Assembly: GCA_028874795.1 (NCBI GenBank) | Contig: JAPPHT010000038.1 | Coordinates: 1 to 60,203 of the forward strand | Direction: 5' to 3' | From: Chloroflexota bacterium | Lineage (GTDB): Bacteria > Chloroflexota > Dehalococcoidia > Lucifugimonadales > Australimonadaceae | DNA: 60,203 nt | In this document: piece by piece, positions 1-60,203 of the stretch | Layout: the number at the start of each line of letters is the position of its first letter | Numbering within the stretch: the first letter of the stretch is position 1 | Position numbers and translations under genes: made by a program | Notes under the pieces: generated by a model | Told to the model about the DNA's origin: nothing | Databases searched by the model: none | Seen by the model: only the letters and a program-made list of their open reading frames with translations

Positions 1-2
1 TG

Positions 3-25
3 GCAACACCTTAGTCTGGTGTTGC
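3..25. terminator. Terminator-like hairpin at left edge
   Basis: An 8-bp perfect inverted repeat (GCAACACC at 3-10, GGTGTTGC at 18-25, 7-nt loop) is followed by ACTTCGTTT. It probably ends a gene lying to the left of the window. The T tract is weak. Confidence 0.45.
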
Positions 26-84
26 ACTTCGTTTGTGAACTTAGGGAATCCAGGGAGCGGCGCAGCGAGCCGCTCGCGCTACGC

Positions 85-90
85 TATACT
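85..90 (+). promoter_or_regulatory. -10 promoter element (TATACT)
   Basis: TATACT lies 25 nt upstream of the TTG at 116. No good -35 is seen 17 nt upstream. Its position rules against using the earlier in-frame GTG at 35, which would lie before the transcription start. Confidence 0.45.
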
Positions 91-115
91 CGCCGCGCCT
101 GGCTGGAGATATGCC

Positions 116-1234
116 TTGCGAACCCCTTTGCTCCTCGCCCCGATAGCCTTCTTGTTCACGCTCGCGGCATGCGCCGACGCGACGCCAACACCAGTTCCCA
201 CGTCGACTCCAACGCCCGCTCCCACACCTACGGCAACACCCATTGCCACAGCGACACCGACACCGGCTCCAACGGCAACGCCAACACCCGAACTCCCGTA
301 TCTGTCGGAGGAGATACCTCCATGCACACCTGTCCACGGCTCCTCGGTCGAACCGTGCGAGCCGGGCATCGTCCCTTTCGATTGGGTTCCTGCATCGATG
401 CTTCCTCCCGCAGAGGATGAACCGCCGAGTCTGGTAGAACTAACAGTCTCAGGCATCCAACCGCCTTCAGCGCCTCATGTGCAGCCTCACTTGGTGCCCC
501 ACCTGGTGTTGCGTGGGACGTACTTACCGAGCACGGTTCGCTGCACTTCCGGCGACCGCTTTCGTCCACCGAAATACCTCCATAGCTATGGAGAATACCC
601 GGACATCTTCGCTGAGATTGAGGGTGCGCGCGCCTTCAAGTGCTATGTCGATGTGCGCGTGAATGCCTACCTCGTGGGAGAAGGACCTGCCAACCTCACC
701 GTTCTGAGGATGTGGTTGCCATACATGGAAGAATGGTATTCGGGGGCAGGCGCAACTGTGGAGGAGGCCGTAGAGGAGGGCAGGCAGTTCTGGGAGAGCG
801 GCGTCGAAGGAAGAAGCTTCGAAGGACTCGACGATGTCCTTCCCGGCAATGCGGAGATACTGCTCCTGGGGCCACCGCTCGATCTCTCGTCGGAAGCATG
901 GCAGTGGTGGGGTTCCCTGGGCGTAGAACGGCGGCAAGACGGCGTGATAGTCGCCACCAACCCTGCGAAGTCTCTCTGGGAACAGTACCGACCGGACGAT
1001 TACGAGACCTACCGCTCCGAGCTCGAGATGGAACTGACCGAGTTTGCACAAGTCGTGGAGAAAGGGCACGCGGCCCGGGTCAGCGAACACGGTGGCCGCA
1101 TCGGTGCGGACCCCGGTTTCCCCATGCTGATCACTGACGCACACCAGTTGCGCGAGTTCTTCGTCGAGGTCGGCGCCTACGAGCACCCCGACGGCCCTCC
1201 TGCGCAGCCGCCGCCGGTTGCCCCGCCCTCGTGA
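116..1234 (+). CDS. Hypothetical lipoprotein with Thr/Pro-rich linker
   Basis: The product is about 372 aa from the TTG at 116. A short basic start (RTPLLL), a hydrophobic stretch and a lipobox (LAAC) make a lipoprotein signal, followed by roughly 40 residues of alternating Thr, Pro and Ala, typical of spacers that hold a folded domain off the membrane. The remaining 300 residues, with several Cys and many aromatic and acidic residues, match no family I recognise. An in-frame GTG at 35 would give 399 aa, but it lies upstream of the TATACT box and would bury the signal peptide. The gene stands alone; its stop is directly followed by a short palindromic repeat. Confidence 0.7.
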
Positions 1235-1240
1235 CCTGGC

Positions 1241-1278
1241 GGTCACCCTGGATCCCCGCTTTCGCGGGAATGACGAGG
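1241..1278. repeat. Short palindromic intergenic repeat (VIPAKAGIQ type)
   Basis: Contains the hairpin CCCGC-TTTC-GCGGG; the reverse strand would read V-I-P-A-K-A-G-I-Q, a signature of REP-like repeats in many genomes. Related copies lie at 36886-36913 and, in shortened form, 49653-49680. Confidence 0.7.
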
Positions 1279-1312
1279 TCTACCACGCCAACGGCCTCCT
1301 CATGGCGCGGGC

Positions 1313-1318
1313 TATAAT
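1313..1318 (+). promoter_or_regulatory. -10 element for ilvD (TATAAT)
   Basis: A perfect TATAAT sits 46 nt before the ilvD ATG. The region 17 nt upstream has no recognisable -35. Confidence 0.45.
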
Positions 1319-1364
1319 CGGTGAATGCGCCGGTCCCGGCAGGCGCCCAATCGGAGGAGTCCTC

Positions 1365-3065
1365 ATGACGACCAACCCGCTCAAGAAGCACTCAGCAGAG
1401 ATGACCGACGGCCCGTCCCGCGCTCCGGCGCGCGCCATGCTCAAGGCCATCGGCTTCACCGACGACGACCTCGCGAAGCCCCTCATCGGCGTCGCCACCA
1501 CCTGGATCGAGACGATGCCCTGCAATTACAACCAGCGCGAGCTGGCGCAGTACGTGAAGGAGGGGATCAGGGAGGCCGGCGGCACGCCCATGGAGTTCAA
1601 CACCATCTCCGTCTCGGACGGGGTCGCGATGGGCACCGAGGGCATGCGCGGCTCGCTCGTCAGCCGCGAGGTCATCGCGGACTCCATCGAGACGGTCGCG
1701 CGCGGCCACTCGTTCGACGGCATCGTCGTCCTCGTGGGCTGCGACAAGACGCTCCCGGCGGGCGGGATGGCGCTGGCGCGGCTCAACCTGCCCGGCCTCG
1801 CCTTCTACAACGGCTCCATCCTGCCCGGTAAGCTGGACGGGAAGGACATCACCATCCTTGACGTGTTCGAGGCTGTCGGCGCGCACGGCGCGGGACGCAT
1901 CGACGACGCGCGGCTGAAGGCGGTCGAGGACCACGCCTGCCCCGGCGCGGGCGCGTGCGGCGGTCAGTTCACCGCCAACACCATGGCGATGGCGCTGGAG
2001 TTTCTCGGCATCAGCCCCGCGGGCGCGAACGCCGTCCCCGCCGTCTTCGACGCGAAGGCTGAGGCCGCGCGGAACGCAGGCAGGCTCGCGATGGAGCTGC
2101 TGCGCAGCGGCACGACCCCCCGCGACATCATGACGCGCGAGGCGTTCGAGAACGCCATCGCGGGCGTCGCCGCGACCGCGGGCTCGACGAACGCGGTGCT
2201 CCACCTGCTGGCGATAGCACGCGAGGCGGGCGTCGAGCTTTCGATCGACGACTTCGATGAGATCGCGTGGCGCACGCCCATCGTCGCGAGCATGAAGCCC
2301 GGCGGCGCGTACAACGCGGTGGACCTGTACGCGGCGGGCGGCTACGGCCTCGTCTCCAAGGAGCTCGTCGGTGCGGAGCTGGCGCACGCGGGCGCGGCCA
2401 ACGTGAGCGGCCAGAGCTTCGGCCAAATCGGCGCGGCGGCGGTCGCCGAGCCCGGCCAGCAGGTCGTCGTCTCCGCCAGCGACCCCATCAACCCGAACGG
2501 CGGCATCGCCATCCTGCGCGGCAACTTGGCGCCTGAGGGCTGCGTCGTCAAGCTCGCGGGACACGGCCGCAGGCTGCACCGCGGCCCCGCCCGGGTCTTC
2601 GACCGCGAGGAGGACTGCTTCGCCGCCATCCGGGCCCGTCAGATCCAGGACAACGACGTGGTCGTCATCCGTTACGAGGGGCCGGTCGGCGGGCCGGGCA
2701 TGCGCGAGATGCTGGCCGTCACTGCGGCCATCCAGGGCGCGGGCCTCGGCGACACCGTCGCGCTCATCACGGACGGGCGCTTCTCCGGCGCGACGCACGG
2801 CTTCATGGTAGGCCACATCACGCCGGAGGCCGCGAACGGCGGCCCGCTCGCATTCCTGCGGGACGGCGACACGATCGTGCTCGACGTCGAGCGCCGCGTG
2901 CTGGAGACCGAGGTGCCGGACGAGGAGATGGCGCGCCGCCGCGAGGACTGGAGCGCTCCGCAGCCTCGCTACACCACCGGCGTCTTCGCCAAGTACGCGC
3001 GCAGCGTCGCCTCCGCCAGCGAGGGCGCTATCACCAGCCCCGGCCTCCAAGGCAGCGTCTGGTAG
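1365..3065 (+). CDS. ilvD: Dihydroxy-acid dehydratase
   Basis: Dehydrates 2,3-dihydroxy-isovalerate and 2,3-dihydroxy-3-methylvalerate to the 2-oxo acids in valine, isoleucine and leucine synthesis, in the cytoplasm. The 566-aa product has full family length. Fe-S ligand cysteines are seen in MPCNYNQ (Cys53), GCDKT (Cys126) and [15 protein letters not shown] (Cys198), and the C-terminal [10 protein letters not shown] motif is present. The ATG at 1365 was chosen because GGAGGAGT lies just upstream and the N-terminus then matches the family; the frame stays open further upstream, through the palindromic repeat. No other ilv genes are nearby, so it appears to be transcribed alone from the TATAAT at 1313. 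Confidence 0.96.
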
Positions 3066-3095
3066 CGATGGGGTGGAGCGGGCTGTGGGAGCCGC

Positions 3096-4373
3096 ATGAC
3101 GCGTAGCCTCCTGAAGACGGCCGTCCTCGCCCTGCTGGCGACGATCGCTACCGTGGCAACCGCCGCCTGCGGCGGCGACGACGACCCGAACGTGGTCGTC
3201 ATCGGCCCGAACGAGCCGGTGCAGATCCGCACGCTGCTCTCGGGAACCGGCGCATCCCGCGCCGCCGTCGAGATGGCTGTCGGCGACTTCGGCCTCATCC
3301 ACGGCCACGAGGTGGAGCTCGGCGCGCCCGTGGACGCCATGTGCTCACGCGAGGGAGGGCACGAGGGCGCGGATGAGATTGTCGACGACCCGCTGGTGCT
3401 GGGCATCGTCGGCACGTCATGCTCGGTGGCGGCGGTGGCGGCGTCCCCCACCGTCAGCGTGGCCGGGCTCGTCATGATCTCCCCCTCCAACACGTCGCCC
3501 GTGCTCACCTCCGACCTGCGCGGCAACGCGGGCGGCAGCTACCACCCGGGCTATTTCAGGGTCGCCAACAACGACCTCTACCAGGGGCAGGCGGTCGCCG
3601 GTTTCGCCTACGACGAACTCGGCCTGCGGCGCATGGTCGCCCTGCACGACGGCGACCCTTACACGAGCGCTCTCGCGACAGCGTTCAGAGAAGAGTTCCG
3701 CGCCCGCGGCGGCAGGGTCCCCACCATCGGCGTTATCGAGAAGGGACAGACCGACATGAGGGACGTGCTCCGGGAGTTCACGATCGCGGAGCCGGACGGC
3801 ATCTTCTTCCCCATCTTCTCCGCGGAGGCCGAGCACTTCATGCGGCAGGCACGGGAGTCCAACCGCCTGCGGGACGCGACGTTCATATCGGCGGACGGCG
3901 CGCTGGGAGCGGAGTTCCTCGCCCTGCCGGAGAGCGAGGGTCTCTACTTCGCGGGGCCTCCGACGCACGAGGGGAGCAACTTCAACAACGCGACCGGACG
4001 GACGGCGGACGAGGCGCTCGCCGCATTCGAAACCGATTACAGCGAGTTCGCCCACCTCACGCCCTTCTGGGCGCACGCCTACGACGCCGCGACGCTGCTG
4101 CTCGCCGCCATCGAGCGCGCCGCCGTTCGCGACGACGGCAACTTCCTGACCCGGCTCCTGGGCATCGACGAGGAGGGCACGCTGCGCGTCGACCGCGCCT
4201 CGCTCCGCGGGGCTGTGCGCGCGGTATCGACGGACTTCTCAGGCCTTACCGGCAGGCTCTCCTGCGACGACTTCGGCGACTGCGCTCCCGGTGTACAGGT
4301 CATCTATCACCACACCGACTCGAGCGTCACCGACCCCGGCGAACTGTCGGTCGCCTACCGGTTCGAGCCGTAG
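3096..4373 (+). CDS. Branched-chain amino acid-type ABC substrate-binding lipoprotein
   Basis: A 425-aa exported lipoprotein: basic N-terminus, hydrophobic core and lipobox ending at Cys25 (TAAC), then a type I periplasmic-binding fold of the LivJ/Peripla_BP_6 kind. Recognisable signs are the early VVIGPNEPVQI strand, the VLGIVGTSCS segment, ISPSNTSP and a DGxPYTSALA segment at the second lobe. It should capture a small organic ligand and deliver it to a Liv-type permease, but no permease or ATPase of that class is in the window, and the ABC ATPase downstream is of another class. The ligand cannot be inferred. It starts 30 nt after ilvD and may be co-transcribed with it. Confidence 0.82.
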   Translation: MTRSLLKTAVLALLATIATVATAACGGDDDPNVVVIGPNEPVQIRTLLSGTGASRAAVEMAVGDFGLIHGHEVELGAPVDAMCSREGGHEGADEIVDDPLVLGIVGTSCSVAAVAASPTVSVAGLVMISPSNTSPVLTSDLRGNAGGSYHPGYFRVANNDLYQGQAVAGFAYDELGLRRMVALHDGDPYTSALATAFREEFRARGGRVPTIGVIEKGQTDMRDVLREFTIAEPDGIFFPIFSAEAEHFMRQARESNRLRDATFISADGALGAEFLALPESEGLYFAGPPTHEGSNFNNATGRTADEALAAFETDYSEFAHLTPFWAHAYDAATLLLAAIERAAVRDDGNFLTRLLGIDEEGTLRVDRASLRGAVRAVSTDFSGLTGRLSCDDFGDCAPGVQVIYHHTDSSVTDPGELSVAYRFEP

Positions 4374-4408
4374 GCAGCCGCGCCGCTCCCTGAGGTAGAC
4401 GGGAGTCA

Positions 4409-4453
4409 GCCCGAGAGATCCCTCGACTCCGCTGCGCTCCGCTCGAAATGACA
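4409..4453. repeat. Dispersed repeat A (CTCGACTCCGCTGCGCTCC core)
   Basis: This segment recurs inverted at 29935-29974, sharing the core TCGACTCCGCTGCGCTCCGC followed by ATGACA. It lies in the gap between the binding-protein gene and the decayed transporter genes. Confidence 0.65.
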
Positions 4454-4513
4454 CCCAGTAAGGCCAGCGCTACCCGCAAGCTATCCCTCGGAACACCGAG
4501 GTGAGGATTCCCC

Positions 4514-4976
4514 CTACGCCACGGACGGAGGAGCCGCCAGCGTCGCCTGCATGGACGGACCGCTGCCCCCATCCTCTTCGACGAACGCGGCCTCCGCGGG
4601 AAGCAGCCGGCAGTCGTCCGCTGCGGGATACGACCACGAGGTCATCGATCAGGATCTCGCCGCCGTCCGCCTTCTCCAGGCCGGCGATGCACCGGAGCGT
4701 CGTCGACTTGCCGCAGCCGGACGGTCCGAGGAGGGTGAAGAACTCGCCGTGCTCAACCTCGAACGACACGCCGCGAACGGCGTTGACCGCTCCCTAGTCC
4801 GTGGCGTACCGCTTCTCCAGGTCCGTAACTCGCACCGTTGCAGGCATGCGTTTTCCCTGACTCTGTACTCTCGTAAGACGCACCGTCTCCACTCGCGCCA
4901 GGATGACGATGACCGTCATCATCGCCATGAGGATCATTCCAAGGGCTGCCGACGCGGTCTCCTGCCGGATCTGACG
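4514..4976 (-). pseudogene. Decayed ABC transporter operon: permease C-terminus plus gutted ATPase
   Basis: Immediately after the stop of the ABC ATPase at 4977, the minus strand reads as the last ~43 residues of an ABC permease, including a final hydrophobic helix (LGMILMAMMTVIVILARV). Without a stop it then reaches ATG 4847 and the start of a second ATPase (TVRVTDLEKRYATD), interrupted by an in-frame TAG at about 4796-4794. The frame resumes with [15 protein letters not shown] and an intact Walker A (GPSGCGKST). About 35 codons after Walker A homology ends; Q-loop, signature and Walker B are missing. A different frame then gives a 35-residue tail ([14 protein letters not shown]) ending at the TAG at 4514-4516 that resembles an ATPase C-terminus. 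I infer nonsense mutation plus large internal deletions. Confidence 0.75.
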
Positions 4977-6149
<1,173 letters not shown>

Positions 6150-6341
6150 GGCTCCGACCTCTGGTTTAGCTGTAAGGCAACCGAGGCAGCCCGCCTGCCT
6201 CACTCATCAGTGCGGACCTCACGCGCCTGTCCGCAGTACGAGTTGGCGTGAACGCTACCCCCATGCCGTACGAACGTCAATAGCGGGGCAGGGAGAGACG
6301 AGCCGAGGTTCAGGTGAAAACCGCTGTCCTGAGGTGATGTC

Positions 6342-6357
6342 GCCGCCATGGGGCGGC
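6342..6357 (-). terminator. Hairpin downstream of tRNA-Sec
   Basis: A GCCGCC/GGCGGC stem with a short loop lies 20 nt past the 3' end of tRNA-Sec. It has no T tract, so it may be a processing or stability hairpin. The rest of the interval 6150-6376 shows nothing I recognise. Confidence 0.3.
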
Positions 6358-6376
6358 ATCCCGCACTCGTGCGGCG

Positions 6377-6474
6377 TGGCGGGAGTGCGAGGGAGTCGAA
6401 CCCTCCCCGAACCAGGAAGCTGGCCCGGCAACGGTTTTGAAGACCGCGAGACCCACCGGGACCCATCCACTCCC
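6377..6474 (-). tRNA. selC: tRNA-Sec (anticodon TCA)
   Basis: A 98-nt tRNA on the minus strand. Visible parts: acceptor GGGAGTG pairing with CACTCCC (an eighth pair is a G-G mismatch), a six-pair D stem with G-T wobbles closed by CGGT, the anticodon loop CTTCAAA containing TCA, a nine-pair variable arm (CCGGGCCAG with CTGGTTCGG), T stem-loop GAGGG-TTCGACT-CCCTC, and an encoded GCCA end. The long acceptor/D/variable arms and the UCA anticodon identify selenocysteine tRNA. It decodes UGA with SelB after SelA-dependent conversion of the charged serine; selA, selB and selD are not in the window. A likely client is the TGA-containing peroxiredoxin gene at 28576. Confidence 0.93.
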
Positions 6475-6497
6475 ACGAAGCCAGGGCCGCGGCGCGC

Positions 6498-6503
6498 AGT
6501 ATA
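6498..6503 (-). promoter_or_regulatory. -10 element of tRNA-Sec (TATACT)
   Basis: TATACT on the minus strand places a start about 17 nt before the mature tRNA 5' end. No clear -35 is seen. Confidence 0.5.
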
Positions 6504-6549
6504 GAACCGCGTGCCTCGTGGGGGCACATCAACGCCCCTTAAGCACGGA

Positions 6550-6581
6550 GGCGGCGCCACTTACCGCGAAGAGGCGCCGCC
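6550..6581 (-). terminator. Terminator-like hairpin after trxA
   Basis: GGCGGCGCC (6550-6558) and GGCGCCGCC (6573-6581) form a 9-bp perfect stem with a 14-nt loop, 27 nt past the thioredoxin stop. There is no T run, so termination strength is uncertain. Confidence 0.45.
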
Positions 6582-6608
6582 CGGAGTACCCGACATGATG
6601 AAGGAGGC

Positions 6609-6938
6609 TTACTCCTCCAGTACCTTGTCGATCTTCTTCTTGAGCACAGCCTTCGGCACTGCGCCGATTACGTTCTCTGCAACCTTGCCGTCCTTGAACA
6701 GGAGCAGCGCGGGGATGCTGCGGATGCCGAACTGCATCGCCGTCCGGGGGTTCGCGTCGACGTCCAGTTTGGCGAAGGCGAAGCGACCTTCGTACTCGTC
6801 GGCCAGTTCGTCCACCACGGGCGCAATCATCTTGCACGGGCCGCACCAGTCGGCCCAGAAGTCGACCAGGACGGGCTGGTCGCTTTCGAGGACGGTCGAC
6901 ACGAAATCAGCGTCGCTAACGGGCTGGGGCTTTGCCAT
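6609..6938 (-). CDS. trxA: Thioredoxin
   Basis: A 109-aa cytoplasmic disulfide reductase of standard thioredoxin length. The redox motif WCGPC (Cys32, Cys35) follows VLVDFWADWC, and the cis-Pro loop (SIPALLLFKDG) and FAKLDVDANP strand are present. The start at 6938 was chosen because GGAGGT lies 6 nt upstream; an in-frame ATG six codons earlier lies before that ribosome site. It is transcribed away from the SBP gene and ahead of tRNA-Sec on the same strand. A TATACT box at 7013-7018 probably drives it through a ~70-nt leader. A thiol reductant encoded near tRNA-Sec is suggestive for recycling a selenoperoxidase, but that link is inference. Confidence 0.95.
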   Translation of the reverse strand: MAKPQPVSDADFVSTVLESDQPVLVDFWADWCGPCKMIAPVVDELADEYEGRFAFAKLDVDANPRTAMQFGIRSIPALLLFKDGKVAENVIGAVPKAVLKKKIDKVLEE

Positions 6939-7012
6939 CTCAGGACCTCCGTTCACTTTGCGCCAGGGCGTCAGCGCCCATGTGCGTCAGGCTGAGTTTC
7001 TCATCCATCGCC

Positions 7013-7018
7013 AGTATA
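7013..7018 (-). promoter_or_regulatory. -10 element of trxA (TATACT)
   Basis: Minus-strand TATACT 75 nt upstream of the trxA start, between trxA and the stop of the SBP gene at 7036. Confidence 0.4.
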
Positions 7019-7035
7019 CCCCAACCCGCAACCAC

Positions 7036-8652
7036 TCATCCCGCCCCGTCTTCCGCAACGCTCACCCCCGCCCACAGGTCCCCCGATCCCATCGGCATGT
7101 GCGGTGTGAACCCCCGCACGCGATCGCTGAAGGCCCACCGCTCCGCCGCACCCGCAGCCATGAAGAGGAGCGCCTCGCTCAACGTCTCCCGCTGTATCTC
7201 GCGCGCCAGTTCCGCCCGGGCCGAGCCGTCCGTCTCCACCGACTGCCGCTCGATCAGAGCGTCCAGCCCGGCGGTCCCTCCCGTCACGTTGAATGCGCCA
7301 CCGGAATGCACGAGACCAAGCAGGAATGCGTTGGGCGTATCGGTGGGCGGCATCGGCCCGATGAATGCGTCGAAGTCACGCTCCTCCCACACCTGACGGA
7401 GGTATGCAGCCCGACTGAGCACCTCGACCGAAACGTCGAACCCAGCCGCCTCCAGCTGTTCCGCAAGCAGCGTCCCGTGCGCCAGGTACGTCTCACCGAA
7501 GTTGGCGACGGTGAGCATGATCGACATCCCCGGACCAGCGGCGCCGAGCACGGCCTGCGCCTGCGCTGCGTCTCCGAAGGCCGCCTCCAACTCCGCCTGC
7601 GGGACTACCCAGGCTTCGTTGGCGAGCGGTGGCCCGGTGGAGACCGAACCGATGCCGAACGTCTCCCTCAGCGCAGTGTCTGGAGAGAGAGCGAGGAACG
7701 CGGCGCGCCGCACGGTACGGTCGTCGAACGGAGACCGCGCTGAATTCAGGCCGAACAGCACTCCCCTGCCGGAACGCAGCACCACCTCCGACGAGAACCC
7801 TTCCGCTTCGAGCGCTGGCCAGTCGGACTCCGCAACCCGCCCGAGGTCAAGTTGGCCTCGCCGCAACAGATGCGTCACGAGGTCCACGCTCGACGCCGGA
7901 TGGAACACGATGCGCTCAACCCTCGTTCCGGCGCCATGGCCGTCCCACGCGGTGAGCGTCACCTCACCCGTGGCGCCGCGCCGGTACAGCCAGGGGCCAG
8001 CTCCCGGCGAGCCGCTCCTGCGGACGTCGACACCGTCCAACGAGTCCGGCGCGAGGATGACGGCGTAGGGGCTCGCCAGCTTGATCGGCAGGTCCGGGTC
8101 CGGATAGCGCATGTTGAACCGCACCACGTCTTCACTCGCAGGTTCGACGCTCTCGATCGAGTCAAACAGCGGGCTATGCGGCAGACCGGGCGTCCGTAAG
8201 CGGTTGATGCTGAACGCCACGTCCTGCGGAGTCACTCGTCTTGACGCGAAACCGTCGGCTGGCTGCCAGCGCGCCTCCGGATCCAGCCGGAACTCGGCGG
8301 TCAGGTCGTCCACGAATCGCCAGGACTGGCACAGGTCACACTCCACCTCGAGCGTGGGCGGTCCGCTTCCGTCGAGAGCGAAGCGCATGAGCCGCCCGTG
8401 GCTCGGGCCGGGGCCGAACAACGCCGCCCACTCGGAGACCATGGCGTGCATGTCCTTGTGCGGCGCTGCCCCAGTGACCCCCACACGCAGCGTGCCCTCG
8501 GGCGGCGGAAGCGGCGTCGGCTCGGCGGTGGGCGTCGCCGTCGCCGTCGGCGCCAGCGTCGGTGTAGGCGTGGGGCTGGTGCACGCGGCGGAAGCGAGCA
8601 ACAGCGCCGCGGCGAAGAGCCCCGCTCCCCATATGCGGAGAGGCACGCGCAA
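7036..8652 (-). CDS. Peptide/nickel-type ABC substrate-binding lipoprotein (SBP_bac_5)
   Basis: A 538-aa lipoprotein with signal peptide and lipobox at Cys24 (SAAC), then a 25-residue Thr/Pro/Ala linker and a family 5 extracellular binding domain. Family signs are GTLRVGV near the domain start, the DDLTAEFRLDPEARWQPADG region (compare 'f.LR.gvkfhdG'), VTPQDVAFSINR, FDDRTVRRAAFLAL, and a late QRETLSEALLF helix. Such proteins bind oligopeptides or other solutes for Dpp/Opp-type transporters, but no permease is adjacent. The ATG is 2 nt after the stop of the upstream membrane protein gene, so the two form an operon. Ligand unknown. Confidence 0.85.
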   Translation of the reverse strand: MRVPLRIWGAGLFAAALLLASAACTSPTPTPTLAPTATATPTAEPTPLPPPEGTLRVGVTGAAPHKDMHAMVSEWAALFGPGPSHGRLMRFALDGSGPPTLEVECDLCQSWRFVDDLTAEFRLDPEARWQPADGFASRRVTPQDVAFSINRLRTPGLPHSPLFDSIESVEPASEDVVRFNMRYPDPDLPIKLASPYAVILAPDSLDGVDVRRSGSPGAGPWLYRRGATGEVTLTAWDGHGAGTRVERIVFHPASSVDLVTHLLRRGQLDLGRVAESDWPALEAEGFSSEVVLRSGRGVLFGLNSARSPFDDRTVRRAAFLALSPDTALRETFGIGSVSTGPPLANEAWVVPQAELEAAFGDAAQAQAVLGAAGPGMSIMLTVANFGETYLAHGTLLAEQLEAAGFDVSVEVLSRAAYLRQVWEERDFDAFIGPMPPTDTPNAFLLGLVHSGGAFNVTGGTAGLDALIERQSVETDGSARAELAREIQRETLSEALLFMAAGAAERWAFSDRVRGFTPHMPMGSGDLWAGVSVAEDGAG

Positions 8653-8654
8653 CG

Positions 8655-9650
8655 CTACTCGCCTGACGCGCCCTGTGGCGCGCTGGACGGGTTGCGCAGC
8701 GTGCCAAGGCCCATCCCGCCGGTCATGAGCAGGGCTATGGCCGTCGGTGGAAGCACGATCAGCAGGTGCATCATCAGCGCGAAGTTCAACGCCGCCGCCT
8801 GATCCGCCCCGGACTCAGTGAGCATCGTCACGACGGCGAAGTGGTACGTCCCAACGCCGGACGGCACGGACGGCACCGCGGACGTGAAGAAGGTGGCAGC
8901 CACCAGTATGGTCGCCATCGTCACGGGCGGGACGTCGATGCCCAGCCCGCGGCCCAGCACCCATCCGGTGAGGCCCAGCAGCAGCCAGTGGACTATGTTC
9001 ACCCCCAGCGAGAGCCACAGCCGCGCCGGCTGCTCCTTGAGCTCGGTGAACCCTTCGATGATGCGCTGCAGGAAGGAGAACCTGTTCTGCCACGGCACAG
9101 CGCCGCGCACGACCGCCACGAGGATCAGCGCGCTGACGATGAACATGATGAACGCGCCTATCAGCTGGATGTTCGCGTTGCTGGCGCGAACGCCCGGGCT
9201 GAGGAGAACACCGAGTCCCATCATGAGGGCGGTCGTGAAGATGTCCAGCACGTTTTCGCCCACCAGCGTCGCGAATGCCCGAGGGAACGGCACTGCGTAG
9301 CGGCGGTTGATCATGGCGAGCTGCACAGGCTCGCTGACCATGCGTACGGGCGACAGGTTGTTCAGGCCCAGGCCGGTGTTCTGGGTCAGCAGCACCTGGC
9401 GGAATGAGACGGGCTCCCCGCGCAGCAATACGTACCAGCGCGACGCGCGGAACGCGATGGCCGCGGCGAGAGGGACCAGAGCAAGAAGCGCCAGCTCGGG
9501 CGGAAACTCCAGGAATGCGTCCGCCACTTCCTTCCAGACGATGTTGTGCGCGGCGAGATACGCCAGCGAGCCGCTGGCGACGACGCCGAATGCGGCCTGC
9601 GCCCATTTGTTCCTGGAGAGTCGTAACGCTGGCTGTGCCCACGAAGGCAT
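8655..9650 (-). CDS. Integral membrane protein, lysylphosphatidylglycerol synthase TM-domain family (UPF0104)
   Basis: A 331-aa polytopic protein with about eight hydrophobic segments, without a cytoplasmic MprF aminoacyltransferase domain. Family marks are RASRWYVLLRG after the second helix, the NNLSPVRMVSEP loop, a VGENVLDIFT segment and the PSVPSGVGTYHFAVVTML motif near the C-terminus. Relatives act as lipid flippases or in glycolipid assembly; the exact substrate is not known. It starts after GGGAGGAG and is followed with a 2-nt gap by the SBP_bac_5 lipoprotein, an unusual pairing. It diverges from tatD across a 50-nt gap. Confidence 0.8.
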   Translation of the reverse strand: MPSWAQPALRLSRNKWAQAAFGVVASGSLAYLAAHNIVWKEVADAFLEFPPELALLALVPLAAAIAFRASRWYVLLRGEPVSFRQVLLTQNTGLGLNNLSPVRMVSEPVQLAMINRRYAVPFPRAFATLVGENVLDIFTTALMMGLGVLLSPGVRASNANIQLIGAFIMFIVSALILVAVVRGAVPWQNRFSFLQRIIEGFTELKEQPARLWLSLGVNIVHWLLLGLTGWVLGRGLGIDVPPVTMATILVAATFFTSAVPSVPSGVGTYHFAVVTMLTESGADQAAALNFALMMHLLIVLPPTAIALLMTGGMGLGTLRNPSSAPQGASGE

Positions 9651-9688
9651 GAAGACCGTTCTCCTCCCTCAGTCTTCCTTCCATCGTC

Positions 9689-9694
9689 TACAAT
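9689..9694 (+). promoter_or_regulatory. -10 element, leaderless arrangement (tatD)
   Basis: TACAAT, then 6 nt (CCGGCC), then ATG 9701. Transcription would begin at or within a base of the start codon. No Shine-Dalgarno sequence is present. Confidence 0.55.
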
Positions 9695-9700
9695 CCGGCC

Positions 9701-10534
9701 ATGGAGGCAACTGCGGCCCAGGACTACCGGACCAGCCATCCGCTGACCGACGGGCACACGCACATAGACCAGTTCGCTCCCGACGACGTCGGCCCGCTTC
9801 TCGAGAGGGCGCGCGAGGCGAACGTGCGGCTGATTATAGCAGCGGGCGTCACCGTGGACTCCTGCCGCCGCGTGCAGACGCTCGCTGACGCACACCCGCA
9901 GGTCTACGCCGGCGTTGGCCTGCATCCCGCCGATCTCACCGGCTGGGTGGACGACCGCACCGCAGCGGAACTCCGGCAACTCGCTGCCCATCCGAAGGTC
10001 GTCGAGTGGAGCGAGACGGGGCTGGATTACATGCCCCATTCGCCACCTCACGACGTGCAGCAGGACGCCTTCCGCCAGCAGATACGCCTTGCGCGAGAGT
10101 TCGGCCTGCCGCTCGTTACGCACTCCCGCGAAGCTGACGACGATACGCTCCGCCTGCTGCGGGAGGAGGGCGCTGGGGAGGTCGGCGGCGCGTGGCACTA
10201 CTTCCAGGGCGACCTGCGGCTCGCTGAGCGCGTCATCGACCTCGGGTTCTACGTGTCCCTCGCCAAACCGCTGCTCCGCATACCGGAGTTGCAGGCCGCC
10301 GTGGAGCACATCCCGCTCGACCGCATCGTAATCGAGACCGACTCGTACCCGCAGCCGTTCAAGAAGAACCCCATACGCCGCACGGAGCCGTGGCACCTCC
10401 CCCAGGTCGCCGCGAAGCTCGCCGAACTCCAGCGCACCGACATCGAGACCGTCGCCGAGGTAACGACCGCGAACTACCTGCGGATGCTCCGAGGCCGCGT
10501 GGGCGCGGGACCGCTGCAGTCCTCCGAAGGCTAG
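9701..10534 (+). CDS. TatD family metal-dependent hydrolase
   Basis: A 277-aa TIM-barrel metallohydrolase, probably a Mg2+-dependent 3'-5' DNA exonuclease or related phosphohydrolase. Metal ligands are seen in order: HTHID at the N-terminus, GLHP, Glu in WSETGLDY, His in LVTHSRE, His in GAWHYFQG and Asp in IETDSYP. The catalytic set looks complete. The strand-8 motif VIETDSYP is followed by NPIRRTEPWHLP, where the family usually has R.N.P. The start has no ribosome site but a TACAAT box exactly 6 nt upstream. The gene converges with the Nudix gene and their stop codons overlap. Confidence 0.88.
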   Translation: MEATAAQDYRTSHPLTDGHTHIDQFAPDDVGPLLERAREANVRLIIAAGVTVDSCRRVQTLADAHPQVYAGVGLHPADLTGWVDDRTAAELRQLAAHPKVVEWSETGLDYMPHSPPHDVQQDAFRQQIRLAREFGLPLVTHSREADDDTLRLLREEGAGEVGGAWHYFQGDLRLAERVIDLGFYVSLAKPLLRIPELQAAVEHIPLDRIVIETDSYPQPFKKNPIRRTEPWHLPQVAAKLAELQRTDIETVAEVTTANYLRMLRGRVGAGPLQSSEG

Positions 10535-11130
10535 GGATCCCTCTGCGGAACCCCGAACACCGACCAGCCCGGTCGCAGCTCGAACGCGTCCTGGTGTGAG
10601 ACGAACCCGCTCCCGTAGTCCCTGGCGAGCGCAAGCTTGATCGCCCACAGCGACATCGCCTGCATTCCCATCTTCTCTTCGAGCTCCGGCAGGGTGAAGA
10701 AGCCTGCGTCGAGCGTCTCCACTCCATCCCCACGCGGCTCACCCGATACCCATTCCAACCAGAAAACGACGTAGAGATTGGCCACCGGACGGTCGGGAAG
10801 ACTCGCCGAGTGCCGGAAGCCGATCACCTCCCGCACCCTTGCGATGATCCCTGCCTCTTCGCGCACCTCGCGCTCCGCCGCTGCCGGGATGGGTTCGTCG
10901 GCCTCGACGTAGCCGCCCGGTATCTGCCAGGTGCCCCGGCCGGGATTGAGCCCGCGCTGGATGAGGAGAGCCTTGCCGTCCCGGATGACGACGCCTCCGC
11001 ACCCGATGGAGGAGTCCCCGAAGTGCAGGAACCCGCAACCGTCCACCAAGCACGCGGGCCGTTCACGGCCTCCGTCGAACTTCGCGCCCAACACCGATCC
11101 GCACCGCGGGCAGTAGGCAGGTGGGCTCAT
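10531..11130 (-). CDS. Nudix hydrolase with N-terminal zinc ribbon
   Basis: A 199-aa enzyme hydrolysing a nucleoside diphosphate linked to another moiety. The first 35 residues hold a CPRCG...C...C zinc ribbon, as in NudC-like and ADP-ribose/NADH pyrophosphatases. The Nudix box is intact (GGYVEADEP...REVREEAGI). After the core comes a long C-terminal tail with an AMSLWAIKLALARDYG helix. The start at 11130 was chosen for an upstream AGGAGAGGAG and because it places the zinc ribbon at the N-terminus. It follows the CoA-transferase gene by 16 nt and is likely co-transcribed. Substrate unknown. Confidence 0.88.
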   Translation of the reverse strand: MSPPAYCPRCGSVLGAKFDGGRERPACLVDGCGFLHFGDSSIGCGGVVIRDGKALLIQRGLNPGRGTWQIPGGYVEADEPIPAAAEREVREEAGIIARVREVIGFRHSASLPDRPVANLYVVFWLEWVSGEPRGDGVETLDAGFFTLPELEEKMGMQAMSLWAIKLALARDYGSGFVSHQDAFELRPGWSVFGVPQRDP

Positions 11131-11146
11131 GACATCTACTCCTCTC

Positions 11147-12352
11147 CTAGGCCACAGCGCCGGACGTGCGCAGGGCGGCGGCCTCCTCCGCACCGATGCC
11201 CGCCTCGGTCAGCACCGCGTCCGTGTGCTCGCCCAACTCCGGCGCTCCCCGCCGCACCCCACCCGGCGTGCGGGAGTGCTTCACCGGCGTATCCGTGAAC
11301 GTCACCGGTCCCACCTGCGGTCCTTCCGCCTGCACGAACATCCCGCGGAAGTTCAACTGCGGGTCGACCGCAACCTGCGAAACGTCCTGCACCGGGCCGA
11401 CGGCGATCCCCGCCGGGCCAAGCAGGTCCACCCACTCACCGGTGGTGCGCGTTGCGAGCGCCGACTCCAGGTGGGGCCGCAACTCCTCGTAGTTGACGCG
11501 CCGCAGCCAGCCGGACGTGAACCGTTGGTCGTCCTTGAGTTCGGGCTTGCCGATGAGCGCGGCGAACCGTCCCCAATGCCCGGTCGGGCCGTCCGATACC
11601 GCGACCGCCACGTAGCCGTCCTTCGTCGGAAGTGCCTGCACCGGCGCAGTGACCGGGTGTCGGGTGCCGATGCGCTCCGGCATCTCGCCAACGGCGAAAT
11701 AGCGCATCAGCGGGTTCTCGAGTACCGCGGCCTGGCAGTCGAGCATCGCCATGTCGATATGCTGGCCGAGGCCGGAGCGTTCACGTTCGACGACGGCGGA
11801 CAGCACGCCGATCGTGGTGAACAGCGCGGCGGTGATGTCGCCCATGCTGACCCCGGGGCGCACCGGTCCGCCGCCCTCTTCGCCGGTGACGCTCAACATG
11901 CCGCCCATCGCCTGCACGATCACGTCCAGCGCGGCGCGTCTGGCGTAGGGGCCGTCCTGCCCGAAGCCCGACACAGACGCCATGATCAGCCGCGGGTTGC
12001 GGGCGCTCAGCGTCGCGTAGTCCACACCAAGGTTGGCCATCGTCCCCGGACGGAAGTTCTCCGTCACCACGTCTGCACCGTCCACCAGGCGGAGGAAGGT
12101 CTCCTTGCCGTCAGGGTTCTTGAGGTCGATGACGATACTGCGCTTGCCGCGGTTCACACTCGTGAAGTAGGTGCTGCGCTCCCGGCCGTCCCTCCCCGCG
12201 AAGAACGGACCATTGCGGCGCGCCTGGTCCCCGCCGGGCTGCTCCACCTTCACCACGTCCGCGCCGAGGTCGGCGAGGATCATCGTGCAGTAGGGGCCGG
12301 CAAGGATGCGGGTGAGGTCGACGACGCGTATCCCTTCGAGCGGGCCGGGCAT
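11147..12352 (-). CDS. CaiB/BaiF family (class III) CoA-transferase
   Basis: A 401-aa enzyme moving CoA between carboxylic acids by an aspartyl-anhydride mechanism. The N-terminal CoA-binding region (MPGPLEGIRVVDLTRILAGPY, DLGADVVKVE, NRGKRSI.IDLK) and the predicted catalytic Asp172 in GVSMGDITAAL are present, and the length matches formyl-CoA transferase relatives. GAAGGAGGCG precedes the ATG, and a TACAAT -10 is visible at 12388-12393 on this strand. It heads a two-gene operon with the Nudix gene. No acyl-CoA partner gene is adjacent, so the substrate is open; such paralogues are abundant in SAR202-like genomes. Confidence 0.9.
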   Translation of the reverse strand: MPGPLEGIRVVDLTRILAGPYCTMILADLGADVVKVEQPGGDQARRNGPFFAGRDGRERSTYFTSVNRGKRSIVIDLKNPDGKETFLRLVDGADVVTENFRPGTMANLGVDYATLSARNPRLIMASVSGFGQDGPYARRAALDVIVQAMGGMLSVTGEEGGGPVRPGVSMGDITAALFTTIGVLSAVVERERSGLGQHIDMAMLDCQAAVLENPLMRYFAVGEMPERIGTRHPVTAPVQALPTKDGYVAVAVSDGPTGHWGRFAALIGKPELKDDQRFTSGWLRRVNYEELRPHLESALATRTTGEWVDLLGPAGIAVGPVQDVSQVAVDPQLNFRGMFVQAEGPQVGPVTFTDTPVKHSRTPGGVRRGAPELGEHTDAVLTEAGIGAEEAAALRTSGAVA

Positions 12353-12387
12353 GGAGCGCCTCCTTCGCGACGGTCCGGATGGCGGGG

Positions 12388-12393
12388 ATTGTA
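12388..12393 (-). promoter_or_regulatory. -10 element of CoA-transferase operon (TACAAT)
   Basis: Minus-strand TACAAT 35 nt upstream of the ATG at 12352, which also has a strong ribosome site. Confidence 0.4.
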
Positions 12394-12435
12394 GCCGCTG
12401 TGAGAGGAGGGCAGACCAGACCGGGATAAAGGGGG

Positions 12436-13209
12436 TTAAACCCCCATCACGTTGTAGCCCGCGTCCACATAGAGGACGTGCCCGGTGATGCCCGTGGCAA
12501 GCGGGCTCGCCAGGAAGAGCGCGGCGGAGCCGACCTCATCCTGCGTGATGTTGCGCTTCAACGGGGAACGGCTCGCGTGTATCTCGTGCATGTTCGTGAA
12601 GCCGGAGATACCACGCGCAGCCAGCGTGTTGAGCGGCCCTGCGGATATCGCGTTCACACGCACACCGAGCGGGCCATACTCCGCGGCGAGCTGCTTCACC
12701 TCGTTCTCCAGCGCCGCTTTGGCCACGCCCATCACGTTGTATCCGGGATATACCTTGTCCGCCGCGTGAAATGTCAGCGTCAGGATGCTCCCCCCATCTG
12801 TCATCCTCGCCGCCGCAGCCCGCGCAACCGGCAACAGCGAGTACGCGCTCACCTCGAGCGCGGTGCGGAACCCGTCCACTCCCGTCCTGGAGAACGCCCC
12901 TTCGAGATCGTCCCGGTTCGCGAACGCCACGCTGTGCACCGCGACGCCGAGCGGCGCGGCGGACGCCGCAGCGCCCACCGCGGCGACGACCGACTCCTCG
13001 TCCAACACGTCGCACTCCACGGCCTGCGTCCGCTCCATGCCATCGACAAGGCCGAGCACGGAGCGCCCCATACGCTCGTTCTGGTACGTCACCGTGAGGT
13101 CCGCGCCCGCCGCGTGCAACTGCTGGGCGATGGCCCACGCGATACTGCGCTGGTTCGCGACACCGAAGACCACGGCGCTGCGGCCCGAAAGGTCTATCGC
13201 AACCGCCAT
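12436..13209 (-). CDS. fabI: Enoyl-[acyl-carrier-protein] reductase (NADH)
   Basis: Reduces the trans-2-enoyl-ACP double bond in the last step of fatty acid elongation, in the cytoplasm. The 257-aa product has the FabI dinucleotide motif GVANQRSIAWAIA and the catalytic Tyr157-x6-Lys164 pair (YNVMGVAK), plus GPLNTLAARGI. At the position of the first active-site Tyr of E. coli FabI there is Phe147, as in mycobacterial InhA. The start at 13209 fits family length; the frame is open further upstream inside the EVE gene, but that extension has no homology. The EVE stop lies 1 nt upstream, so the two genes are translationally adjacent. Confidence 0.94.
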   Translation of the reverse strand: MAVAIDLSGRSAVVFGVANQRSIAWAIAQQLHAAGADLTVTYQNERMGRSVLGLVDGMERTQAVECDVLDEESVVAAVGAAASAAPLGVAVHSVAFANRDDLEGAFSRTGVDGFRTALEVSAYSLLPVARAAAARMTDGGSILTLTFHAADKVYPGYNVMGVAKAALENEVKQLAAEYGPLGVRVNAISAGPLNTLAARGISGFTNMHEIHASRSPLKRNITQDEVGSAALFLASPLATGITGHVLYVDAGYNVMGV

Positions 13210-13210
13210 A

Positions 13211-13753
13211 TCAGGAGCTCTCGCCCGGTCGGCCGGCGTACTGCGCCTCTCTAGCTTGCGGGCCGTGCCGGGGGTCAGGCTCGAAGACGACGTCCGGGCG
13301 GCGGCGGCCCCGCCGCATCTCGTGCTCGATGAGCTGAAAGTCCCGCTTGGGCACGAGGTGCAGCAGACCCTGGAACGCAAGCGGCCAGTCCTCCGGCGCC
13401 CAGCGCTTCACATACTCCATCCTCGGCGCGATGAGCCGGGCGTCCAGCACATGATCGGCGTCCGGCACCACGTCCGGCTTGGTCTTCACCCGCCACGCCA
13501 GCGGATCTTGTCCTTCGAAACCGGGCCAGAGCGGCGTCTTATCCTCGTAGTGCGTGCCGGATATGGACGCGATCGCCCCGAATACCATCCGGTGCGTCAC
13601 GTAGAAGAGCACCCGGTCGCCTATCTCCATGCGCTGTACGCGGCGGCGTTGCTGGCGGCCCATCGCCAGCACGGAGAAGTTCTTCTCCGCGCAGGCGTCG
13701 AAGTACTCCGGCCAGACCGACACCATCCAGTAATTGCGAGGAGCGTTTGCCAC
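13211..13753 (-). CDS. EVE domain (PUA-like) protein
   Basis: A 180-aa protein with an EVE domain over residues ~5-150. The family features are YWMVSVWPEYF at the start, the MEIGDRVLFYVTHRMVFGAIASI core and the late FQGLLHLVPK segment. EVE/PUA-fold proteins bind modified bases or RNA and are found in restriction and RNA-modification contexts. The C-terminal 35 residues are basic and probably disordered. The start is a GTG with no ribosome site but a TAGTAT box exactly 6 nt upstream. It is directly followed by fabI, an association I cannot explain functionally beyond co-transcription. Confidence 0.8.
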   Translation of the reverse strand: MANAPRNYWMVSVWPEYFDACAEKNFSVLAMGRQQRRRVQRMEIGDRVLFYVTHRMVFGAIASISGTHYEDKTPLWPGFEGQDPLAWRVKTKPDVVPDADHVLDARLIAPRMEYVKRWAPEDWPLAFQGLLHLVPKRDFQLIEHEMRRGRRRPDVVFEPDPRHGPQAREAQYAGRPGESS

Positions 13754-13759
13754 GTTTCC

Positions 13760-13765
13760 ATACTA
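13760..13765 (-). promoter_or_regulatory. -10 element, leaderless arrangement (EVE-fabI)
   Basis: Minus-strand TAGTAT, then GGAAAC (6 nt), then the GTG start at 13753. Same spacing as tatD, gcvT and the ORF at 52791. Confidence 0.5.
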
Positions 13766-13850
13766 CCATGCGCCCACTGTGCCTCAGGCGGGATGCTCCA
13801 GGAATGGAACGCATCATGCTCGACGAGGCACCGAGGAAGGCCGTGCTCCG

Positions 13851-15137
13851 ATGAAGCGTGCAAGACCCATCATTCCCGTCGAGATGGTGTACGCCGTCTC
13901 CCCTACCGGCGTGGTCATCATGGGCGACTCGCTGATGTACGTCGTACTGCCGGTGGCGGCGCTCGAATTCGGCGTCGACGGGCAGCTCGGCCTCGCCACG
14001 TCGTTCTGGATCGGTCTTGCACTCAGCATCAACCGCTTTGTTCGCCTGGTGAGCAATGCCTTCGCCGCCTCCGTGTACCAGCGGTTCGGCGTACGCTGGC
14101 CCTTCGTCGCTTCCATCGCCGCGGGCGCCCTGTCGACGCTTGCGTACGGTCTGGGAAGCGGTGTTGCCGTCCTGCTGCTGGCCCGCGCCGTCTGGGGAGT
14201 CGCTTATTCTCATATGCGGCTTGCTGCGCAACTGACGGCGTTCGGCGTCGGTACCTCCGCGATCCGCGGCAGGATGATGGGCCTGTTCAACTCCGGGCAA
14301 CGGTTCGGCAGCTTCGTCGCAGTTACTGCAGGCGCTGTTCTCTTCCATCTCACTTCGAGAGAGGTGACGTTCACCGCCCTGGCCGTCATCGGACTGCTCG
14401 GTGTGCTCATCGCCACCCGGGTCCCCAACCTCAGACCCGAGCGCCTCCGCCCTTCCGCGGGAGGCTTTGGAAACCGCCTCAACGTCTGGGACATCGCGAT
14501 ATCCAGACTACCCGGCTACGGCAGGAAGCTCCGTGCTCCTCTCCTGTCGATCAGCTTGATGCGTTTCGCAACCGCGTTCGGAGCGAACGGCCTGGCCATC
14601 GCCACCATGGCGCCCTACATCGCGCGGTTCGGTGACGCCAACGACAGGGTGCTCAACGGGGCATTCGCCGTGGTGACACTTGCAGGCCTGCTGGTGGGAT
14701 TCAGGTGGCTCTCCGACATCAGTCTCGGGGTACTGATGGGGTACCTGTCAGACCGGGTCGGCAGGCGGATGTCCATCGCCTGCGGGATGGCCGCGATGGT
14801 CGCTTCCCTGGCCATGATGGTTGCGTCCGACTCGGTGATCGCCGTGATTATCGGGATGCCGCTGCTGTTCGTGGCAGCCGTGGGAGTGAACACCGCCCTC
14901 GATGCCGCCATCGGCGAGACCGCTACCGGTCCGACGCGCGCCGCCGTGATGGGCAGGTACGCTACCTGGCTGGACCTGGGGGCGGCGTTGGGCCCCTTCG
15001 CAGGCTTCCTCATCGCGGAGAGGATCGGTTTCGGCGGAGCGTTCCTCATCGCAGCCGCGCTCCTGGCGGTCACATGGGCGTTCTACGTGGCTGCCACGGG
15101 CAACCCGCGCAGACGGCAGCGCCCCCGGCAGCAGTAG
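13851..15137 (+). CDS. Major facilitator superfamily transporter
   Basis: A 428-aa polytopic membrane protein with about twelve hydrophobic helices in two halves. MFS loop signatures appear between helices 2 and 3 (VYQRFGVRWPF) and at the corresponding place in the second half (GYLSDRVGRRMS), where the canonical G-x-L-x-D-R-x-G-R-R pattern is intact. It is probably a proton-coupled efflux or uptake carrier; the substrate cannot be read from sequence. The ATG at 13851 has GAGGAAGG upstream and starts just before the first helix; longer in-frame starts run into the EVE promoter. The C-terminus is very basic (RRRQRPRQQ). Confidence 0.85.
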   Translation: MKRARPIIPVEMVYAVSPTGVVIMGDSLMYVVLPVAALEFGVDGQLGLATSFWIGLALSINRFVRLVSNAFAASVYQRFGVRWPFVASIAAGALSTLAYGLGSGVAVLLLARAVWGVAYSHMRLAAQLTAFGVGTSAIRGRMMGLFNSGQRFGSFVAVTAGAVLFHLTSREVTFTALAVIGLLGVLIATRVPNLRPERLRPSAGGFGNRLNVWDIAISRLPGYGRKLRAPLLSISLMRFATAFGANGLAIATMAPYIARFGDANDRVLNGAFAVVTLAGLLVGFRWLSDISLGVLMGYLSDRVGRRMSIACGMAAMVASLAMMVASDSVIAVIIGMPLLFVAAVGVNTALDAAIGETATGPTRAAVMGRYATWLDLGAALGPFAGFLIAERIGFGGAFLIAAALLAVTWAFYVAATGNPRRRQRPRQQ

Positions 15138-15249
15138 ACGCGCGGGTGCGCTTCTCCTCCGCTCGCCGGCCTTGGGCGACGGAGTCATGCGAAGCGTTAG
15201 AATGACCTCTGCCACCATCGCGAGAGAACGCCACCCTGGAGGCGGCCGC

Positions 15250-16434
15250 ATGAACTACCACTTCATCTCCGGTGACTCCCACATGGAAGTCGACACGGCG
15301 AACTGGACGCCCCGCGTCCCGGAGCAGCACCGCGACCGCGCCCCCAAGCTCGTGCGCCTCGAAGACGACACCGACGCCTGGTTCATCGACGGCAAGCAGA
15401 CGCGCAAGGCGAACCCGGCCGACCTGTACGGCGGCAGGGGACGGGAGCACTACCTGCCGTCGGGCGTCAAGTACGAGGGCACACCCGGAACGGGCACGCC
15501 TCAGCAGCGCATGCAGGAGCAGGACATCGACGGAGTCGACGCCGAGGTACTGTTCCCCGCGCAAGCCACCGGCCCGAGGATGTGGCGCATGTGCGATGAC
15601 GACGAGGCCTACCTGACCATCGTCCGCGCGTACAACGACTGGCTCATCCAGGACTACTGCTCCGCGAACCCGGACAGGCTCATCGGCGTGACCATCATGC
15701 CGATCATCGAGGACCTCGAAGCGCACATCGACGAGCTGAAGCACTGCAAGGAGATCGGGGCGAAGGCGATCATGCTCCAGGACTTTCCCTCCGGGAAGCA
15801 GTACCCGAGCCTGGAGGACGACCGGTTCTGGGAGATCGCGCTCGACCTCGACATGCCGGTGACGGTCCACGTGGATATCGAGCGCACGGGCAAGGGCCCG
15901 TTCCTGGACTACCCGAAGGCGACGCCCGAACTGTTGAAGGAGCTGGAGGCGCCGGGGCGCAGCTTCCCCGAGCAGATGGCACGGTTCAGCCCCATCAAGG
16001 GCAGCGGCGCGCTCCCAGCCGTGCAATGGACGCTCTCCGGCCTCTTCGACCGCTTCCCCACGCTCAAGATCCTGTTCGCCGAGAACCAGATCGGCTGGAT
16101 ACCGTTCTTCCTGCAGAGCGCCGACATCCGCTACGAGCGGAACCGGTACTGGGCGGAGAACCTGCTGGGCTTCAAGCCGCTGTCGCGCCCGCCGAGCGAG
16201 TATCTGCTGGAGCACACCCTGTGGGGGTTCCAGTACGACCGGGTGGGCGTACTGCTGCGGGACGAGTTGAACGTGGACAACCTCATCTGGGGCTCCGACT
16301 TCCCGCACCAGGAATCGGACTGGCCCGACTCGCTGAAGATCCTCGACCAAGCTTTCGAGGGCGCGCCCGAGGAGGTGCGTTACAAGATGACCTGCGGCAA
16401 CGCCATCGAATTCTTCAAGCTGGACGCGAACTAG
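15250..16434 (+). CDS. Amidohydrolase family protein (Amidohydro_2, ACMSD-like)
   Basis: A 394-aa TIM-barrel metal-dependent hydrolase or decarboxylase of the amidohydrolase-2 group. Visible landmarks are the N-terminal GDSHMEV (where the family has D-x-H or E-x-H), VTVHVDIE with the mid-barrel His, LKILFAENQIGWIP and WGSDFPHQESDWPDS containing the late Asp. Such enzymes act on aromatic or cyclic carboxylates. The start at 15250 follows CTGGAGGCGG. It is monocistronic, ending just before an inverted repeat at 16449. Amidohydrolase-2 paralogues are common in SAR202-like genomes; the substrate is unknown. Confidence 0.88.
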   Translation: MNYHFISGDSHMEVDTANWTPRVPEQHRDRAPKLVRLEDDTDAWFIDGKQTRKANPADLYGGRGREHYLPSGVKYEGTPGTGTPQQRMQEQDIDGVDAEVLFPAQATGPRMWRMCDDDEAYLTIVRAYNDWLIQDYCSANPDRLIGVTIMPIIEDLEAHIDELKHCKEIGAKAIMLQDFPSGKQYPSLEDDRFWEIALDLDMPVTVHVDIERTGKGPFLDYPKATPELLKELEAPGRSFPEQMARFSPIKGSGALPAVQWTLSGLFDRFPTLKILFAENQIGWIPFFLQSADIRYERNRYWAENLLGFKPLSRPPSEYLLEHTLWGFQYDRVGVLLRDELNVDNLIWGSDFPHQESDWPDSLKILDQAFEGAPEEVRYKMTCGNAIEFFKLDAN

Positions 16435-16448
16435 CCGGAATGCGCTCC

Positions 16449-16466
16449 AGCAGGCCACGGCCTGCT
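16449..16466. terminator. Inverted repeat after amidohydrolase
   Basis: AGCAGGCC and GGCCTGCT are separated by 2 nt, 14 nt past the amidohydrolase stop. There is no T tract, so assignment as a terminator is tentative. Confidence 0.35.
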
Positions 16467-16505
16467 CCAAGCCCGTCGGCATTGAGCCCTGAACCCGGCA
16501 CAGGG

Positions 16506-16511
16506 TACAAT
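16506..16511 (+). promoter_or_regulatory. -10 element of metE (TACAAT)
   Basis: TACAAT about 100 nt upstream of the TTG start, giving a ~95-nt leader. I see no cobalamin, SAM or SAH riboswitch consensus in that leader. Confidence 0.4.
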
Positions 16512-16612
16512 GACGTCGGCGCCATCCCCCGGTGACTACATAACTGAATCTTCCCCCGGCTCCGCTACCACGCGGGCGCGGGCCTGACTTCTATTCGGCA
16601 GAGGAGAGCGAC

Positions 16613-18907
16613 TTGGCTACGTCTACCAATCTCGGATTCCCTCGCATCGGTGCGAACCGCGAACTGAAGTGGGCCGTCGAGGCCTATTGGGCGGGCAAGA
16701 TCGACGCAGAGGAACTTCAGCAACGCGCCGCCCTGGTCCGCCGGTCCCACTGGGACCTCCAGCGGAAGGCCGGCATCACACACATCCCCTCCAACGACTT
16801 CTCGCTCTACGACCATGTCCTCGACACGAGCGTCATGGTCGGCGCGGTCCCGGAACGCTACGACGCCCCGGAGGGACCCGTCAGCCTGGACACCTACTTC
16901 GCGATGGCGCGGGGCCGCTCCGCCTCCGACGACGCACCCGGCGTGCCGGCGATGGAGATGACCAAGTGGTTCGACACGAACTATCACTACATCGTGCCGG
17001 AGATCAACCGCAATCAGGTCTTCTCCCTGCGCTCCACCAAACCGGTTGACGAGTTCCTGGAGGCGCAGGCACTGGGCATCCAGACCCGCCCGGTCCTCGT
17101 GGGCCCCGTGACCTACCTCCTGCTCTCCAAGTCGGACGACCACTCGTTCGACCCGCTTCTCCTGCTGGAAGGGCTCGTGGACGTCTACGAGAACATCCTC
17201 AAGCGGCTCGCCGATGCAGGCGCCGAGTGGGTGCAGATGGACGAACCGGCCCTCAGCCTGACGCTCACGGACAAGCAACGCTCTGCGTTCGGACGGGCCT
17301 ACGCGAGGCTGTCGTCAGCCTTGCCCGGGCTCAACATCCTCGTCGCCGTCTACTTCGGCGACCTGCGCCAGAATACGAAGGCGGCGCTTGCCCTCCCGGT
17401 GCAGGGCCTGCACATCGACCTCGTTCGCGGGCGCGCCGACCTCGAGAACATCCTTGCGAAGCTCGGGGAGGGCGTCTCCCTCTCTCTTGGCCTCGTGGAC
17501 GGGCGCAACATCTGGAAGACCGACCTGGAAGAGACCATCGCGACCGCGCGCCGCGCCGCCTCCGTGCTCGGCCACGATCGCATCTTCATCGCACCATCGT
17601 GCTCGCTGCTGCACTCCCCCGTGGACTTGGACAACGAGAAGAACCTCGATGAGGAGATGAAGTCCTGGATGGCATTCGCCAAGCAGAAGGTCCGCGAGGT
17701 CGCCACGATCACCCACGTGCTCAACGGCGGGTCCGCCCGCGTTGCGGGCAAGCTGGCAGCCAACGCCGCTGCGATGGCCTCGCGCAGGACGTCCACCCGC
17801 ATCCACAACCCCGTCGTGAAGGAGCGCAGCGCCTCGGTCACGCCGGAGATGTCCCGGCGCACCAGCGCATACCCCGAGCGCAGGAAGGCCCAGCAGCAGG
17901 TCCTGCGTCTCCCCTCCTACCCCACCACCACCATCGGCTCGTTCCCGCAGACCCCGGAGATACGCAAGGCGCGGGCGAGTCGCAACCGCGGCGAGCTGAC
18001 CACCGCGGAGTACGAACAGTTCATCCGCCAGGAGATCGAAAACTCCGTCCGCTTCCAAGAGGAGACCGGTTTGGATGTGCTCGTCCACGGAGAGCCGGAG
18101 CGCAACGACATGGTCGAGTACTTCGGCGAGCAGTTGGACGGCTACGTCTCCACGTCCAACGGTTGGGTGCAGAGCTACGGCTCCCGCGCCGTCAAGCCGC
18201 CCATCATCTACGGCGACCTCCACCGCCCCGCTCCCATGACCGTGGACTGGATCGCCTACGCACAGTCGCTCACGCGGCAACCGGTCAAGGGCATGCTCAC
18301 CGGCCCCGTCACGATGCTCCAGTGGTCGTTCGTTCGAGACGACCAGCCCCGCAGCGAGACGTGCCGGCAGCTCGCGCTCGTGATTCGCGACGAGGTCGGC
18401 GACCTCGAGCGCGCCGGCATACGCGTCATCCAGGTCGACGAACCCGCCCTTCGCGAGGGGCTGCCCCTCCGCCGCGAGGACTGGGACGCCTATCTCGAAT
18501 GGGCCGTCGAGTGTTTCCGCATCGCCACCAGCGGCGTTGAAGACCGCACCCAGATGCACACCCATATGTGCTACGCGGCCTACGACGACATCATCGATTC
18601 CGTCGCTGCCATGGACGCCGACGTCATCTCTATGGAGAACTCCCGCTCCGACGGCACCCTGCTCGATACCTTCCGGACGCACCCCTACCCCAACGAGATA
18701 GGCCCTGGGGTGTACGACATCCACTCTCCACGCGTCGCCGAGACCGATGAGATGAGCAGTCTCCTTCGTCGCGCCGTGGACGTCATACCGTCGGAGCGGC
18801 TCTGGGTGAACCCGGACTGCGGGCTCAAGACCCGTCGCTGGGACGAGGTGAAGCCCTCGCTCCGGCACATGGTGGAGGCCGCCCGGGAACTGCGGGGCCA
18901 GTCTTGA
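16613..18907 (+). CDS. metE: Cobalamin-independent methionine synthase
   Basis: Transfers methyl from 5-methyltetrahydropteroyltri-glutamate to homocysteine to make methionine. The 764-aa product has both barrels: the N-terminal domain starting TNLGFPRIGANRELKWA and a catalytic C-terminal domain with TTIGSFPQT, RNDMVEYFGEQL, TGPVTMLQWS, QVDEPALREGLP, zinc ligands in THMCYA and NPDCGLKTR. The start codon is TTG, preceded by GAGGAG. The 3' end overlaps the next gene by 4 nt (TTGA). Use of MetE is consistent with one-carbon units from the glycine cleavage genes at 23-27 kb. Confidence 0.97.
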   Translation: MATSTNLGFPRIGANRELKWAVEAYWAGKIDAEELQQRAALVRRSHWDLQRKAGITHIPSNDFSLYDHVLDTSVMVGAVPERYDAPEGPVSLDTYFAMARGRSASDDAPGVPAMEMTKWFDTNYHYIVPEINRNQVFSLRSTKPVDEFLEAQALGIQTRPVLVGPVTYLLLSKSDDHSFDPLLLLEGLVDVYENILKRLADAGAEWVQMDEPALSLTLTDKQRSAFGRAYARLSSALPGLNILVAVYFGDLRQNTKAALALPVQGLHIDLVRGRADLENILAKLGEGVSLSLGLVDGRNIWKTDLEETIATARRAASVLGHDRIFIAPSCSLLHSPVDLDNEKNLDEEMKSWMAFAKQKVREVATITHVLNGGSARVAGKLAANAAAMASRRTSTRIHNPVVKERSASVTPEMSRRTSAYPERRKAQQQVLRLPSYPTTTIGSFPQTPEIRKARASRNRGELTTAEYEQFIRQEIENSVRFQEETGLDVLVHGEPERNDMVEYFGEQLDGYVSTSNGWVQSYGSRAVKPPIIYGDLHRPAPMTVDWIAYAQSLTRQPVKGMLTGPVTMLQWSFVRDDQPRSETCRQLALVIRDEVGDLERAGIRVIQVDEPALREGLPLRREDWDAYLEWAVECFRIATSGVEDRTQMHTHMCYAAYDDIIDSVAAMDADVISMENSRSDGTLLDTFRTHPYPNEIGPGVYDIHSPRVAETDEMSSLLRRAVDVIPSERLWVNPDCGLKTRRWDEVKPSLRHMVEAARELRGQS

Positions 18908-19509
18908 GCCGTACCGCATACCGCCGGGCGGTAGCTTCCTTCCTCGAGACCGCCGGTAAGGTGCAGCCGGAGCAGTGGGGATCGCCCGCGCTCGGCATCT
19001 GGAGCGTCCGGGACCTGGTCGGTCACACCAGCCGTTCGATAACGCGCGTCGAGCAGTTCGGCGTCCAGCGTGCGCCATCGGTCGACATCACGTCCGCCGT
19101 GCACCACTACCGCCGCTCCCTACGGCAGCCGAGCGACGACCAGCGGGTCGCCGAGCGTGGGATCGCGGCGGGCCAGGAGCTGGGCGACGATCCGCTCGCC
19201 ATGATGAACGCCGACTGGGCACGCACCGAGCAGGTCCTCGACGCAACCGGTGATGACACCATCATCGCCTACGACAACGGCGGCATCCGCTTCGTCGACT
19301 ACCTGGAGACGCGCGTCTTCGAGCTCACCGTTCACACGCTGGACCTGGCGAACGCGATCGGCGTCCCGGTCGAGCCGTCGCGCGAGGCGATGGGTGTCAC
19401 GCTGCAGCTGCTCGCTGCCCTTGCTCTCGAGTCCGGCAGAGGCGCGCCGCTCGCCCTCTCCGGCACGGGCCGCGGCCCCCTCCCAGACGGCTACTCCGTG
19501 CTGGGGTAG
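18904..19509 (+). CDS. DinB / maleylpyruvate isomerase N-terminal domain protein
   Basis: A 201-aa protein of the DinB-like four-helix fold (MDMPI_N type). Expected metal ligands are His in DLVGHTSRS near residue 41 and the Glu/His pair in VFELTVHTLDLANA, with Trp in IWSVRDLV that the family usually shows. Members are metal-dependent thiol transferases or isomerases using mycothiol or bacillithiol; which thiol this organism uses is not shown here. The start is a TTG overlapping the metE stop, indicating translational coupling. It could also be annotated simply as a TIGR03086-like protein. Confidence 0.75.
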   Translation: MSRTAYRRAVASFLETAGKVQPEQWGSPALGIWSVRDLVGHTSRSITRVEQFGVQRAPSVDITSAVHHYRRSLRQPSDDQRVAERGIAAGQELGDDPLAMMNADWARTEQVLDATGDDTIIAYDNGGIRFVDYLETRVFELTVHTLDLANAIGVPVEPSREAMGVTLQLLAALALESGRGAPLALSGTGRGPLPDGYSVLG

Positions 19510-19519
19510 GTCGGGCGCC

Positions 19520-19939
19520 TCACCCCTCCCACGGGTTCACGATCTCGATGCCGCAATCCCGGAAGTCCCGAACATTTCTCGTGGCGACCGCAGCACCGTT
19601 GGCCCTGGCGATGGCGGCGATCTGACAGTCTCGCGTGTGGTACTCACGGCCTGCCGCGCGCCGGGTCGCGCCTATGGCCGCGTAGGCGTGCGCGGCGCGG
19701 CGGTCGAACGGAAGTACATGGCCTGCGAGCAGTTCTTCGAACAGTCGCTCCGCCGTCGCCGCGAGCTCCCGCCGACGTCGGCCCTCCGGCATCAGGGCGA
19801 TGCCCACACGTATCTCGGACTCCGAGATAGCAGTGGTGTACAGCGTCTGCCCCGGTTCACCATCAGCCCACGCGCTCGCTCTCGGGTCAGGCGCCGCGAG
19901 CATCAACTCCGAGAGCACGTTCGTATCGAGAACGAACAC
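19520..19939 (-). CDS. PIN-domain toxin ribonuclease (FitB/VapC)
   Basis: A 139-aa PIN nuclease, the toxin of a type II pair. The acidic active site is visible: Asp in FVLDTNVLSELM, Glu in SESEIRVGI, and Asp residues in TRDCQIAAIA and TRNVRDFRDCGI. The WxxG/FitB-like spacing and the C-terminal IVNPWEG are typical of FitB. The start is GTG, 6 nt after the antitoxin stop. It would cleave RNA when the antitoxin is lost. All catalytic positions appear intact, so the system may be functional. Confidence 0.9.
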   Translation of the reverse strand: MFVLDTNVLSELMLAAPDPRASAWADGEPGQTLYTTAISESEIRVGIALMPEGRRRRELAATAERLFEELLAGHVLPFDRRAAHAYAAIGATRRAAGREYHTRDCQIAAIARANGAAVATRNVRDFRDCGIEIVNPWEG

Positions 19940-19945
19940 GATTCG

Positions 19946-20209
19946 CTACTCGAACTCCACCGGCTTCAGACCGCCCAACTTGGGGAATTCGATACCGTCC
20001 ACCCCGCCGAGCGGCGCGAACAGCTCGTGGATCTGTGTCGCCAGGCCCTTCTCCGGCGCGGTAGTCTCCGCTGCAGCTTCACCTTCGCCGAGCGCTTCCC
20101 GCAGGATGCGTCGCGCCTCTTCTTCCATGGAGTGGCCGTGCTCGGCAGCCCTGATGCGCAGCCGCCGCTTGAGGTCGTCTTCGATGTTCCGTACGGTGAT
20201 GCTGGTCAT
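19946..20209 (-). CDS. FitA-like ribbon-helix-helix antitoxin
   Basis: An 87-aa antitoxin. The N-terminus MTSITVRNIEDDLKRRLRIR with the following HGHSMEEEARRILREAL is a textbook FitA/Arc-type ribbon-helix-helix DNA-binding domain; the acidic C-terminus should wrap the PIN toxin. The start at 20209 was preferred to an in-frame ATG eight codons earlier because it opens directly on the beta strand. The gene lies immediately downstream of a promoter overlapped by a perfect 11-bp inverted repeat, the expected autorepression operator. Confidence 0.88.
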   Translation of the reverse strand: MTSITVRNIEDDLKRRLRIRAAEHGHSMEEEARRILREALGEGEAAAETTAPEKGLATQIHELFAPLGGVDGIEFPKLGGLKPVEFE

Positions 20210-20228
20210 GGCGTTGCTCCGATCGCAG

Positions 20229-20272
20229 TGCATTCATTGTAATCAGTGCAATCATCGCCTGCAATGAATGCA
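20229..20272. promoter_or_regulatory. FitAB promoter and inverted-repeat operator
   Basis: TGCATTCATTG (20229-20239) and CAATGAATGCA (20262-20272) are a perfect 11-bp inverted repeat with a 22-nt spacer. On the minus strand a TACAAT -10 (20241-20236) and TTGCAG -35 (20264-20259) are 17 nt apart, and each arm overlaps one box. An extra half-like TGCAAT lies in the spacer. FitA/RHH proteins normally repress by binding such sites. Confidence 0.7.
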
Positions 20273-20295
20273 GTCGCTTCCGCGACCGCTACGCC

Positions 20296-20757
20296 CTAGA
20301 CCGTCCCAAGTGTCTTCACGAAGTTCGCGAAGTCCGTGCGCTGACGGAAGCCGGCCTTCGTGAAGAACCCTCGCTCGAACGATTCGGCTGCGACGCGGTT
20401 GTTCAGCATCAGACGCGCGCAACCCATCTCCCTGGCCCGCAATTCCGCCGCCTCCATCAGCCGGTTCCCCAGCCCGTGGCCTCTCCAGTCGGCGCGGACG
20501 ATGAGGTCGGACACGTAGCCCTCTCGTCCGCCCAGCATCGGGAAGGGGACCCAGTGCACCGCGACGTAGGCGACGGCCTCCTCTCCTGCCGCCGCGATGA
20601 TGATCTCGTGGCCGGGGTCGCCGATGCATTCCTCCACGGCGGCCACCACCGCGTCCGCATCGGTCGTGCCGCCGCGCTCGCGTGCCAGCGCAGCCACGAG
20701 GTCCGTGATGCCGGCTGCGTCCGACGCCTGCGCCGCTCGCAGCGTGACGCCCTCCAT
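20296..20757 (-). CDS. GNAT family N-acetyltransferase
   Basis: A 153-aa single-domain acetyl-CoA-dependent acetyltransferase. The acetyl-CoA pyrophosphate loop is seen as RADWRGHGLGNRLM (R/Q-x-x-G-x-G/A pattern), after the beta-4 strand EGYVSDLIV, and the C-terminal FERGFFTKAGFRQR segment completes the fold. Its substrate cannot be read from sequence. It lies 6 nt after the stop of the LLM oxidoreductase and is presumably the last gene of that three-gene operon. Confidence 0.85.
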   Translation of the reverse strand: MEGVTLRAAQASDAAGITDLVAALARERGGTTDADAVVAAVEECIGDPGHEIIIAAAGEEAVAYVAVHWVPFPMLGGREGYVSDLIVRADWRGHGLGNRLMEAAELRAREMGCARLMLNNRVAAESFERGFFTKAGFRQRTDFANFVKTLGTV

Positions 20758-20763
20758 GACGCC

Positions 20764-21936
20764 TCAGCTCCCTGCCCACGGGCCCTGCTGGCCGGACGGA
20801 CCCCGCCGCTGCAGCACCGTGCTCACCGGCACGACCGGCTCAGACGGCGCGTCGAAAGCCGGCATCACTTCCTCGCCGAACAGTTGTATCGACTTGTCGA
20901 CGTACTCCGTCGGCATCCGTCCGATATGGTGGCTGCCCGCCCACACGGTGAAGCCGAGCCGCTCCTGCGTCTCCGCTATCTTCCGCGCCACCGTCTCAGG
21001 ACTGCCGATGAGGGCGAGACCGCTCTCGATCCAGAAGTCGTAGGACTGCCGCGCCTGCGCGAATATCCTTCCGTTCGCCCGCGTGTAGCGGGTGTTGTCC
21101 GTGCCCTTGCCGCGCGGATCGCTCCCGAAGCCGATGCGCGTGTTGACCACGTGCTCCCGGTCGATGCTGAAGTACTCCTGCAGGTACGGCTCCGTCTCTG
21201 CACGTGCCTGCTCGTCGGTCTCCGCGACGTGGACGACGCGCACCAGCATCTGCCTCGGCATCGGGCCAGGGTGCTCGCATTCGTGCCAGATGCGCCGGAA
21301 GTGCTCGAACTTGTCTACCAGCTCGTCGTCGGTGGAGATGTTCGTCGCCACGTCGTTGTTGCGCTCCGCCGCCCACTCGAAGGCGCGCAGGCTGTGGCAC
21401 GCGATCCAGATGGGCGGGTGCGGCTGCTGGTACGGCTTCGGCATCGGCAGCATCTCCTCGTACTGCCAGAACCGCCCCCGGTGTGTGACCTCATCCTTCG
21501 TCCACGCATCCTCGATCACCTTCATCGCCTCTTCGCTCGCGGCGTGGCGCTCGTAGTAGTCGATGCCCCAGCGGATGAACTCGTGCTCGTGCGTTCCCAA
21601 TCCCGATCCGAACTCGACCCTCCCCTTGGACAGGTGGTCGAGCGTCGCCACCTCCTGCGCCAGCCGCATGGGGTTGTGGAACGGCAGTTGCCAGATCATC
21701 GCGCCGACGTGGATGCGCTCCGTCACCGCCGCAACCGCCGTAAGGAAGACGGTCGGCGCCGTGATCGCTCCTATGTAGGAAGCCTGGTGCTCGATGATCC
21801 AGTAGTAGCGGTAGCCGAGCTCGTCCATCAGGCGGGCCTGGCGGATGTGCTCGTCGTAGGCCGCGGCAGCCGACCCCAGCCGCTTGATGTCGTTGATCTT
21901 CACCGCGCCCCACGCGCCGAACTCCAGAGGGGGCAT
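20764..21936 (-). CDS. LLM-class flavin-dependent oxidoreductase (copy 1)
   Basis: A 390-aa bacterial luciferase-like monooxygenase with a TIM-barrel fold that binds FMN or F420. Recognisable segments are LEFGAWG at strand 1, YYWIIEHQASY, MIWQLPFHNPMRLAQEVATLDHLSKGR (in pieces), VEFGSGLGTHEHEF and QQPHPPIWIACHS. The start at 21936 has AGGAGGAC upstream; the longer open frame has no supporting signal. It is a clear paralogue of the next gene, differing mainly by ~25 extra C-terminal residues rich in Pro and Gly. Such enzymes hydroxylate or oxidatively cleave recalcitrant organic compounds; substrate unknown. Confidence 0.9.
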   Translation of the reverse strand: MPPLEFGAWGAVKINDIKRLGSAAAAYDEHIRQARLMDELGYRYYWIIEHQASYIGAITAPTVFLTAVAAVTERIHVGAMIWQLPFHNPMRLAQEVATLDHLSKGRVEFGSGLGTHEHEFIRWGIDYYERHAASEEAMKVIEDAWTKDEVTHRGRFWQYEEMLPMPKPYQQPHPPIWIACHSLRAFEWAAERNNDVATNISTDDELVDKFEHFRRIWHECEHPGPMPRQMLVRVVHVAETDEQARAETEPYLQEYFSIDREHVVNTRIGFGSDPRGKGTDNTRYTRANGRIFAQARQSYDFWIESGLALIGSPETVARKIAETQERLGFTVWAGSHHIGRMPTEYVDKSIQLFGEEVMPAFDAPSEPVVPVSTVLQRRGPSGQQGPWAGS

Positions 21937-21977
21937 ACCTATGTCCTCCTGTGCGAATGCGCTTTGCGAGTGTCTTG

Positions 21978-23066
21978 CTACCCGAAGGCGGGGATGACTT
22001 CCTGTCCGAACAGCGTCAAGGACGACTCCACCAGGTCGTGCGGCATACGTCCGATGTGAAACTTCCCCGCGAAGTGGTCGTACCCGATCTTCTCCCGCCC
22101 CTCCGCTATCTGGCGCGCGACCGACTCCGGGCTGCCAACGAGCGCCAGCCCGTTGTCGAGCCAGAACTCGTATGAGCGCGCGCACTCGCGGAAGATGCGG
22201 CCGCGCTCGCGGATGTCTTCGCTGTCCTCATGCCCCATCCCCCGAGGGTTGGAGCCGAACCCTATGCGGCTGGACGAGACGATCTCGCGCCCCAGCGTGT
22301 TCGCCTCCAGCAGGTACTGCCGCGCCTGCTCGTGCGCCTGCTCGTCCGTCTCGGCAACGTGCACCACGCGCATCAGGAACTGGCGCGGCATCGGTCCTTC
22401 GTGCCCGTACCCCTTCCAGGCCTCCCGCCACTCGGAGAACTTCTGGGCCATCGACTCGTCGGTGTCGATGTTCTGCGCCATGTGGTAGCCGCGCTTCGCC
22501 GCGAAGTCGATCGCGCGCGGGCTGTGGACCGCCGCCCATATCGGGGGATGCGGCTTCTGCAGAGGCGCCGGCTCTATCAGCGCCTCGTCTATCTGCCAGT
22601 ACTTCCCCTCGTACGTCACCGTCCCGTCGCGCCACGCCATCTCGATGATGTCCAGCGCCTCCTCGCCCATCTCCTGCCGCGAGTAGAAGTCCAGGCCCCA
22701 GCGCATGAACTCGTGCTCGTGCACGCCGATGCCTGTGCCGAACTCCGCCCGTCCTCCAGAGAGGTGGTCCAGCATCGCCACGTCCTGCGCGAGCCGGATG
22801 GGATGATGGAACGGAAGCTGCCAGATCATGGTCCCGAGCCGCAGCGCCTCGGTGTGCCGCGCCACCGCCGTGAGGAACATCTGCGGAGACGTGATCGCGC
22901 CAACGTAGGAGCCCTGGTGCTCCAGCGTCCAGTAGTAGCCGAAGCCCACGCGCTCCATCAGCTGCGCCTGCCGGATGTGCTTCTCGTACACCTCCGCTGC
23001 GGTCGCGGCTTGCATCACCTCGTACGTCTGCATCTGGTCCCACACACCGAACTCGAGACGGTCCAT
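21978..23066 (-). CDS. LLM-class flavin-dependent oxidoreductase (copy 2)
   Basis: A 362-aa luciferase-like flavin monooxygenase, first gene of the minus-strand operon. It shares the barrel motifs of its neighbour (YYWTLEHQGSYVGAIT, MIWQLPFHHPIRLAQD, FGTGIGVHEHEF, KPHPPIWAAVHSPRAI, PMPRQFLMRVVHVAETDEQA), showing descent from a tandem duplication. AGGAGGTG precedes the ATG. It is separated from copy 1 by 41 nt. Divergent from gcvT across a 47-nt gap. The two copies could act on different substrates or form a heteromer; neither is shown by sequence. Confidence 0.9.
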   Translation of the reverse strand: MDRLEFGVWDQMQTYEVMQAATAAEVYEKHIRQAQLMERVGFGYYWTLEHQGSYVGAITSPQMFLTAVARHTEALRLGTMIWQLPFHHPIRLAQDVAMLDHLSGGRAEFGTGIGVHEHEFMRWGLDFYSRQEMGEEALDIIEMAWRDGTVTYEGKYWQIDEALIEPAPLQKPHPPIWAAVHSPRAIDFAAKRGYHMAQNIDTDESMAQKFSEWREAWKGYGHEGPMPRQFLMRVVHVAETDEQAHEQARQYLLEANTLGREIVSSSRIGFGSNPRGMGHEDSEDIRERGRIFRECARSYEFWLDNGLALVGSPESVARQIAEGREKIGYDHFAGKFHIGRMPHDLVESSLTLFGQEVIPAFG

Positions 23067-23101
23067 GTGAGCACACCTCCTGTGAGAAAGCCTCCCTATG
23101 C

Positions 23102-23107
23102 TACGCT
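23102..23107 (+). promoter_or_regulatory. -10 element, leaderless arrangement (gcv operon)
   Basis: TACGCT, then TAACGT (6 nt), then ATG 23114. An alternative TATGCT lies 5 nt further upstream. No ribosome site precedes gcvT. Confidence 0.5.
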
Positions 23108-23113
23108 TAACGT

Positions 23114-24214
23114 ATGACGGACGCTCCTCTCCGCACCACCGTCCTCCACGACGACCACGTCTCTCTGGGCGCCCGCATGGTGCCGTTCGCCGGGTACGAC
23201 ATGCCCGTGCAGTACGCGGGCGTCCTCGCCGAAGCCCGCGCGGTCCGGACCGCCGCCGGCATCTTCGACGTCTCCCACATGGGGCGCTTCGCCGTCGATG
23301 GGGGAGACGCCCGCGCCCTCCTGGACTGGGTGCACACCGCCGACATCGGCGAGGCGATGCCCATGGGCCGGGCCCGCTACGGCCTCCTCTGCAACGAGTC
23401 CGGGGGCATCCTGGACGACGCGATCGTCTACCGGCTCGGCGAAGAGCGCTTCATGATCGTCGCCAACGCCGCGAACGCCGCGAAGGTGTTCGCCTGGCTG
23501 GAGCGCTGGCGCAACGAGCGCTTTCCGAACGCCGCCCTCACCGACCGCACCTCCGAGATCGCGATGATCGCGCTCCAGGGACCGGAAGCCACCTACATCG
23601 CCGGGCAGATCGCCGGGTTCGACCCGGAGGCCGTGCGCCCCTTCAACGTCGTCGAGACGGAAGTCATGGGCGCCCCCACGCTCATAGCCCGCACCGGCTA
23701 CACCGGCGAGGATGGCGTCGAGATCATGCCTGCGTCAGCAGTCGCCTCCTCGCTGTGGCGGGCTCTCACAGACGCAGGCGCCGCGCCGTGCGGGCTCGGC
23801 GCCCGCGACACCCTCCGGCTGGAGGCCGCGTTGCTGCTGCACGGCTCCGACATGGACGAGACGGTCAACCCCATCGAGGCCGGGCTGGGGCGCTTCGTCC
23901 GGCTGGAGCGCGACTTCTGCGGCGCGGAAGCGGTGCGCGCGGCCGCTGAGAACGGTACCCCGCGTGTGCTCGCGGGCTTCCGTACCGCGGAGCGCGGCCC
24001 CGCTCCACGGGCCCACCACCGCATCCTCATCAACGAAGCCGACGTGGGCGAAGTTACGAGTGGCAGCTACTCGCCTTACCTTGACACCAATATAGGCCTC
24101 GGCTATCTTCCGAGAGAGGCCAGCGAGCCTGGAAGCCCCATCTCCGTGGACGTTCGTGGACGGCAGATTCCGGCGCAGATCGTGGCCCTTCCCTTCTACA
24201 AGAGGTCGCGATAG
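23114..24214 (+). CDS. gcvT: Aminomethyltransferase (glycine cleavage T protein)
   Basis: Releases ammonia from the aminomethyl-lipoyl H protein and hands the C1 unit to tetrahydrofolate. The 366-aa product has the expected MVPFAGYDMPVQYAG start, FDVSHMGRFAVDG, IALQGPEA, ARTGYTGEDGVEI with the folate-site Asp/Glu region, CGLGARDTLRLEAALLLHG and the C-terminal ITSGSYSP-like EVTSGSYSPYLDTNIGLGYL barrel. It opens a four-gene operon in the order gcvT, gcvH, gcvPA, gcvPB; gcvH follows by 2 nt. No lipoamide dehydrogenase or glycine riboswitch is visible. Confidence 0.96.
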   Translation: MTDAPLRTTVLHDDHVSLGARMVPFAGYDMPVQYAGVLAEARAVRTAAGIFDVSHMGRFAVDGGDARALLDWVHTADIGEAMPMGRARYGLLCNESGGILDDAIVYRLGEERFMIVANAANAAKVFAWLERWRNERFPNAALTDRTSEIAMIALQGPEATYIAGQIAGFDPEAVRPFNVVETEVMGAPTLIARTGYTGEDGVEIMPASAVASSLWRALTDAGAAPCGLGARDTLRLEAALLLHGSDMDETVNPIEAGLGRFVRLERDFCGAEAVRAAAENGTPRVLAGFRTAERGPAPRAHHRILINEADVGEVTSGSYSPYLDTNIGLGYLPREASEPGSPISVDVRGRQIPAQIVALPFYKRSR

Positions 24215-24216
24215 TT

Positions 24217-24597
24217 ATGCCTGTTCCGGAAGACCGCCGCTATTCCAGGGAGCATGAGTGGGCGCTGCCTGAGCCGGACGGCCTCATCCTCGTCGGCATC
24301 ACCGACTTCGCCCAGCACGAGTTGGGCGACGTCGTCTACGTGGACCTTCCCAGGCCAGGCGACCGCGTAACCCAGAACGCCCAGATGGGCGAGGTCGAGT
24401 CGGTCAAGGCCGTCTCAGAGCTCTTCTCCCCAGTCTCCGGCGAGGTCGCCGCCGTCAACGAGGACGTGAAGAACGCGCCCGAACTGCTGAACGAAAGCCC
24501 GCACGAGAAGGGCTGGCTGATCCGCGTCAAGCCGGACGACCCCGCCGAGCTCGACTCCCTGCTGGACGCCGCCGCGTATACGGCGCTCACCGAATGA
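24217..24597 (+). CDS. gcvH: Glycine cleavage system H protein
   Basis: A 126-aa lipoyl carrier that shuttles the aminomethyl group from P to T protein. The lipoylated lysine is Lys64 in GEVESVKAVSELFSPVSGEV, and the family start (RYSREHEWALPE), the GITDFAQHELGDVVYVDLP segment and the NEDVKNAPELLNESPHEKGW tail are all present. It sits 2 nt after gcvT and 18 nt before gcvPA, so it is part of the operon. Length and motifs are normal. Confidence 0.96.
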   Translation: MPVPEDRRYSREHEWALPEPDGLILVGITDFAQHELGDVVYVDLPRPGDRVTQNAQMGEVESVKAVSELFSPVSGEVAAVNEDVKNAPELLNESPHEKGWLIRVKPDDPAELDSLLDAAAYTALTE

Positions 24598-24615
24598 AGG
24601 TCTGACCACGGCCCC

Positions 24616-25938
24616 ATGTCTGACTCTCCGCTCACCTCACCCTTCATCCCCAACACCGACGACGACCGCGCCGCCATGCTCGCGGAGGTCGGCACAGCTG
24701 CCGTCGAAGACCTCTTCGGCGACATCCCCGAGCAGTTCCGCCACCCCGGACTCGCGCTGCCCGCGCCGGTGCCGGAGATGGAACTGCGGGCCGAAATGTC
24801 CGCGCTGGCGCAGCGCAACTTCCATGCGGGCGAGCACGCGAGCTTCCTCGGCGCGGGGGTCTACCAGCACTTCTGCCCCGCAGTCGTCGCGCCACTCGTC
24901 ACGCGCGGTGAGTTCCTCACCTCCTACACGCCATACCAGCCGGAGGTGTCGCAGGGGACGCTTCAGGGCACATTCGAGTTCCAGACGCTCACCGCCCAGC
25001 TGTTCGGCATGGAGGTCTCCAACGCCGGCATGTACGACGGCGCGAGCAGCCTCGCGGAGGGCGCGCTCATGGCCTGCCGCGTCACGAAGCGCTCGCGCGT
25101 CGCCGTGCTCGACACCGTGAACCCGCGCTACGTCGAGACCATTCGCTTCTACACACAACCCCAGGGCATCGAGGTCTACGAGACGGACCCCGCGTCCCCG
25201 GAACTCCATGCCGACACGGCCTGCCTCATTTCCCAGTACCCCAACTTCTTCGGCTGCTTCGAGGACACTCAGGCCCTCGTCGACCTCGCGCACGCACAGG
25301 GTGCGCTCGCCGTCATGTCGTGCGACCCGACGGCGCTCGCGATGTACAAGCCCCCCGGCGGGTTCGGCGTCGACATCGCCACCGGCGAGGGGCAGGCCCT
25401 CGGCATACCTCCGAGTTTCGGCGGGCCGTACGTCGGCATCTTCACCTGCCGCCAGGAGTACGTCCGCCAACTGCCGGGGCGCATCGCGGGGCGGACCGTG
25501 GACACGGAGGGCCGCACCGGCTACGTGCTGACGCTCCAACCCCGCGAGCAGCACATCCGCCGCGAGCACGCGACGTCCAACATCTGCACCAGCACCGCGC
25601 TCATCGGGCTCTGGGCCACCATCTACCTCTCACTCATGGGCAAGCAGGGACTTCGTCACGTGGCAGAGCTCTGCTACCAGAAGGCGCACTATGCCGCGTC
25701 CCGCATCGCGGAACTCCCCGGCTACAGCCTGCCGGTGAGCGGCCCCTTCTTCCAGGAGTTCGTCGTCACCTGCCCGAGGCCAGCGGCCGAGGTCAGCGCG
25801 GCCCTGGAGCAGCGCGGCATCATCGGTGGGCTGGACGTGAGCGACCGCTACCCCAACGGCATGCTGCTCTGCGTTACCGAGGTCAACACGCGCGACCAGA
25901 TAGAACGGCTTGTGGACGCGCTCGGGGAGATCAGCTGA
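24616..25938 (+). CDS. gcvPA: Glycine dehydrogenase (decarboxylating) subunit 1
   Basis: The 440-aa N-terminal half of the split P protein, which together with GcvPB decarboxylates glycine with PLP and loads the H protein. Typical segments are FIPNTDDDRAAML, FLGAGVYQHFCPAVV, FLTSYTPYQPEVSQGTLQ, NAGMYDGASSLAEGALMA, FGGPYVGIF and RTGYVLTLQPREQHIRREHAT (in pieces). The split arrangement is usual in Chloroflexota, Firmicutes and archaea. The stop lies 1 nt before gcvPB, consistent with balanced synthesis of the heterotetramer. Confidence 0.95.
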   Translation: MSDSPLTSPFIPNTDDDRAAMLAEVGTAAVEDLFGDIPEQFRHPGLALPAPVPEMELRAEMSALAQRNFHAGEHASFLGAGVYQHFCPAVVAPLVTRGEFLTSYTPYQPEVSQGTLQGTFEFQTLTAQLFGMEVSNAGMYDGASSLAEGALMACRVTKRSRVAVLDTVNPRYVETIRFYTQPQGIEVYETDPASPELHADTACLISQYPNFFGCFEDTQALVDLAHAQGALAVMSCDPTALAMYKPPGGFGVDIATGEGQALGIPPSFGGPYVGIFTCRQEYVRQLPGRIAGRTVDTEGRTGYVLTLQPREQHIRREHATSNICTSTALIGLWATIYLSLMGKQGLRHVAELCYQKAHYAASRIAELPGYSLPVSGPFFQEFVVTCPRPAAEVSAALEQRGIIGGLDVSDRYPNGMLLCVTEVNTRDQIERLVDALGEIS

Positions 25939-25939
25939 C

Positions 25940-27421
25940 ATGACCTCCACGCCTGACACCCCCCTCCGGGAGGAAGCGCACAACCGCCGCAGGCTGCTCA
26001 TGGAGCGGAGCCACCCCGGACGCACCGGCGTGACGCTCCCCGCGTCCGACGTGCCGCCGCAGCTCATACCGGAGCAGGCGATGCTCCGCGACGACCTGCA
26101 CCTGCCGGAGGTCACGGAGGGCGAGGTCGTGCGCTACTTCACGCACCTCAGCCAGTTGAACTTCTCCATCGACACCAACTTCTACCCCCTCGGCAGCTGC
26201 ACGATGAAATACAACCCCAAGCTGAACGAGGCGGTCGCGGCGACGCCCGGTTTTGCCCTTGCGCATCCCGCACAGCCGGAGACGCAGGTGCAGGGATGCC
26301 TTGAGGCGGTCTTCCGCCTCCAGACCTACCTGCAGGAGGTGAGCGGCCTGCCGGGCGCCAGCCTCGCCCCGCTCGCCGGAGCGCAGGGGGAGCTCGCGGG
26401 AATCCTGACCCTGCGAGCCGCGCTCGATGCACGCGGCGAGGGGCGGCGTCGCAAGATGCTCATCCCGGACACCGCTCACGGGACCAACCCTGCCTCCGCC
26501 GCCATGGCCGGGTTCCAGGTCATCTCGGTGCCTTCAACGTCCGAAGGCGACATCGACCTCGACGCCGTTCGCGCTGAGGCCGACGAGCAACTCGCGGGCG
26601 TGATGTTCACCCAGCCCACGACCCTGGGCCTCTTCGACCGCAACGCCATCGAGATGTGCCGCATCGTCCACGAGGCCGGGGGCCTCGTCTACGGCGATGG
26701 CGCGAACATGAACGCGCTGCTCGGGCGCGCCAAGCTCGGCCATTTCGGCTTCGACGTCGTCCACATGAACCTGCACAAGACGTTCAGCACGCCGCACGGC
26801 GGCGGCGGACCCGGCGCGGGACCCATCTGCGTCACCGAGGCGCTCGCCCCCTTCCTCCCCGGCCCGATCGCCGTGCAGCGAGAGGACGGCTCCTATGGCA
26901 GCGAGATGCCCACGAAGAGCATCGGCCGCTGCGGAGGAGCGCAGGGCAACTTCGGCGTGCTCATCCGCGCCCTCACCTACATCTCGCTCCTCGGCGGCGA
27001 TGGGATGCTGAACATCAGCGGCAACGCCGTGCTCAACGCCAACTACCTGCTTGCGAAGCTCCGCCCGCTCTTCGAGCTCCCGTACGACCGCTCCGTGATG
27101 CACGAGGTCGTCTTCGCCGCGCGCAAGCGTCCGGGAGCGACCGCGCTCAACGTCTCCAAGCGCCTGCTGGACCACGGCTTCCACGCTCCCACGATGTACT
27201 TCCCGCTCGTCGTTCCCGAAGCGCTCATGATCGAGCCCACCGAGACCGAGTCGAGGGAGACGCTCGACGCCTTCATCGAAACGCTGGAGCGCATCGACGC
27301 CGAAGCTGCCGCAGACGAGGACTTCCTGCGCGGCGCCCCTTACGAGACTCCTATCTCCCGCCTCGACGAGGCCCGCGCCGCCCGGCGCCCCGAACTCCGC
27401 TGGCGGCCCTCCGAGGACTAG
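25940..27421 (+). CDS. gcvPB: Glycine dehydrogenase (decarboxylating) subunit 2
   Basis: The 493-aa C-terminal half of the split P protein, carrying the PLP-binding lysine in NLHKTFSTPHGGGGPG. Other marks are SIDTNFYPLGSCTMKYNPK, AHGTNPASAAMAGF, YGDGANMNALLG and the late HAPTMYFPLVVPEALMIEP region. The start at 25940 gives a TGACATG junction with gcvPA; a start 10 codons upstream would overlap gcvPA and is less likely. It closes the gcv operon, 113 nt before the next gene, which has its own TAATCT box. Confidence 0.95.
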   Translation: MTSTPDTPLREEAHNRRRLLMERSHPGRTGVTLPASDVPPQLIPEQAMLRDDLHLPEVTEGEVVRYFTHLSQLNFSIDTNFYPLGSCTMKYNPKLNEAVAATPGFALAHPAQPETQVQGCLEAVFRLQTYLQEVSGLPGASLAPLAGAQGELAGILTLRAALDARGEGRRRKMLIPDTAHGTNPASAAMAGFQVISVPSTSEGDIDLDAVRAEADEQLAGVMFTQPTTLGLFDRNAIEMCRIVHEAGGLVYGDGANMNALLGRAKLGHFGFDVVHMNLHKTFSTPHGGGGPGAGPICVTEALAPFLPGPIAVQREDGSYGSEMPTKSIGRCGGAQGNFGVLIRALTYISLLGGDGMLNISGNAVLNANYLLAKLRPLFELPYDRSVMHEVVFAARKRPGATALNVSKRLLDHGFHAPTMYFPLVVPEALMIEPTETESRETLDAFIETLERIDAEAAADEDFLRGAPYETPISRLDEARAARRPELRWRPSED

Positions 27422-27498
27422 CCTTCATCTCCCCCTCGCGCGCGAGCCGTCCTCGGGCCTCGACCGGTATCGAGGCGCCGCCAACCCCGCGCTTCGTG

Positions 27499-27504
27499 TA
27501 ATCT
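27499..27504 (+). promoter_or_regulatory. Possible -10 element (TAATCT)
   Basis: TAATCT 31 nt upstream of the ATG at 27535, which is preceded by CCAGGAGGACG. The gap from gcvPB holds nothing else I recognise. Confidence 0.3.
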
Positions 27505-27534
27505 GCCTGCTGCGAACGCGGCGCCAGGAGGACG

Positions 27535-28485
27535 ATGATGGCTGCGCGGAAGATCAGTATCTCGGTGATCCCATCCTTTCTGACGAGTCCGGTGCTCGAA
27601 GGGCAGGTGTCTGTCCGGGACGTTGACGTTGATCTGCATCCGGCTCCAAGCGTCAACGAGAACACTCTTGCGATGTTGGACCTCGAGTTCGACATCGGAG
27701 AGATGTCGATGGCAACGTTCATCAGGGCACGGTATGAGGGCTTGCCTCTCGTCGGGTTACCCCTGTTCACCGGACGCAGGTTCATCCATCCCGCGTTCGT
27801 CTTTTCGCCGCGTTCGGTGTTGTCGGACCCCGCTCAGTTGAGGGGCAAACGCATCGGGTTGCCGCAGTTCTGGATGACGTCGTCCGTGTGGGGAAGGTTC
27901 CTGCTCCGGCAGGAGTACGGCGTGAGCGTGCGGGACGCATCCTGGGTCACGTTCCGACCCGAACGCACTTCGACGCTGGCGTTCCCGGACGGTGTCGAAG
28001 TCATGTACGAGCGCCAGCGCACGCCGGAGGAGATGCTCGCCTCGGGAGAGTTGGAAGCAGCCGTCGGCGCAACGGGAAGGGGGGCGCAGACCGGGTTGGT
28101 CCCGGCGTTCCCGGACCTGGGGAAGGCGGAGCGTGCGTACTACGCGAAGATACCGGTGTTCCCCATCATGCACATGATCGTCATGAACGAGCGCCTCGTG
28201 CGCGAAGCCCCGGACCTCCCGGTGAACGTATGCGAGGCGTTCGGTGAAGCGAAGAGGCTCGGCATGGCGGCAACGCCCTCCGGCTCTCCCGAACGCACCG
28301 TTGTGGGAGGGTCCGCCCGGGAGACCGAAGACCTGCTTGGGGACGATCCGTGGCCGTATGGCATCGCCCCCAATCGCCACGTGGTGGAAAGCCTCCTCGA
28401 GGACGTGGTCGACCAGGGCCTCGTCGACAGGCGGATGACCGTCGAGGAGCTCTTTGTGAGCGACCTGCCTGAGCCGTGGCGCTGA
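27535..28485 (+). CDS. 4,5-dihydroxyphthalate decarboxylase-like / substrate-binding fold protein
   Basis: A 316-aa protein without a signal peptide. Its pattern FDIGEMSMATFIRARYEGLPLVGLPLF and RGKRIGLPQFWMTSSVWGRFLL (in pieces) fits the family annotated as 4,5-dihydroxyphthalate decarboxylase, which has the two-lobed periplasmic-binding fold (PBP2, NMT1-like). Members in SAR202-like genomes may be cytoplasmic enzymes or binding proteins that have lost export signals; the annotation by name is not reliable for function. AGGAGG precedes two adjacent ATGs (27535, 27538). It lies between the gcv operon and the selenoperoxidase gene. Confidence 0.7.
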   Translation: MMAARKISISVIPSFLTSPVLEGQVSVRDVDVDLHPAPSVNENTLAMLDLEFDIGEMSMATFIRARYEGLPLVGLPLFTGRRFIHPAFVFSPRSVLSDPAQLRGKRIGLPQFWMTSSVWGRFLLRQEYGVSVRDASWVTFRPERTSTLAFPDGVEVMYERQRTPEEMLASGELEAAVGATGRGAQTGLVPAFPDLGKAERAYYAKIPVFPIMHMIVMNERLVREAPDLPVNVCEAFGEAKRLGMAATPSGSPERTVVGGSARETEDLLGDDPWPYGIAPNRHVVESLLEDVVDQGLVDRRMTVEELFVSDLPEPWR

Positions 28486-28534
28486 AGGCCGACCCGCAGG
28501 CGGCGCGCCCCTTTATCTTCCCCCGGCTTCCCGC

Positions 28535-28540
28535 TATCCT
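28535..28540 (+). promoter_or_regulatory. Possible -10 element of selenoperoxidase gene (TATCCT)
   Basis: TATCCT 35 nt upstream of the ATG at 28576. The ribosome site AGGAGG lies at 28563-28568. Confidence 0.3.
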
Positions 28541-28575
28541 ACCCGCCACACTCCACACTCCCAGGAGGGCCCCGT

Positions 28576-29037
28576 ATGGTGGACGTAGGTCAGCAAGCCC
28601 CGGACTTCACCCTCAAAGACCAGAACGGAGAAGACGTCTCCCTCGCCGGCTTCAAGGGCGACAAGTGGGTTGTCATCCACTCCTTCCCTGCCGCATTCAC
28701 CGGCGGCTGAACGACGCAGACGGTAACCTTCAACCGTGCGTTGAAGTCGTTCGAAGAGAAGGGCGCGCACGTCCTCGGACTTGGCGCCGACGCCCGCCCC
28801 GCCCTCAGGTCGTGGGGGACCAACCTCGGCGGGATCGCCCATTCGCTCCTGTCGGACTTCTGGCCCCACGGCGAGGTCGCCCGGGCCTACGGCATCTTCA
28901 ACGAGGACTCCGGCATGTGTGCCAGGTCCGTCACCATCATCGACCCGCAGGGCGCCGTCCGCTACCACCAGGCCTACCAGGGCGTCCTGCCGGACCCCAA
29001 CGCCATCCTCGAAGAGCTGGCCAGGCTCCAGGGATAA
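28576..29037 (+). CDS. Selenocysteine-containing peroxiredoxin (in-frame TGA = Sec45)
   Basis: A 153-residue thioredoxin-fold peroxidase of the AhpE/Bcp (AhpC-TSA) type, readable end to end only if the TGA at 28708-28710 is decoded as selenocysteine. AGGAGG lies 7 nt before the ATG. Order: APDFTLKDQNGEDVSLAGF, VVIHSFPAAFTGG, then TGA, then TTQTVTFNRALKSF without a frame change. The active-site pattern P-x-x-x-T-x-x-C becomes Pro38, Thr42, Sec45, so the TGA replaces exactly the peroxidatic Cys. The conserved Arg117 (CARSVTIIDPQG) and a Cys115 are present. It should reduce peroxides with thioredoxin-like donors. A hairpin-forming stretch follows the TGA, a strong terminator follows the gene, and tRNA-Sec is at 6377. 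Confidence 0.88.
28709..28752 (+). promoter_or_regulatory. Candidate bacterial SECIS hairpin
   Basis: Starting within the TGA, GAACG pairs with CGTTC, ACGC with GCGT, and ACGGT (28720-28724) with ACCGT (28733-28737), leaving an 8-nt apical loop. An alternative hairpin CTTCAA (28728-28733) with TTGAAG (28741-28746) puts a 7-nt loop 24-30 nt after the TGA. Neither loop has the G near its 5' side usually expected, so which fold SelB would bind is uncertain. Confidence 0.6.
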
Positions 29038-29060
29038 GCGCAGCAGCAACCAGCGATGCG

Positions 29061-29088
29061 GAAGGGGCTGCGGCGGCGCAGCCCCTTC
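29061..29088 (+). terminator. Strong terminator hairpin after selenoperoxidase gene
   Basis: GAAGGGGCTGC and GCAGCCCCTTC form an 11-bp perfect stem with a GGCGGC loop, followed by TCGTT. It begins 24 nt after the TAA at 29035 and supports that TAA, not the internal TGA, as the true end of the gene. Confidence 0.7.
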
Positions 29089-29111
29089 TCGTTCCCGAAC
29101 GGCAAACAGTC

Positions 29112-29945
29112 ATGACTGCGAACCCCAGCGAAGCAGACCTCAAGCGCGCCCCGTTCGCCCAGGGCGACGTTGCCCTGGTCTACGACCAGCGCAAGCGGCG
29201 CTACCGCGTCGAGCTCAGGAGCGGCGCGCTCGTCGAGACCCATCTCGGGTACGTCACCCACGACGAGATCATCGGGCGGCGCGAGGGCTTCTTCCTCGTC
29301 ACCAACAAAGGTCATCGCCTCTTCATCCTCCGCCCGCCGTTCGCCGACGCCGTCAAGGAGCTGCCGCGCCAGAGCCAGGTCATCTACCCAAAGGACCTCG
29401 CCGCCCTCCTGATGCACGCCGACGTCTACCCCGGCGCGCGCGTCATCGAGGTCGGACTCGGCTCGGGCGCTGCATCAGCGGCCCTCCTCCGCGCCGTCGG
29501 GCCGGACGGCTCGGTCGTCTCCCACGAGGTCCGCGACGAGGTCGTCGAGGCTGCGCAGCGGAACGTCGCCCACTTGGCGCCCGGCGCGACGAACCACCGC
29601 ATCGTCCTCGGCGACGCATACGCCGGCGGCCTCGGCACTGACGAAGCTGACCACGTCATCGCCGACGTGCCGGAGCCTTGGCTGCTGCTCGATGCCGCCG
29701 CCGGAGTCCTGCGCACGGGCGGAGTCTTCGCCAGCTACCTCCCGACCGTCCTGCAAGTGCACGAGCTGATGATGCGCCTTACCCGCGACGATCGCTGGCA
29801 CATGGCCGAGGCGTTCGAGCTGCTGGAGCGTCCGTGGCACTTCTCTGAGACGAGCGCGCGGCCCGACCACCGCATGGTCGGCCACACCGGGTTCATCACC
29901 ACCGCACGCCGCAGCGAACCGCTCCCACGCCCCTTGTCATGCTGA
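29112..29945 (+). CDS. trmI: tRNA (adenine-N1)-methyltransferase (TrmI family)
   Basis: A 277-aa SAM-dependent methyltransferase, expected to make m1A58 in the T loop of tRNAs. The N-terminal beta-rich domain (FAQGDVALVYD, THLGYVTHDEIIGRREG, LRPPFADAVKELPRQSQVIYPKD) and the SAM-binding motif VIEVGLGSGAASAALLRAVGPDG are characteristic, with DAYAGGL and HVIADVPEPW further on. The start at 29112 begins the family domain; the frame is open much further upstream through the peroxiredoxin region without homology. The last few codons and the stop lie inside dispersed repeat A, so the native C-terminus may have been replaced. Confidence 0.9.
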   Translation: MTANPSEADLKRAPFAQGDVALVYDQRKRRYRVELRSGALVETHLGYVTHDEIIGRREGFFLVTNKGHRLFILRPPFADAVKELPRQSQVIYPKDLAALLMHADVYPGARVIEVGLGSGAASAALLRAVGPDGSVVSHEVRDEVVEAAQRNVAHLAPGATNHRIVLGDAYAGGLGTDEADHVIADVPEPWLLLDAAAGVLRTGGVFASYLPTVLQVHELMMRLTRDDRWHMAEAFELLERPWHFSETSARPDHRMVGHTGFITTARRSEPLPRPLSC

Positions 29946-29974
29946 GCGGAGCGCAGCGGAGTCGAAGTATCTCT
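29935..29974. repeat. Dispersed repeat A, inverted copy
   Basis: TGTCAT...GAGCGGAGCGCAGCGGAGTCGA is the reverse complement of the copy at 4409-4453. It overlaps the trmI stop codon. The following sequence to 30095 contains a related fragment (TTGTCGTACTGAGCGAAG, 30054-30071) and AAGGGGAGGGTACTGAGGGG. Confidence 0.65.
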
Positions 29975-30095
29975 CACCGGGGATAGGGCGCGGGGAGACG
30001 ACTGGTCCCCTCTCTCTACAAGGGGAGGGTACTGAGGGGTGGAGGAAGGAGGCTTGTCGTACTGAGCGAAGTCCGCGCTAACGCGCAGCATCCTC

Positions 30096-31268
30096 TCATC
30101 CGGGAGGAGCCGTCCCGAACGGCATGTGCCGCACTCCCGCGAGCGGCGCAGGCGCCGACTCCCATGGACTCGCGCCCAGCACTCCGTCGGTAGGCGCGTC
30201 CCTGGCGAACGCAAGCACCCGGAACGAGCCCATTCCCTCGTCGTCGAGCAGCACGTCCATCCCGCGCAGGTTCGCCATGCGTTCCATGCGATTCAGCCCG
30301 CTCCGCTCCGCAACCTCCGCCCGATACGCCTCGATGCCCAGCGACCGCAGCCAATCCGACTGCGACATCTCTCCCGCAACCTCGAACCCCGCCGCGATCG
30401 CAGCCGACCGCACGGACGTGAACTCTACGTGCGCGCTGATGTCCTGCCTCCCCACGTTGAAGTACGGGTTCATCCCCAGCGTGTGGCCGGCGTAGCAGCG
30501 CAGCGTCCCCGCCCGCCGGGATTCGTCGTAGAAGACCGATGCCTCGTGTCCATAGTCGATCAGCAGCAGATAGCCGCGTTCGATGGCGGCGAACGCCTGC
30601 GCCGTCCACGCTTCCGACGCCAGGCATATCTCCGTCCGGTAGCCTTCCGAGAGCGCTGCGCCCAGACCGTCCAGCCGCTCGCCGAGGGCCGGACTGGACG
30701 GCTCATCCGCTATCTCCACGAAGCCGCCCTCGGGCGCGGCATCGACGAACAACTCGCGAAGCTGGCCGCCTTCCTTCACGACGCGGTGTACCGGCATGGC
30801 ATCGAGCAGTTCGTTCGCCAGCACGACGCCGCTCCCACCCGGGGCGGGAACGCCGCCGGAGCGCACCCAATGACCCGGGTATTCCGCGGGCGGCTCGCGC
30901 AGGTCGACCGCCGTGTACGCCAGCGCGTCCGCGAAACTCCTGCCCAGCTCCGACGCCTGCGCGACGACGTCCAGCGCGAGCGTGCCGTCGCCCGCGCCCG
31001 CCTCCATCACGTTGAACGGCGCGGGACTGCCGAGCGCTCGCCACAGCGTGAGCAGTTGTCGCGCAACGAGCGCCCCGAAGACGGGATGCGCAAGGGGAGC
31101 GGTGTAGAAGTCGCCAAGCGGGCCGAAAGAGCGGCGGGACGCATAGTAGCCGCCGTCCGGCCAGTAGAGCGCGATCTCCATGAACTCGGCGAACGTGAGC
31201 GGGCCGCGCAGCGCGATGCGCCTGCGGACCTCCGCGTCCGCGCCGGTGGGGGCAAACAAACCTGTCAT
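30096..31268 (-). CDS. SAM-dependent methyltransferase, MidA/NDUFAF7-like (DUF185)
   Basis: A 390-aa class I methyltransferase of the DUF185 family, whose mitochondrial member methylates an arginine of complex I NDUFS2. Hallmarks are TFAEFMEIALYWPDGGYYASR, GDFYTAPLAHPVFG, the SAM site MEAGAGDGTLALDV, VLANELLDAMPVHRV, LLLIDYGHEAS and ISAHVEFTSV. All expected blocks are present. In bacteria the target is not established. It is convergent with trmI, the two stops being separated by repeat-derived sequence, and monocistronic on the minus strand. Confidence 0.88.
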   Translation of the reverse strand: MTGLFAPTGADAEVRRRIALRGPLTFAEFMEIALYWPDGGYYASRRSFGPLGDFYTAPLAHPVFGALVARQLLTLWRALGSPAPFNVMEAGAGDGTLALDVVAQASELGRSFADALAYTAVDLREPPAEYPGHWVRSGGVPAPGGSGVVLANELLDAMPVHRVVKEGGQLRELFVDAAPEGGFVEIADEPSSPALGERLDGLGAALSEGYRTEICLASEAWTAQAFAAIERGYLLLIDYGHEASVFYDESRRAGTLRCYAGHTLGMNPYFNVGRQDISAHVEFTSVRSAAIAAGFEVAGEMSQSDWLRSLGIEAYRAEVAERSGLNRMERMANLRGMDVLLDDEGMGSFRVLAFARDAPTDGVLGASPWESAPAPLAGVRHMPFGTAPPG

Positions 31269-31364
31269 GCGCAGTAGCCACGCGATGAGCGCATCGAGAA
31301 CCTTGCTAAGCCGTCATCGGCCCGTTCGTAGTGGGCCGGTCGAACCACAGCATCGCATGGAACG

Positions 31365-31446
31365 GGGAGTGCAGAGGGGTTCTGTCCCTCTGCGGGGGGA
31401 GTGGGGGCGTCCCCCACAAGCGTTCGGGCGGGTGGGCGGGAAGAAC
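31365..31446. repeat. Dispersed repeat C (paired palindromes), copy 1
   Basis: GGGAGTGCAGAGGGG, a CCCTCTGC partner, then GTGGGGGCGTCCCCCAC and GCGGGTGGGCGGGAAGAAC. The same series occurs at 45981-46060. A fragment resembling repeat B (GGTCGAACCACA) lies just upstream at 31339-31350. This accounts for most of the 31269-31488 gap. Confidence 0.65.
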
Positions 31447-31488
31447 TACGTTGCGCCAAGCGCAGCTATCCCGAGGTCTGGCATGCCG

Positions 31489-31680
31489 TCAACGCGGGTT
31501 GCGGTTGACGTGGCTGCCTTCCGATTCCCAACTGGTGATCTTGATGGAGTTCCTGAACTCGCGGGTCTCCCCACACCGCTTGCAGATGCCGTAGCTGGTG
31601 GGCCCGTTCGGGCTCTCTATAGCCCAATGATGCGCACAGCCGGGCTCCGCCTCGGCAACTTCAATCCCCTGCTGGGTCAT
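31489..31680 (-). CDS. Small zinc-ribbon-like protein
   Basis: A 63-aa protein with CAHHWAIESPNGPTSYGICKRCGETREFRNS: a Cys/His-His pair and a Cys-x-x-Cys pair that could bind one zinc. The same HHW...PNGPTS..IC..CG arrangement is one I associate with tiny conserved proteins of Chloroflexota, of unknown role. A GGAGG lies 5 nt before the ATG, strongly supporting translation. It is 31 nt downstream of the citrate synthase stop? No: it lies on the same strand 3' of gltA, with a 31-nt gap, and may share its transcript. Confidence 0.75.
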   Translation of the reverse strand: MTQQGIEVAEAEPGCAHHWAIESPNGPTSYGICKRCGETREFRNSIKITSWESEGSHVNRNPR

Positions 31681-31711
31681 AACGCCTCCGTGCCTCCCTC
31701 TCCTTGGCAGT

Positions 31712-32851
31712 CTAACCTCGTTCGCCTATCGGAACGAACTCCAGGTCTATCGGTCCGTCGTATCTCATCTGCGGCCTGATGAGCATGTTCTTGTCTTGCT
31801 GCTCCAGCACCTGCGCAACGTATCCGGGCACCCGGGCAACGGCGAAGATGGAGATGAACAGGTCTTCTGGTATGCCCAGCAGGTAGTAGACGGAGCCAGC
31901 CCAGAAGTCCACGTTCACGCATATCCCGCGCTCCGCATACGGGCGCATGTGCTCTTCCACGCGACTGAGGATCTGGAACCACTTCGGGTCTCCCATCTTC
32001 TCGGCCAGGCGGCGGGAGCCCTCCCGCAGGTGCCGGGCGCGCGGGTCTTCCGCGCGGTAGACCGCGTGCCCGAAGCCCATGACGCGCTCGCGCCGCTCGT
32101 GCTTCCCCGCGAGGTACGCGTCGACGTTTTCGACCTCTCCTATCTCCAGCGCCATCTTCATCACGCCCTCGGCCGCGCCGCCGTGCAGGGGGCCCTTGAG
32201 CGTGCCGATCCCGGTCACGATCGCGCCGTGAACGTCCGCCAGCGTGCTCGCAGTGACTCGGGCTGCGAACGACGAGGCGTTGGAGCCGTGGTCCAGGTGG
32301 ACGATGAGGTCCTTGTCCATCAGGCGGGCCGTCTCTTCGTCCGGCCGTTCGCCGAGGAGCATGTAGAGGAAGTTGGCTGCGTGGGAGAGGGAGGTGTCGG
32401 GCGGGATGGGGGCGTTGCCGCTGCGGATACGGTGGTGCGCTGCGACGATCGTGGGTGTCTGTGCCGTGATCCTGAGGCCCTTGCGCAGGGTCGCCTCGTG
32501 GGAGATATCGTCGACCTCTGGATCTGACGCTGCGAGGGCCGAGATAGCGGTGCGAAGCACGTCCATGGGATGGGCGTCCTTCACTCGCTCGATGACCTCC
32601 AGCACCTCCTGGGGCACAGCCCGGTTGCTGCGGAGGGTGGCATCGAACTCGTCCAGCTCGGCACGCGTGGGCAGGCGCTTCTCGAGCATGAGGTGCACGA
32701 CTTCCTCGAAGCTCGCGTGCTCGGCCAGGTCGTGGATCTCGTAGCCGCGGTAGATGAGGCGTCCGACGTCGCCGATGACCAGGCTGGACTCAGTGGACTC
32801 GAAGTAGACGTCCCTGAGGCCGCGCTTCAGCTCGATCTCCTTCTGGGCCAT
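31712..32851 (-). CDS. gltA: Citrate synthase
   Basis: Condenses oxaloacetate and acetyl-CoA to citrate at the entry of the TCA cycle. The 379-aa product has the short type I-like form seen in Gram-positives and archaea: GLRDVYFESTESSLV at the start, LHGGAAEGVMKM with the first active-site His, GFGHAVYRAEDPRA with the second, and NVDFWAGSVYYLLGIP with the catalytic Asp. A 2-methylcitrate synthase role cannot be excluded. The start at 32851 has GGAGGGAGG upstream; the longer open frame over the repeat-poor 5' region lacks homology. The small zinc-ribbon gene follows on the same strand. Confidence 0.93.
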   Translation of the reverse strand: MAQKEIELKRGLRDVYFESTESSLVIGDVGRLIYRGYEIHDLAEHASFEEVVHLMLEKRLPTRAELDEFDATLRSNRAVPQEVLEVIERVKDAHPMDVLRTAISALAASDPEVDDISHEATLRKGLRITAQTPTIVAAHHRIRSGNAPIPPDTSLSHAANFLYMLLGERPDEETARLMDKDLIVHLDHGSNASSFAARVTASTLADVHGAIVTGIGTLKGPLHGGAAEGVMKMALEIGEVENVDAYLAGKHERRERVMGFGHAVYRAEDPRARHLREGSRRLAEKMGDPKWFQILSRVEEHMRPYAERGICVNVDFWAGSVYYLLGIPEDLFISIFAVARVPGYVAQVLEQQDKNMLIRPQMRYDGPIDLEFVPIGERG

Positions 32852-33310
32852 GCAGCCTCCCTCCATTGTTTCCGGGCACCAAACGCGCCAGCCCGGATGC
32901 GCCTCCTGAGGCGTCTGCCACGCGTGAGTCTCTCCAAGCGTCAGGCATAAATCAGCCCCCTCCATCAAGGGGTGCGGAGCGGGGCTGCATGGACGCGGGA
33001 CCGCTTCAGGATGCGCGCCGGATGCCTGATTCGCTTCGAGGTATCCGGCTCTCGCCGGACTCTCGCGCCGTGGGCGAGCATACCGCTGGCCTCTCCGCGG
33101 TGTCAACGCGCTCACCCGTGGCCGCACACCGGCGGTCGCGGCATCGGGGCGCCCCGGTCTCATCTCACCGGAACATCGAATCATGCCCGCTCTGCGGGAT
33201 TGAGGAATCCGCCTCACTATGCGCCAGGGAATGACTGAATCGTTCACCCTGTTAACAATGAAGGGCGGGAACCCTTGCGCTTCATGTACACGCTCGCCGC
33301 ATCGCGCCGA
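32852..33310. other. Intergenic region between gltA and korA (no gene seen)
   Basis: About 600 nt separate the divergent gltA and korA. I see scattered short inverted repeats (GCGCCTCCTGAGGCG near 32899, GGGCGGGAACCC near 33263) and a good korA promoter, but no convincing coding sequence. A short frame ending CPLCG...CARE at 33234 has no ribosome site. Regulatory sequence for both genes is likely here. Confidence 0.5.
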
Positions 33311-33339
33311 TTGACACCCCACCACCCGCTCCGTAATCT
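33311..33339 (+). promoter_or_regulatory. Promoter of korAB (TTGACA-17-TAATCT)
   Basis: A perfect -35 TTGACA at 33311-33316, a 17-nt spacer and TAATCT at 33334-33339. It gives a leader of ~110 nt before the korA ATG, which has CGGAGGAC upstream. Confidence 0.6.
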
Positions 33340-33458
33340 ACTTATTTGGCGTGTGTCGCGTTTGGCGCGCGCTCCAGGGAACCTGACTGCAAGGAGCCAC
33401 TCGTGCCCGGCTCAGCCGCCGAGGCAGCCAGGAAGTCTTCATACGGAGGACTGAGACG

Positions 33459-35168
33459 ATGGCCAGCCGAAGTGAGATCGTCGTTCGATTCGCGGGCGAG
33501 GGTGGCCAGGGAGTTGTAACCGCTGCGGAGATGCTGGCCCGCGCCGCCACCGGCGTCGGCTATCACGCACTCACCTTCGCCACCTTCCCCTCGCAGATCC
33601 TGGGAGGCCCCACGTGGACGCAGGCGCGCATCGCCCGCAGCCCCGTTTTGAGCCCCGGTGACGCGATCGACATCCTCGTCGCCTTCAACGACGAGGCCTA
33701 CCATGAGCACCGCTCCGAGGTGCACGACGGAGGAATCATCCTCCTCGACCCTTCCATCACGCCCCTGCCTGAGGAGGACCGCCGCTGCGTGACCGTCCCC
33801 TTCGACGAGCTGGCCAAGCAGACCGGCGAGTCCCGCGCCGCCAACATGGTGGTCATGGGCGGGCTCTCCAGGCTCATCAACATGCCCCTGAACTACCTCA
33901 AGGAGTTCGTCTCGCTGCGATTCGCGGGCCGCGAGAAGGTCATCGAGGCCAACCACATGGCCCTGGACCTCGGCCTCGCCCACCTTGCGGAGGAAGACCC
34001 GATCAGCGACCTCGGCGAACCCGAGAAGCCGGACTACGAGCAGGTCTTCATCAAGGGCAACGACGCCCTCTCCGTCGGCGCGCTCCACGCAGGCATCGAC
34101 TTCTACTTCGGCTACCCCATCTCCCCCGCAACGCCCGTCCTCGTCTACATGGAGCGAAACCTCGTCGGCGAGGGCAAGTTCGCTTACCAGGCCAGCTCAG
34201 AGATCGAGGCCATCACCGGCATCGTCGGCGCCGGCTTCGCCGGCAAGAAGTCCATGACCGCCACCTCCGGCCCCGGCTTCACCCTGATGGGCGAGGGCAT
34301 CGGGCTCGCATGGATGGCTGAGATCCCCTGCGTCATCGTGGACGTGCAGCGCGGCGGCCCCGCCACCGGCCTCCCAACGAAGACCGAGCAGTCGGACCTG
34401 CTCGCCGCGCTCAGCCCGGCGCACGGCGACTCCTCCATCCCCGTCATCGCCGTCGGCACCGTGGAGGAGTGCTTCTACGGCGCCGTCCACGCCTTCAACT
34501 GGGCCGAGCGATACCAGGGGCCCGTCGTCATCCTCAGCGAGCACTCGCTCGCCGAGCGGGCGCAGAACATCCCGCGGCCCGACCTCGCCGCTGCCAGGGT
34601 GGAGGACCGGGACCTCTACAAGGGACAGAACGGCTACCTCCGCTACGAGTCGCGCGAGATCTCCCCGTTCCCCGCTCCCGGCGGGGCCGGCGCGTACATC
34701 GCCAACGGCTCCGAGCACGACATCTACGGCGATACCACCCACCTCGCCAAGTACCACATCCACATGACGGAGCGCCGCTTCGGCAAGCTCAAGCTGCTGG
34801 AGGACGGCACGTACGAGAGCGACAACGCTTCCTCCTCCGTCGCCATCGTCCCGTGGGGCGGCTCCAAGGGCTCCGCGCTGGAGGCGTTCCACAAGCTGCG
34901 GGACGCCGGTGTTGACGTCGCGTGGTACTACACCATCTTCCTCAACCCGCTGCCTCCGGCGATGCTGGAGGAACTGCGCTCCAAGGACCTCGTGCTCGTC
35001 CCCGAGCTCAACTACCAGGGACAGTTCGCGGGCATCCTGCGCTCGCTCGGCGTCAAGGCGGAGGCCATCACCCAGTACACCGGCTTGCCGTTCCGCCCCA
35101 CGGAGCTCAGCGAGCGCATCCGGACGCGCCTGGCGGAATCCAGGCAACCCCAGGCGGTGAACGCATGA
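33459..35168 (+). CDS. korA: 2-oxoacid:ferredoxin oxidoreductase, fused gamma-alpha subunit
   Basis: A 569-aa subunit joining the gamma domain (residues ~1-190: VVRFAGEGGQGVVTAAEMLARA, FPSQILGGPTWTQ) to the alpha domain (from ~200: GNDALSVGALHAGIDFYFGYPISPATPVL, TSGPGFTLMGEGIGLAWMAEIPCVIVDVQRGGPATGLPT, in pieces). With KorB it oxidatively decarboxylates 2-oxoacids, most often 2-oxoglutarate, or runs in reverse to fix CO2, using ferredoxin. This fused form matches KorA-type enzymes. The stop overlaps korB in ATGA. No separate ferredoxin subunit is present. Substrate is not fixed by sequence alone. Confidence 0.93.
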   Translation: MASRSEIVVRFAGEGGQGVVTAAEMLARAATGVGYHALTFATFPSQILGGPTWTQARIARSPVLSPGDAIDILVAFNDEAYHEHRSEVHDGGIILLDPSITPLPEEDRRCVTVPFDELAKQTGESRAANMVVMGGLSRLINMPLNYLKEFVSLRFAGREKVIEANHMALDLGLAHLAEEDPISDLGEPEKPDYEQVFIKGNDALSVGALHAGIDFYFGYPISPATPVLVYMERNLVGEGKFAYQASSEIEAITGIVGAGFAGKKSMTATSGPGFTLMGEGIGLAWMAEIPCVIVDVQRGGPATGLPTKTEQSDLLAALSPAHGDSSIPVIAVGTVEECFYGAVHAFNWAERYQGPVVILSEHSLAERAQNIPRPDLAAARVEDRDLYKGQNGYLRYESREISPFPAPGGAGAYIANGSEHDIYGDTTHLAKYHIHMTERRFGKLKLLEDGTYESDNASSSVAIVPWGGSKGSALEAFHKLRDAGVDVAWYYTIFLNPLPPAMLEELRSKDLVLVPELNYQGQFAGILRSLGVKAEAITQYTGLPFRPTELSERIRTRLAESRQPQAVNA

Positions 35169-36037
35169 CAGGAACGGCCAAGAACCCCGAGTACGACTTC
35201 CTCTGGTGCCCCGGATGCGGCGACTTCGGCGTCCGCCGCGCCCTCGAGTTCGCCATGCGCGACTGGAACATCGAGCGCGAGATACCGATGTACAACAACG
35301 TCGTCGTCGCCGGCATCGGCTGCTCCGGCAACCTCGTCCACCTGTACGAAGGCGACCAGCCCTACGGCTTCCACGGCATCCACGGACGCTCGTTGCCTCT
35401 CGCCCTCGGTGTCAAGATGGCGCGGGAGGACCTCAACGTCGTCGTCGTTGCTGGCGACGGCGACTTCCTCAGCATCGGCATGGAGCACATCGCGCCCCAG
35501 GCCGCACGGAACCTCAACATCTGCGCCGTCATCATGGACAACGGCGTCTACGGCCTCACCAAGGGCCAGTCCTCCCCCACCACGGTCGAGGACACCGTTA
35601 CGAGCTCGACGCCCTACGGCAAGCTCGAGTCCTCACTCAACCCCCTGGACCTCTACCTCACCCTCGGCGTCACCTACATCGCATCCGGCTACTCCACCAA
35701 GCCCCGCGACCTCGCCGCCATGATCAAGCGCGGCATGGAGCACGACGGCTTCTCCATCGTCCACGTCAACTCCCCCTGCACCACCTACAACGACACCTAC
35801 GCGCTCCTCAAGGGCAACAAGGCGAAGGGCATCGATCCCCTGGCCTGGGAGATCCCGGACGACCACGACAGCGGCAGCAAGAGCGCCGCGCGCGGCATCA
35901 TCGAGCAGGGCGGCGTGCCCCTCGGCGTCATCTACGAGGACGAGTCGCGTCCGTCTCTCGAGCAGCGATTGGCCGGCGTCCGCGAGCGCGTCACCGCCCG
36001 CACCCCCGAAGAGCTCCTGAACACCTTCGCCGTCTAG
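35165..36037 (+). CDS. korB: 2-oxoacid:ferredoxin oxidoreductase beta subunit
   Basis: A 290-aa TPP and [4Fe-4S]-binding subunit. The N-terminal WCPGCGDFGV holds two cluster cysteines, with others in GIGCSGN and NSPCTTYND. The TPP motif runs from VAGDGDFLSIGMEH to MDNGVYGLTKGQSSPTT. ATG 35165 overlaps the korA stop, so the subunits are translationally coupled. The pair feeds or drains the TCA cycle together with citrate synthase, encoded divergently 600 nt upstream of korA. Confidence 0.94.
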   Translation: MTGTAKNPEYDFLWCPGCGDFGVRRALEFAMRDWNIEREIPMYNNVVVAGIGCSGNLVHLYEGDQPYGFHGIHGRSLPLALGVKMAREDLNVVVVAGDGDFLSIGMEHIAPQAARNLNICAVIMDNGVYGLTKGQSSPTTVEDTVTSSTPYGKLESSLNPLDLYLTLGVTYIASGYSTKPRDLAAMIKRGMEHDGFSIVHVNSPCTTYNDTYALLKGNKAKGIDPLAWEIPDDHDSGSKSAARGIIEQGGVPLGVIYEDESRPSLEQRLAGVRERVTARTPEELLNTFAV

Positions 36038-36076
36038 CTGCAGTCCCCATAGAGGTTGTTGGTGGGTGAGAAGCCT

Positions 36077-36108
36077 CGCTCTTCCACCCGTAGCGTGACG
36101 GCACGACC
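36077..36108. repeat. 32-nt partial duplication of the YedY-like gene
   Basis: CGCTCTTCCACCCGTA...GACGGCACGACC matches 36249-36280 inside the adjacent molybdoenzyme gene at 30 of 32 positions. On the minus strand both read VVPSRYGWKS. It lies 22 nt beyond that gene's stop, like a scrap of a second copy. Confidence 0.7.
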
Positions 36109-36129
36109 GTCTTCCCCGTCACATCCCCC

Positions 36130-36753
36130 TCACCGCCACTTTCCGAAGCGCTCCTCCCGCCACGGGTCGCCGCGCATGTGGTAGCCCAGCCCCTCCCAGA
36201 AGCCCGGGCTGTCGTCGGTCATCAGCTCGATGCCGCTCACCCACTTCGCGCTCTTCCACCCGTACCGCGACGGCACGACCAGCCGCAGCGGACCGCCGTG
36301 CTGCCCCTCGAGCGGCGCGCCGTCCATGCGGTGCGCGAACAGCACCTCCGGCGCGCGCAGTGCCTCGACGTCGATGTTCGCCGTGTAGCCGTCATAGCAG
36401 TGGAGCATCGCGAACCGCGCCGACGCCTTCGGCTGCGCCAGGTCCAGCACCCGCGAAGCCGGTACGCCCTCCCAGCCGACGTTCAACCGGCTCCACTGCG
36501 TGACGCAATGGAAGTCCGCCGTGATCTCGACCTGGGCGAGCGACTCCCACTCCTCCCACGTCAACTCCGTCTCGCGCTCCACCTCGCCGAACAGCCGCAG
36601 CCGCCACGTGGCGAGGTCGATGCGCGGCGTCGGCGACATGCTCATCACCGGCATCTTAGGCGTCACGTACTGGCCGGGCGGCACGCGCTCCTCCATCCCC
36701 TTCGGCACGCCGCGCCTGCCGAACGCCGCCGCCACCTGCCGGAACACTTCCAC
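36130..36753 (-). CDS. Molybdopterin-dependent oxidoreductase (sulfite oxidase fold, YedY/MsrP-like)
   Basis: A 207-aa protein with the sulfite-oxidase-family molybdopterin domain. The predicted Mo-ligating Cys is Cys83 in ITADFHCVTQWSRL; GGPLRLVVPSRYGWKSAKWV and the C-terminal FWEGLGYHMRGDPW are typical of the small single-domain members. The start is taken as GTG 36753, which has CGGAGG 6 nt upstream; longer frames run into repeats. No Tat signal, heme domain or dimerisation domain is seen, so a cytoplasmic location is inferred. Its redox partner and substrate (protein methionine sulfoxide in MsrP) are unknown. Confidence 0.85.
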   Translation of the reverse strand: MEVFRQVAAAFGRRGVPKGMEERVPPGQYVTPKMPVMSMSPTPRIDLATWRLRLFGEVERETELTWEEWESLAQVEITADFHCVTQWSRLNVGWEGVPASRVLDLAQPKASARFAMLHCYDGYTANIDVEALRAPEVLFAHRMDGAPLEGQHGGPLRLVVPSRYGWKSAKWVSGIELMTDDSPGFWEGLGYHMRGDPWREERFGKWR

Positions 36754-36837
36754 GCTCAACCTCCGTACTGTCTGATCCCTTCCCCCTCGATGGGGGAAGG
36801 TCAGGATGGGGGGTGAACCCCCTCTGTGGAGAGACCG

Positions 36838-36870
36838 CTCATGGTGAGCCTGCCGAACCACGTCGTCCTG
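36838..36870. repeat. Dispersed repeat B, copy 1
   Basis: The reverse strand (AGGACGACGTGGTTCGGCAG then GCTCACCATGAG) matches 44489-44522 almost exactly. Adjacent is the VIPA-type palindrome at 36886-36913; a third partial copy (CCTGTCGAACCACGCCGTTCC) is at 37018-37038. These occupy most of the 36754-37107 gap. Confidence 0.7.
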
Positions 36871-36885
36871 TGAGACCAGCATCCG

Positions 36886-36913
36886 TCATTCCCGCACAGG
36901 CGGGAAACCAGGG
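36886..36913. repeat. Palindromic repeat, VIPA type, copy 2
   Basis: CGTCATT-CCCGC-ACAG-GCGGG-AAACCAGGG; same hairpin core as 1241-1278. Confidence 0.65.
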
Positions 36914-37076
36914 TGCGCGGGCAGCGCACGCGGGGGTGGGGCCATGGGAGTGGGGCTTCGCCTGCTGAGCAGGGCGACCCTCGGCCACCGTCTCCCCATC
37001 TTCGTTCCCCTGCACAGCCTGTCGAACCACGCCGTTCCCACGATCACACGCCGCCGTCCCCACCCTCTCAACAGGG

Positions 37077-37082
37077 TACACT
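37077..37082 (+). promoter_or_regulatory. Possible -10 element of ccm operon (TACACT)
   Basis: TACACT 26 nt before the ATG at 37108; the short leader has no evident ribosome site. Confidence 0.35.
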
Positions 37083-37107
37083 GTCCGGCGTCCCGCTCGG
37101 CGCCCCC

Positions 37108-37851
37108 ATGACAGAACAGTCCGCACCAACCACCCCGCGATCCGGCCATGCGCTGGAACTGCGCGGCGTCTCCAAGACCTACGGCAGTACCCACGCCCTA
37201 CGCAACGTCGACCTCGACGCGGCGTGGGGCCGCGTTCTCGTGCTGTTCGGCCACAACGGCGCGGGCAAAAGCACGCTGCTGCGCGTCGCCGCGGCGCTCA
37301 TCAAGCCGACCGCGGGCAGCGTAGCGACGGCCGGCTTCGACGCCGACGGCCACGCCGGACGCGTTCGCGCCGCCACCGGCTACGCCGGCCACGGCACCCT
37401 CCTCTACGACGACCTCACGCCGGAGGAGAACCTCCGCTTCTACGCCCGTCTCTACGGCGTCGCGAGGCCCGAAGAGCGCGCCGCCGAGGTGCTGCGCGAC
37501 GTTGGCGCGGAGCGCTGGGCGCAGCGGCGCGTGCGCGGCCTCTCCAACGGCATGCAGAAGCGCGTCGCCATCGCCCGGGCGCTGCTGCACCGCCCCGCGC
37601 TCCTCCTGCTCGACGAGCCCTACGCCGGGCTCGACGTGCAGGGCCGCGGCTTCGTCGACGCCGTCGTCCGGGCCGTCGCAGCCGGGGGCGGGGCTGTCGT
37701 CTTGTCCGCCCACGACCCAGCCCTCGCATTCGCTCTCGACGGCGACTTCGCCGTCCTGCGCGGCGGACGCCTCGCCGCGACCGGCGAGGCAGCGGGCGCG
37801 ACGCCGGACGAGATCGCCGCGCTCCTCAGCGCGCCAGCGGAGGCGGCGTGA
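37108..37851 (+). CDS. ccmA: Heme exporter ATP-binding protein
   Basis: A 247-aa ABC ATPase that, with CcmB and CcmC, drives release of holo-CcmE during cytochrome c maturation. It has Walker A (GHNGAGKST), a Q-loop region (GYAGHGTLLYDDLTPEENLRFYARLYG, split here by function), signature LSNGMQKRVAIARAL, Walker B LLLLDEPYAGLD and H-loop LSAHDP. The ATPase alone could be any ABC-2 type exporter; the identity comes from the downstream ccmB and ccmC. The start at 37108 is inferred from homology because no ribosome site is visible. The stop overlaps ccmB by 1 nt (TGATG). Confidence 0.88.
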   Translation: MTEQSAPTTPRSGHALELRGVSKTYGSTHALRNVDLDAAWGRVLVLFGHNGAGKSTLLRVAAALIKPTAGSVATAGFDADGHAGRVRAATGYAGHGTLLYDDLTPEENLRFYARLYGVARPEERAAEVLRDVGAERWAQRRVRGLSNGMQKRVAIARALLHRPALLLLDEPYAGLDVQGRGFVDAVVRAVAAGGGAVVLSAHDPALAFALDGDFAVLRGGRLAATGEAAGATPDEIAALLSAPAEAA

Positions 37852-38525
37852 TGCGGGAGACGCTGCGCGCCGCGCTCACCATCTACGCCAAGGACGTGCG
37901 CCTGGAGCTGCGGACGCGCGAGACGCTCTTCTCCGTGCTTGCGTTCGCCTTCGTCGTCGCGTTCATCTTCACCTTCGCGTTCGAGCCGTCGCCGCAACTC
38001 ATCGCCTCCATCGGACCGGGCATCGTCTGGGTTGCCTGGATCTTCACCGCCGTGCTCGGCATGAACCGCACCTTCCTGCTGGAGCACGAGCGCGGCACGC
38101 TGGACGGCCTGCGGCTCGCCCCCGTTCCCCGCGAGGCGCTCTACCTCGGCAAGCTGCTGAGCGTGGTCACGCTGCTGGTGGCGGTCGAGGCGCTCATGCT
38201 GCCCGCTTTCCTGGTCCTGTACGACCTCTCGCTGTTCAACGTCTGGTTCATCGCTGTCGCGCTCGCTGCCACGGTCGGCATCGCGGCGGTCGGCACGCTC
38301 TTCTCGGCGATCGCCGTGCACACGAGGGCGCGGGAGGTGCTGCTGCCCATGCTCTTCCTGCCGGTTGCGCTGCCGGTGCTCATCGGCGCGGTATCAGGTG
38401 CGCGGGAGGCGCTCGACGGCGAAGGCTGGGGCGGCGTCGGCGGCTGGCTGCAGCTCATCATCGCCTTCGACGTCGTCTTCCTCGTGCTATCATCGCTCGT
38501 GTTCGAGTACGTCCTGGAGGAGTGA
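37851..38525 (+). CDS. ccmB: Heme exporter protein B
   Basis: A 224-aa membrane protein with about six hydrophobic helices. The start (TIYAKDVRLELRTRETLFSVLAF) and the ERGTLDGLRLAPVPREALYLGKLL loop (in pieces) are CcmB hallmarks, as is LPMLFLPVALPVLIGAV. It is the membrane partner of CcmA in the ABC complex that acts with CcmC and CcmE. It overlaps ccmA by 1 nt and is followed 2 nt later by ccmC, so expression is coupled. Confidence 0.92.
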   Translation: MRETLRAALTIYAKDVRLELRTRETLFSVLAFAFVVAFIFTFAFEPSPQLIASIGPGIVWVAWIFTAVLGMNRTFLLEHERGTLDGLRLAPVPREALYLGKLLSVVTLLVAVEALMLPAFLVLYDLSLFNVWFIAVALAATVGIAAVGTLFSAIAVHTRAREVLLPMLFLPVALPVLIGAVSGAREALDGEGWGGVGGWLQLIIAFDVVFLVLSSLVFEYVLEE

Positions 38526-38527
38526 GT

Positions 38528-39205
38528 GTGACCGGCGCCTGGAGACTGGGACTCCTGCTCGTGGCGGGAGTCCTCGTGCTGATAGACATGTACCTCATCT
38601 TCGGCTACGCCCCCACCGAGCGGTCGATGGGCAACGTCCAGCGCCTCTTCTACTTCCACGTCCCGGTCATCCTCACCAGCTGGCTCGCGTTCGCGCTCGC
38701 CGCGGCGAGCAGCGTCTGGTACCTCGTCAAGCGCGAGCGCGTCTGCGACCGTCTCGCTTACGCCTCGGCGGAGGTCGGCGTCGTCTTCTTCACCGTCGCC
38801 ATCATCACGGGTGCGGTGTGGGCGAAGCCGGTGTGGGGCACGTGGTGGGTGTGGGATGCGAATGGCACGCTCACCTTCGTGCTGTGGCTCATCTTCATCG
38901 GCTACCTGATGGTGCGCGCCTACGCGCCCGACGCCGAGCGCGGCCGGCGCTGGTCCGCCGTCACCGCCATCATCGGCGCGGCGACCGTGCCGTTCGTCTA
39001 CATGGCGGCGGACTGGTGGGGCGGGCTGCACCCGGAGCGGGTCACCGGCCCCGGCGCGCAGGGCTCGCTGGAACGGGAGATGCTGCTCACCCTCCTCTTC
39101 TCGTTCGTCACCTTCATCGTGCTCTTCGCGTTCCTCATCGCCGAGCGCTACGCGCTCCGCAGCGACGAGGAGGCCGTCGAGGAGCTGCGGCTCGCCGCCG
39201 CCTGA
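38528..39205 (+). CDS. ccmC: Cytochrome c biogenesis protein CcmC (heme handling)
   Basis: A 225-aa membrane protein of six helices carrying the tryptophan-rich heme-handling motif WGTWWVWDANGT, with flanking His in FYFHVP and in WWGGLHPERV expected as axial heme ligands. It presents heme to CcmE on the outer side of the membrane. The start is GTG at 38528, just after the ccmB stop. It is followed by a short gene with the ccmD layout. Could be labelled CcsA-like, but ccmAB context supports CcmC. Confidence 0.92.
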   Translation: MTGAWRLGLLLVAGVLVLIDMYLIFGYAPTERSMGNVQRLFYFHVPVILTSWLAFALAAASSVWYLVKRERVCDRLAYASAEVGVVFFTVAIITGAVWAKPVWGTWWVWDANGTLTFVLWLIFIGYLMVRAYAPDAERGRRWSAVTAIIGAATVPFVYMAADWWGGLHPERVTGPGAQGSLEREMLLTLLFSFVTFIVLFAFLIAERYALRSDEEAVEELRLAAA

Positions 39206-39213
39206 GGACACTA

Positions 39214-39459
39214 ATGCGCAACCGACTGTTCACCGCTATCGTCATCTCCCTCGCTGTTCTCCTGCTCGCCGCACCCGCCGCGCTGGCCGCTCCGATCGCG
39301 CAGGACGCGCCGGGAGAGGGCAACCTCGGCTACCTGCTCGCGGGGACACTGCTCACCTGGGCGGGATTCTTCGTTTACGCCGTCTTCCTCTGGCGCAAGA
39401 ACCGCGACCTCCGCCGCGAGGTCGACGACCTGCGCCGCACCCTCGGAGAGCGGGAGTAG
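39214..39459 (+). CDS. CcmD-like small membrane protein
   Basis: An 81-aa protein with a signal-like hydrophobic start (IVISLAVLLLAAPAALAA), a second membrane helix (GYLLAGTLLTWAGFFVYAVFLW) and a charged coiled-coil tail (RKNRDLRREVDDLRRTLGERE). The second half has the size, topology and position of CcmD, which stabilises the CcmABC-CcmE complex. The extra N-terminal segment is longer than in typical CcmD; it may be a cleaved signal peptide. Assignment rests on context more than sequence. It is the last gene of the operon, converging with the TPP-enzyme gene 2 nt away. Confidence 0.7.
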   Translation: MRNRLFTAIVISLAVLLLAAPAALAAPIAQDAPGEGNLGYLLAGTLLTWAGFFVYAVFLWRKNRDLRREVDDLRRTLGERE

Positions 39460-39461
39460 CG

Positions 39462-41150
39462 TCAGGGCTGGATGAGCCCTTCCTGGGGCTGCGTCCATGC
39501 GACCCTGGGCAGCATGGCGTGTTGCCTGGCGCGTACAAACGATACGTCGTGGACAGGCACGTCGATGATGACCGGCGCCTGTCGTTCCAGGGCGAGCGGC
39601 AGCAGCCGTTCCAGGTCCGTCGGGTCGTCCGCCCGCATGCCGACCGCGCCGAACGATTCCGCAAACCTGAGGAAGTCCGGGTTGTGCAGGTCGGTCTCAT
39701 AGGTGCCGGAGAAGAAATCGTCCAGGTCGCGTGCGACGTTGCCGTAGGCGTCGTCCCTGAAGACGATGGTGACCACGTTGATGCCGTACTTGACCGCGGT
39801 TGAGAGCTCCGCGGCGTTGAACAGGAAACCGCCGTCCCCGTTGATGCAGACGACGGCGCGGTCCGGTTGGGCGACCTTCACGCCCATCGCCGTGGGGAAC
39901 GCGCCGCCGAGGTTGTACGAGTAACCGGAGTCTATGTACGTCCTGGGATGGTTCACCTTGTAGTGCGTGCGGGAGTAGTAGCCGAGCTGGGTGATGTCCC
40001 AGACGGTGAACGCGTCGTCGGGGACACCGTGCTGGATCGCTTCGATGATGGGGAATTGCGGCTCGTGGAGGTGGATGTCGTAGTAGGCGATCAGGCGGCG
40101 GGCGGCGGCGACCGCCGGTTCGGGCGAAGGACGGTCGCCTGCTCCGGCCTCCGCGAGGCAGGGCAGCAGGGCTTCGATGGTTGCCCTGGCGTCGCCGTGC
40201 AGAGGGATGGTGTTCGCCTGGACCCGGGTGAGTTCGAAGTCGTCGATGTTGATGTTGATCAACGTGGATGCCTCACCGGCCGGATTGCCCATCGAGAACC
40301 GGGTTCCCACGCCTATCACGACGTCGGCGGACTGCATGACGTCGACCAGTTCGTTCATCTCCTGGACGTCCGCACGGGGGCTGAGGCAGGAGCCGTAGCA
40401 GAGAGGGTGGCGGTCCGGAATGGCGCCCTTGCCGCCGCCCGAGGTTATGACGGGGATGCTGGTCGCTTCGGCGAGCGCCACGAGGGCCTCTTCCGCGCCC
40501 GACTGCGCCACGCCGCCTCCCGCGAAGATGACCGGGCGCTGGGAGTCGGCGATGACGCGGGCCGCCTCGCGCAGCTGTTCGAGGCTCGGCACGATCCGCG
40601 AGGTAGGCGCCGGGTTCCGCAGCTGGATCTCGTCGCGCTCCACTGCGGTCTCTGGAGGCATCTCGATGAAGACGGGGCGGGGCCGTCCCGTGCGCATCTG
40701 GCGGAAGGCCTCGGACACGGCGCCGGGGACGTCCCGAGGGGTGAGCACCTGCCGCCGCCACTTGGTGACGGGCGCCAGCGTGGCCCCCTGGTCCATGACC
40801 TCGTGGTAGGCCCCGAGGCTCTTGCCGATCTGGCCCCTGGGGATCTGGCCTGCGATGAGGAGCACGGGTGACGAGCGGGAGTACGCAGTGGCCACTCCGG
40901 CGGCTGCGTTGTAGACGGCCGTGCCGGGCACTACGAGGGCCACGCCCGGCCTGCCGGAGGCACGGGCGTAACCGTCGGCCATGTGCGTCGCGCCCTGCTC
41001 GTGGCGGGTCGTGATCATGCGGATGCGGGGTTCGTCCCGCAAAGCGGCGACGATCCCGTTCAGGTGTATGCCGGGGATGCCGAAGACGGTGTCGACACCT
41101 TCGAGCAGCAGGGACTGTACGAGGGCTTCGCCGCCGCTCATCCTGGGCAT
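39462..41150 (-). CDS. Thiamine pyrophosphate enzyme, acetolactate synthase-like
   Basis: A 562-aa enzyme with the three-domain POX/AHAS fold: N-terminal Pyr domain with the catalytic Glu (TTRHEQGATHMADGYAR), central FAD/NAD-like domain, and C-terminal PP domain with the TPP-Mg motif GDGGFLFNAAELSTAV...YGIN. Relatives include acetolactate synthase, benzoylformate decarboxylase and oxalyl-CoA decarboxylase; which activity applies is undetermined. No small regulatory subunit (ilvN) is nearby, so a catabolic carboligase or decarboxylase is more likely. GAAGGAGGAAG precedes the ATG. It follows the DUF1330 gene on the same strand. Confidence 0.85.
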   Translation of the reverse strand: MPRMSGGEALVQSLLLEGVDTVFGIPGIHLNGIVAALRDEPRIRMITTRHEQGATHMADGYARASGRPGVALVVPGTAVYNAAAGVATAYSRSSPVLLIAGQIPRGQIGKSLGAYHEVMDQGATLAPVTKWRRQVLTPRDVPGAVSEAFRQMRTGRPRPVFIEMPPETAVERDEIQLRNPAPTSRIVPSLEQLREAARVIADSQRPVIFAGGGVAQSGAEEALVALAEATSIPVITSGGGKGAIPDRHPLCYGSCLSPRADVQEMNELVDVMQSADVVIGVGTRFSMGNPAGEASTLININIDDFELTRVQANTIPLHGDARATIEALLPCLAEAGAGDRPSPEPAVAAARRLIAYYDIHLHEPQFPIIEAIQHGVPDDAFTVWDITQLGYYSRTHYKVNHPRTYIDSGYSYNLGGAFPTAMGVKVAQPDRAVVCINGDGGFLFNAAELSTAVKYGINVVTIVFRDDAYGNVARDLDDFFSGTYETDLHNPDFLRFAESFGAVGMRADDPTDLERLLPLALERQAPVIIDVPVHDVSFVRARQHAMLPRVAWTQPQEGLIQP

Positions 41151-41273
41151 GGTTCACTTCCTCCTTCGAACAGGCTCCTGCTTCTCTCCAGCGGTCCAGC
41201 GACAGCGGTGCGGCCCTGAGCCAGCCACAGATCGCGCATGGAGACGTTCCGACTTCCAGGCCGCCGGGACAGG

Positions 41274-41561
41274 CTATAAGCCTTCGGTGACCACCATGTT
41301 GACGTTGGCCGCCCTTGAGAGAAGGTCGCCAAGCTCGGTGTACTCCGGGGAGTCCAGCCAGGCGCGGGCCTGCTCCAGGCTGCCGAACTCGAGGATCGAG
41401 AGGCGCGTGGGCGTCCAGGAGCCCAGTCGGACTTCTATCTCGCCGCCGCGGGCCACGAACCTGCCGCCGTGGGCTTCCACAGTACCCGTCACGCGCTGGA
41501 AGAACTGTCCGAACAGCTCCGCGTCCGTTATCTCAACGTCGGTTATCACGTATGCAGACAT
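41274..41561 (-). CDS. DUF1330 domain protein
   Basis: A 95-aa ferredoxin-like alpha-beta (dimeric barrel) protein: YVITDVEITDAELFGQFFQRV, then GGRFVARGGEIEVRLGSWTP and LSILEFGSLEQARAWLDSPEY, matching DUF1330. The family's role is unknown; small dimeric barrels often bind aromatic ligands or catalyse simple reactions. GGAGAGG lies before the ATG at 41561. It is 123 nt upstream of the TPP-enzyme gene on the same strand and divergent from a second TPP-enzyme gene, suggesting one catabolic locus. Confidence 0.85.
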   Translation of the reverse strand: MSAYVITDVEITDAELFGQFFQRVTGTVEAHGGRFVARGGEIEVRLGSWTPTRLSILEFGSLEQARAWLDSPEYTELGDLLSRAANVNMVVTEGL

Positions 41562-41773
41562 GCTGGTGCCTCTCCGGTTCAAGGTTGCTGGCGCTGGCCC
41601 GACTATACAGTGTCCGGCGTGTCCTGGAAGAGGCCTGCACCGTGCTCTTTGCGCATGCCCCTCCTCCCGTTTTCGGGGAGAGGCCCATATCGCTGAGGCA
41701 CCGGGGGCGCCCGGTTGCATCCGCTGGTACAGTTACGAAGACTGACACCGTTGTCCGGGAGGAGGAGCAGGCG

Positions 41774-43489
41774 ATGATCAAGCGGGTCCCCACCGAGACT
41801 GTTGCGGACGCCTACCTCGAGCTCCTCTCGTCGCGCGGCATCGACTACTTCTTCGGCATCGGCGGGACTGACTTCAGCCCCATCGTCGAGGCGTACGCTC
41901 GGCGGCAGGCCAACGAGATGCCCGTGCCGGTCCCCATCACCGTGCCGCACGAGACCGTCGGCGTGGCGATGGCGCACGGCTACACCATGGTCACCGGGCG
42001 CCCGCAGGTGGTCATGGTGCATACGGTGCCCGGCACCGCGAACGCGGTCTGCGGCGTGGTGAACGCCAGCAGGGCGAACGTGCCCATGCTGTTCACGGCG
42101 GGACGGAGCCCCATATCCGAGGGCGACCTGCCGGGCGCCCGCGACATCGACATCGGATGGGCGCAGGAGTCCTTCGACCAGGCCGCGATGGTCCGGGAGT
42201 GGGTCAAGTGGGACTACGAGCTGCGCATCGGCTCCGACGTGGAGACGGCCGTCGACCGCGCCCTTGCCATCGCCACCAGCGGCCCGCAGGGACCGGTCTA
42301 TCTCGTGCTTCCCCGCGAGTCGCTCGCACACGCCAGCGAAGAGGTCGCCTACTCCGACCCGCCCCGCATCCACGCTGCGGCTCCGACCGCACCCGACAGG
42401 GCCGCCGTGCGGTTGGCGGCGCGCAAGCTGGCCGAAGCCCGGGACCCGCTGTTGGTCACGCGGGCGTCCGGCGCCGACCCGGACTGCTTCGCTCCGCTCA
42501 TCGAACTTGCGGAGGCGTTGGCGCTCCCCGTCGTGGACATGCGCTCCGTCCACAACGGCTTCCCCCAGGACCATCCGCTGCACGCCGGGGGGAACGCGGC
42601 CGCCTACGCGCCGGATGCGGACGTCATCGTTGCGCTCGAATCGGACGTTCCCTGGTCGCTGAAGGACGGCGGGCCGCGCGAGGACGCCTTCACGATATCC
42701 ATGGGCGAGGACCCGCTGTTCCAGCGCTATCCGATACGCGGCTTCTCGGCGGACCTTGCCCTGACCGGCCGCCCGTCGCTGATCGTCAGAGCGTTGCTGG
42801 AAGAGGTCGCGGCCATCGGCGTCGACGAAGACGTGCGGCGAAGCCGGTTCGCTCGCTGGCAGGCGGAGCACGAGAAGCGGCGCTCGCTGATCGAGTCCCG
42901 GGCCCTTGCAGCGGCCCGGACCACTCCCATCGATCAGGCGTGGCTCTCGTACTGCATCGGGCAGGCGCTCGACGACGACACCATCGTGCTGAACGAGCTT
43001 GGATTCGATGCCAACTACCTCACGTTCACGAAGCCGCAGACCTACTTCTCGCACTCCCCGGCCGGAGGGCTGGGATGGGCCCTGGGCGCCGCGCTCGGCG
43101 CAAAGCTGGCCACGCCAGACAGGACCGTCGTGTGCGGCGTGGGCGACGGCTCGTACCTGTTCGGCGCCCCGGCTTCCGCGCACCTTGCGTCGCGGGCATA
43201 CGATCTGCCCGTCCTGTGGGTGGTGTTCAACAACGCGCACTGGGGGTCGGTGTCCCGGGCGACAGACCGGCTGGCGCCCAACGGGTGGGCGGCGAGCACC
43301 GGCTTCCGCCCGTTCACGGACATCACTCCGCCGCTGGACTACGAGATGGTCTGCCAGGCGGCGGGCGGCTACGGCGAGCGAGTGAGCGACCCGTCGGAAC
43401 TGCCCGATGCGATCGAGCGGGCGCTGAACGTGGTGCGCACCGAGAAGCGCCAGGCGCTGCTGAACGTCATCGCTTACAACGAGCCGTAG
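41774..43489 (+). CDS. Thiamine pyrophosphate enzyme (second, divergent)
   Basis: A 571-aa TPP-dependent enzyme of the same superfamily but divergent: Pyr-domain Glu in ITVPHETVGVAMAHGYTMVTG, PP-domain motif CGVGDGSYLFGAPASAHLASR...VFNNAHWGS. The middle domain has ALALPVVDMRSVHNGFPQDHPLH. It begins YLELLSSRGIDYFFGIGGTDFSPIV, where most relatives have a VFG-PG loop. The ATG at 41774 has GGAGGAGGAG close upstream. Function is open; decarboxylase or C-C lyase activity on a 2-oxo acid is a fair guess. It lies head-to-head with DUF1330 and the first TPP gene. Confidence 0.82.
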   Translation: MIKRVPTETVADAYLELLSSRGIDYFFGIGGTDFSPIVEAYARRQANEMPVPVPITVPHETVGVAMAHGYTMVTGRPQVVMVHTVPGTANAVCGVVNASRANVPMLFTAGRSPISEGDLPGARDIDIGWAQESFDQAAMVREWVKWDYELRIGSDVETAVDRALAIATSGPQGPVYLVLPRESLAHASEEVAYSDPPRIHAAAPTAPDRAAVRLAARKLAEARDPLLVTRASGADPDCFAPLIELAEALALPVVDMRSVHNGFPQDHPLHAGGNAAAYAPDADVIVALESDVPWSLKDGGPREDAFTISMGEDPLFQRYPIRGFSADLALTGRPSLIVRALLEEVAAIGVDEDVRRSRFARWQAEHEKRRSLIESRALAAARTTPIDQAWLSYCIGQALDDDTIVLNELGFDANYLTFTKPQTYFSHSPAGGLGWALGAALGAKLATPDRTVVCGVGDGSYLFGAPASAHLASRAYDLPVLWVVFNNAHWGSVSRATDRLAPNGWAASTGFRPFTDITPPLDYEMVCQAAGGYGERVSDPSELPDAIERALNVVRTEKRQALLNVIAYNEP

Positions 43490-43604
43490 CACAACAACCG
43501 CGGCCTCCGCCCCGAGGTGGGGGACCCGTGACGGCAGTGGGGAAGCGGGGAGTAGCCCAGTGGGCTTGGCACGCCGTAGCAAGGGAATGTCTCGGGGGAA
43601 AACG

Positions 43605-43735
43605 CTGCTCATTCCTGCTCATCGACTCCAATCCACTCCTGAAATCGGCCTCTTACGCGAGCAGTCCAACTGTTCATATCTGCTCATTCGCTGCTCATTT
43701 CCTATCCATAACCCGCACATTTCTGCTCGTAACTG
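43605..43735. repeat. Degenerate TGCTCATT motif cluster
   Basis: GCTGCTCATTCC, CCTGCTCATC, TCTGCTCATTCG, GCTGCTCATTTCC and TCTGCTCGT occur within 130 nt, all on the same strand, irregularly spaced. The surrounding sequence is less GC-rich than the genes. Confidence 0.45.
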
Positions 43736-44052
43736 CCCACTTACCTACCCGCCCGCCTGCGTCCGCCGGACTGCCCGCCGAAGCCGTACTGCCCTATCGC
43801 ATCACCGTGTGCCAACAGCAGTTATCGCGATGCAATGGGGCCTCCGAGCGCGCCGTCGGAGGTGAACGCGGGTGGCGTCGGGCGTCATGGGGACAGCGTA
43901 GGCGGCGGGGCATCGACCGCGCAACGGGCAGATGTCACAGTGGAGACGGCTGGTAGAGGCTCACCACGATTGACATTCAGGTAGTCGTCCTGTTCAACCT
44001 CGCGGCCATCGGGCTGGCGATCATCGCCAGCCCGCTCTCATAAGGTACGGCA

Positions 44053-44180
44053 TTGACAGCCCCACGTACGACGGGTAATACTCGCCGCGCCCCACCTGCA
44101 GGAGGGTAGGAGGTCAATCGGAAAGGGGCCCCATGTAACGGGCAATGGCAGGCCGCCGTGGGAGGCATCCCCGGCGGCCT
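44053..44180 (+). ncRNA. Candidate small RNA: promoter plus terminator hairpin
   Basis: TTGACA (44053-44058), a 17-nt spacer and TAATAC (44076-44081) predict a start near 44088. A stem AGGCCGCC (44150-44157) with GGCGGCCT (44173-44180) followed by TTCTCGT could terminate a ~95-nt transcript. It has no ORF with a ribosome site and does not match SRP, 6S, tmRNA or riboswitch consensus that I know. Confidence 0.35.
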
Positions 44181-44365
44181 TTCTCGTGGGCGAAACGCGA
44201 TTCTCGTGTTCGCAACAGGCCACTGGCCCCCTCCACTCCACTGTGACACCAGCCCCTTTCGCGGTCGCGCCCCGACCGCGTACGCTGGTCAGTGACGGTG
44301 CGCCGCGTTGGCGGACAGCGTGGCGGGCCTGCCCAGGAGCGTCGGTCCGGGCTGCAGGGGTGGCG

Positions 44366-44452
44366 TGGCACCGAATGGCACCGAATGGCACCACAGAAAA
44401 GAGGGCTGGGCCGTAGGCGTGCTATGGGACCGAATGAGACCGAATGAGACCG
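44366..44452. repeat. Two 10-nt tandem repeat runs
   Basis: TGGCACCGAA occurs 2.7 times (44366-44392) and TGGGACCGAA/TGAGACCGAA 2.8 times (44425-44452). Both runs are followed by CAGAAAA, so the whole unit appears duplicated with sequence drift. Confidence 0.65.
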
Positions 44453-44475
44453 CCAGAAAACGGCGGGGCTGCGAG

Positions 44476-44526
44476 GTTCCTGCCTCCGCAGGAACGACGT
44501 GGTTCGACAGGCTCACCATGAGCGGC
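44476..44526. repeat. Dispersed repeat B, copy 2
   Basis: Hairpin TTCCTGC-CTCC-GCAGGAA followed by CGACGTGGTTCGACAG and GCTCACCATGAGCGG. The second half matches 36838-36870 inverted; the GCAGGAACGACG part recurs at 46110-46121. Confidence 0.65.
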
Positions 44527-44628
44527 CCACCCACCCATCCTGTCCATCGATGTTCATCCCCCGCTTGGCGCTCTGCCCGCGTCTCGTGTACGCTCGCGGC
44601 ATCCTGGCGCAACGAAGGAGAGAGGACC

Positions 44629-45735
44629 ATGGGAGACGAGGTCGAGTTCAATCCGTATTACGGCGTGTTCCCGTACACGGACTTCATCAAGAGCGAGGGC
44701 ATCCCCATCCACGAGGCCTACGCGGTCGACTGCCACACCGTGCAGGTCGAGCCGTGGGAGCGCATGGGCGGCCTCGGCGCCTACGTCCACCTCGCCGGAC
44801 GCTCCGACTACCTGTCGTCGTACGTCGTCGAGATTCCCCCCGGCGGACAGCTCAACCCAGAGCAGCACATGCACGACGAGCTGATCCACGTCATCTCCGG
44901 CAGGGGCGCGACCGTCATCGAGACGCCTGAGGGCAAGAAGTACTCGTTCGAGTGGGGGCCGACGGCCATCTTCGGCATCCCCATGAACGCGAAGCACCAG
45001 ATCTTCAACGGCTCCGGCACCGAGCCCGCAAGGCTCGCCGCGGTGACGGACCTGCCCATCATCTTCAACGTCTTCCGCAACCCCAACTTCATCTTCGACA
45101 ACCCCGTCCAGTTCCCGGAGCGCTCCGACGTCTCCCGCTACTTCGACGGCGAAGGCGAGTTCCGGGAGGTGAAGCCCGGACGCCACCAGTGGGAGACCAA
45201 CTTCGTGCCTGAGCTCGTCAACTTCGAGCTGCCCCCCTGGGCAGCCCGCGGGGCGGCGGGCAACAACATCCAGTTCCTGCTCGCCGACTCGTCCATGCAC
45301 TGCCACATCTCGGAGTTCCAGCAGGGGACATACAAGAAGGCGCACCGGCACAACGCGGGCGCGCACATCTTCTGCGTCACCGGCGAGGGCTACTCGCTCC
45401 TCTGGCGCGAGGGCGAGAACCCGGTCGACACCGTCCGGGTCGACTGGAAGCCGGGCTCCCTCTATGCCCCTCCGGACGGCCCGACGTACCACCAGCACTT
45501 CAACGTCGCCGACGGGCCATCGCGCTACCTGGTGTTCGGGTTCGGCGGCGCGCGCTACCCGGTGCTCGAATCGAAGATGGTCGGCTACGAGAACATGGAC
45601 AAGTCCACGAAGGAAGGCGGCCACCAGATCGAGTACCAGGACGAGGACCCGCGCGTGCTGGACCTCTACGAGCAGGAGCTCGCCACGCGCGGCCTGAACT
45701 CGAAGATGCGCGAGTTCGTGGGCTCGCGGGGGTAG
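44629..45735 (+). CDS. Bicupin domain protein (copy 1)
   Basis: A 368-aa protein with two cupin barrels. The first has His80, His82, Glu84 or His87 (QHMHDELIHVISG) and His123; the second has His239, His241, His246 (HRHNAGAHIFCVTGEG) and His288/His290 (TYHQHF), so both barrels keep plausible metal sites. Bicupins include gentisate-type dioxygenases and isomerases; which applies here is unknown. No signal peptide. AAGGAGAGAGG precedes the ATG. An ungapped paralogue lies 518 nt downstream. Not a recognised named enzyme; seen by me as a conserved type in SAR202-like genomes, an inference. Confidence 0.82.
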   Translation: MGDEVEFNPYYGVFPYTDFIKSEGIPIHEAYAVDCHTVQVEPWERMGGLGAYVHLAGRSDYLSSYVVEIPPGGQLNPEQHMHDELIHVISGRGATVIETPEGKKYSFEWGPTAIFGIPMNAKHQIFNGSGTEPARLAAVTDLPIIFNVFRNPNFIFDNPVQFPERSDVSRYFDGEGEFREVKPGRHQWETNFVPELVNFELPPWAARGAAGNNIQFLLADSSMHCHISEFQQGTYKKAHRHNAGAHIFCVTGEGYSLLWREGENPVDTVRVDWKPGSLYAPPDGPTYHQHFNVADGPSRYLVFGFGGARYPVLESKMVGYENMDKSTKEGGHQIEYQDEDPRVLDLYEQELATRGLNSKMREFVGSRG

Positions 45736-45904
45736 GAGCCCTCACCCCCAGCCCCCCGCCCAGCGGGCGAGGGGAGAACGCAGCGCGCAAGGGTAGCAGT
45801 GGAAAACCCCTCTCCTGAGGGAGAGGGTGCCGCCGCATAGCGGCGGCGGGTGAGGGCCCTCGGCGGGACAGGGTGCCGCGCCAGCGGCGGGTGAGGGTGA
45901 TCGA

Positions 45905-45969
45905 TGTAGGGGCATCCCTCGTGGGTGCCCTTGCCCCCGAACAGGGGGCCCACAAGGGACGCCCCTACA
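45905..45969. repeat. 65-nt imperfect inverted repeat
   Basis: TGTAGGGGCATCCCTCGTGGG (45905-45925) pairs with CCCACAAGGGACGCCCCTAC (from 45949) with few mismatches; the centre GCCCCCGAACAGGGGGC adds a second stem. It resembles non-autonomous (MITE-like) elements. Confidence 0.6.
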
Positions 45970-45980
45970 CCCGACCCAAC

Positions 45981-46060
45981 GGGAGTGCAGAGGGAGCCCC
46001 CTCTGCCGGGGGCGTGGGGGTATCCCCCACAAGCGTCCCGGGCGGGTGGGCGGGAAGAAC
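45981..46060. repeat. Dispersed repeat C, copy 2
   Basis: GGGAGTGCAGAGGG, CCCTCTGC, GTGGGGGTATCCCCCAC and GCGGGTGGGCGGGAAGAAC, in the same order as 31365-31446. Confidence 0.65.
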
Positions 46061-46253
46061 AGCGTCCGCCAGAGCAGCCGGGCGAGGTTGCGCGCTAAAG
46101 CGCGGGCCTCCGCAGGAACGACGAACCCCTCTCCCCCTGGGACAGGGTGCCGCGCCGGCGGCGGGTGAGGGTGACCCCCCGAGGGTGGCAGGCGTGGGCC
46201 GCGTCGTGTAGGCTCTCGCCGTCCCGGATAACACGAGAATGGAGTGCTGACAC

Positions 46254-47360
46254 ATGGGCGACGAAGTCGAGTTCAATCCCTTTTACGGGGTATTCCCTTA
46301 CCGCGATTTCCTGAAGGAAGAAGGCATCCCCGTCTTCGAGGGGTACGCCGTCGACTGCCACACCGTGCCGGTCGAGCCGTGGGAGCGCCTGGGCGGCCTC
46401 GGCACCTACGTGCACGTCGCGGGCAAGAGCGACTACCTCTCGGCGTACGTCGTGGAGATCCCGCCGGGCGGCGAGCTCAACCCCGAGCAGCACATGCACG
46501 ACGAGTTGATCCACGTCATCTCCGGCCGAGGCTCCACGGTCATCGAGCGTCCGGACGGGCGCCGCTACTCGTTCGAATGGGGGCCGAGCGCCATCTTTGC
46601 GATCCCGCTGAACGCGAAGCACCAGATCTTCAACGGCTCCGGCACCGAGCCCGCGCGCCTCGCCGCCGTGACGGACCTGCCCATCATCTTCAACGTCTTC
46701 CGCAACCCGGGCTTCATCTTCGACAACCCTTTCCAGTTCCCGGAGCGGATGGCCGCGGAGCGGTACTTCGACGGCGAGGGCGAGTTCCGGCAGGTGAAGC
46801 CAGGACGGCACCAGTGGGAGACGAACTTCGTGCCGGAGCTCGTCAACTTCGAACTGCCGCCGTGGGTCGCCCGGGGCGCCGCCGGCAACAACATCCAGTT
46901 CCTGCTCGGCGACTCGTCGATGCACTGCCACATCTCGCAGTTCTTCGAGGGCACGTACAAGAAGGCGCACGCGCACAACGCGGGCGCGCACATCTTCTGC
47001 GTCACCGGCGAGGGCTACTCGCTCCTCTGGAAGGAGGGCGAGAACCCGGTCGACACCGTCCGCGTCGACTGGAAGCCGGGCACGCTCTACGCGCCGCCGG
47101 ACGGCCCGACGTACCACCAGCACTTCAACGTGTCGCCCGGGCAGTCCCGCTACCTCGTGTTCGACTTCGGAGGCGCGCGCTACCCGGTGCTCGAGTCCAA
47201 GATGTGGAACTACGAGAACATGGACAAGTCGGAGAAGGCCGGCGGGATGCAGATCGAGTACGAGGACGAGGACCCGCGCATCCACGCGCTCTTCGAGGAG
47301 GAGCTCTCCAGGCGCGGCCTGAAGTCGCGCATGCACGAGTTCATCCCCGCCCGGGCGTAG
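46254..47360 (+). CDS. Bicupin domain protein (copy 2)
   Basis: A 368-aa paralogue of the gene at 44629, aligning without gaps and differing by eye at roughly one residue in seven. All His/Glu positions of the first cupin (QHMHDELIHVISG) are kept; in the second, HRHN becomes HAHN, keeping both His. GGAG lies 9-10 nt before the ATG. Upstream, TAGGCT at 46207 is in the same place as TACGCT before copy 1, so the promoter region was duplicated too. The copies could form a heteromer or have diverged in substrate. Confidence 0.82.
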   Translation: MGDEVEFNPFYGVFPYRDFLKEEGIPVFEGYAVDCHTVPVEPWERLGGLGTYVHVAGKSDYLSAYVVEIPPGGELNPEQHMHDELIHVISGRGSTVIERPDGRRYSFEWGPSAIFAIPLNAKHQIFNGSGTEPARLAAVTDLPIIFNVFRNPGFIFDNPFQFPERMAAERYFDGEGEFRQVKPGRHQWETNFVPELVNFELPPWVARGAAGNNIQFLLGDSSMHCHISQFFEGTYKKAHAHNAGAHIFCVTGEGYSLLWKEGENPVDTVRVDWKPGTLYAPPDGPTYHQHFNVSPGQSRYLVFDFGGARYPVLESKMWNYENMDKSEKAGGMQIEYEDEDPRIHALFEEELSRRGLKSRMHEFIPARA

Positions 47361-47376
47361 CAGCCTGATCAGCTCT

Positions 47377-47406
47377 CCCCTGCGCTCTCAGCTGAGAGGG
47401 CGCGGG
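47377..47406 (+). terminator. Terminator-like hairpin after bicupin copy 2
   Basis: CCCCTGCGCTCTCA and TGAGAGGGCGCGGGG form a stem with one mismatch/bulge around a GC loop, 17 nt after the stop. Followed by ATAAGG, no T run. Confidence 0.4.
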
Positions 47407-47444
47407 GATAAGGGCTGACTCTTGCAACGCATGACACATCGGGG

Positions 47445-47473
47445 TTGACAAGGTTCATCCGCCCCAATAGACT
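47445..47473 (+). promoter_or_regulatory. Promoter of NYN gene (TTGACA-17-TAGACT)
   Basis: A perfect TTGACA at 47445-47450, 17 nt, then TAGACT at 47468-47473, giving a ~70-nt leader before the GTG at 47552. Confidence 0.65.
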
Positions 47474-47551
47474 GGTCGCAATCTTGCCCGCTGTTTGCTT
47501 GCCCTAACGGACATGTGAATTGGCGGGCTCTTACTTTAGAGCGGTGCATCC

Positions 47552-48160
47552 GTGACCAGTCCTCTTCGACTTGAGCTGTTCATCGACGCGCAGAACACCT
47601 ACCGGAGCGCCCGAAGGAGCTTCTTCTCGCCGAACGCCCTACCAGTGAACGGGCAGTTCAACCCGAGGAGGCTCGGCGAAATCGTTGCGGAGCGCTCACG
47701 ACCCGGCGGGGCGGCATGCATACTCCATGACGTGCGTATCTACACGGGACGCCCGGACCCTGAGAAGGATTCTCGGACCTACGCCGCGCATATGCGGCAG
47801 TGCGACGCGTGGGAAGCGGCTGGCGCGCGCGTCATCAGCCGTCCGCTCCGGTATCCGCGAGGGTGGCCCGCCGAACGTGCGCAGGAGAAGGGCGTCGATA
47901 TCGCGCTCGCCATCGACTTCGTCACCATGGCCATCGAACGGGAGTACGACGTCGGCGTCATCATGTCGACCGACACGGACCTGCGCCCCGCGCTCGAGTT
48001 CACGAGCAGGCGTTCGGAGGTCCGGCAGGCTGCGGTCGCGGCGTGGCGCGGGGCGAGCAGGCGTCAGCGGCTCGCGATCCCCGGAGCGAACCTCTGGTGC
48101 CACTGGCTCGACCGGGACGACTACGACGCGGTCGCCGATCCGACCAGCTACGCCCGGTAG
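47552..48160 (+). CDS. NYN (PIN-like) domain nuclease
   Basis: A 202-aa protein of the NYN/DUF88 family, PIN-fold metal-dependent RNases (LabA, limkain type). Acidic catalytic residues are visible: Asp in LELFIDAQNTYRSA, the GVDIALAIDFVTMA segment with two Asp, and MSTDTDLRPALEF. The fold order is complete. The start is GTG 47552 with no good ribosome site in the leader. No toxin-antitoxin partner or CRISPR is adjacent; ccmE follows after 53 nt. It could act in RNA turnover; specificity unknown. Confidence 0.85.
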   Translation: MTSPLRLELFIDAQNTYRSARRSFFSPNALPVNGQFNPRRLGEIVAERSRPGGAACILHDVRIYTGRPDPEKDSRTYAAHMRQCDAWEAAGARVISRPLRYPRGWPAERAQEKGVDIALAIDFVTMAIEREYDVGVIMSTDTDLRPALEFTSRRSEVRQAAVAAWRGASRRQRLAIPGANLWCHWLDRDDYDAVADPTSYAR

Positions 48161-48175
48161 CACGTCTGCTTCTGC

Positions 48176-48181
48176 TACAAT
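48176..48181 (+). promoter_or_regulatory. -10 element of ccmE (TACAAT)
   Basis: TACAAT 32 nt before the ccmE ATG (48214). Confidence 0.4.
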
Positions 48182-48213
48182 GTGAAGCGGTTCACAGACT
48201 CTGGCGCAGACCC

Positions 48214-48717
48214 ATGCAGTACACGCCCGCAGAACAGCCCGCAACGCCCATCGCGGCCTCCGCACCGTCGTTCCTCACGAAGCAGCGCAAGCTCATCATC
48301 ATCGGTGTCGTGCTGCTCGCCGCGTTCGGCTACTTCGGCTTCACCGCGTTCCAGGCCGCGACCTCGTTCTACCTGACGGTGGACGAGCTCGTCGCGCAGG
48401 GGCCTGCCTCAGGGGAGTCGGTCAAGGTGAAGGGCGCGCTCGTCGAGGGCAGCTTCGACCGCGCCACCACGGAGAACACCATCGCGACGTTCCAGTTGCA
48501 CGAGAACGGCGCGCAGATCGACGCCACCTACGACGGCGTGCTGCCGGACCTCTTCTTCAACCCGCACTCGGAGATCGTGCTCGAGGGCACCTACGAGCCG
48601 GGAGGGATGTTCACGACGGACCGCGTCTTCGTGAAGTGCGCCTCCAAGTACCAGTCGCTCGAAGGCGAGGCCCCGTACGAGTACGCGGACCCGTCCGCAA
48701 CGGGCGACCCGGCCTGA
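48214..48717 (+). CDS. ccmE: Cytochrome c maturation protein CcmE, Cys-x-x-x-Tyr variant
   Basis: A 167-aa periplasm-facing heme chaperone: N-terminal cytoplasmic tail, one membrane anchor (LIIIGVVLLAAFGYFGFTAF), then an OB-fold domain (FYLTVDELV, VKVKGALVEGS, VTYDGVLPDLF-like TYDGVLPDLFFN, IVLEGTYEPGGMF). The heme-attachment site, HxxxY in proteobacterial CcmE, is here Cys142-Ala-Ser-Lys-Tyr146. This Cys form is known from archaea and some bacteria with a reduced Ccm System I. It would receive heme from CcmC, encoded 9 kb away. It shares a TGATG junction with the next gene. Confidence 0.88.
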   Translation: MQYTPAEQPATPIAASAPSFLTKQRKLIIIGVVLLAAFGYFGFTAFQAATSFYLTVDELVAQGPASGESVKVKGALVEGSFDRATTENTIATFQLHENGAQIDATYDGVLPDLFFNPHSEIVLEGTYEPGGMFTTDRVFVKCASKYQSLEGEAPYEYADPSATGDPA

Positions 48718-49190
48718 TGGCGCAGCAGCCGCTCACCCGTCCCCCGCAGCAGTTCCCGCACGGCGCTCGACGCCTCGTCGACGGCCAGTGGCTCGCGTAC
48801 GTGACGAGCACCGGCGATGTGGGCGATGGCGCGTCGCTGGCGCGCTCCGAGCCGCTGCAACGCGGCATCGCAGAGTTCAACGAGGGGCGGTTCCGCGAGA
48901 GCCACGAGACCTGGGAGGAGCTGTGGAAGGACACGCCCTACCCGGAGCGGCTCTTCCTGCTGGCGCTCACCAAGCTGGGCGCGGGCTTCGCGCACGCGCT
49001 GCGCCGGAACGAGAAGGGGATGCGCAGCCAGCTCACGGAGGCGACCCGCATCCTCCGCGCCTTCGCTCCGGCCTACGCCGGCGTGGACACGCAACGCCTG
49101 ATCGTGGACGTCAACGACCGGCTCGCTCACGGCGAGGGCCACTTCGGCCCGCCGTTCCCCGCCATCGCCAGGGCGGACGTCGATGCCTGA
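48717..49190 (+). CDS. DUF309 domain protein
   Basis: A 157-aa helical protein with the DUF309 core: GIAEFNEGRFRESHETWEELWKD, then LFLLALTKLGAGFAHALRRNEKGM and a later LRAFAPAYAGVDT helix. The His-Glu pair in ESHETWE may bind metal. Function unknown; members are widespread in Cyanobacteria, Chloroflexota and Firmicutes. The ATG overlaps the ccmE stop by 1 nt, so it is translationally coupled, but no role in cytochrome assembly is known to me. A strong terminator follows. Confidence 0.85.
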   Translation: MAQQPLTRPPQQFPHGARRLVDGQWLAYVTSTGDVGDGASLARSEPLQRGIAEFNEGRFRESHETWEELWKDTPYPERLFLLALTKLGAGFAHALRRNEKGMRSQLTEATRILRAFAPAYAGVDTQRLIVDVNDRLAHGEGHFGPPFPAIARADVDA

Positions 49191-49202
49191 GGTTAAGCGA
49201 AC

Positions 49203-49230
49203 GCCCCGCCTCTCGTCTGAGAGGCGGGGC
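49203..49230. terminator. Bidirectional terminator hairpin
   Basis: GCCCCGCCTCTC and GAGAGGCGGGGC form a 12-bp perfect stem with loop GTCT, between the convergent DUF309 and zinc-ribbon genes. Confidence 0.65.
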
Positions 49231-49272
49231 TCCGGGTCCGCCAGGTTTCGAGCAGAGAGCAGGCGCTTCGTC

Positions 49273-49464
49273 CTATGCCGCCGCCTTCACCGCCGCCAAC
49301 CTCGCTGCTCTGAGCGCGCGCCCTTCCGCTTCGGCCCTGGCGAGTCGTCCGTCCGGGAGGTCGATCATGTTGCCGCACTGGATGCACTCCAGATAGGGCC
49401 CGTAGATGTCGGCTGCGTCGTACATGTCCCCGTTGCACCGCTTGCAGGCTTTGAAGAGTATCAT
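49273..49464 (-). CDS. Small CxxC zinc-ribbon protein
   Basis: A 63-aa protein with two Cys-x-x-Cys knuckles (ACKRCNGDMYDAAD and LECIQCGNM) followed by an Ala/Arg-rich helix (RLARAEAEGRALRAARLAAVKAAA). It should bind one zinc; the basic tail may contact nucleic acid. AGGAGGACC lies just upstream of the ATG at 49464, so translation is well supported. A type I associate with Chloroflexota, of unknown function. It is divergent from hspR. Confidence 0.75.
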   Translation of the reverse strand: MILFKACKRCNGDMYDAADIYGPYLECIQCGNMIDLPDGRLARAEAEGRALRAARLAAVKAAA

Positions 49465-49573
49465 CGCGGTCCTCCTTCCCCACTCACCTTTCATAGAGAA
49501 CTACGCTGGCAGAACGGTTCCGGTTTCCTCCGATTTCTCAGCGCTTCTCGTCGCGCTGGCCGCATGCTAAGAG

Positions 49574-49602
49574 TTGACATGAGTCGTGTCAAGCCATATC
49601 AT
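49574..49602 (+). promoter_or_regulatory. Heat-shock promoter with HAIR-like HspR operator
   Basis: TTGACA (49574-49579), 17-nt spacer, TATCAT (49597-49602). Overlapping it, TTGACA-N7-TGTCAA (49574-49592) is an inverted repeat with the geometry of the HspR-binding HAIR element (TTGAGT-N7-ACTCAA). HspR, encoded just downstream, would block the -35 and spacer. Confidence 0.7.
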
Positions 49603-49652
49603 ACGGCTTACCCGATAAGGGAGTATTGACGCACCTCTCCGGCAAAGGGCTA

Positions 49653-49680
49653 CGGGGTTCCCGCTCTCGCGGGAATAGCG
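49653..49680. repeat. VIPA-type palindrome in the hspR leader
   Basis: TTCCCGC-TCTC-GCGGGAA (49658-49675) forms a 7-bp hairpin in the 5' leader, ending just before the ribosome site. Confidence 0.55.
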
Positions 49681-49693
49681 AGAGGCAGTGAAG

Positions 49694-50203
49694 ATGCAGC
49701 AGCGACGCAGAACAACAATCACCGGCCAGGTAGTGCCGCCCTTCAGGGTGCCCGCAGCGGAGCAGCCCGCGGGCCCGCCCGCGCGGCGGCCGCAGGCCCC
49801 GGCGGACGCCGCACAGGCAGCGCCCGTGCCGGAGGAGGGGCTCTACATCATCAGCGTGGCGGCGCGCATCCTGCGCATGCATCCGCAGACGCTCCGCAAG
49901 TACGAGCGCGTCGGACTCGTCAGGCCGTCGCGCACGGTCGGGATGCTCCGGCTCTACTCGGAGCGCGACATCGCGAAGCTGCGCATGATCAAGCACCTCG
50001 TGGACGAGATGCGCCTGAACCTCGCAGGCGTCGAGATGGCGATGGCCGTCTTTGACCGCCTCACGACCGCGATGGAGGCGTCGCAGGCCCCGGTAACGCG
50101 GCCCGCACGCGCAGCCATGCCGTTCGAACAGGCGATGCAGGACATCATGGAGATGTTCCTCGGCACGAGCAGGCAGGCCTCCCGCAGACCAGGAGAACGA
50201 TAG
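49694..50203 (+). CDS. hspR: MerR-family heat-shock repressor HspR
   Basis: A 169-aa transcription factor. After a ~45-residue Pro/Ala-rich N-terminal extension comes the MerR helix-turn-helix: GLYIISVAARILRMHPQTLRKYERVGLVRPSRT (in pieces), LRLYSERDIAKLRMIKHLVDEMRLNLAGVEM. MH-PQTLR-YE and R.Y...DI are HspR-like, and no effector domain follows, only a helix. HspR represses dnaK operons with DnaK as co-repressor. The ATG at 49694 has GAGAGG 8 nt upstream; the GTG two codons earlier would be too close. First gene of hspR-grpE-dnaK. Confidence 0.87.
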   Translation: MQQRRRTTITGQVVPPFRVPAAEQPAGPPARRPQAPADAAQAAPVPEEGLYIISVAARILRMHPQTLRKYERVGLVRPSRTVGMLRLYSERDIAKLRMIKHLVDEMRLNLAGVEMAMAVFDRLTTAMEASQAPVTRPARAAMPFEQAMQDIMEMFLGTSRQASRRPGER

Positions 50204-50209
50204 AGACCC

Positions 50210-50776
50210 ATGGTGATGAACGAAGAGCACGAACAGGTCGAAGGCGGCCAGCCGGAGGCCGTGGAAGAGCAGGCGCCGGAAGACCCCATCGCGCTGCTGG
50301 CGCGCGAGCGGGACGAGATGAAGGCGATCGCTCAACGCGCCCAGGCCGACCTGGTCAATTACAAGCGCCGCGCGGAAGAGGAACGCTGGGCACTCGCTCG
50401 CAGCGCGTCGAACGGTGTCGTCAGCAAGCTCCTGCCCATCGTCGACGACCTGCAGCGCGCCGTGGAATCGCTCCCGGACGACGCGCCGGAGAGTTGGCGC
50501 AGCGGCCTGCGGCTCGTCTCCCAGAACATGCACGCGCTGTTGGAGTCGGAGGGCGTCACCCGGTTCGAACCGGCCCCGGGCGACCCGTTCGACCCCGCCG
50601 AGCAGGAGGCGCTCGTTTCCCAGCCGAGCGCCGAGCACCCCTCGGGGGCCGTGCTCACCACCATCAGCGCAGGCTACCGCGGCAGGGACCGGGTGCTGCG
50701 CGCCGCGCAGGTCGTCGTCTCGCGGGGGGCGGCGGAAGAAGACGCGACAACGAACGACTCACAAGCGAAGGAGTGA
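50210..50776 (+). CDS. grpE: Nucleotide exchange factor GrpE
   Basis: A 188-aa cochaperone that releases ADP from DnaK. An acidic disordered start is followed by the long coiled-coil helix (ARERDEMKAIAQRAQADLVNYKRRAEEER) and the C-terminal beta domain with the family patterns LLPIVDDLQRAVESLP, FEPAPGDPFDPAEQEAL and GYRGRDRVLRAAQVVVSR. It lies 6 nt after hspR and 6 nt before dnaK. A second in-frame ATG two codons on is an equally good start. Confidence 0.94.
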   Translation: MVMNEEHEQVEGGQPEAVEEQAPEDPIALLARERDEMKAIAQRAQADLVNYKRRAEEERWALARSASNGVVSKLLPIVDDLQRAVESLPDDAPESWRSGLRLVSQNMHALLESEGVTRFEPAPGDPFDPAEQEALVSQPSAEHPSGAVLTTISAGYRGRDRVLRAAQVVVSRGAAEEDATTNDSQAKE

Positions 50777-50782
50777 CCGGAG

Positions 50783-52696
<1,914 letters not shown>

Positions 52697-52745
52697 GCGC
52701 CGCGCTCCAACGCACAGGCGGCAGGTGAGAGTGAACCGTCATCAG

Positions 52746-52767
52746 GGGGCGGCCTTCGGGCCGCCCC
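52746..52767 (+). terminator. Intrinsic terminator of the heat-shock operon
   Basis: GGGGCGGCC and GGCCGCCCC form a 9-bp stem closed by a stable TTCG tetraloop, followed by TTATCTTGCC, 50 nt after the dnaK stop. Confidence 0.7.
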
Positions 52768-52778
52768 TTATCTTGCCT

Positions 52779-52784
52779 TACAAT
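52779..52784 (+). promoter_or_regulatory. -10 element, leaderless arrangement (micro-ORF)
   Basis: TACAAT, then GACGGT (6 nt), then ATG 52791. Lies 11 nt past the terminator hairpin, so it starts a new transcript. Confidence 0.5.
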
Positions 52785-52790
52785 GACGGT

Positions 52791-52865
52791 ATGACGACCA
52801 CGAAGCGAGGCAAGAGGCGCAAGGCTGCAACTGTGACAGCTACCATGAACTTGCTTTCCCTGTGA
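52791..52865 (+). CDS. Possible leaderless 24-aa basic peptide
   Basis: An ATG with a TACAAT box exactly 6 nt upstream opens a 24-codon frame: a very basic start (TTTKRGKRRKAA) and a hydrophobic end (TATMNLLSL). It stops 38 nt before the large surface-protein gene. It may be a leader peptide influencing that gene, a free micro-protein, or chance. No homologue is known to me; the promoter geometry, shared with three ordinary genes here, is the only support. Confidence 0.4.
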   Translation: MTTTKRGKRRKAATVTATMNLLSL

Positions 52866-52903
52866 TACTGGCCTGGTTACGTCTCGTGAAAGCACCGGCA
52901 TAG

Positions 52904-55900
52904 ATGCGGCAACTCTTGTGGAAACCGGCCCCGATACTTGCGGCGCTTGCGGCCGTGGGCCTCGCGCTGCTCGTGCTGTTGCCCGTGTCTGGCCAGAACT
53001 ACGACCGCACGCTTGGGCAAACGAGCAGCGGCGGGGGATTGGCTGTCGGCGTCTTCGCGGACATCTCGGACGCGCAGATCGAGAAGAACGCGGGACCCAA
53101 TTCATACGGGGTCTACGTGCCCGTCTACCCCGTGCCCACGACGCTCATTCCGGGAATCACGAATAACGATGAACTCACCACCAACGACCCGGCGTACCTG
53201 GGAGACCCGCGCGTCTCGCCCCAGCACACCTACTTCGGCACGACGCTCTATGTCTCGAATGACCCTGCCGCCTTCAACACGATACTCATCACGGTTGACT
53301 CCTCGGAAGTGACAGCGAACGCTGACGGCTGCGCCGAGGCGACGGTACGCAGCGGACGCGGCTCTATCACGGTGCAGTTGCCACCGACGGCCATCACTGG
53401 AGGGGATGACTACTACCAGGCCTTCGTCCGCATCCTGGACCCGCGTGCCGAATTGCCACAGGGAACGCCGGACTACGAGTCGAGCGACGGCCCACCGTGC
53501 ACGAGCACCGACACGAACGTCGTGCATTACGGGACCGGCGTCGAACAGGGCGAGACTCCCTCGCTCCTCGCGCGGCACGGCGAGGCTGTCACGGTCAGCG
53601 TGCAGGGCGCGGGGCAGGTGTCGGTGCGGGTCGACGGCGAGGGGCCGGACCTGCACGACATCAAGCCGGAGCACGAGGGTGCCTACCGCACCAGCCGCGT
53701 CGACTTCTCGTTCGAAGTGCGCGACGACGACTCCGGTTTGCGGCACGACGGCGAGCTCGTCGTCTCCGCGGACGGCGACCTCAGGCAGTTCAACGGGGAC
53801 CGCGACCACAACACCGGCGGCGAGCCGATCACCGTCCGCTCCAGCGGGCAGGTCAGCGTGAACGGTCGCTCGCAGGACATCGACGTCCAGGTGTGGCGTT
53901 CCGGCACCAGCGCCTCCGCGCCGGACATCACGGACATCGGGCGCTGGACGTTGCAGGGAGACCGCCCGGGCGTCGCCTACTCCTTCTCCGCGCCCGGCAA
54001 CAACATGGACGAAGGGCGCTACCGGATGCTGGTGACCGCCAGGGACCGCACCGGCAATGAGACCGTGTCTTACGCGGAGTTCGACGACAACGACGTGGGG
54101 CAGCCGTACACGTTCTGGCTGGACGACACGGAACCGACCGTCGTCCAGGTGTGGGCAGGCGTCGGCTACGACACGCGTGAGGACAAGGAGGTCCCCGACC
54201 GCTCCTACATCATGGTGGACTTCGGTGAGCCGCTCCGTCCGGGGATCGACCCGGAGCGGTTCACGGTCTCGGGACACCAGGTGGTGGGCATCATCCACCC
54301 GGGCCGCGTGTCCGGAGACGACCCCGCCATGGACATCAACGACAGACCGATCGACGACCCGCGCAGCCGCGTCTACCTGGAGCTGGCGCGCGAGCTGGAG
54401 TCCGACGAGACGCCGGACCTGCTGCTCTTCGGCGGGATCGTCTACGACCTCGCGGGCAACCCGAACGACTCGGCCGACGTCACTACGGTGATCGACAGCG
54501 TGGCGCCGCGCTTCGCGGTGGGCATCGCGGCGCTCGCGGAGGGAGCAACACTGACGGGGAGCCCCTCCACCAGCGCGAGGGAGGAAGACGACCCGCGGCC
54601 GGTGGTGGACGGGCGCGGCGAGTTCGTGGTGGACGTGCGGTCGGACGAGGAGCTGCGGCGCAGGCCGACGGTCTACTTCGTGGGCATCGAGACGGAGGAG
54701 GAACTGGACAGGAACGGGAGGGGCACGGGCGACTACCTCTACTCGATCCGCGCCCTGGAGACGGGTAGCTCGCTCACGGAGCAGGAGGACCCGCTCCACT
54801 GGCGCAGGGCGTACAAGGCGTCGGGCCTGAGCGGCCTGGGCGCGATGATCGGTGTGATCGTGTACGTGGTCGACGAAGAGCGCAACGCCGTCTCGACGCC
54901 CGGGTGGGCCCCGGACACGCTGCAGGGTGGGCCGCCGCAGGTGAACGACCCGCTGAACATCGGAGCGATGCACAAGGCGGGGCTGCTGGTGGAGGTGGAC
55001 ACCGAGTTCAACGGCGACGCAACACCCGACCTGCGGGTGACGCCGCGCCGCGGGCAGGAGAACAACGAGACGGAAAGCTCCAGGCCGCTGATCGCCCTTC
55101 GCTTCCCGGACGAAGCCAGCGAGTACGCGCTCTGCCCGACGAGCGGCTGCGGGGGCGACAACCCGGACGCGGAGTTCTCGGACTCGCACGCCTCGGTGCG
55201 CATCACGGAGATCACGCTGAACGGCAACGACGCATCGGCGCGGCTCAGCAGGGTAGACGACGCGCAGTTCGCGATCCAGGCGGGGAACCTGGTTCAGGGC
55301 CGACATGAGGTCACCTACACAGCGGTCGACGAAGCGGGCAACAAGGTGGAGGGAGAGTTCCGGTTCTCGGTGCTGGCGCGCGGCGCGTACGAGCTGAAGG
55401 TATCGCCGGGCTGGAACCTCATCTCGCTGCCGGGGACCCCGGCTGACCCGTCGCTGAGTGCGGTGATCCCGCCCTTCGGCAACGTTTCAACGGTGATGGC
55501 ATACCAGAACGGCAGCTGGCTCACGGCGGCCGTGGACGAGGACGGCGAGTGGCACGGCAGTCTGGACCGGATCGAGGCCGGCTACGGCTACTGGGTGTTC
55601 GCGAACGCGTTCGATACGCTCGCGCCGCTCATCCCGGAGATCGAACCGACGTCCGTTCCGTTGACGGTGCGGGTGACCCACGGTTGGAACCTCGTCGGCG
55701 TGGTCGACGTATTCCAGAACCCGGCTGGCACGGCGCCCGGTGCGGAGGGCGGCGGCACCGGCGAGGCCGACACCTACTTCAGCAGCATCGAATGGAGCGT
55801 CGCCTACACCTTCGACCCGCAGTACAACCGCTGGAACCGCATCTCGCCAGAGGACGACAAGGGCGAAGAAGAGGACAGCGACGACCCGCCGGAGATCGCA

Positions 55901-55954
55901 AACGGTCGGGGCTACTGGGTCTGGTCCTCGGAGCCGGGCACCCTCGTACCGTAG
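52904..55954 (+). CDS. Large secreted surface protein with C-terminal GWNL repeats
   Basis: A 1016-aa exported protein. An N-terminal signal (ILAALAAVGLALLVLLPVSG) is followed by a long acidic beta-rich region with Ig/cadherin-like traits: repeated DTEPTVVQVWAG, DSVAPRFAVGI and VDEAGNKVEGEFRFSV segments, typical of stacked domains in adhesins or S-layer-type proteins. The C-terminus carries two ~90-residue repeats beginning GWNLISLPG (~836) and GWNLVGVVD (~927), each ending in a GYWV motif (YGYWVFAN, RGYWVWSS). No LPXTG, lipobox or C-terminal helix is visible, so anchoring is unknown. The ribosome site is weak. Conserved in style among Chloroflexota; function unknown. Confidence 0.78.
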   Translation: MRQLLWKPAPILAALAAVGLALLVLLPVSGQNYDRTLGQTSSGGGLAVGVFADISDAQIEKNAGPNSYGVYVPVYPVPTTLIPGITNNDELTTNDPAYLGDPRVSPQHTYFGTTLYVSNDPAAFNTILITVDSSEVTANADGCAEATVRSGRGSITVQLPPTAITGGDDYYQAFVRILDPRAELPQGTPDYESSDGPPCTSTDTNVVHYGTGVEQGETPSLLARHGEAVTVSVQGAGQVSVRVDGEGPDLHDIKPEHEGAYRTSRVDFSFEVRDDDSGLRHDGELVVSADGDLRQFNGDRDHNTGGEPITVRSSGQVSVNGRSQDIDVQVWRSGTSASAPDITDIGRWTLQGDRPGVAYSFSAPGNNMDEGRYRMLVTARDRTGNETVSYAEFDDNDVGQPYTFWLDDTEPTVVQVWAGVGYDTREDKEVPDRSYIMVDFGEPLRPGIDPERFTVSGHQVVGIIHPGRVSGDDPAMDINDRPIDDPRSRVYLELARELESDETPDLLLFGGIVYDLAGNPNDSADVTTVIDSVAPRFAVGIAALAEGATLTGSPSTSAREEDDPRPVVDGRGEFVVDVRSDEELRRRPTVYFVGIETEEELDRNGRGTGDYLYSIRALETGSSLTEQEDPLHWRRAYKASGLSGLGAMIGVIVYVVDEERNAVSTPGWAPDTLQGGPPQVNDPLNIGAMHKAGLLVEVDTEFNGDATPDLRVTPRRGQENNETESSRPLIALRFPDEASEYALCPTSGCGGDNPDAEFSDSHASVRITEITLNGNDASARLSRVDDAQFAIQAGNLVQGRHEVTYTAVDEAGNKVEGEFRFSVLARGAYELKVSPGWNLISLPGTPADPSLSAVIPPFGNVSTVMAYQNGSWLTAAVDEDGEWHGSLDRIEAGYGYWVFANAFDTLAPLIPEIEPTSVPLTVRVTHGWNLVGVVDVFQNPAGTAPGAEGGGTGEADTYFSSIEWSVAYTFDPQYNRWNRISPEDDKGEEEDSDDPPEIANGRGYWVWSSEPGTLVP

Positions 55955-56117
55955 CCGTCGGCGTCGGAGGAGGGGTCGGCGAGAAGCAACCACCAGTGCT
56001 GTGAGCCGCGTAGGTGGCCGCGGCGCAGCGCCGCATCGCATTCCCTGATAGTGTTGTCAAGGTACCCGGGCGCTCCAGCGCTCGCCGGGCCGAAGCGGCT
56101 GTATGAGGAGGACTGAC

Positions 56118-56741
56118 ATGGGACTTCAGGAGAGGCATGTGGTCAGGAAGCATAACGGCCTGGCAGTGGTCCTGCGGGAGGGACAACTCCTGCGGTTGAC
56201 GCAGCCGGAGGGCCCGCAGGTCATCGACTTGAACGCGTTCAACCTGGACAACCCCTGGGAGCACCTGGGGTCGTCCGTGACGCGCCGCAGGGAGACGATC
56301 CATCCCAGCACGGGGAACACGCTCTGGACAAAGCAGCCGTATGAGCGTCGGATGCTCGAGATCACCGCAGACACCGTCGATCACCAGACGTCACCCAGTG
56401 GCGCAGTCACCCACGACATGCTGAGCGGGCGATGCAACGCCACGCTCAGGAAGGAGCGCTACGGCATCGACTCGCCGGGGTGCCAGGAGATCCTCACCAA
56501 GGCGGTGGAGGCGTTCGGTCTCAACGCGAACTACGTGCACGACCCGTTCAACATCTTCATGCGCACGGGGATCGACGAGAACGGACGGACGTTCTGGGAG
56601 GACCCTTTCGACGTGAAGGAAGGCGACTACATCGACATGCGGGCGCTGATGCCGTGCATCGTCGCAGTGTCAGCCTGCCCCGGCGCGTCCAGTGGGGTCG
56701 GTGAGCGAGCGTTGGGTCTCGAGATATACGAGGCTGAGTAG
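56118..56741 (+). CDS. DUF1989 (urea carboxylase-associated) family protein
   Basis: A 207-aa protein of the DUF1989 family, often found next to urea carboxylase or amino-acid/urea degradation genes. Landmarks are VVLREGQLLRLTQPEGPQVIDLNAFN, HDMLSGRCNATLRKERYG and NIFMRTGIDENGRTFWEDP..V..GDYIDMRALMPCIVAVSACPG (in pieces), with likely metal-binding His/Cys/Glu. No urea-related gene is nearby. GAGGAGGACTG precedes the ATG at 56118. Its biochemical role is not established. Confidence 0.85.
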   Translation: MGLQERHVVRKHNGLAVVLREGQLLRLTQPEGPQVIDLNAFNLDNPWEHLGSSVTRRRETIHPSTGNTLWTKQPYERRMLEITADTVDHQTSPSGAVTHDMLSGRCNATLRKERYGIDSPGCQEILTKAVEAFGLNANYVHDPFNIFMRTGIDENGRTFWEDPFDVKEGDYIDMRALMPCIVAVSACPGASSGVGERALGLEIYEAE

Positions 56742-56749
56742 GCGGCAGC

Positions 56750-57148
56750 TCAGTTGCAGCCGCACCGTATGCCCACAGCGACGCCCCCCTCAGACCGGTG
56801 GGTCGGGTAGCCGTCCCGCTTCCACCAGTCCAGCCCCCCGATGAGCTCACGCACCTGGAATCCCAGTTGCAGGAGCTTCAGCGCCGTATGCGTCGATGCG
56901 TTGCAGCCGATGCCGTCGCAGTAGCAGACGTAGGTCTTCGACCTGTCGAACGACGCTGTCGTCTCAGGGCTGATCTCCCGGTGCGGGAGGCTTATCGCAT
57001 CCGGGATGTGCTCGTGAGCGTAGGCGCTCGCGGCGCGCCCGTCGACCACGACGATGGGCTCGCCCTTCGCGAGGTCTCCGTACAGGTCCGCTGAGTCCGT
57101 CTCGTAGGCCAGCTTGGCTCGATAGTAGCTGAGTTGCTCCATGCTCAC
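56750..57148 (-). CDS. Rhodanese-like domain protein
   Basis: A 132-aa single rhodanese domain, a sulfurtransferase or persulfide carrier. The catalytic Cys is Cys77 in the loop CDGIGCN; VVVDGRAASAYAHEHIPDAISLPHREI and LIGGLDWWKRDGYP are family blocks. The active loop has a second Cys (Cys82), and the protein ends RCGCN with two more Cys, an unusual addition suggesting a redox or metal function. The start is GTG 57148 (GGGAGAG upstream) or ATG two codons on. Convergent with DUF1989. Confidence 0.85.
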   Translation of the reverse strand: MSMEQLSYYRAKLAYETDSADLYGDLAKGEPIVVVDGRAASAYAHEHIPDAISLPHREISPETTASFDRSKTYVCYCDGIGCNASTHTALKLLQLGFQVRELIGGLDWWKRDGYPTHRSEGGVAVGIRCGCN

Positions 57149-57235
57149 GATGACTCTCCCTTTGCTTCAAGGGTGGTGCGGCACAGATGCCGGCAGACCA
57201 CCGGCGGAATGAACATTGTACATCGCGGGCGGGAG

Positions 57236-57781
57236 CTATCGGGCCGCACCCTCCCAGCGCTCGTGGGTCATGCCGTAGAGGAGCGTGTCCCAGTCGCGGC
57301 CCTTGAAGTGCTCAGCGGCAGGCAGCCTGCCCTCGAACAACATGCCCAGTTTCTCCAGCACGCGGGCGGAGGCGTTGTTCTCCGCGATACACCACGACGA
57401 GAGACGCCGCACTCCAAGCTCCCTGAACGCGAACCCTGCCATCGCCGTGGCCGCTTCCGTTGCGTACCCACGGCCCCAGTGCTCAGGCGACAGTTCGAAG
57501 CCGATGTCTGCCTCCGTGTCGTCGTCAGGTTTGCGCCGCACGCCACAGCTGCCGATGAGCGGACCGCTTCCGCGAAGCAGCACCGCGAGCTGGAAGCGGC
57601 GGCGCGGGGACTCCGATTGCCAGTCGATGAAGGCCCGGACGAACCGCTGCACGTCTTCGAGCGTGCGGTCCTCCCACGGGTAGTAGCGGAGATAGCGGGC
57701 ATCGCGCTGGTAGGCGAGGACTGCGGGGGAGTCACCCTCCGCGTACTCGCGGAGGACGAGGCGGGGAGTCTCCAGGCGCAT
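57236..57781 (-). CDS. GNAT acetyltransferase, RimJ/RimL type
   Basis: A 181-aa acetyltransferase of the RimJ/RimL/YdaF group, which acetylates protein N-termini or small molecules. Seen are METPRLVLREY-type start (LETPRLVLREYAEGD), IGFELSPEHWGRGYATEAATAMAGFAF with the acetyl-CoA loop, and AENNASARVLEKLGMLFEGRLPAAEHFKGRDWDTLLYGM (in pieces). Second gene of a minus-strand pair, 8 nt after the cupin gene. Substrate unknown. Confidence 0.9.
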   Translation of the reverse strand: MRLETPRLVLREYAEGDSPAVLAYQRDARYLRYYPWEDRTLEDVQRFVRAFIDWQSESPRRRFQLAVLLRGSGPLIGSCGVRRKPDDDTEADIGFELSPEHWGRGYATEAATAMAGFAFRELGVRRLSSWCIAENNASARVLEKLGMLFEGRLPAAEHFKGRDWDTLLYGMTHERWEGAAR

Positions 57782-57789
57782 GTCGCGGG

Positions 57790-58143
57790 CTAACGCCCGT
57801 AGTCGTCCTGCAGGCGCACGATGTCATCCACCTCGGGGGTGCTCACCTCGAGGATGACAGCCGGCTCCGTGGACATCCCCTCGATGCGGTGAACCGTGCC
57901 GGGCTCGACCACGTACGGCTCGCCGAACTCCATGACGATGTCTTTCTTTGCGTCCCGTTCGTCGGTGAGTTGCAAGAGAGCGTTACCGCGCACGAGCAGC
58001 ATCGTCTCGCGCTTCTGTTCGTGGTACTGCTTGCTGAGCCGCTGGCCGCGCCGGATGCGCAGGTACTTGATGCAATACGACTGGTTCAGGTCAACGATGT
58101 GCTCGCTGCCCCACGGCTTGGGTATGACGTCGCCCGGCTTCAT
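57790..58143 (-). CDS. Cupin protein, type II mannose-6-phosphate isomerase-like
   Basis: A 117-aa single cupin resembling the isomerase domain at the C-terminus of type II PMI/GMP enzymes (ManC). The start PKPWGSEHIVDL and LRIRRGQRLSKQYHEQKRETMLLVRGNALLQL match that domain, and His/Gln/Glu ligands are in QYHEQKRET and TVHRIEG. It lacks the nucleotidyltransferase part, so it may be a free isomerase or an unrelated cupin. AGGTGAT precedes the ATG. Co-transcribed with the GNAT gene. Confidence 0.82.
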   Translation of the reverse strand: MKPGDVIPKPWGSEHIVDLNQSYCIKYLRIRRGQRLSKQYHEQKRETMLLVRGNALLQLTDERDAKKDIVMEFGEPYVVEPGTVHRIEGMSTEPAVILEVSTPEVDDIVRLQDDYGR

Positions 58144-58178
58144 ATCACCTCGATTGTACCCCGCAGCGAGCCCTTGTC

Positions 58179-59261
58179 CTAGAGTGCGCTTGCAGCGATC
58201 CGGCCCTCATCGAACCGCAGTCCGAGTCCGGGCTCGTCCGGCATCACGAGGCGTCCCGTCGAAGGGTCGATCTGTGGTACCTCCTCGAACAACGGAAACG
58301 CCCACGGCATGTGCTCCGCGTAGAGGCCATTCGGCGCAGCGGCAAGTGCGTGCCCCAGTATCTCCGGCGCCAGGTGCGTCACGACCGGGAGGTTGTACGC
58401 CTCTGCCATGTGCGCCACCTTCATCCACTGCGTGATGCCGCCCACGCGCAGCAGGTCCACCATGACGATGTCTATGGAACGCGCCTCCAGCATGTGCCGG
58501 AACGGCTCGACGCCGTAGTGGTACTCGCCCGCGGCGATGGGCGTGTCCAGCGCGCCGGCTATGCGCGCGAGCCCGGCGTAGTCCTGGAAGTGCACCGGGT
58601 CCTCCAGCCAGAAGAGGTCGTATTCGGCCATGCCCCGCCCTACCCTGATGGCGCGGTTCACGTCCCATCCCTGGTTGATATCGACCATGATGTCGACGTC
58701 CGGGCCGGCGGCTTCCCGCATCGTACGCAGGCGCGCCAGCTCCGCCCGCGCCGACGCCTCGGCGCCCATGCGGAACTTCATCGCGCGGAAGCCCTGCGCG
58801 ACGAGGTCGGCCGCGGTTGTAGCGAGCGCCTCGAGGTCGTAGTGGCGCCAGAGGAACCCGCTCGCGTAGGTCGGGACCGAACCGGATCCCGCGCCGAGCA
58901 GCTTCCATACCGGCATCCCCAGCGCCTTGCCGCGGATGTCCCAGAGCGCCACGTCTATCGCGGAGATGGCGCGCGTCACGAGGCCGGCAGGCGAGCCGCC
59001 GCCCGCCTTGCGCGCGAGATTGCGTCCGATGGCCTCCACCGCGTGGGGGTCCGCGCCGACCGTCTCCGCCGCAAGCGCGTCCACGGTTTCCTTCAGCGCC
59101 CTGGTGACGAGCGTCGACGCGAACCCCGCATACGCTATGCCCTCGATGCCGTCGTCGGTGCGCAGACGGAGCGTGACGTAGTCGGCCTCTTCACGCGGCG
59201 CGGACGGTCCCGGCTCGCGCGGGATGCGGACCGCCATCGTCTCGAAGGACGCTATGCGCAT
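58179..59261 (-). CDS. Enolase superfamily enzyme, mandelate racemase type
   Basis: A 360-aa two-domain enzyme that abstracts the alpha proton of a carboxylate. Metal ligands are Asp194 (MVDINQGW), Glu220 (WLEDP) and Glu246 (AAGEYHYG). The bases are Lys162 in MKFRMG, where the racemase pattern K-x-K is K-x-R, and the Asp269/His296 dyad (VMVDLLRVGGIT, VVTHLAPE) of the mandelate racemase subgroup. Acid-sugar dehydratase activity is the best guess. It follows the deacetylase gene by 12 nt. Enolase paralogues are expanded in SAR202. Confidence 0.9.
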   Translation of the reverse strand: MRIASFETMAVRIPREPGPSAPREEADYVTLRLRTDDGIEGIAYAGFASTLVTRALKETVDALAAETVGADPHAVEAIGRNLARKAGGGSPAGLVTRAISAIDVALWDIRGKALGMPVWKLLGAGSGSVPTYASGFLWRHYDLEALATTAADLVAQGFRAMKFRMGAEASARAELARLRTMREAAGPDVDIMVDINQGWDVNRAIRVGRGMAEYDLFWLEDPVHFQDYAGLARIAGALDTPIAAGEYHYGVEPFRHMLEARSIDIVMVDLLRVGGITQWMKVAHMAEAYNLPVVTHLAPEILGHALAAAPNGLYAEHMPWAFPLFEEVPQIDPSTGRLVMPDEPGLGLRFDEGRIAASAL

Positions 59262-59273
59262 GAAGCGTGCCTC

Positions 59274-60203
59274 CTACCGAAGCCCGTGCGCCGGAAAGAT
59301 GAGCCGCTCGATCTCCGCAACCTGCTGCTGCGCGAACTCGCGCGACTTCTCATGCAGTTGCGGCTCGATCTGCGGGAGCACGGCATCACGCAGGTGCTGG
59401 CTCGTCAGGTAGGCGTCCGAGCCGGGCGGCAACTCGTCGGGCCACTCGCGGCCAAGCATCGAGCCGTAGGCGAGCGTCCAGCAGCGCGCCGTCGCATCGA
59501 GGTCGTAGCCGCCGCCCCCGAACGCGAGCATCGGGTAGCCCATGCCGCCGAGTCGCCCCACTGCGGCCATGTAGCCGTGCGTGCTGAGCGCAAGGTGCGT
59601 CAGCGGGTCAGTGACGTAGGCGTCCGCGCCCATCTGCACGGCAAGCACGTTCGGCGCGAACGCCTCGATGAGCGGCGGCACGACACGCTCGAACGCCTCC
59701 AGGTAGACGTCGTCGCCGGTGTAGGGGAAGAGCGGCAGGTTCACGGAGTAGCCCCCCGCATCGCCCGCGCCGACCTCGTTCACCGCGCCGGTGCCGGGAA
59801 AGAGCCAGCGGCCGCTCTCGTGGATGGATATCGTCATCACATCCGTGTCGTGGTAGAAGGCGGCCTGCACGCCGTCGCCGTGGTGCGCGTCGACGTCCAC
59901 GTACACCACGCGCAGGCCCCGCCTGCGCAGGACGTTGATGGCGACAACCGGGTCGTTGAAGATGCAGAAACCGGACGCCCAGCCGCGCATCGCGTGGTGC
60001 AACCCGCCCGCCGGAGCGAACGCCGACGACGCCTCGCCGTCCGCGACGAGTTCCGCGGCCTGCACCGACGCGCCGGTGGAGAGCAGCGCCGCCTCGTACA
60101 TGCCCTCATAGACGGGGTTGTCGCCGTGCGCAGAGAAGCCGTGGCGGTCGCCGTCGGCCTCCTCGCCGCTGCTGAGGCGGCGGACGGTCTCGACGTACTC
60201 CTC
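59274..60203 (-). CDS. Histone deacetylase / acetoin utilization (AcuC-like) family protein, 5' end beyond window
   Basis: The last ~309 residues of a zinc-dependent deacetylase of the arginase/deacetylase fold; the start lies beyond the right edge. Seen in order: HGFSAHGDNPVYEGMYE, GGLHHAMRGWASGFCIFND with the catalytic His pair, VDVDAHHGDGVQAAFY with zinc ligands, SIHESGRWLFPGTG, VLAVQMGADAYVTDPLTHLALS with the final Asp, and FGGGGYD. Bacterial relatives deacetylate acetyl-CoA synthetase or polyamines. First visible gene of an operon with the enolase-type enzyme. Confidence 0.92.
   Translation of the reverse strand, partial: EEYVETVRRLSSGEEADGDRHGFSAHGDNPVYEGMYEAALLSTGASVQAAELVADGEASSAFAPAGGLHHAMRGWASGFCIFNDPVVAINVLRRRGLRVVYVDVDAHHGDGVQAAFYHDTDVMTISIHESGRWLFPGTGAVNEVGAGDAGGYSVNLPLFPYTGDDVYLEAFERVVPPLIEAFAPNVLAVQMGADAYVTDPLTHLALSTHGYMAAVGRLGGMGYPMLAFGGGGYDLDATARCWTLAYGSMLGREWPDELPPGSDAYLTSQHLRDAVLPQIEPQLHEKSREFAQQQVAEIERLIFPAHGLR

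Follow-up and report, generated by a model that had tools for sequence, protein, structure and literature searches.

The locus raises the question of whether a TGA codon within a peroxiredoxin gene ends translation or specifies selenocysteine (Sec). The gene lies on the forward strand at positions 28576–29037 of the window (the whole stretch of 60,203 nucleotides that was analysed), and its family match, homologues and structural model mark it as a candidate selenoprotein of 153 residues. Our main reading, to which we assign a probability of roughly 0.96, is that the product is an AhpE-type one-Sec peroxiredoxin, Sec being inserted at the UGA by way of a SECIS element and SelB.

Reading frame, fold and active site

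The frame begins at an ATG (28576), which is preceded by a Shine-Dalgarno-like AGGAGG 7 nt upstream (28563–28568, forward strand), and ends at a TAA (29035–29037). It contains a single internal TGA (28708–28710, forward strand), and the frame is unchanged throughout. These features had been described in an earlier note on this DNA, and all of them were found again in the sequence. Codon-by-codon reading of the homologues places Pro38, Thr42, codon 45 and Arg117 in the frame. The TGA is codon 45, the proposed Sec codon, and coincides with the peroxidatic cysteine of the P-x-x-x-T-x-x-C motif, just as had been claimed. The Pfam family AhpC-TSA (PF00578) spans the TGA, with residues 4–130 matching positions 1–123 of the 124 in the profile (E = 5e-33), and the open part C-terminal of the TGA is recognized by the same family on its own (E = 1e-12). 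The peroxiredoxin similarity reported on either side of the codon is therefore genuine.

Comparison with three close relatives gave dN/dS values of 0.03–0.13 before the TGA and 0.19–0.35 after it. Judged against these relatives, both sides of the codon are under purifying selection. An upstream value of 0.88, obtained for one relative (L029), was discarded as an alignment artefact arising from a one-codon gap.

The AlphaFold model of the 153-residue product (mean pLDDT 96.7) matches peroxiredoxins. The closest solved structure is AhpE from Mycobacterium tuberculosis (Rv2238c; PDB code 1xxu), whether searched by sequence (E = 4e-30), by profile (E = 1e-55) or by fold, which is shared over the full length with a TM score of 0.95 and 39% identity. 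Both proteins have Thr42 and the catalytic residue at position 45 in the same places and lack a conserved resolving cysteine, as expected of the AhpE subfamily; they differ in that AhpE carries Cys at position 45, where the gene described here has TGA (Sec). Thr42 is strictly conserved in the Sec relatives (129/129), as is Arg117, located downstream of the TGA as the earlier note had it (128/128 of those that cover the site). The sole other cysteine, C115, was rejected as a resolving residue of the family, being confined to the genus and present as Cys in just 5 of 129 Sec relatives. Pro38 is kept in this protein and in only 38 of the 129 Sec relatives. The remaining 91 do not have the motif proline, and at this alignment position most Sec relatives have Val or Ile, often within FHVFDFTGG-U.

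Codon 45 in relatives and the selenocysteine machinery

Of 250 genomes searched within the same order, 210 contained a match. With 100 further loci retrieved, codon 45 was read in a total of 134 copies; 132 of these belong to the order, and the other two, L057 and L058, to records titled Gammaproteobacteria. The codon is TGA in 129 copies, TGC in three and TGT in two, and no other codon occurs. Cysteine homologues at position 45, which the earlier note had proposed to look for, thus exist. Chance is excluded, since TGA occupies precisely this position in 129 of the 134 copies and the remaining five have Cys codons there. Neither a TGA elsewhere nor a downstream frameshift, named beforehand as contrary outcomes, was seen in the close homologues; their TGA is likewise codon 45, and they continue in frame to the C-terminus. 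Over 140 related bacterial genomes contain the TGA form, which, outside the order, is also found in other families belonging to the class, alongside stop-free forms. Among named records the nearest (89–92% identity) bear the titles Dehalococcoidia bacterium, SAR202 cluster bacterium bin16 and Chloroflexi bacterium; of these, bin16 is a bin assigned to SAR202 and derives from the sponge Aplysina aerophoba (PMC5649159).

These data bear on the simplest alternative, in which the TGA arose by nonsense mutation or sequencing error and the gene is a pseudogene of a Cys peroxiredoxin. TGA is one base away from TGC and TGT, the codons used by the five Cys copies of the order, so that a single change would suffice. 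Such an accident is nevertheless refuted, since over 140 genomes conserve the TGA and keep the frame after it intact, and the identical codon is present in 129 copies that differ widely (about 36 to 92% identity). The purifying selection downstream of the TGA and the Sec machinery of the genome point the same way, and we give this explanation virtually no chance. Since more than 140 related genomes show this design, the TGA peroxiredoxin is a real and probably old selenoprotein.

The machinery for Sec insertion is present. A tRNA-Sec gene (selC) with anticodon TCA was detected in the same window on the reverse strand (6377–6474) by ARAGORN and by Rfam RF01852 (69.9 bits), and the genome contains selA (508 bits), selB (341 bits) and selD (389 bits). 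The absence of the last three genes, which according to the earlier note would have spoken against a selenoprotein, was thus not encountered. The selD gene (L016, G000:C89:24806-25726) is itself a candidate selenoprotein, with a TGA in the context LATCAG-U-AGK. Within the order, 200 of 247 genomes have a detected selA, as do 89 of the 95 that are near-complete. selA accompanies the TGA gene in 126 of 144 genomes, and the remaining 18 are assemblies of 56–90% completeness. SelA and SelB have been reported together in most sponge-symbiont bins and as absent from most related references (PMC5649159).

A second alternative holds that the TGA is decoded as another amino acid, either Trp or, through a near-cognate or recoded tRNA, Cys. 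Homology alone would be satisfied equally well by Cys at this codon. Against this stand the tRNA-Sec with its TCA anticodon and the selA, selB and selD genes of the genome, the fact that TGA also terminates other genes of the window in the normal way, for example the GrpE gene (50774), and a structured element past the TGA (described below) that is expected only with SelB-dependent insertion. Decoding as Trp or Cys is accordingly highly improbable. A non-standard genetic code in which TGA generally encodes an amino acid was likewise rejected, as TGA ends ordinary genes in the window, namely grpE and gcvH (24595), the latter stop being judged by its position ahead of the next gene. The same two codons were the clearest rivals to 28708 in a coding-bias scan for a second read-through gene, and both proved to be ordinary stops between adjacent genes.

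Two further candidate Sec peroxiredoxins were observed elsewhere in the genome. One (L023, G000:C79:113178-113573) is Bcp/PrxQ-like, contains GTRG-U-TWEAAEFRD and matches AhpC-TSA with an E value of 1e-31; the other (L025, G000:C50:1765-2199) is AhpC/TSA-like, contains FYRGHF-U-GVC (UxxC) and probably has an N-terminal membrane anchor.

A structured RNA element after the TGA

The proposed upper SECIS hairpin, CUUCAAC-CGUGC-GUUGAAG, is located at 28728–28746 on the forward strand, within the coding region, and is suggested by codon invariance in the home family, by SECIS geometry and by folding. The published bacterial SECIS rule (PMC13188914) calls for an upper stem of 4–16 bp, an apical loop of 3–9 nt with a G in the first two loop positions, and a distance of 16–37 nt from the UGA. 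Applied by script, this rule is satisfied by the hairpin, which has a spacing of 24 nt from the UGA, a 7-bp stem and the 5-nt loop CGUGC; the G in second position followed by U also agrees with the published model (bSECIS; PMC13188914, Fig. 2). A lower stem, UGAACGA/UCGUUCG (28708–28714 with 28747–28753), would extend the element to 28708–28753 (forward strand) according to the RNAalifold consensus of 10 sequences, and differs between species.

In nine sequences, seven from the home family and two from Gammaproteobacteria, codons for invariant amino acids are also invariant as codons in five of five cases inside the hairpin, compared with two of 21 outside it (hypergeometric p = 3e-4). The five encode Phe, Asn, Arg, Ala and Leu, the Leu codon being TTG. 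We further scanned 126 genes by folding 45-nt windows and comparing them with within-gene permutations of synonymous codons that keep protein and composition. Structure peaks in the window that starts 6 nt past the TGA (+6 to +51), with a mean z of −2.07 and a z under −2 in 54% of genes. Elsewhere the values are mostly close to 0, apart from weaker signals at −60 and from +30 to +48.

The element departs from the bacterial model in having a competing fold and in changing shape between the families of the order. Folded alone, the upper hairpin has an energy of −6.0 kcal/mol (z −3.9), the limit of minimum free energy for a bacterial SECIS element being −7.5 kcal/mol. The region from the UGA reaches −16.9 kcal/mol in a minimum-energy fold with a competing upper stem, and the sequence of the window itself permits a competing structure (−13.6 kcal/mol across 45 nt) that is more stable than the conserved hairpin. 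A different hairpin, with the loop GGUC, occupies almost the same position in a sister group (L030–L032). RNAalifold gave no consensus structure on mixed order-wide sets, and the idea of one consensus SECIS shared by the entire order was dropped; for this reason the home family and the remaining sequences were analysed separately against synonymous permutations. In the other 111 sequences a longer stem emerged, with pairs 12–48, 14–18/42–46 and 21–25/35–39 (numbered from the base after the TGA). These pairs form in 66% of cells, compared with 48% (sd 1.2%) in the permutations and 33–50% when slid, a test somewhat favourable to the stem, which was chosen from the same 111 sequences. Order-wide, a hairpin obeying the simple SECIS rule is found in only 90 of 129 genes versus 52% in controls.

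A SECIS-like element is thus supported by synonymous-site constraint and pairing statistics, which indicate that RNA structure is selected beyond the protein code. Together with the same-codon TGA and the Cys homologues among relatives, selA, selB, selD and tRNA-Sec, this element favours the verdict of a likely selenoprotein at which the earlier note had arrived.

UGA readthrough in bacteria competes with termination. The TGA might on that account be a bifunctional regulatory codon, the main product at low selenium being the 44-residue peptide or a TTG-started fragment (28741–29037), and Sec readthrough a minor event. An open reading frame for the C-terminal fragment, starting with TTG, is indeed present. 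The fragment, however, would be without the active site, the sequence gives no sign of a separate start, and the TTG belongs to the conserved hairpin, which makes this arrangement improbable as the principal outcome.

In the preferred reading, that of Sec insertion, the machinery, the codon, the element, the fold and the conserved active-site residues, which are evident at the sequence level, would act together as follows. The ribosome would reach the UGA at codon 45, where the hairpin immediately 3' would recruit SelB carrying Sec-tRNA-Sec, and selenocysteine would be put in in place of termination. The selenolate of Sec, activated by Thr42 and Arg117, would by analogy with the family attack H2O2 or organic and fatty-acid hydroperoxides to yield a selenenic acid. 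Because there is no conserved second Cys, we infer a one-Sec chemistry in which an external thiol or a redoxin is the probable reductant of the oxidised Sec. With such peroxidase activity, the enzyme would be a fast peroxide scavenger.

Known relatives and evolutionary spread

Sec peroxiredoxins with a TxxU motif are an established family of bacterial selenoproteins and are frequent in marine metagenomes, with 43 in the Sargasso Sea and 253 in GOS (PMC1088965, PMC2398784, PMC1794560, PMC13188914). The replacement of the peroxidatic Cys by Sec, which the earlier note had named as a recurrent pattern, is already on record. The gene described here belongs to this known kind. It shares with the family (PF00578) the AhpC/TSA fold and Sec at the peroxidatic position within T-x-x-U, with Cys homologues in the same column and a host that has selA, selB, selD and tRNA-Sec. 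It differs in belonging to the AhpE subfamily, and its score with the NCBIfam model PrxU (NF040737), 62.3 bits, is below the curated cut-off of 270. Classified by sequence, it is a TxxU peroxiredoxin of AhpE type and, by NCBIfam, no PrxU equivalog. The parts of the published TxxU accounts that were available state neither a lineage-wide fixation nor an AhpE assignment. In a limited collection of the literature, no paper joining SAR202 and selenoproteins was found, and the titles and abstracts described no AhpE selenoprotein.

In a tree of 97 proteins, the distribution of Sec and Cys requires three changes. Because the two Cys copies of one family, f34 (L231 and L232; TGT), are nested in a supported Sec clade, Sec was probably replaced by Cys in this family while selA, present in four of its genomes, was kept. 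The two copies from Gammaproteobacteria MAGs (L057 and L058) fall within the home-family clade with a support of 100/99. Their SECIS hairpins are identical to that of the home family, except for the last pair in L058, and selA is present in both genomes. The natural reading of these sequences would be a movement of the gene, together with its SECIS, between phyla and into Gammaproteobacteria; alternatively, the two contigs may be misbinned and not of gammaproteobacterial origin. A wider scenario is put forward tentatively, and we think it possible rather than probable: an AhpE-type selenoperoxiredoxin would have been fixed early in a large SAR202-like/Dehalococcoidia clade and moved with its SECIS into Gammaproteobacteria, and Sec would have let most lineages lose a near-universal active-site proline, giving rise to a functionally distinct class of peroxidases.

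Downstream of the gene, a TrmI-like tRNA m1A58 methyltransferase (29112–29945, forward strand), recognized by its domain match and neighbour conservation and given as context, is conserved next to the gene in over 20 loci of the order; it was looked for next to the two Gammaproteobacteria copies and was not found there. Between the two genes, 23 nt past the TAA, lies a perfect inverted repeat of 12 bp (29061–29088, forward strand; arms 29061–29072 and 29077–29088, loop of 4). The earlier note had reported an 11-bp terminator hairpin at this place. The hairpin exists and is one pair longer, whereas its designation as a terminator is not supported, as a search returned no terminator-like site, the T-run being missing; the repeat may be a processing or attenuation element.

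An annotation that reads the TGA as a stop would remove the half of the enzyme carrying the active site in over 100 genomes, and would hide both a conserved antioxidant enzyme and the selenium requirement of a large, mostly uncultured group. The points of interest are the near-fixation across the order, the apparent transfer to Gammaproteobacteria with the hairpin, the reversion from Sec to Cys in one family and the loss of the motif proline. The set offers Sec, Cys and SECIS variants as a natural series in which to ask why Sec is retained, and includes a Cys-reverted family with at least four genomes that still have selA and an apparent cross-phylum transfer with the hairpin intact. One genome (G065, locus L143) has two copies of an AhpE-like peroxiredoxin, one with Sec and one with Cys, approximately 850 bases apart on opposite strands.
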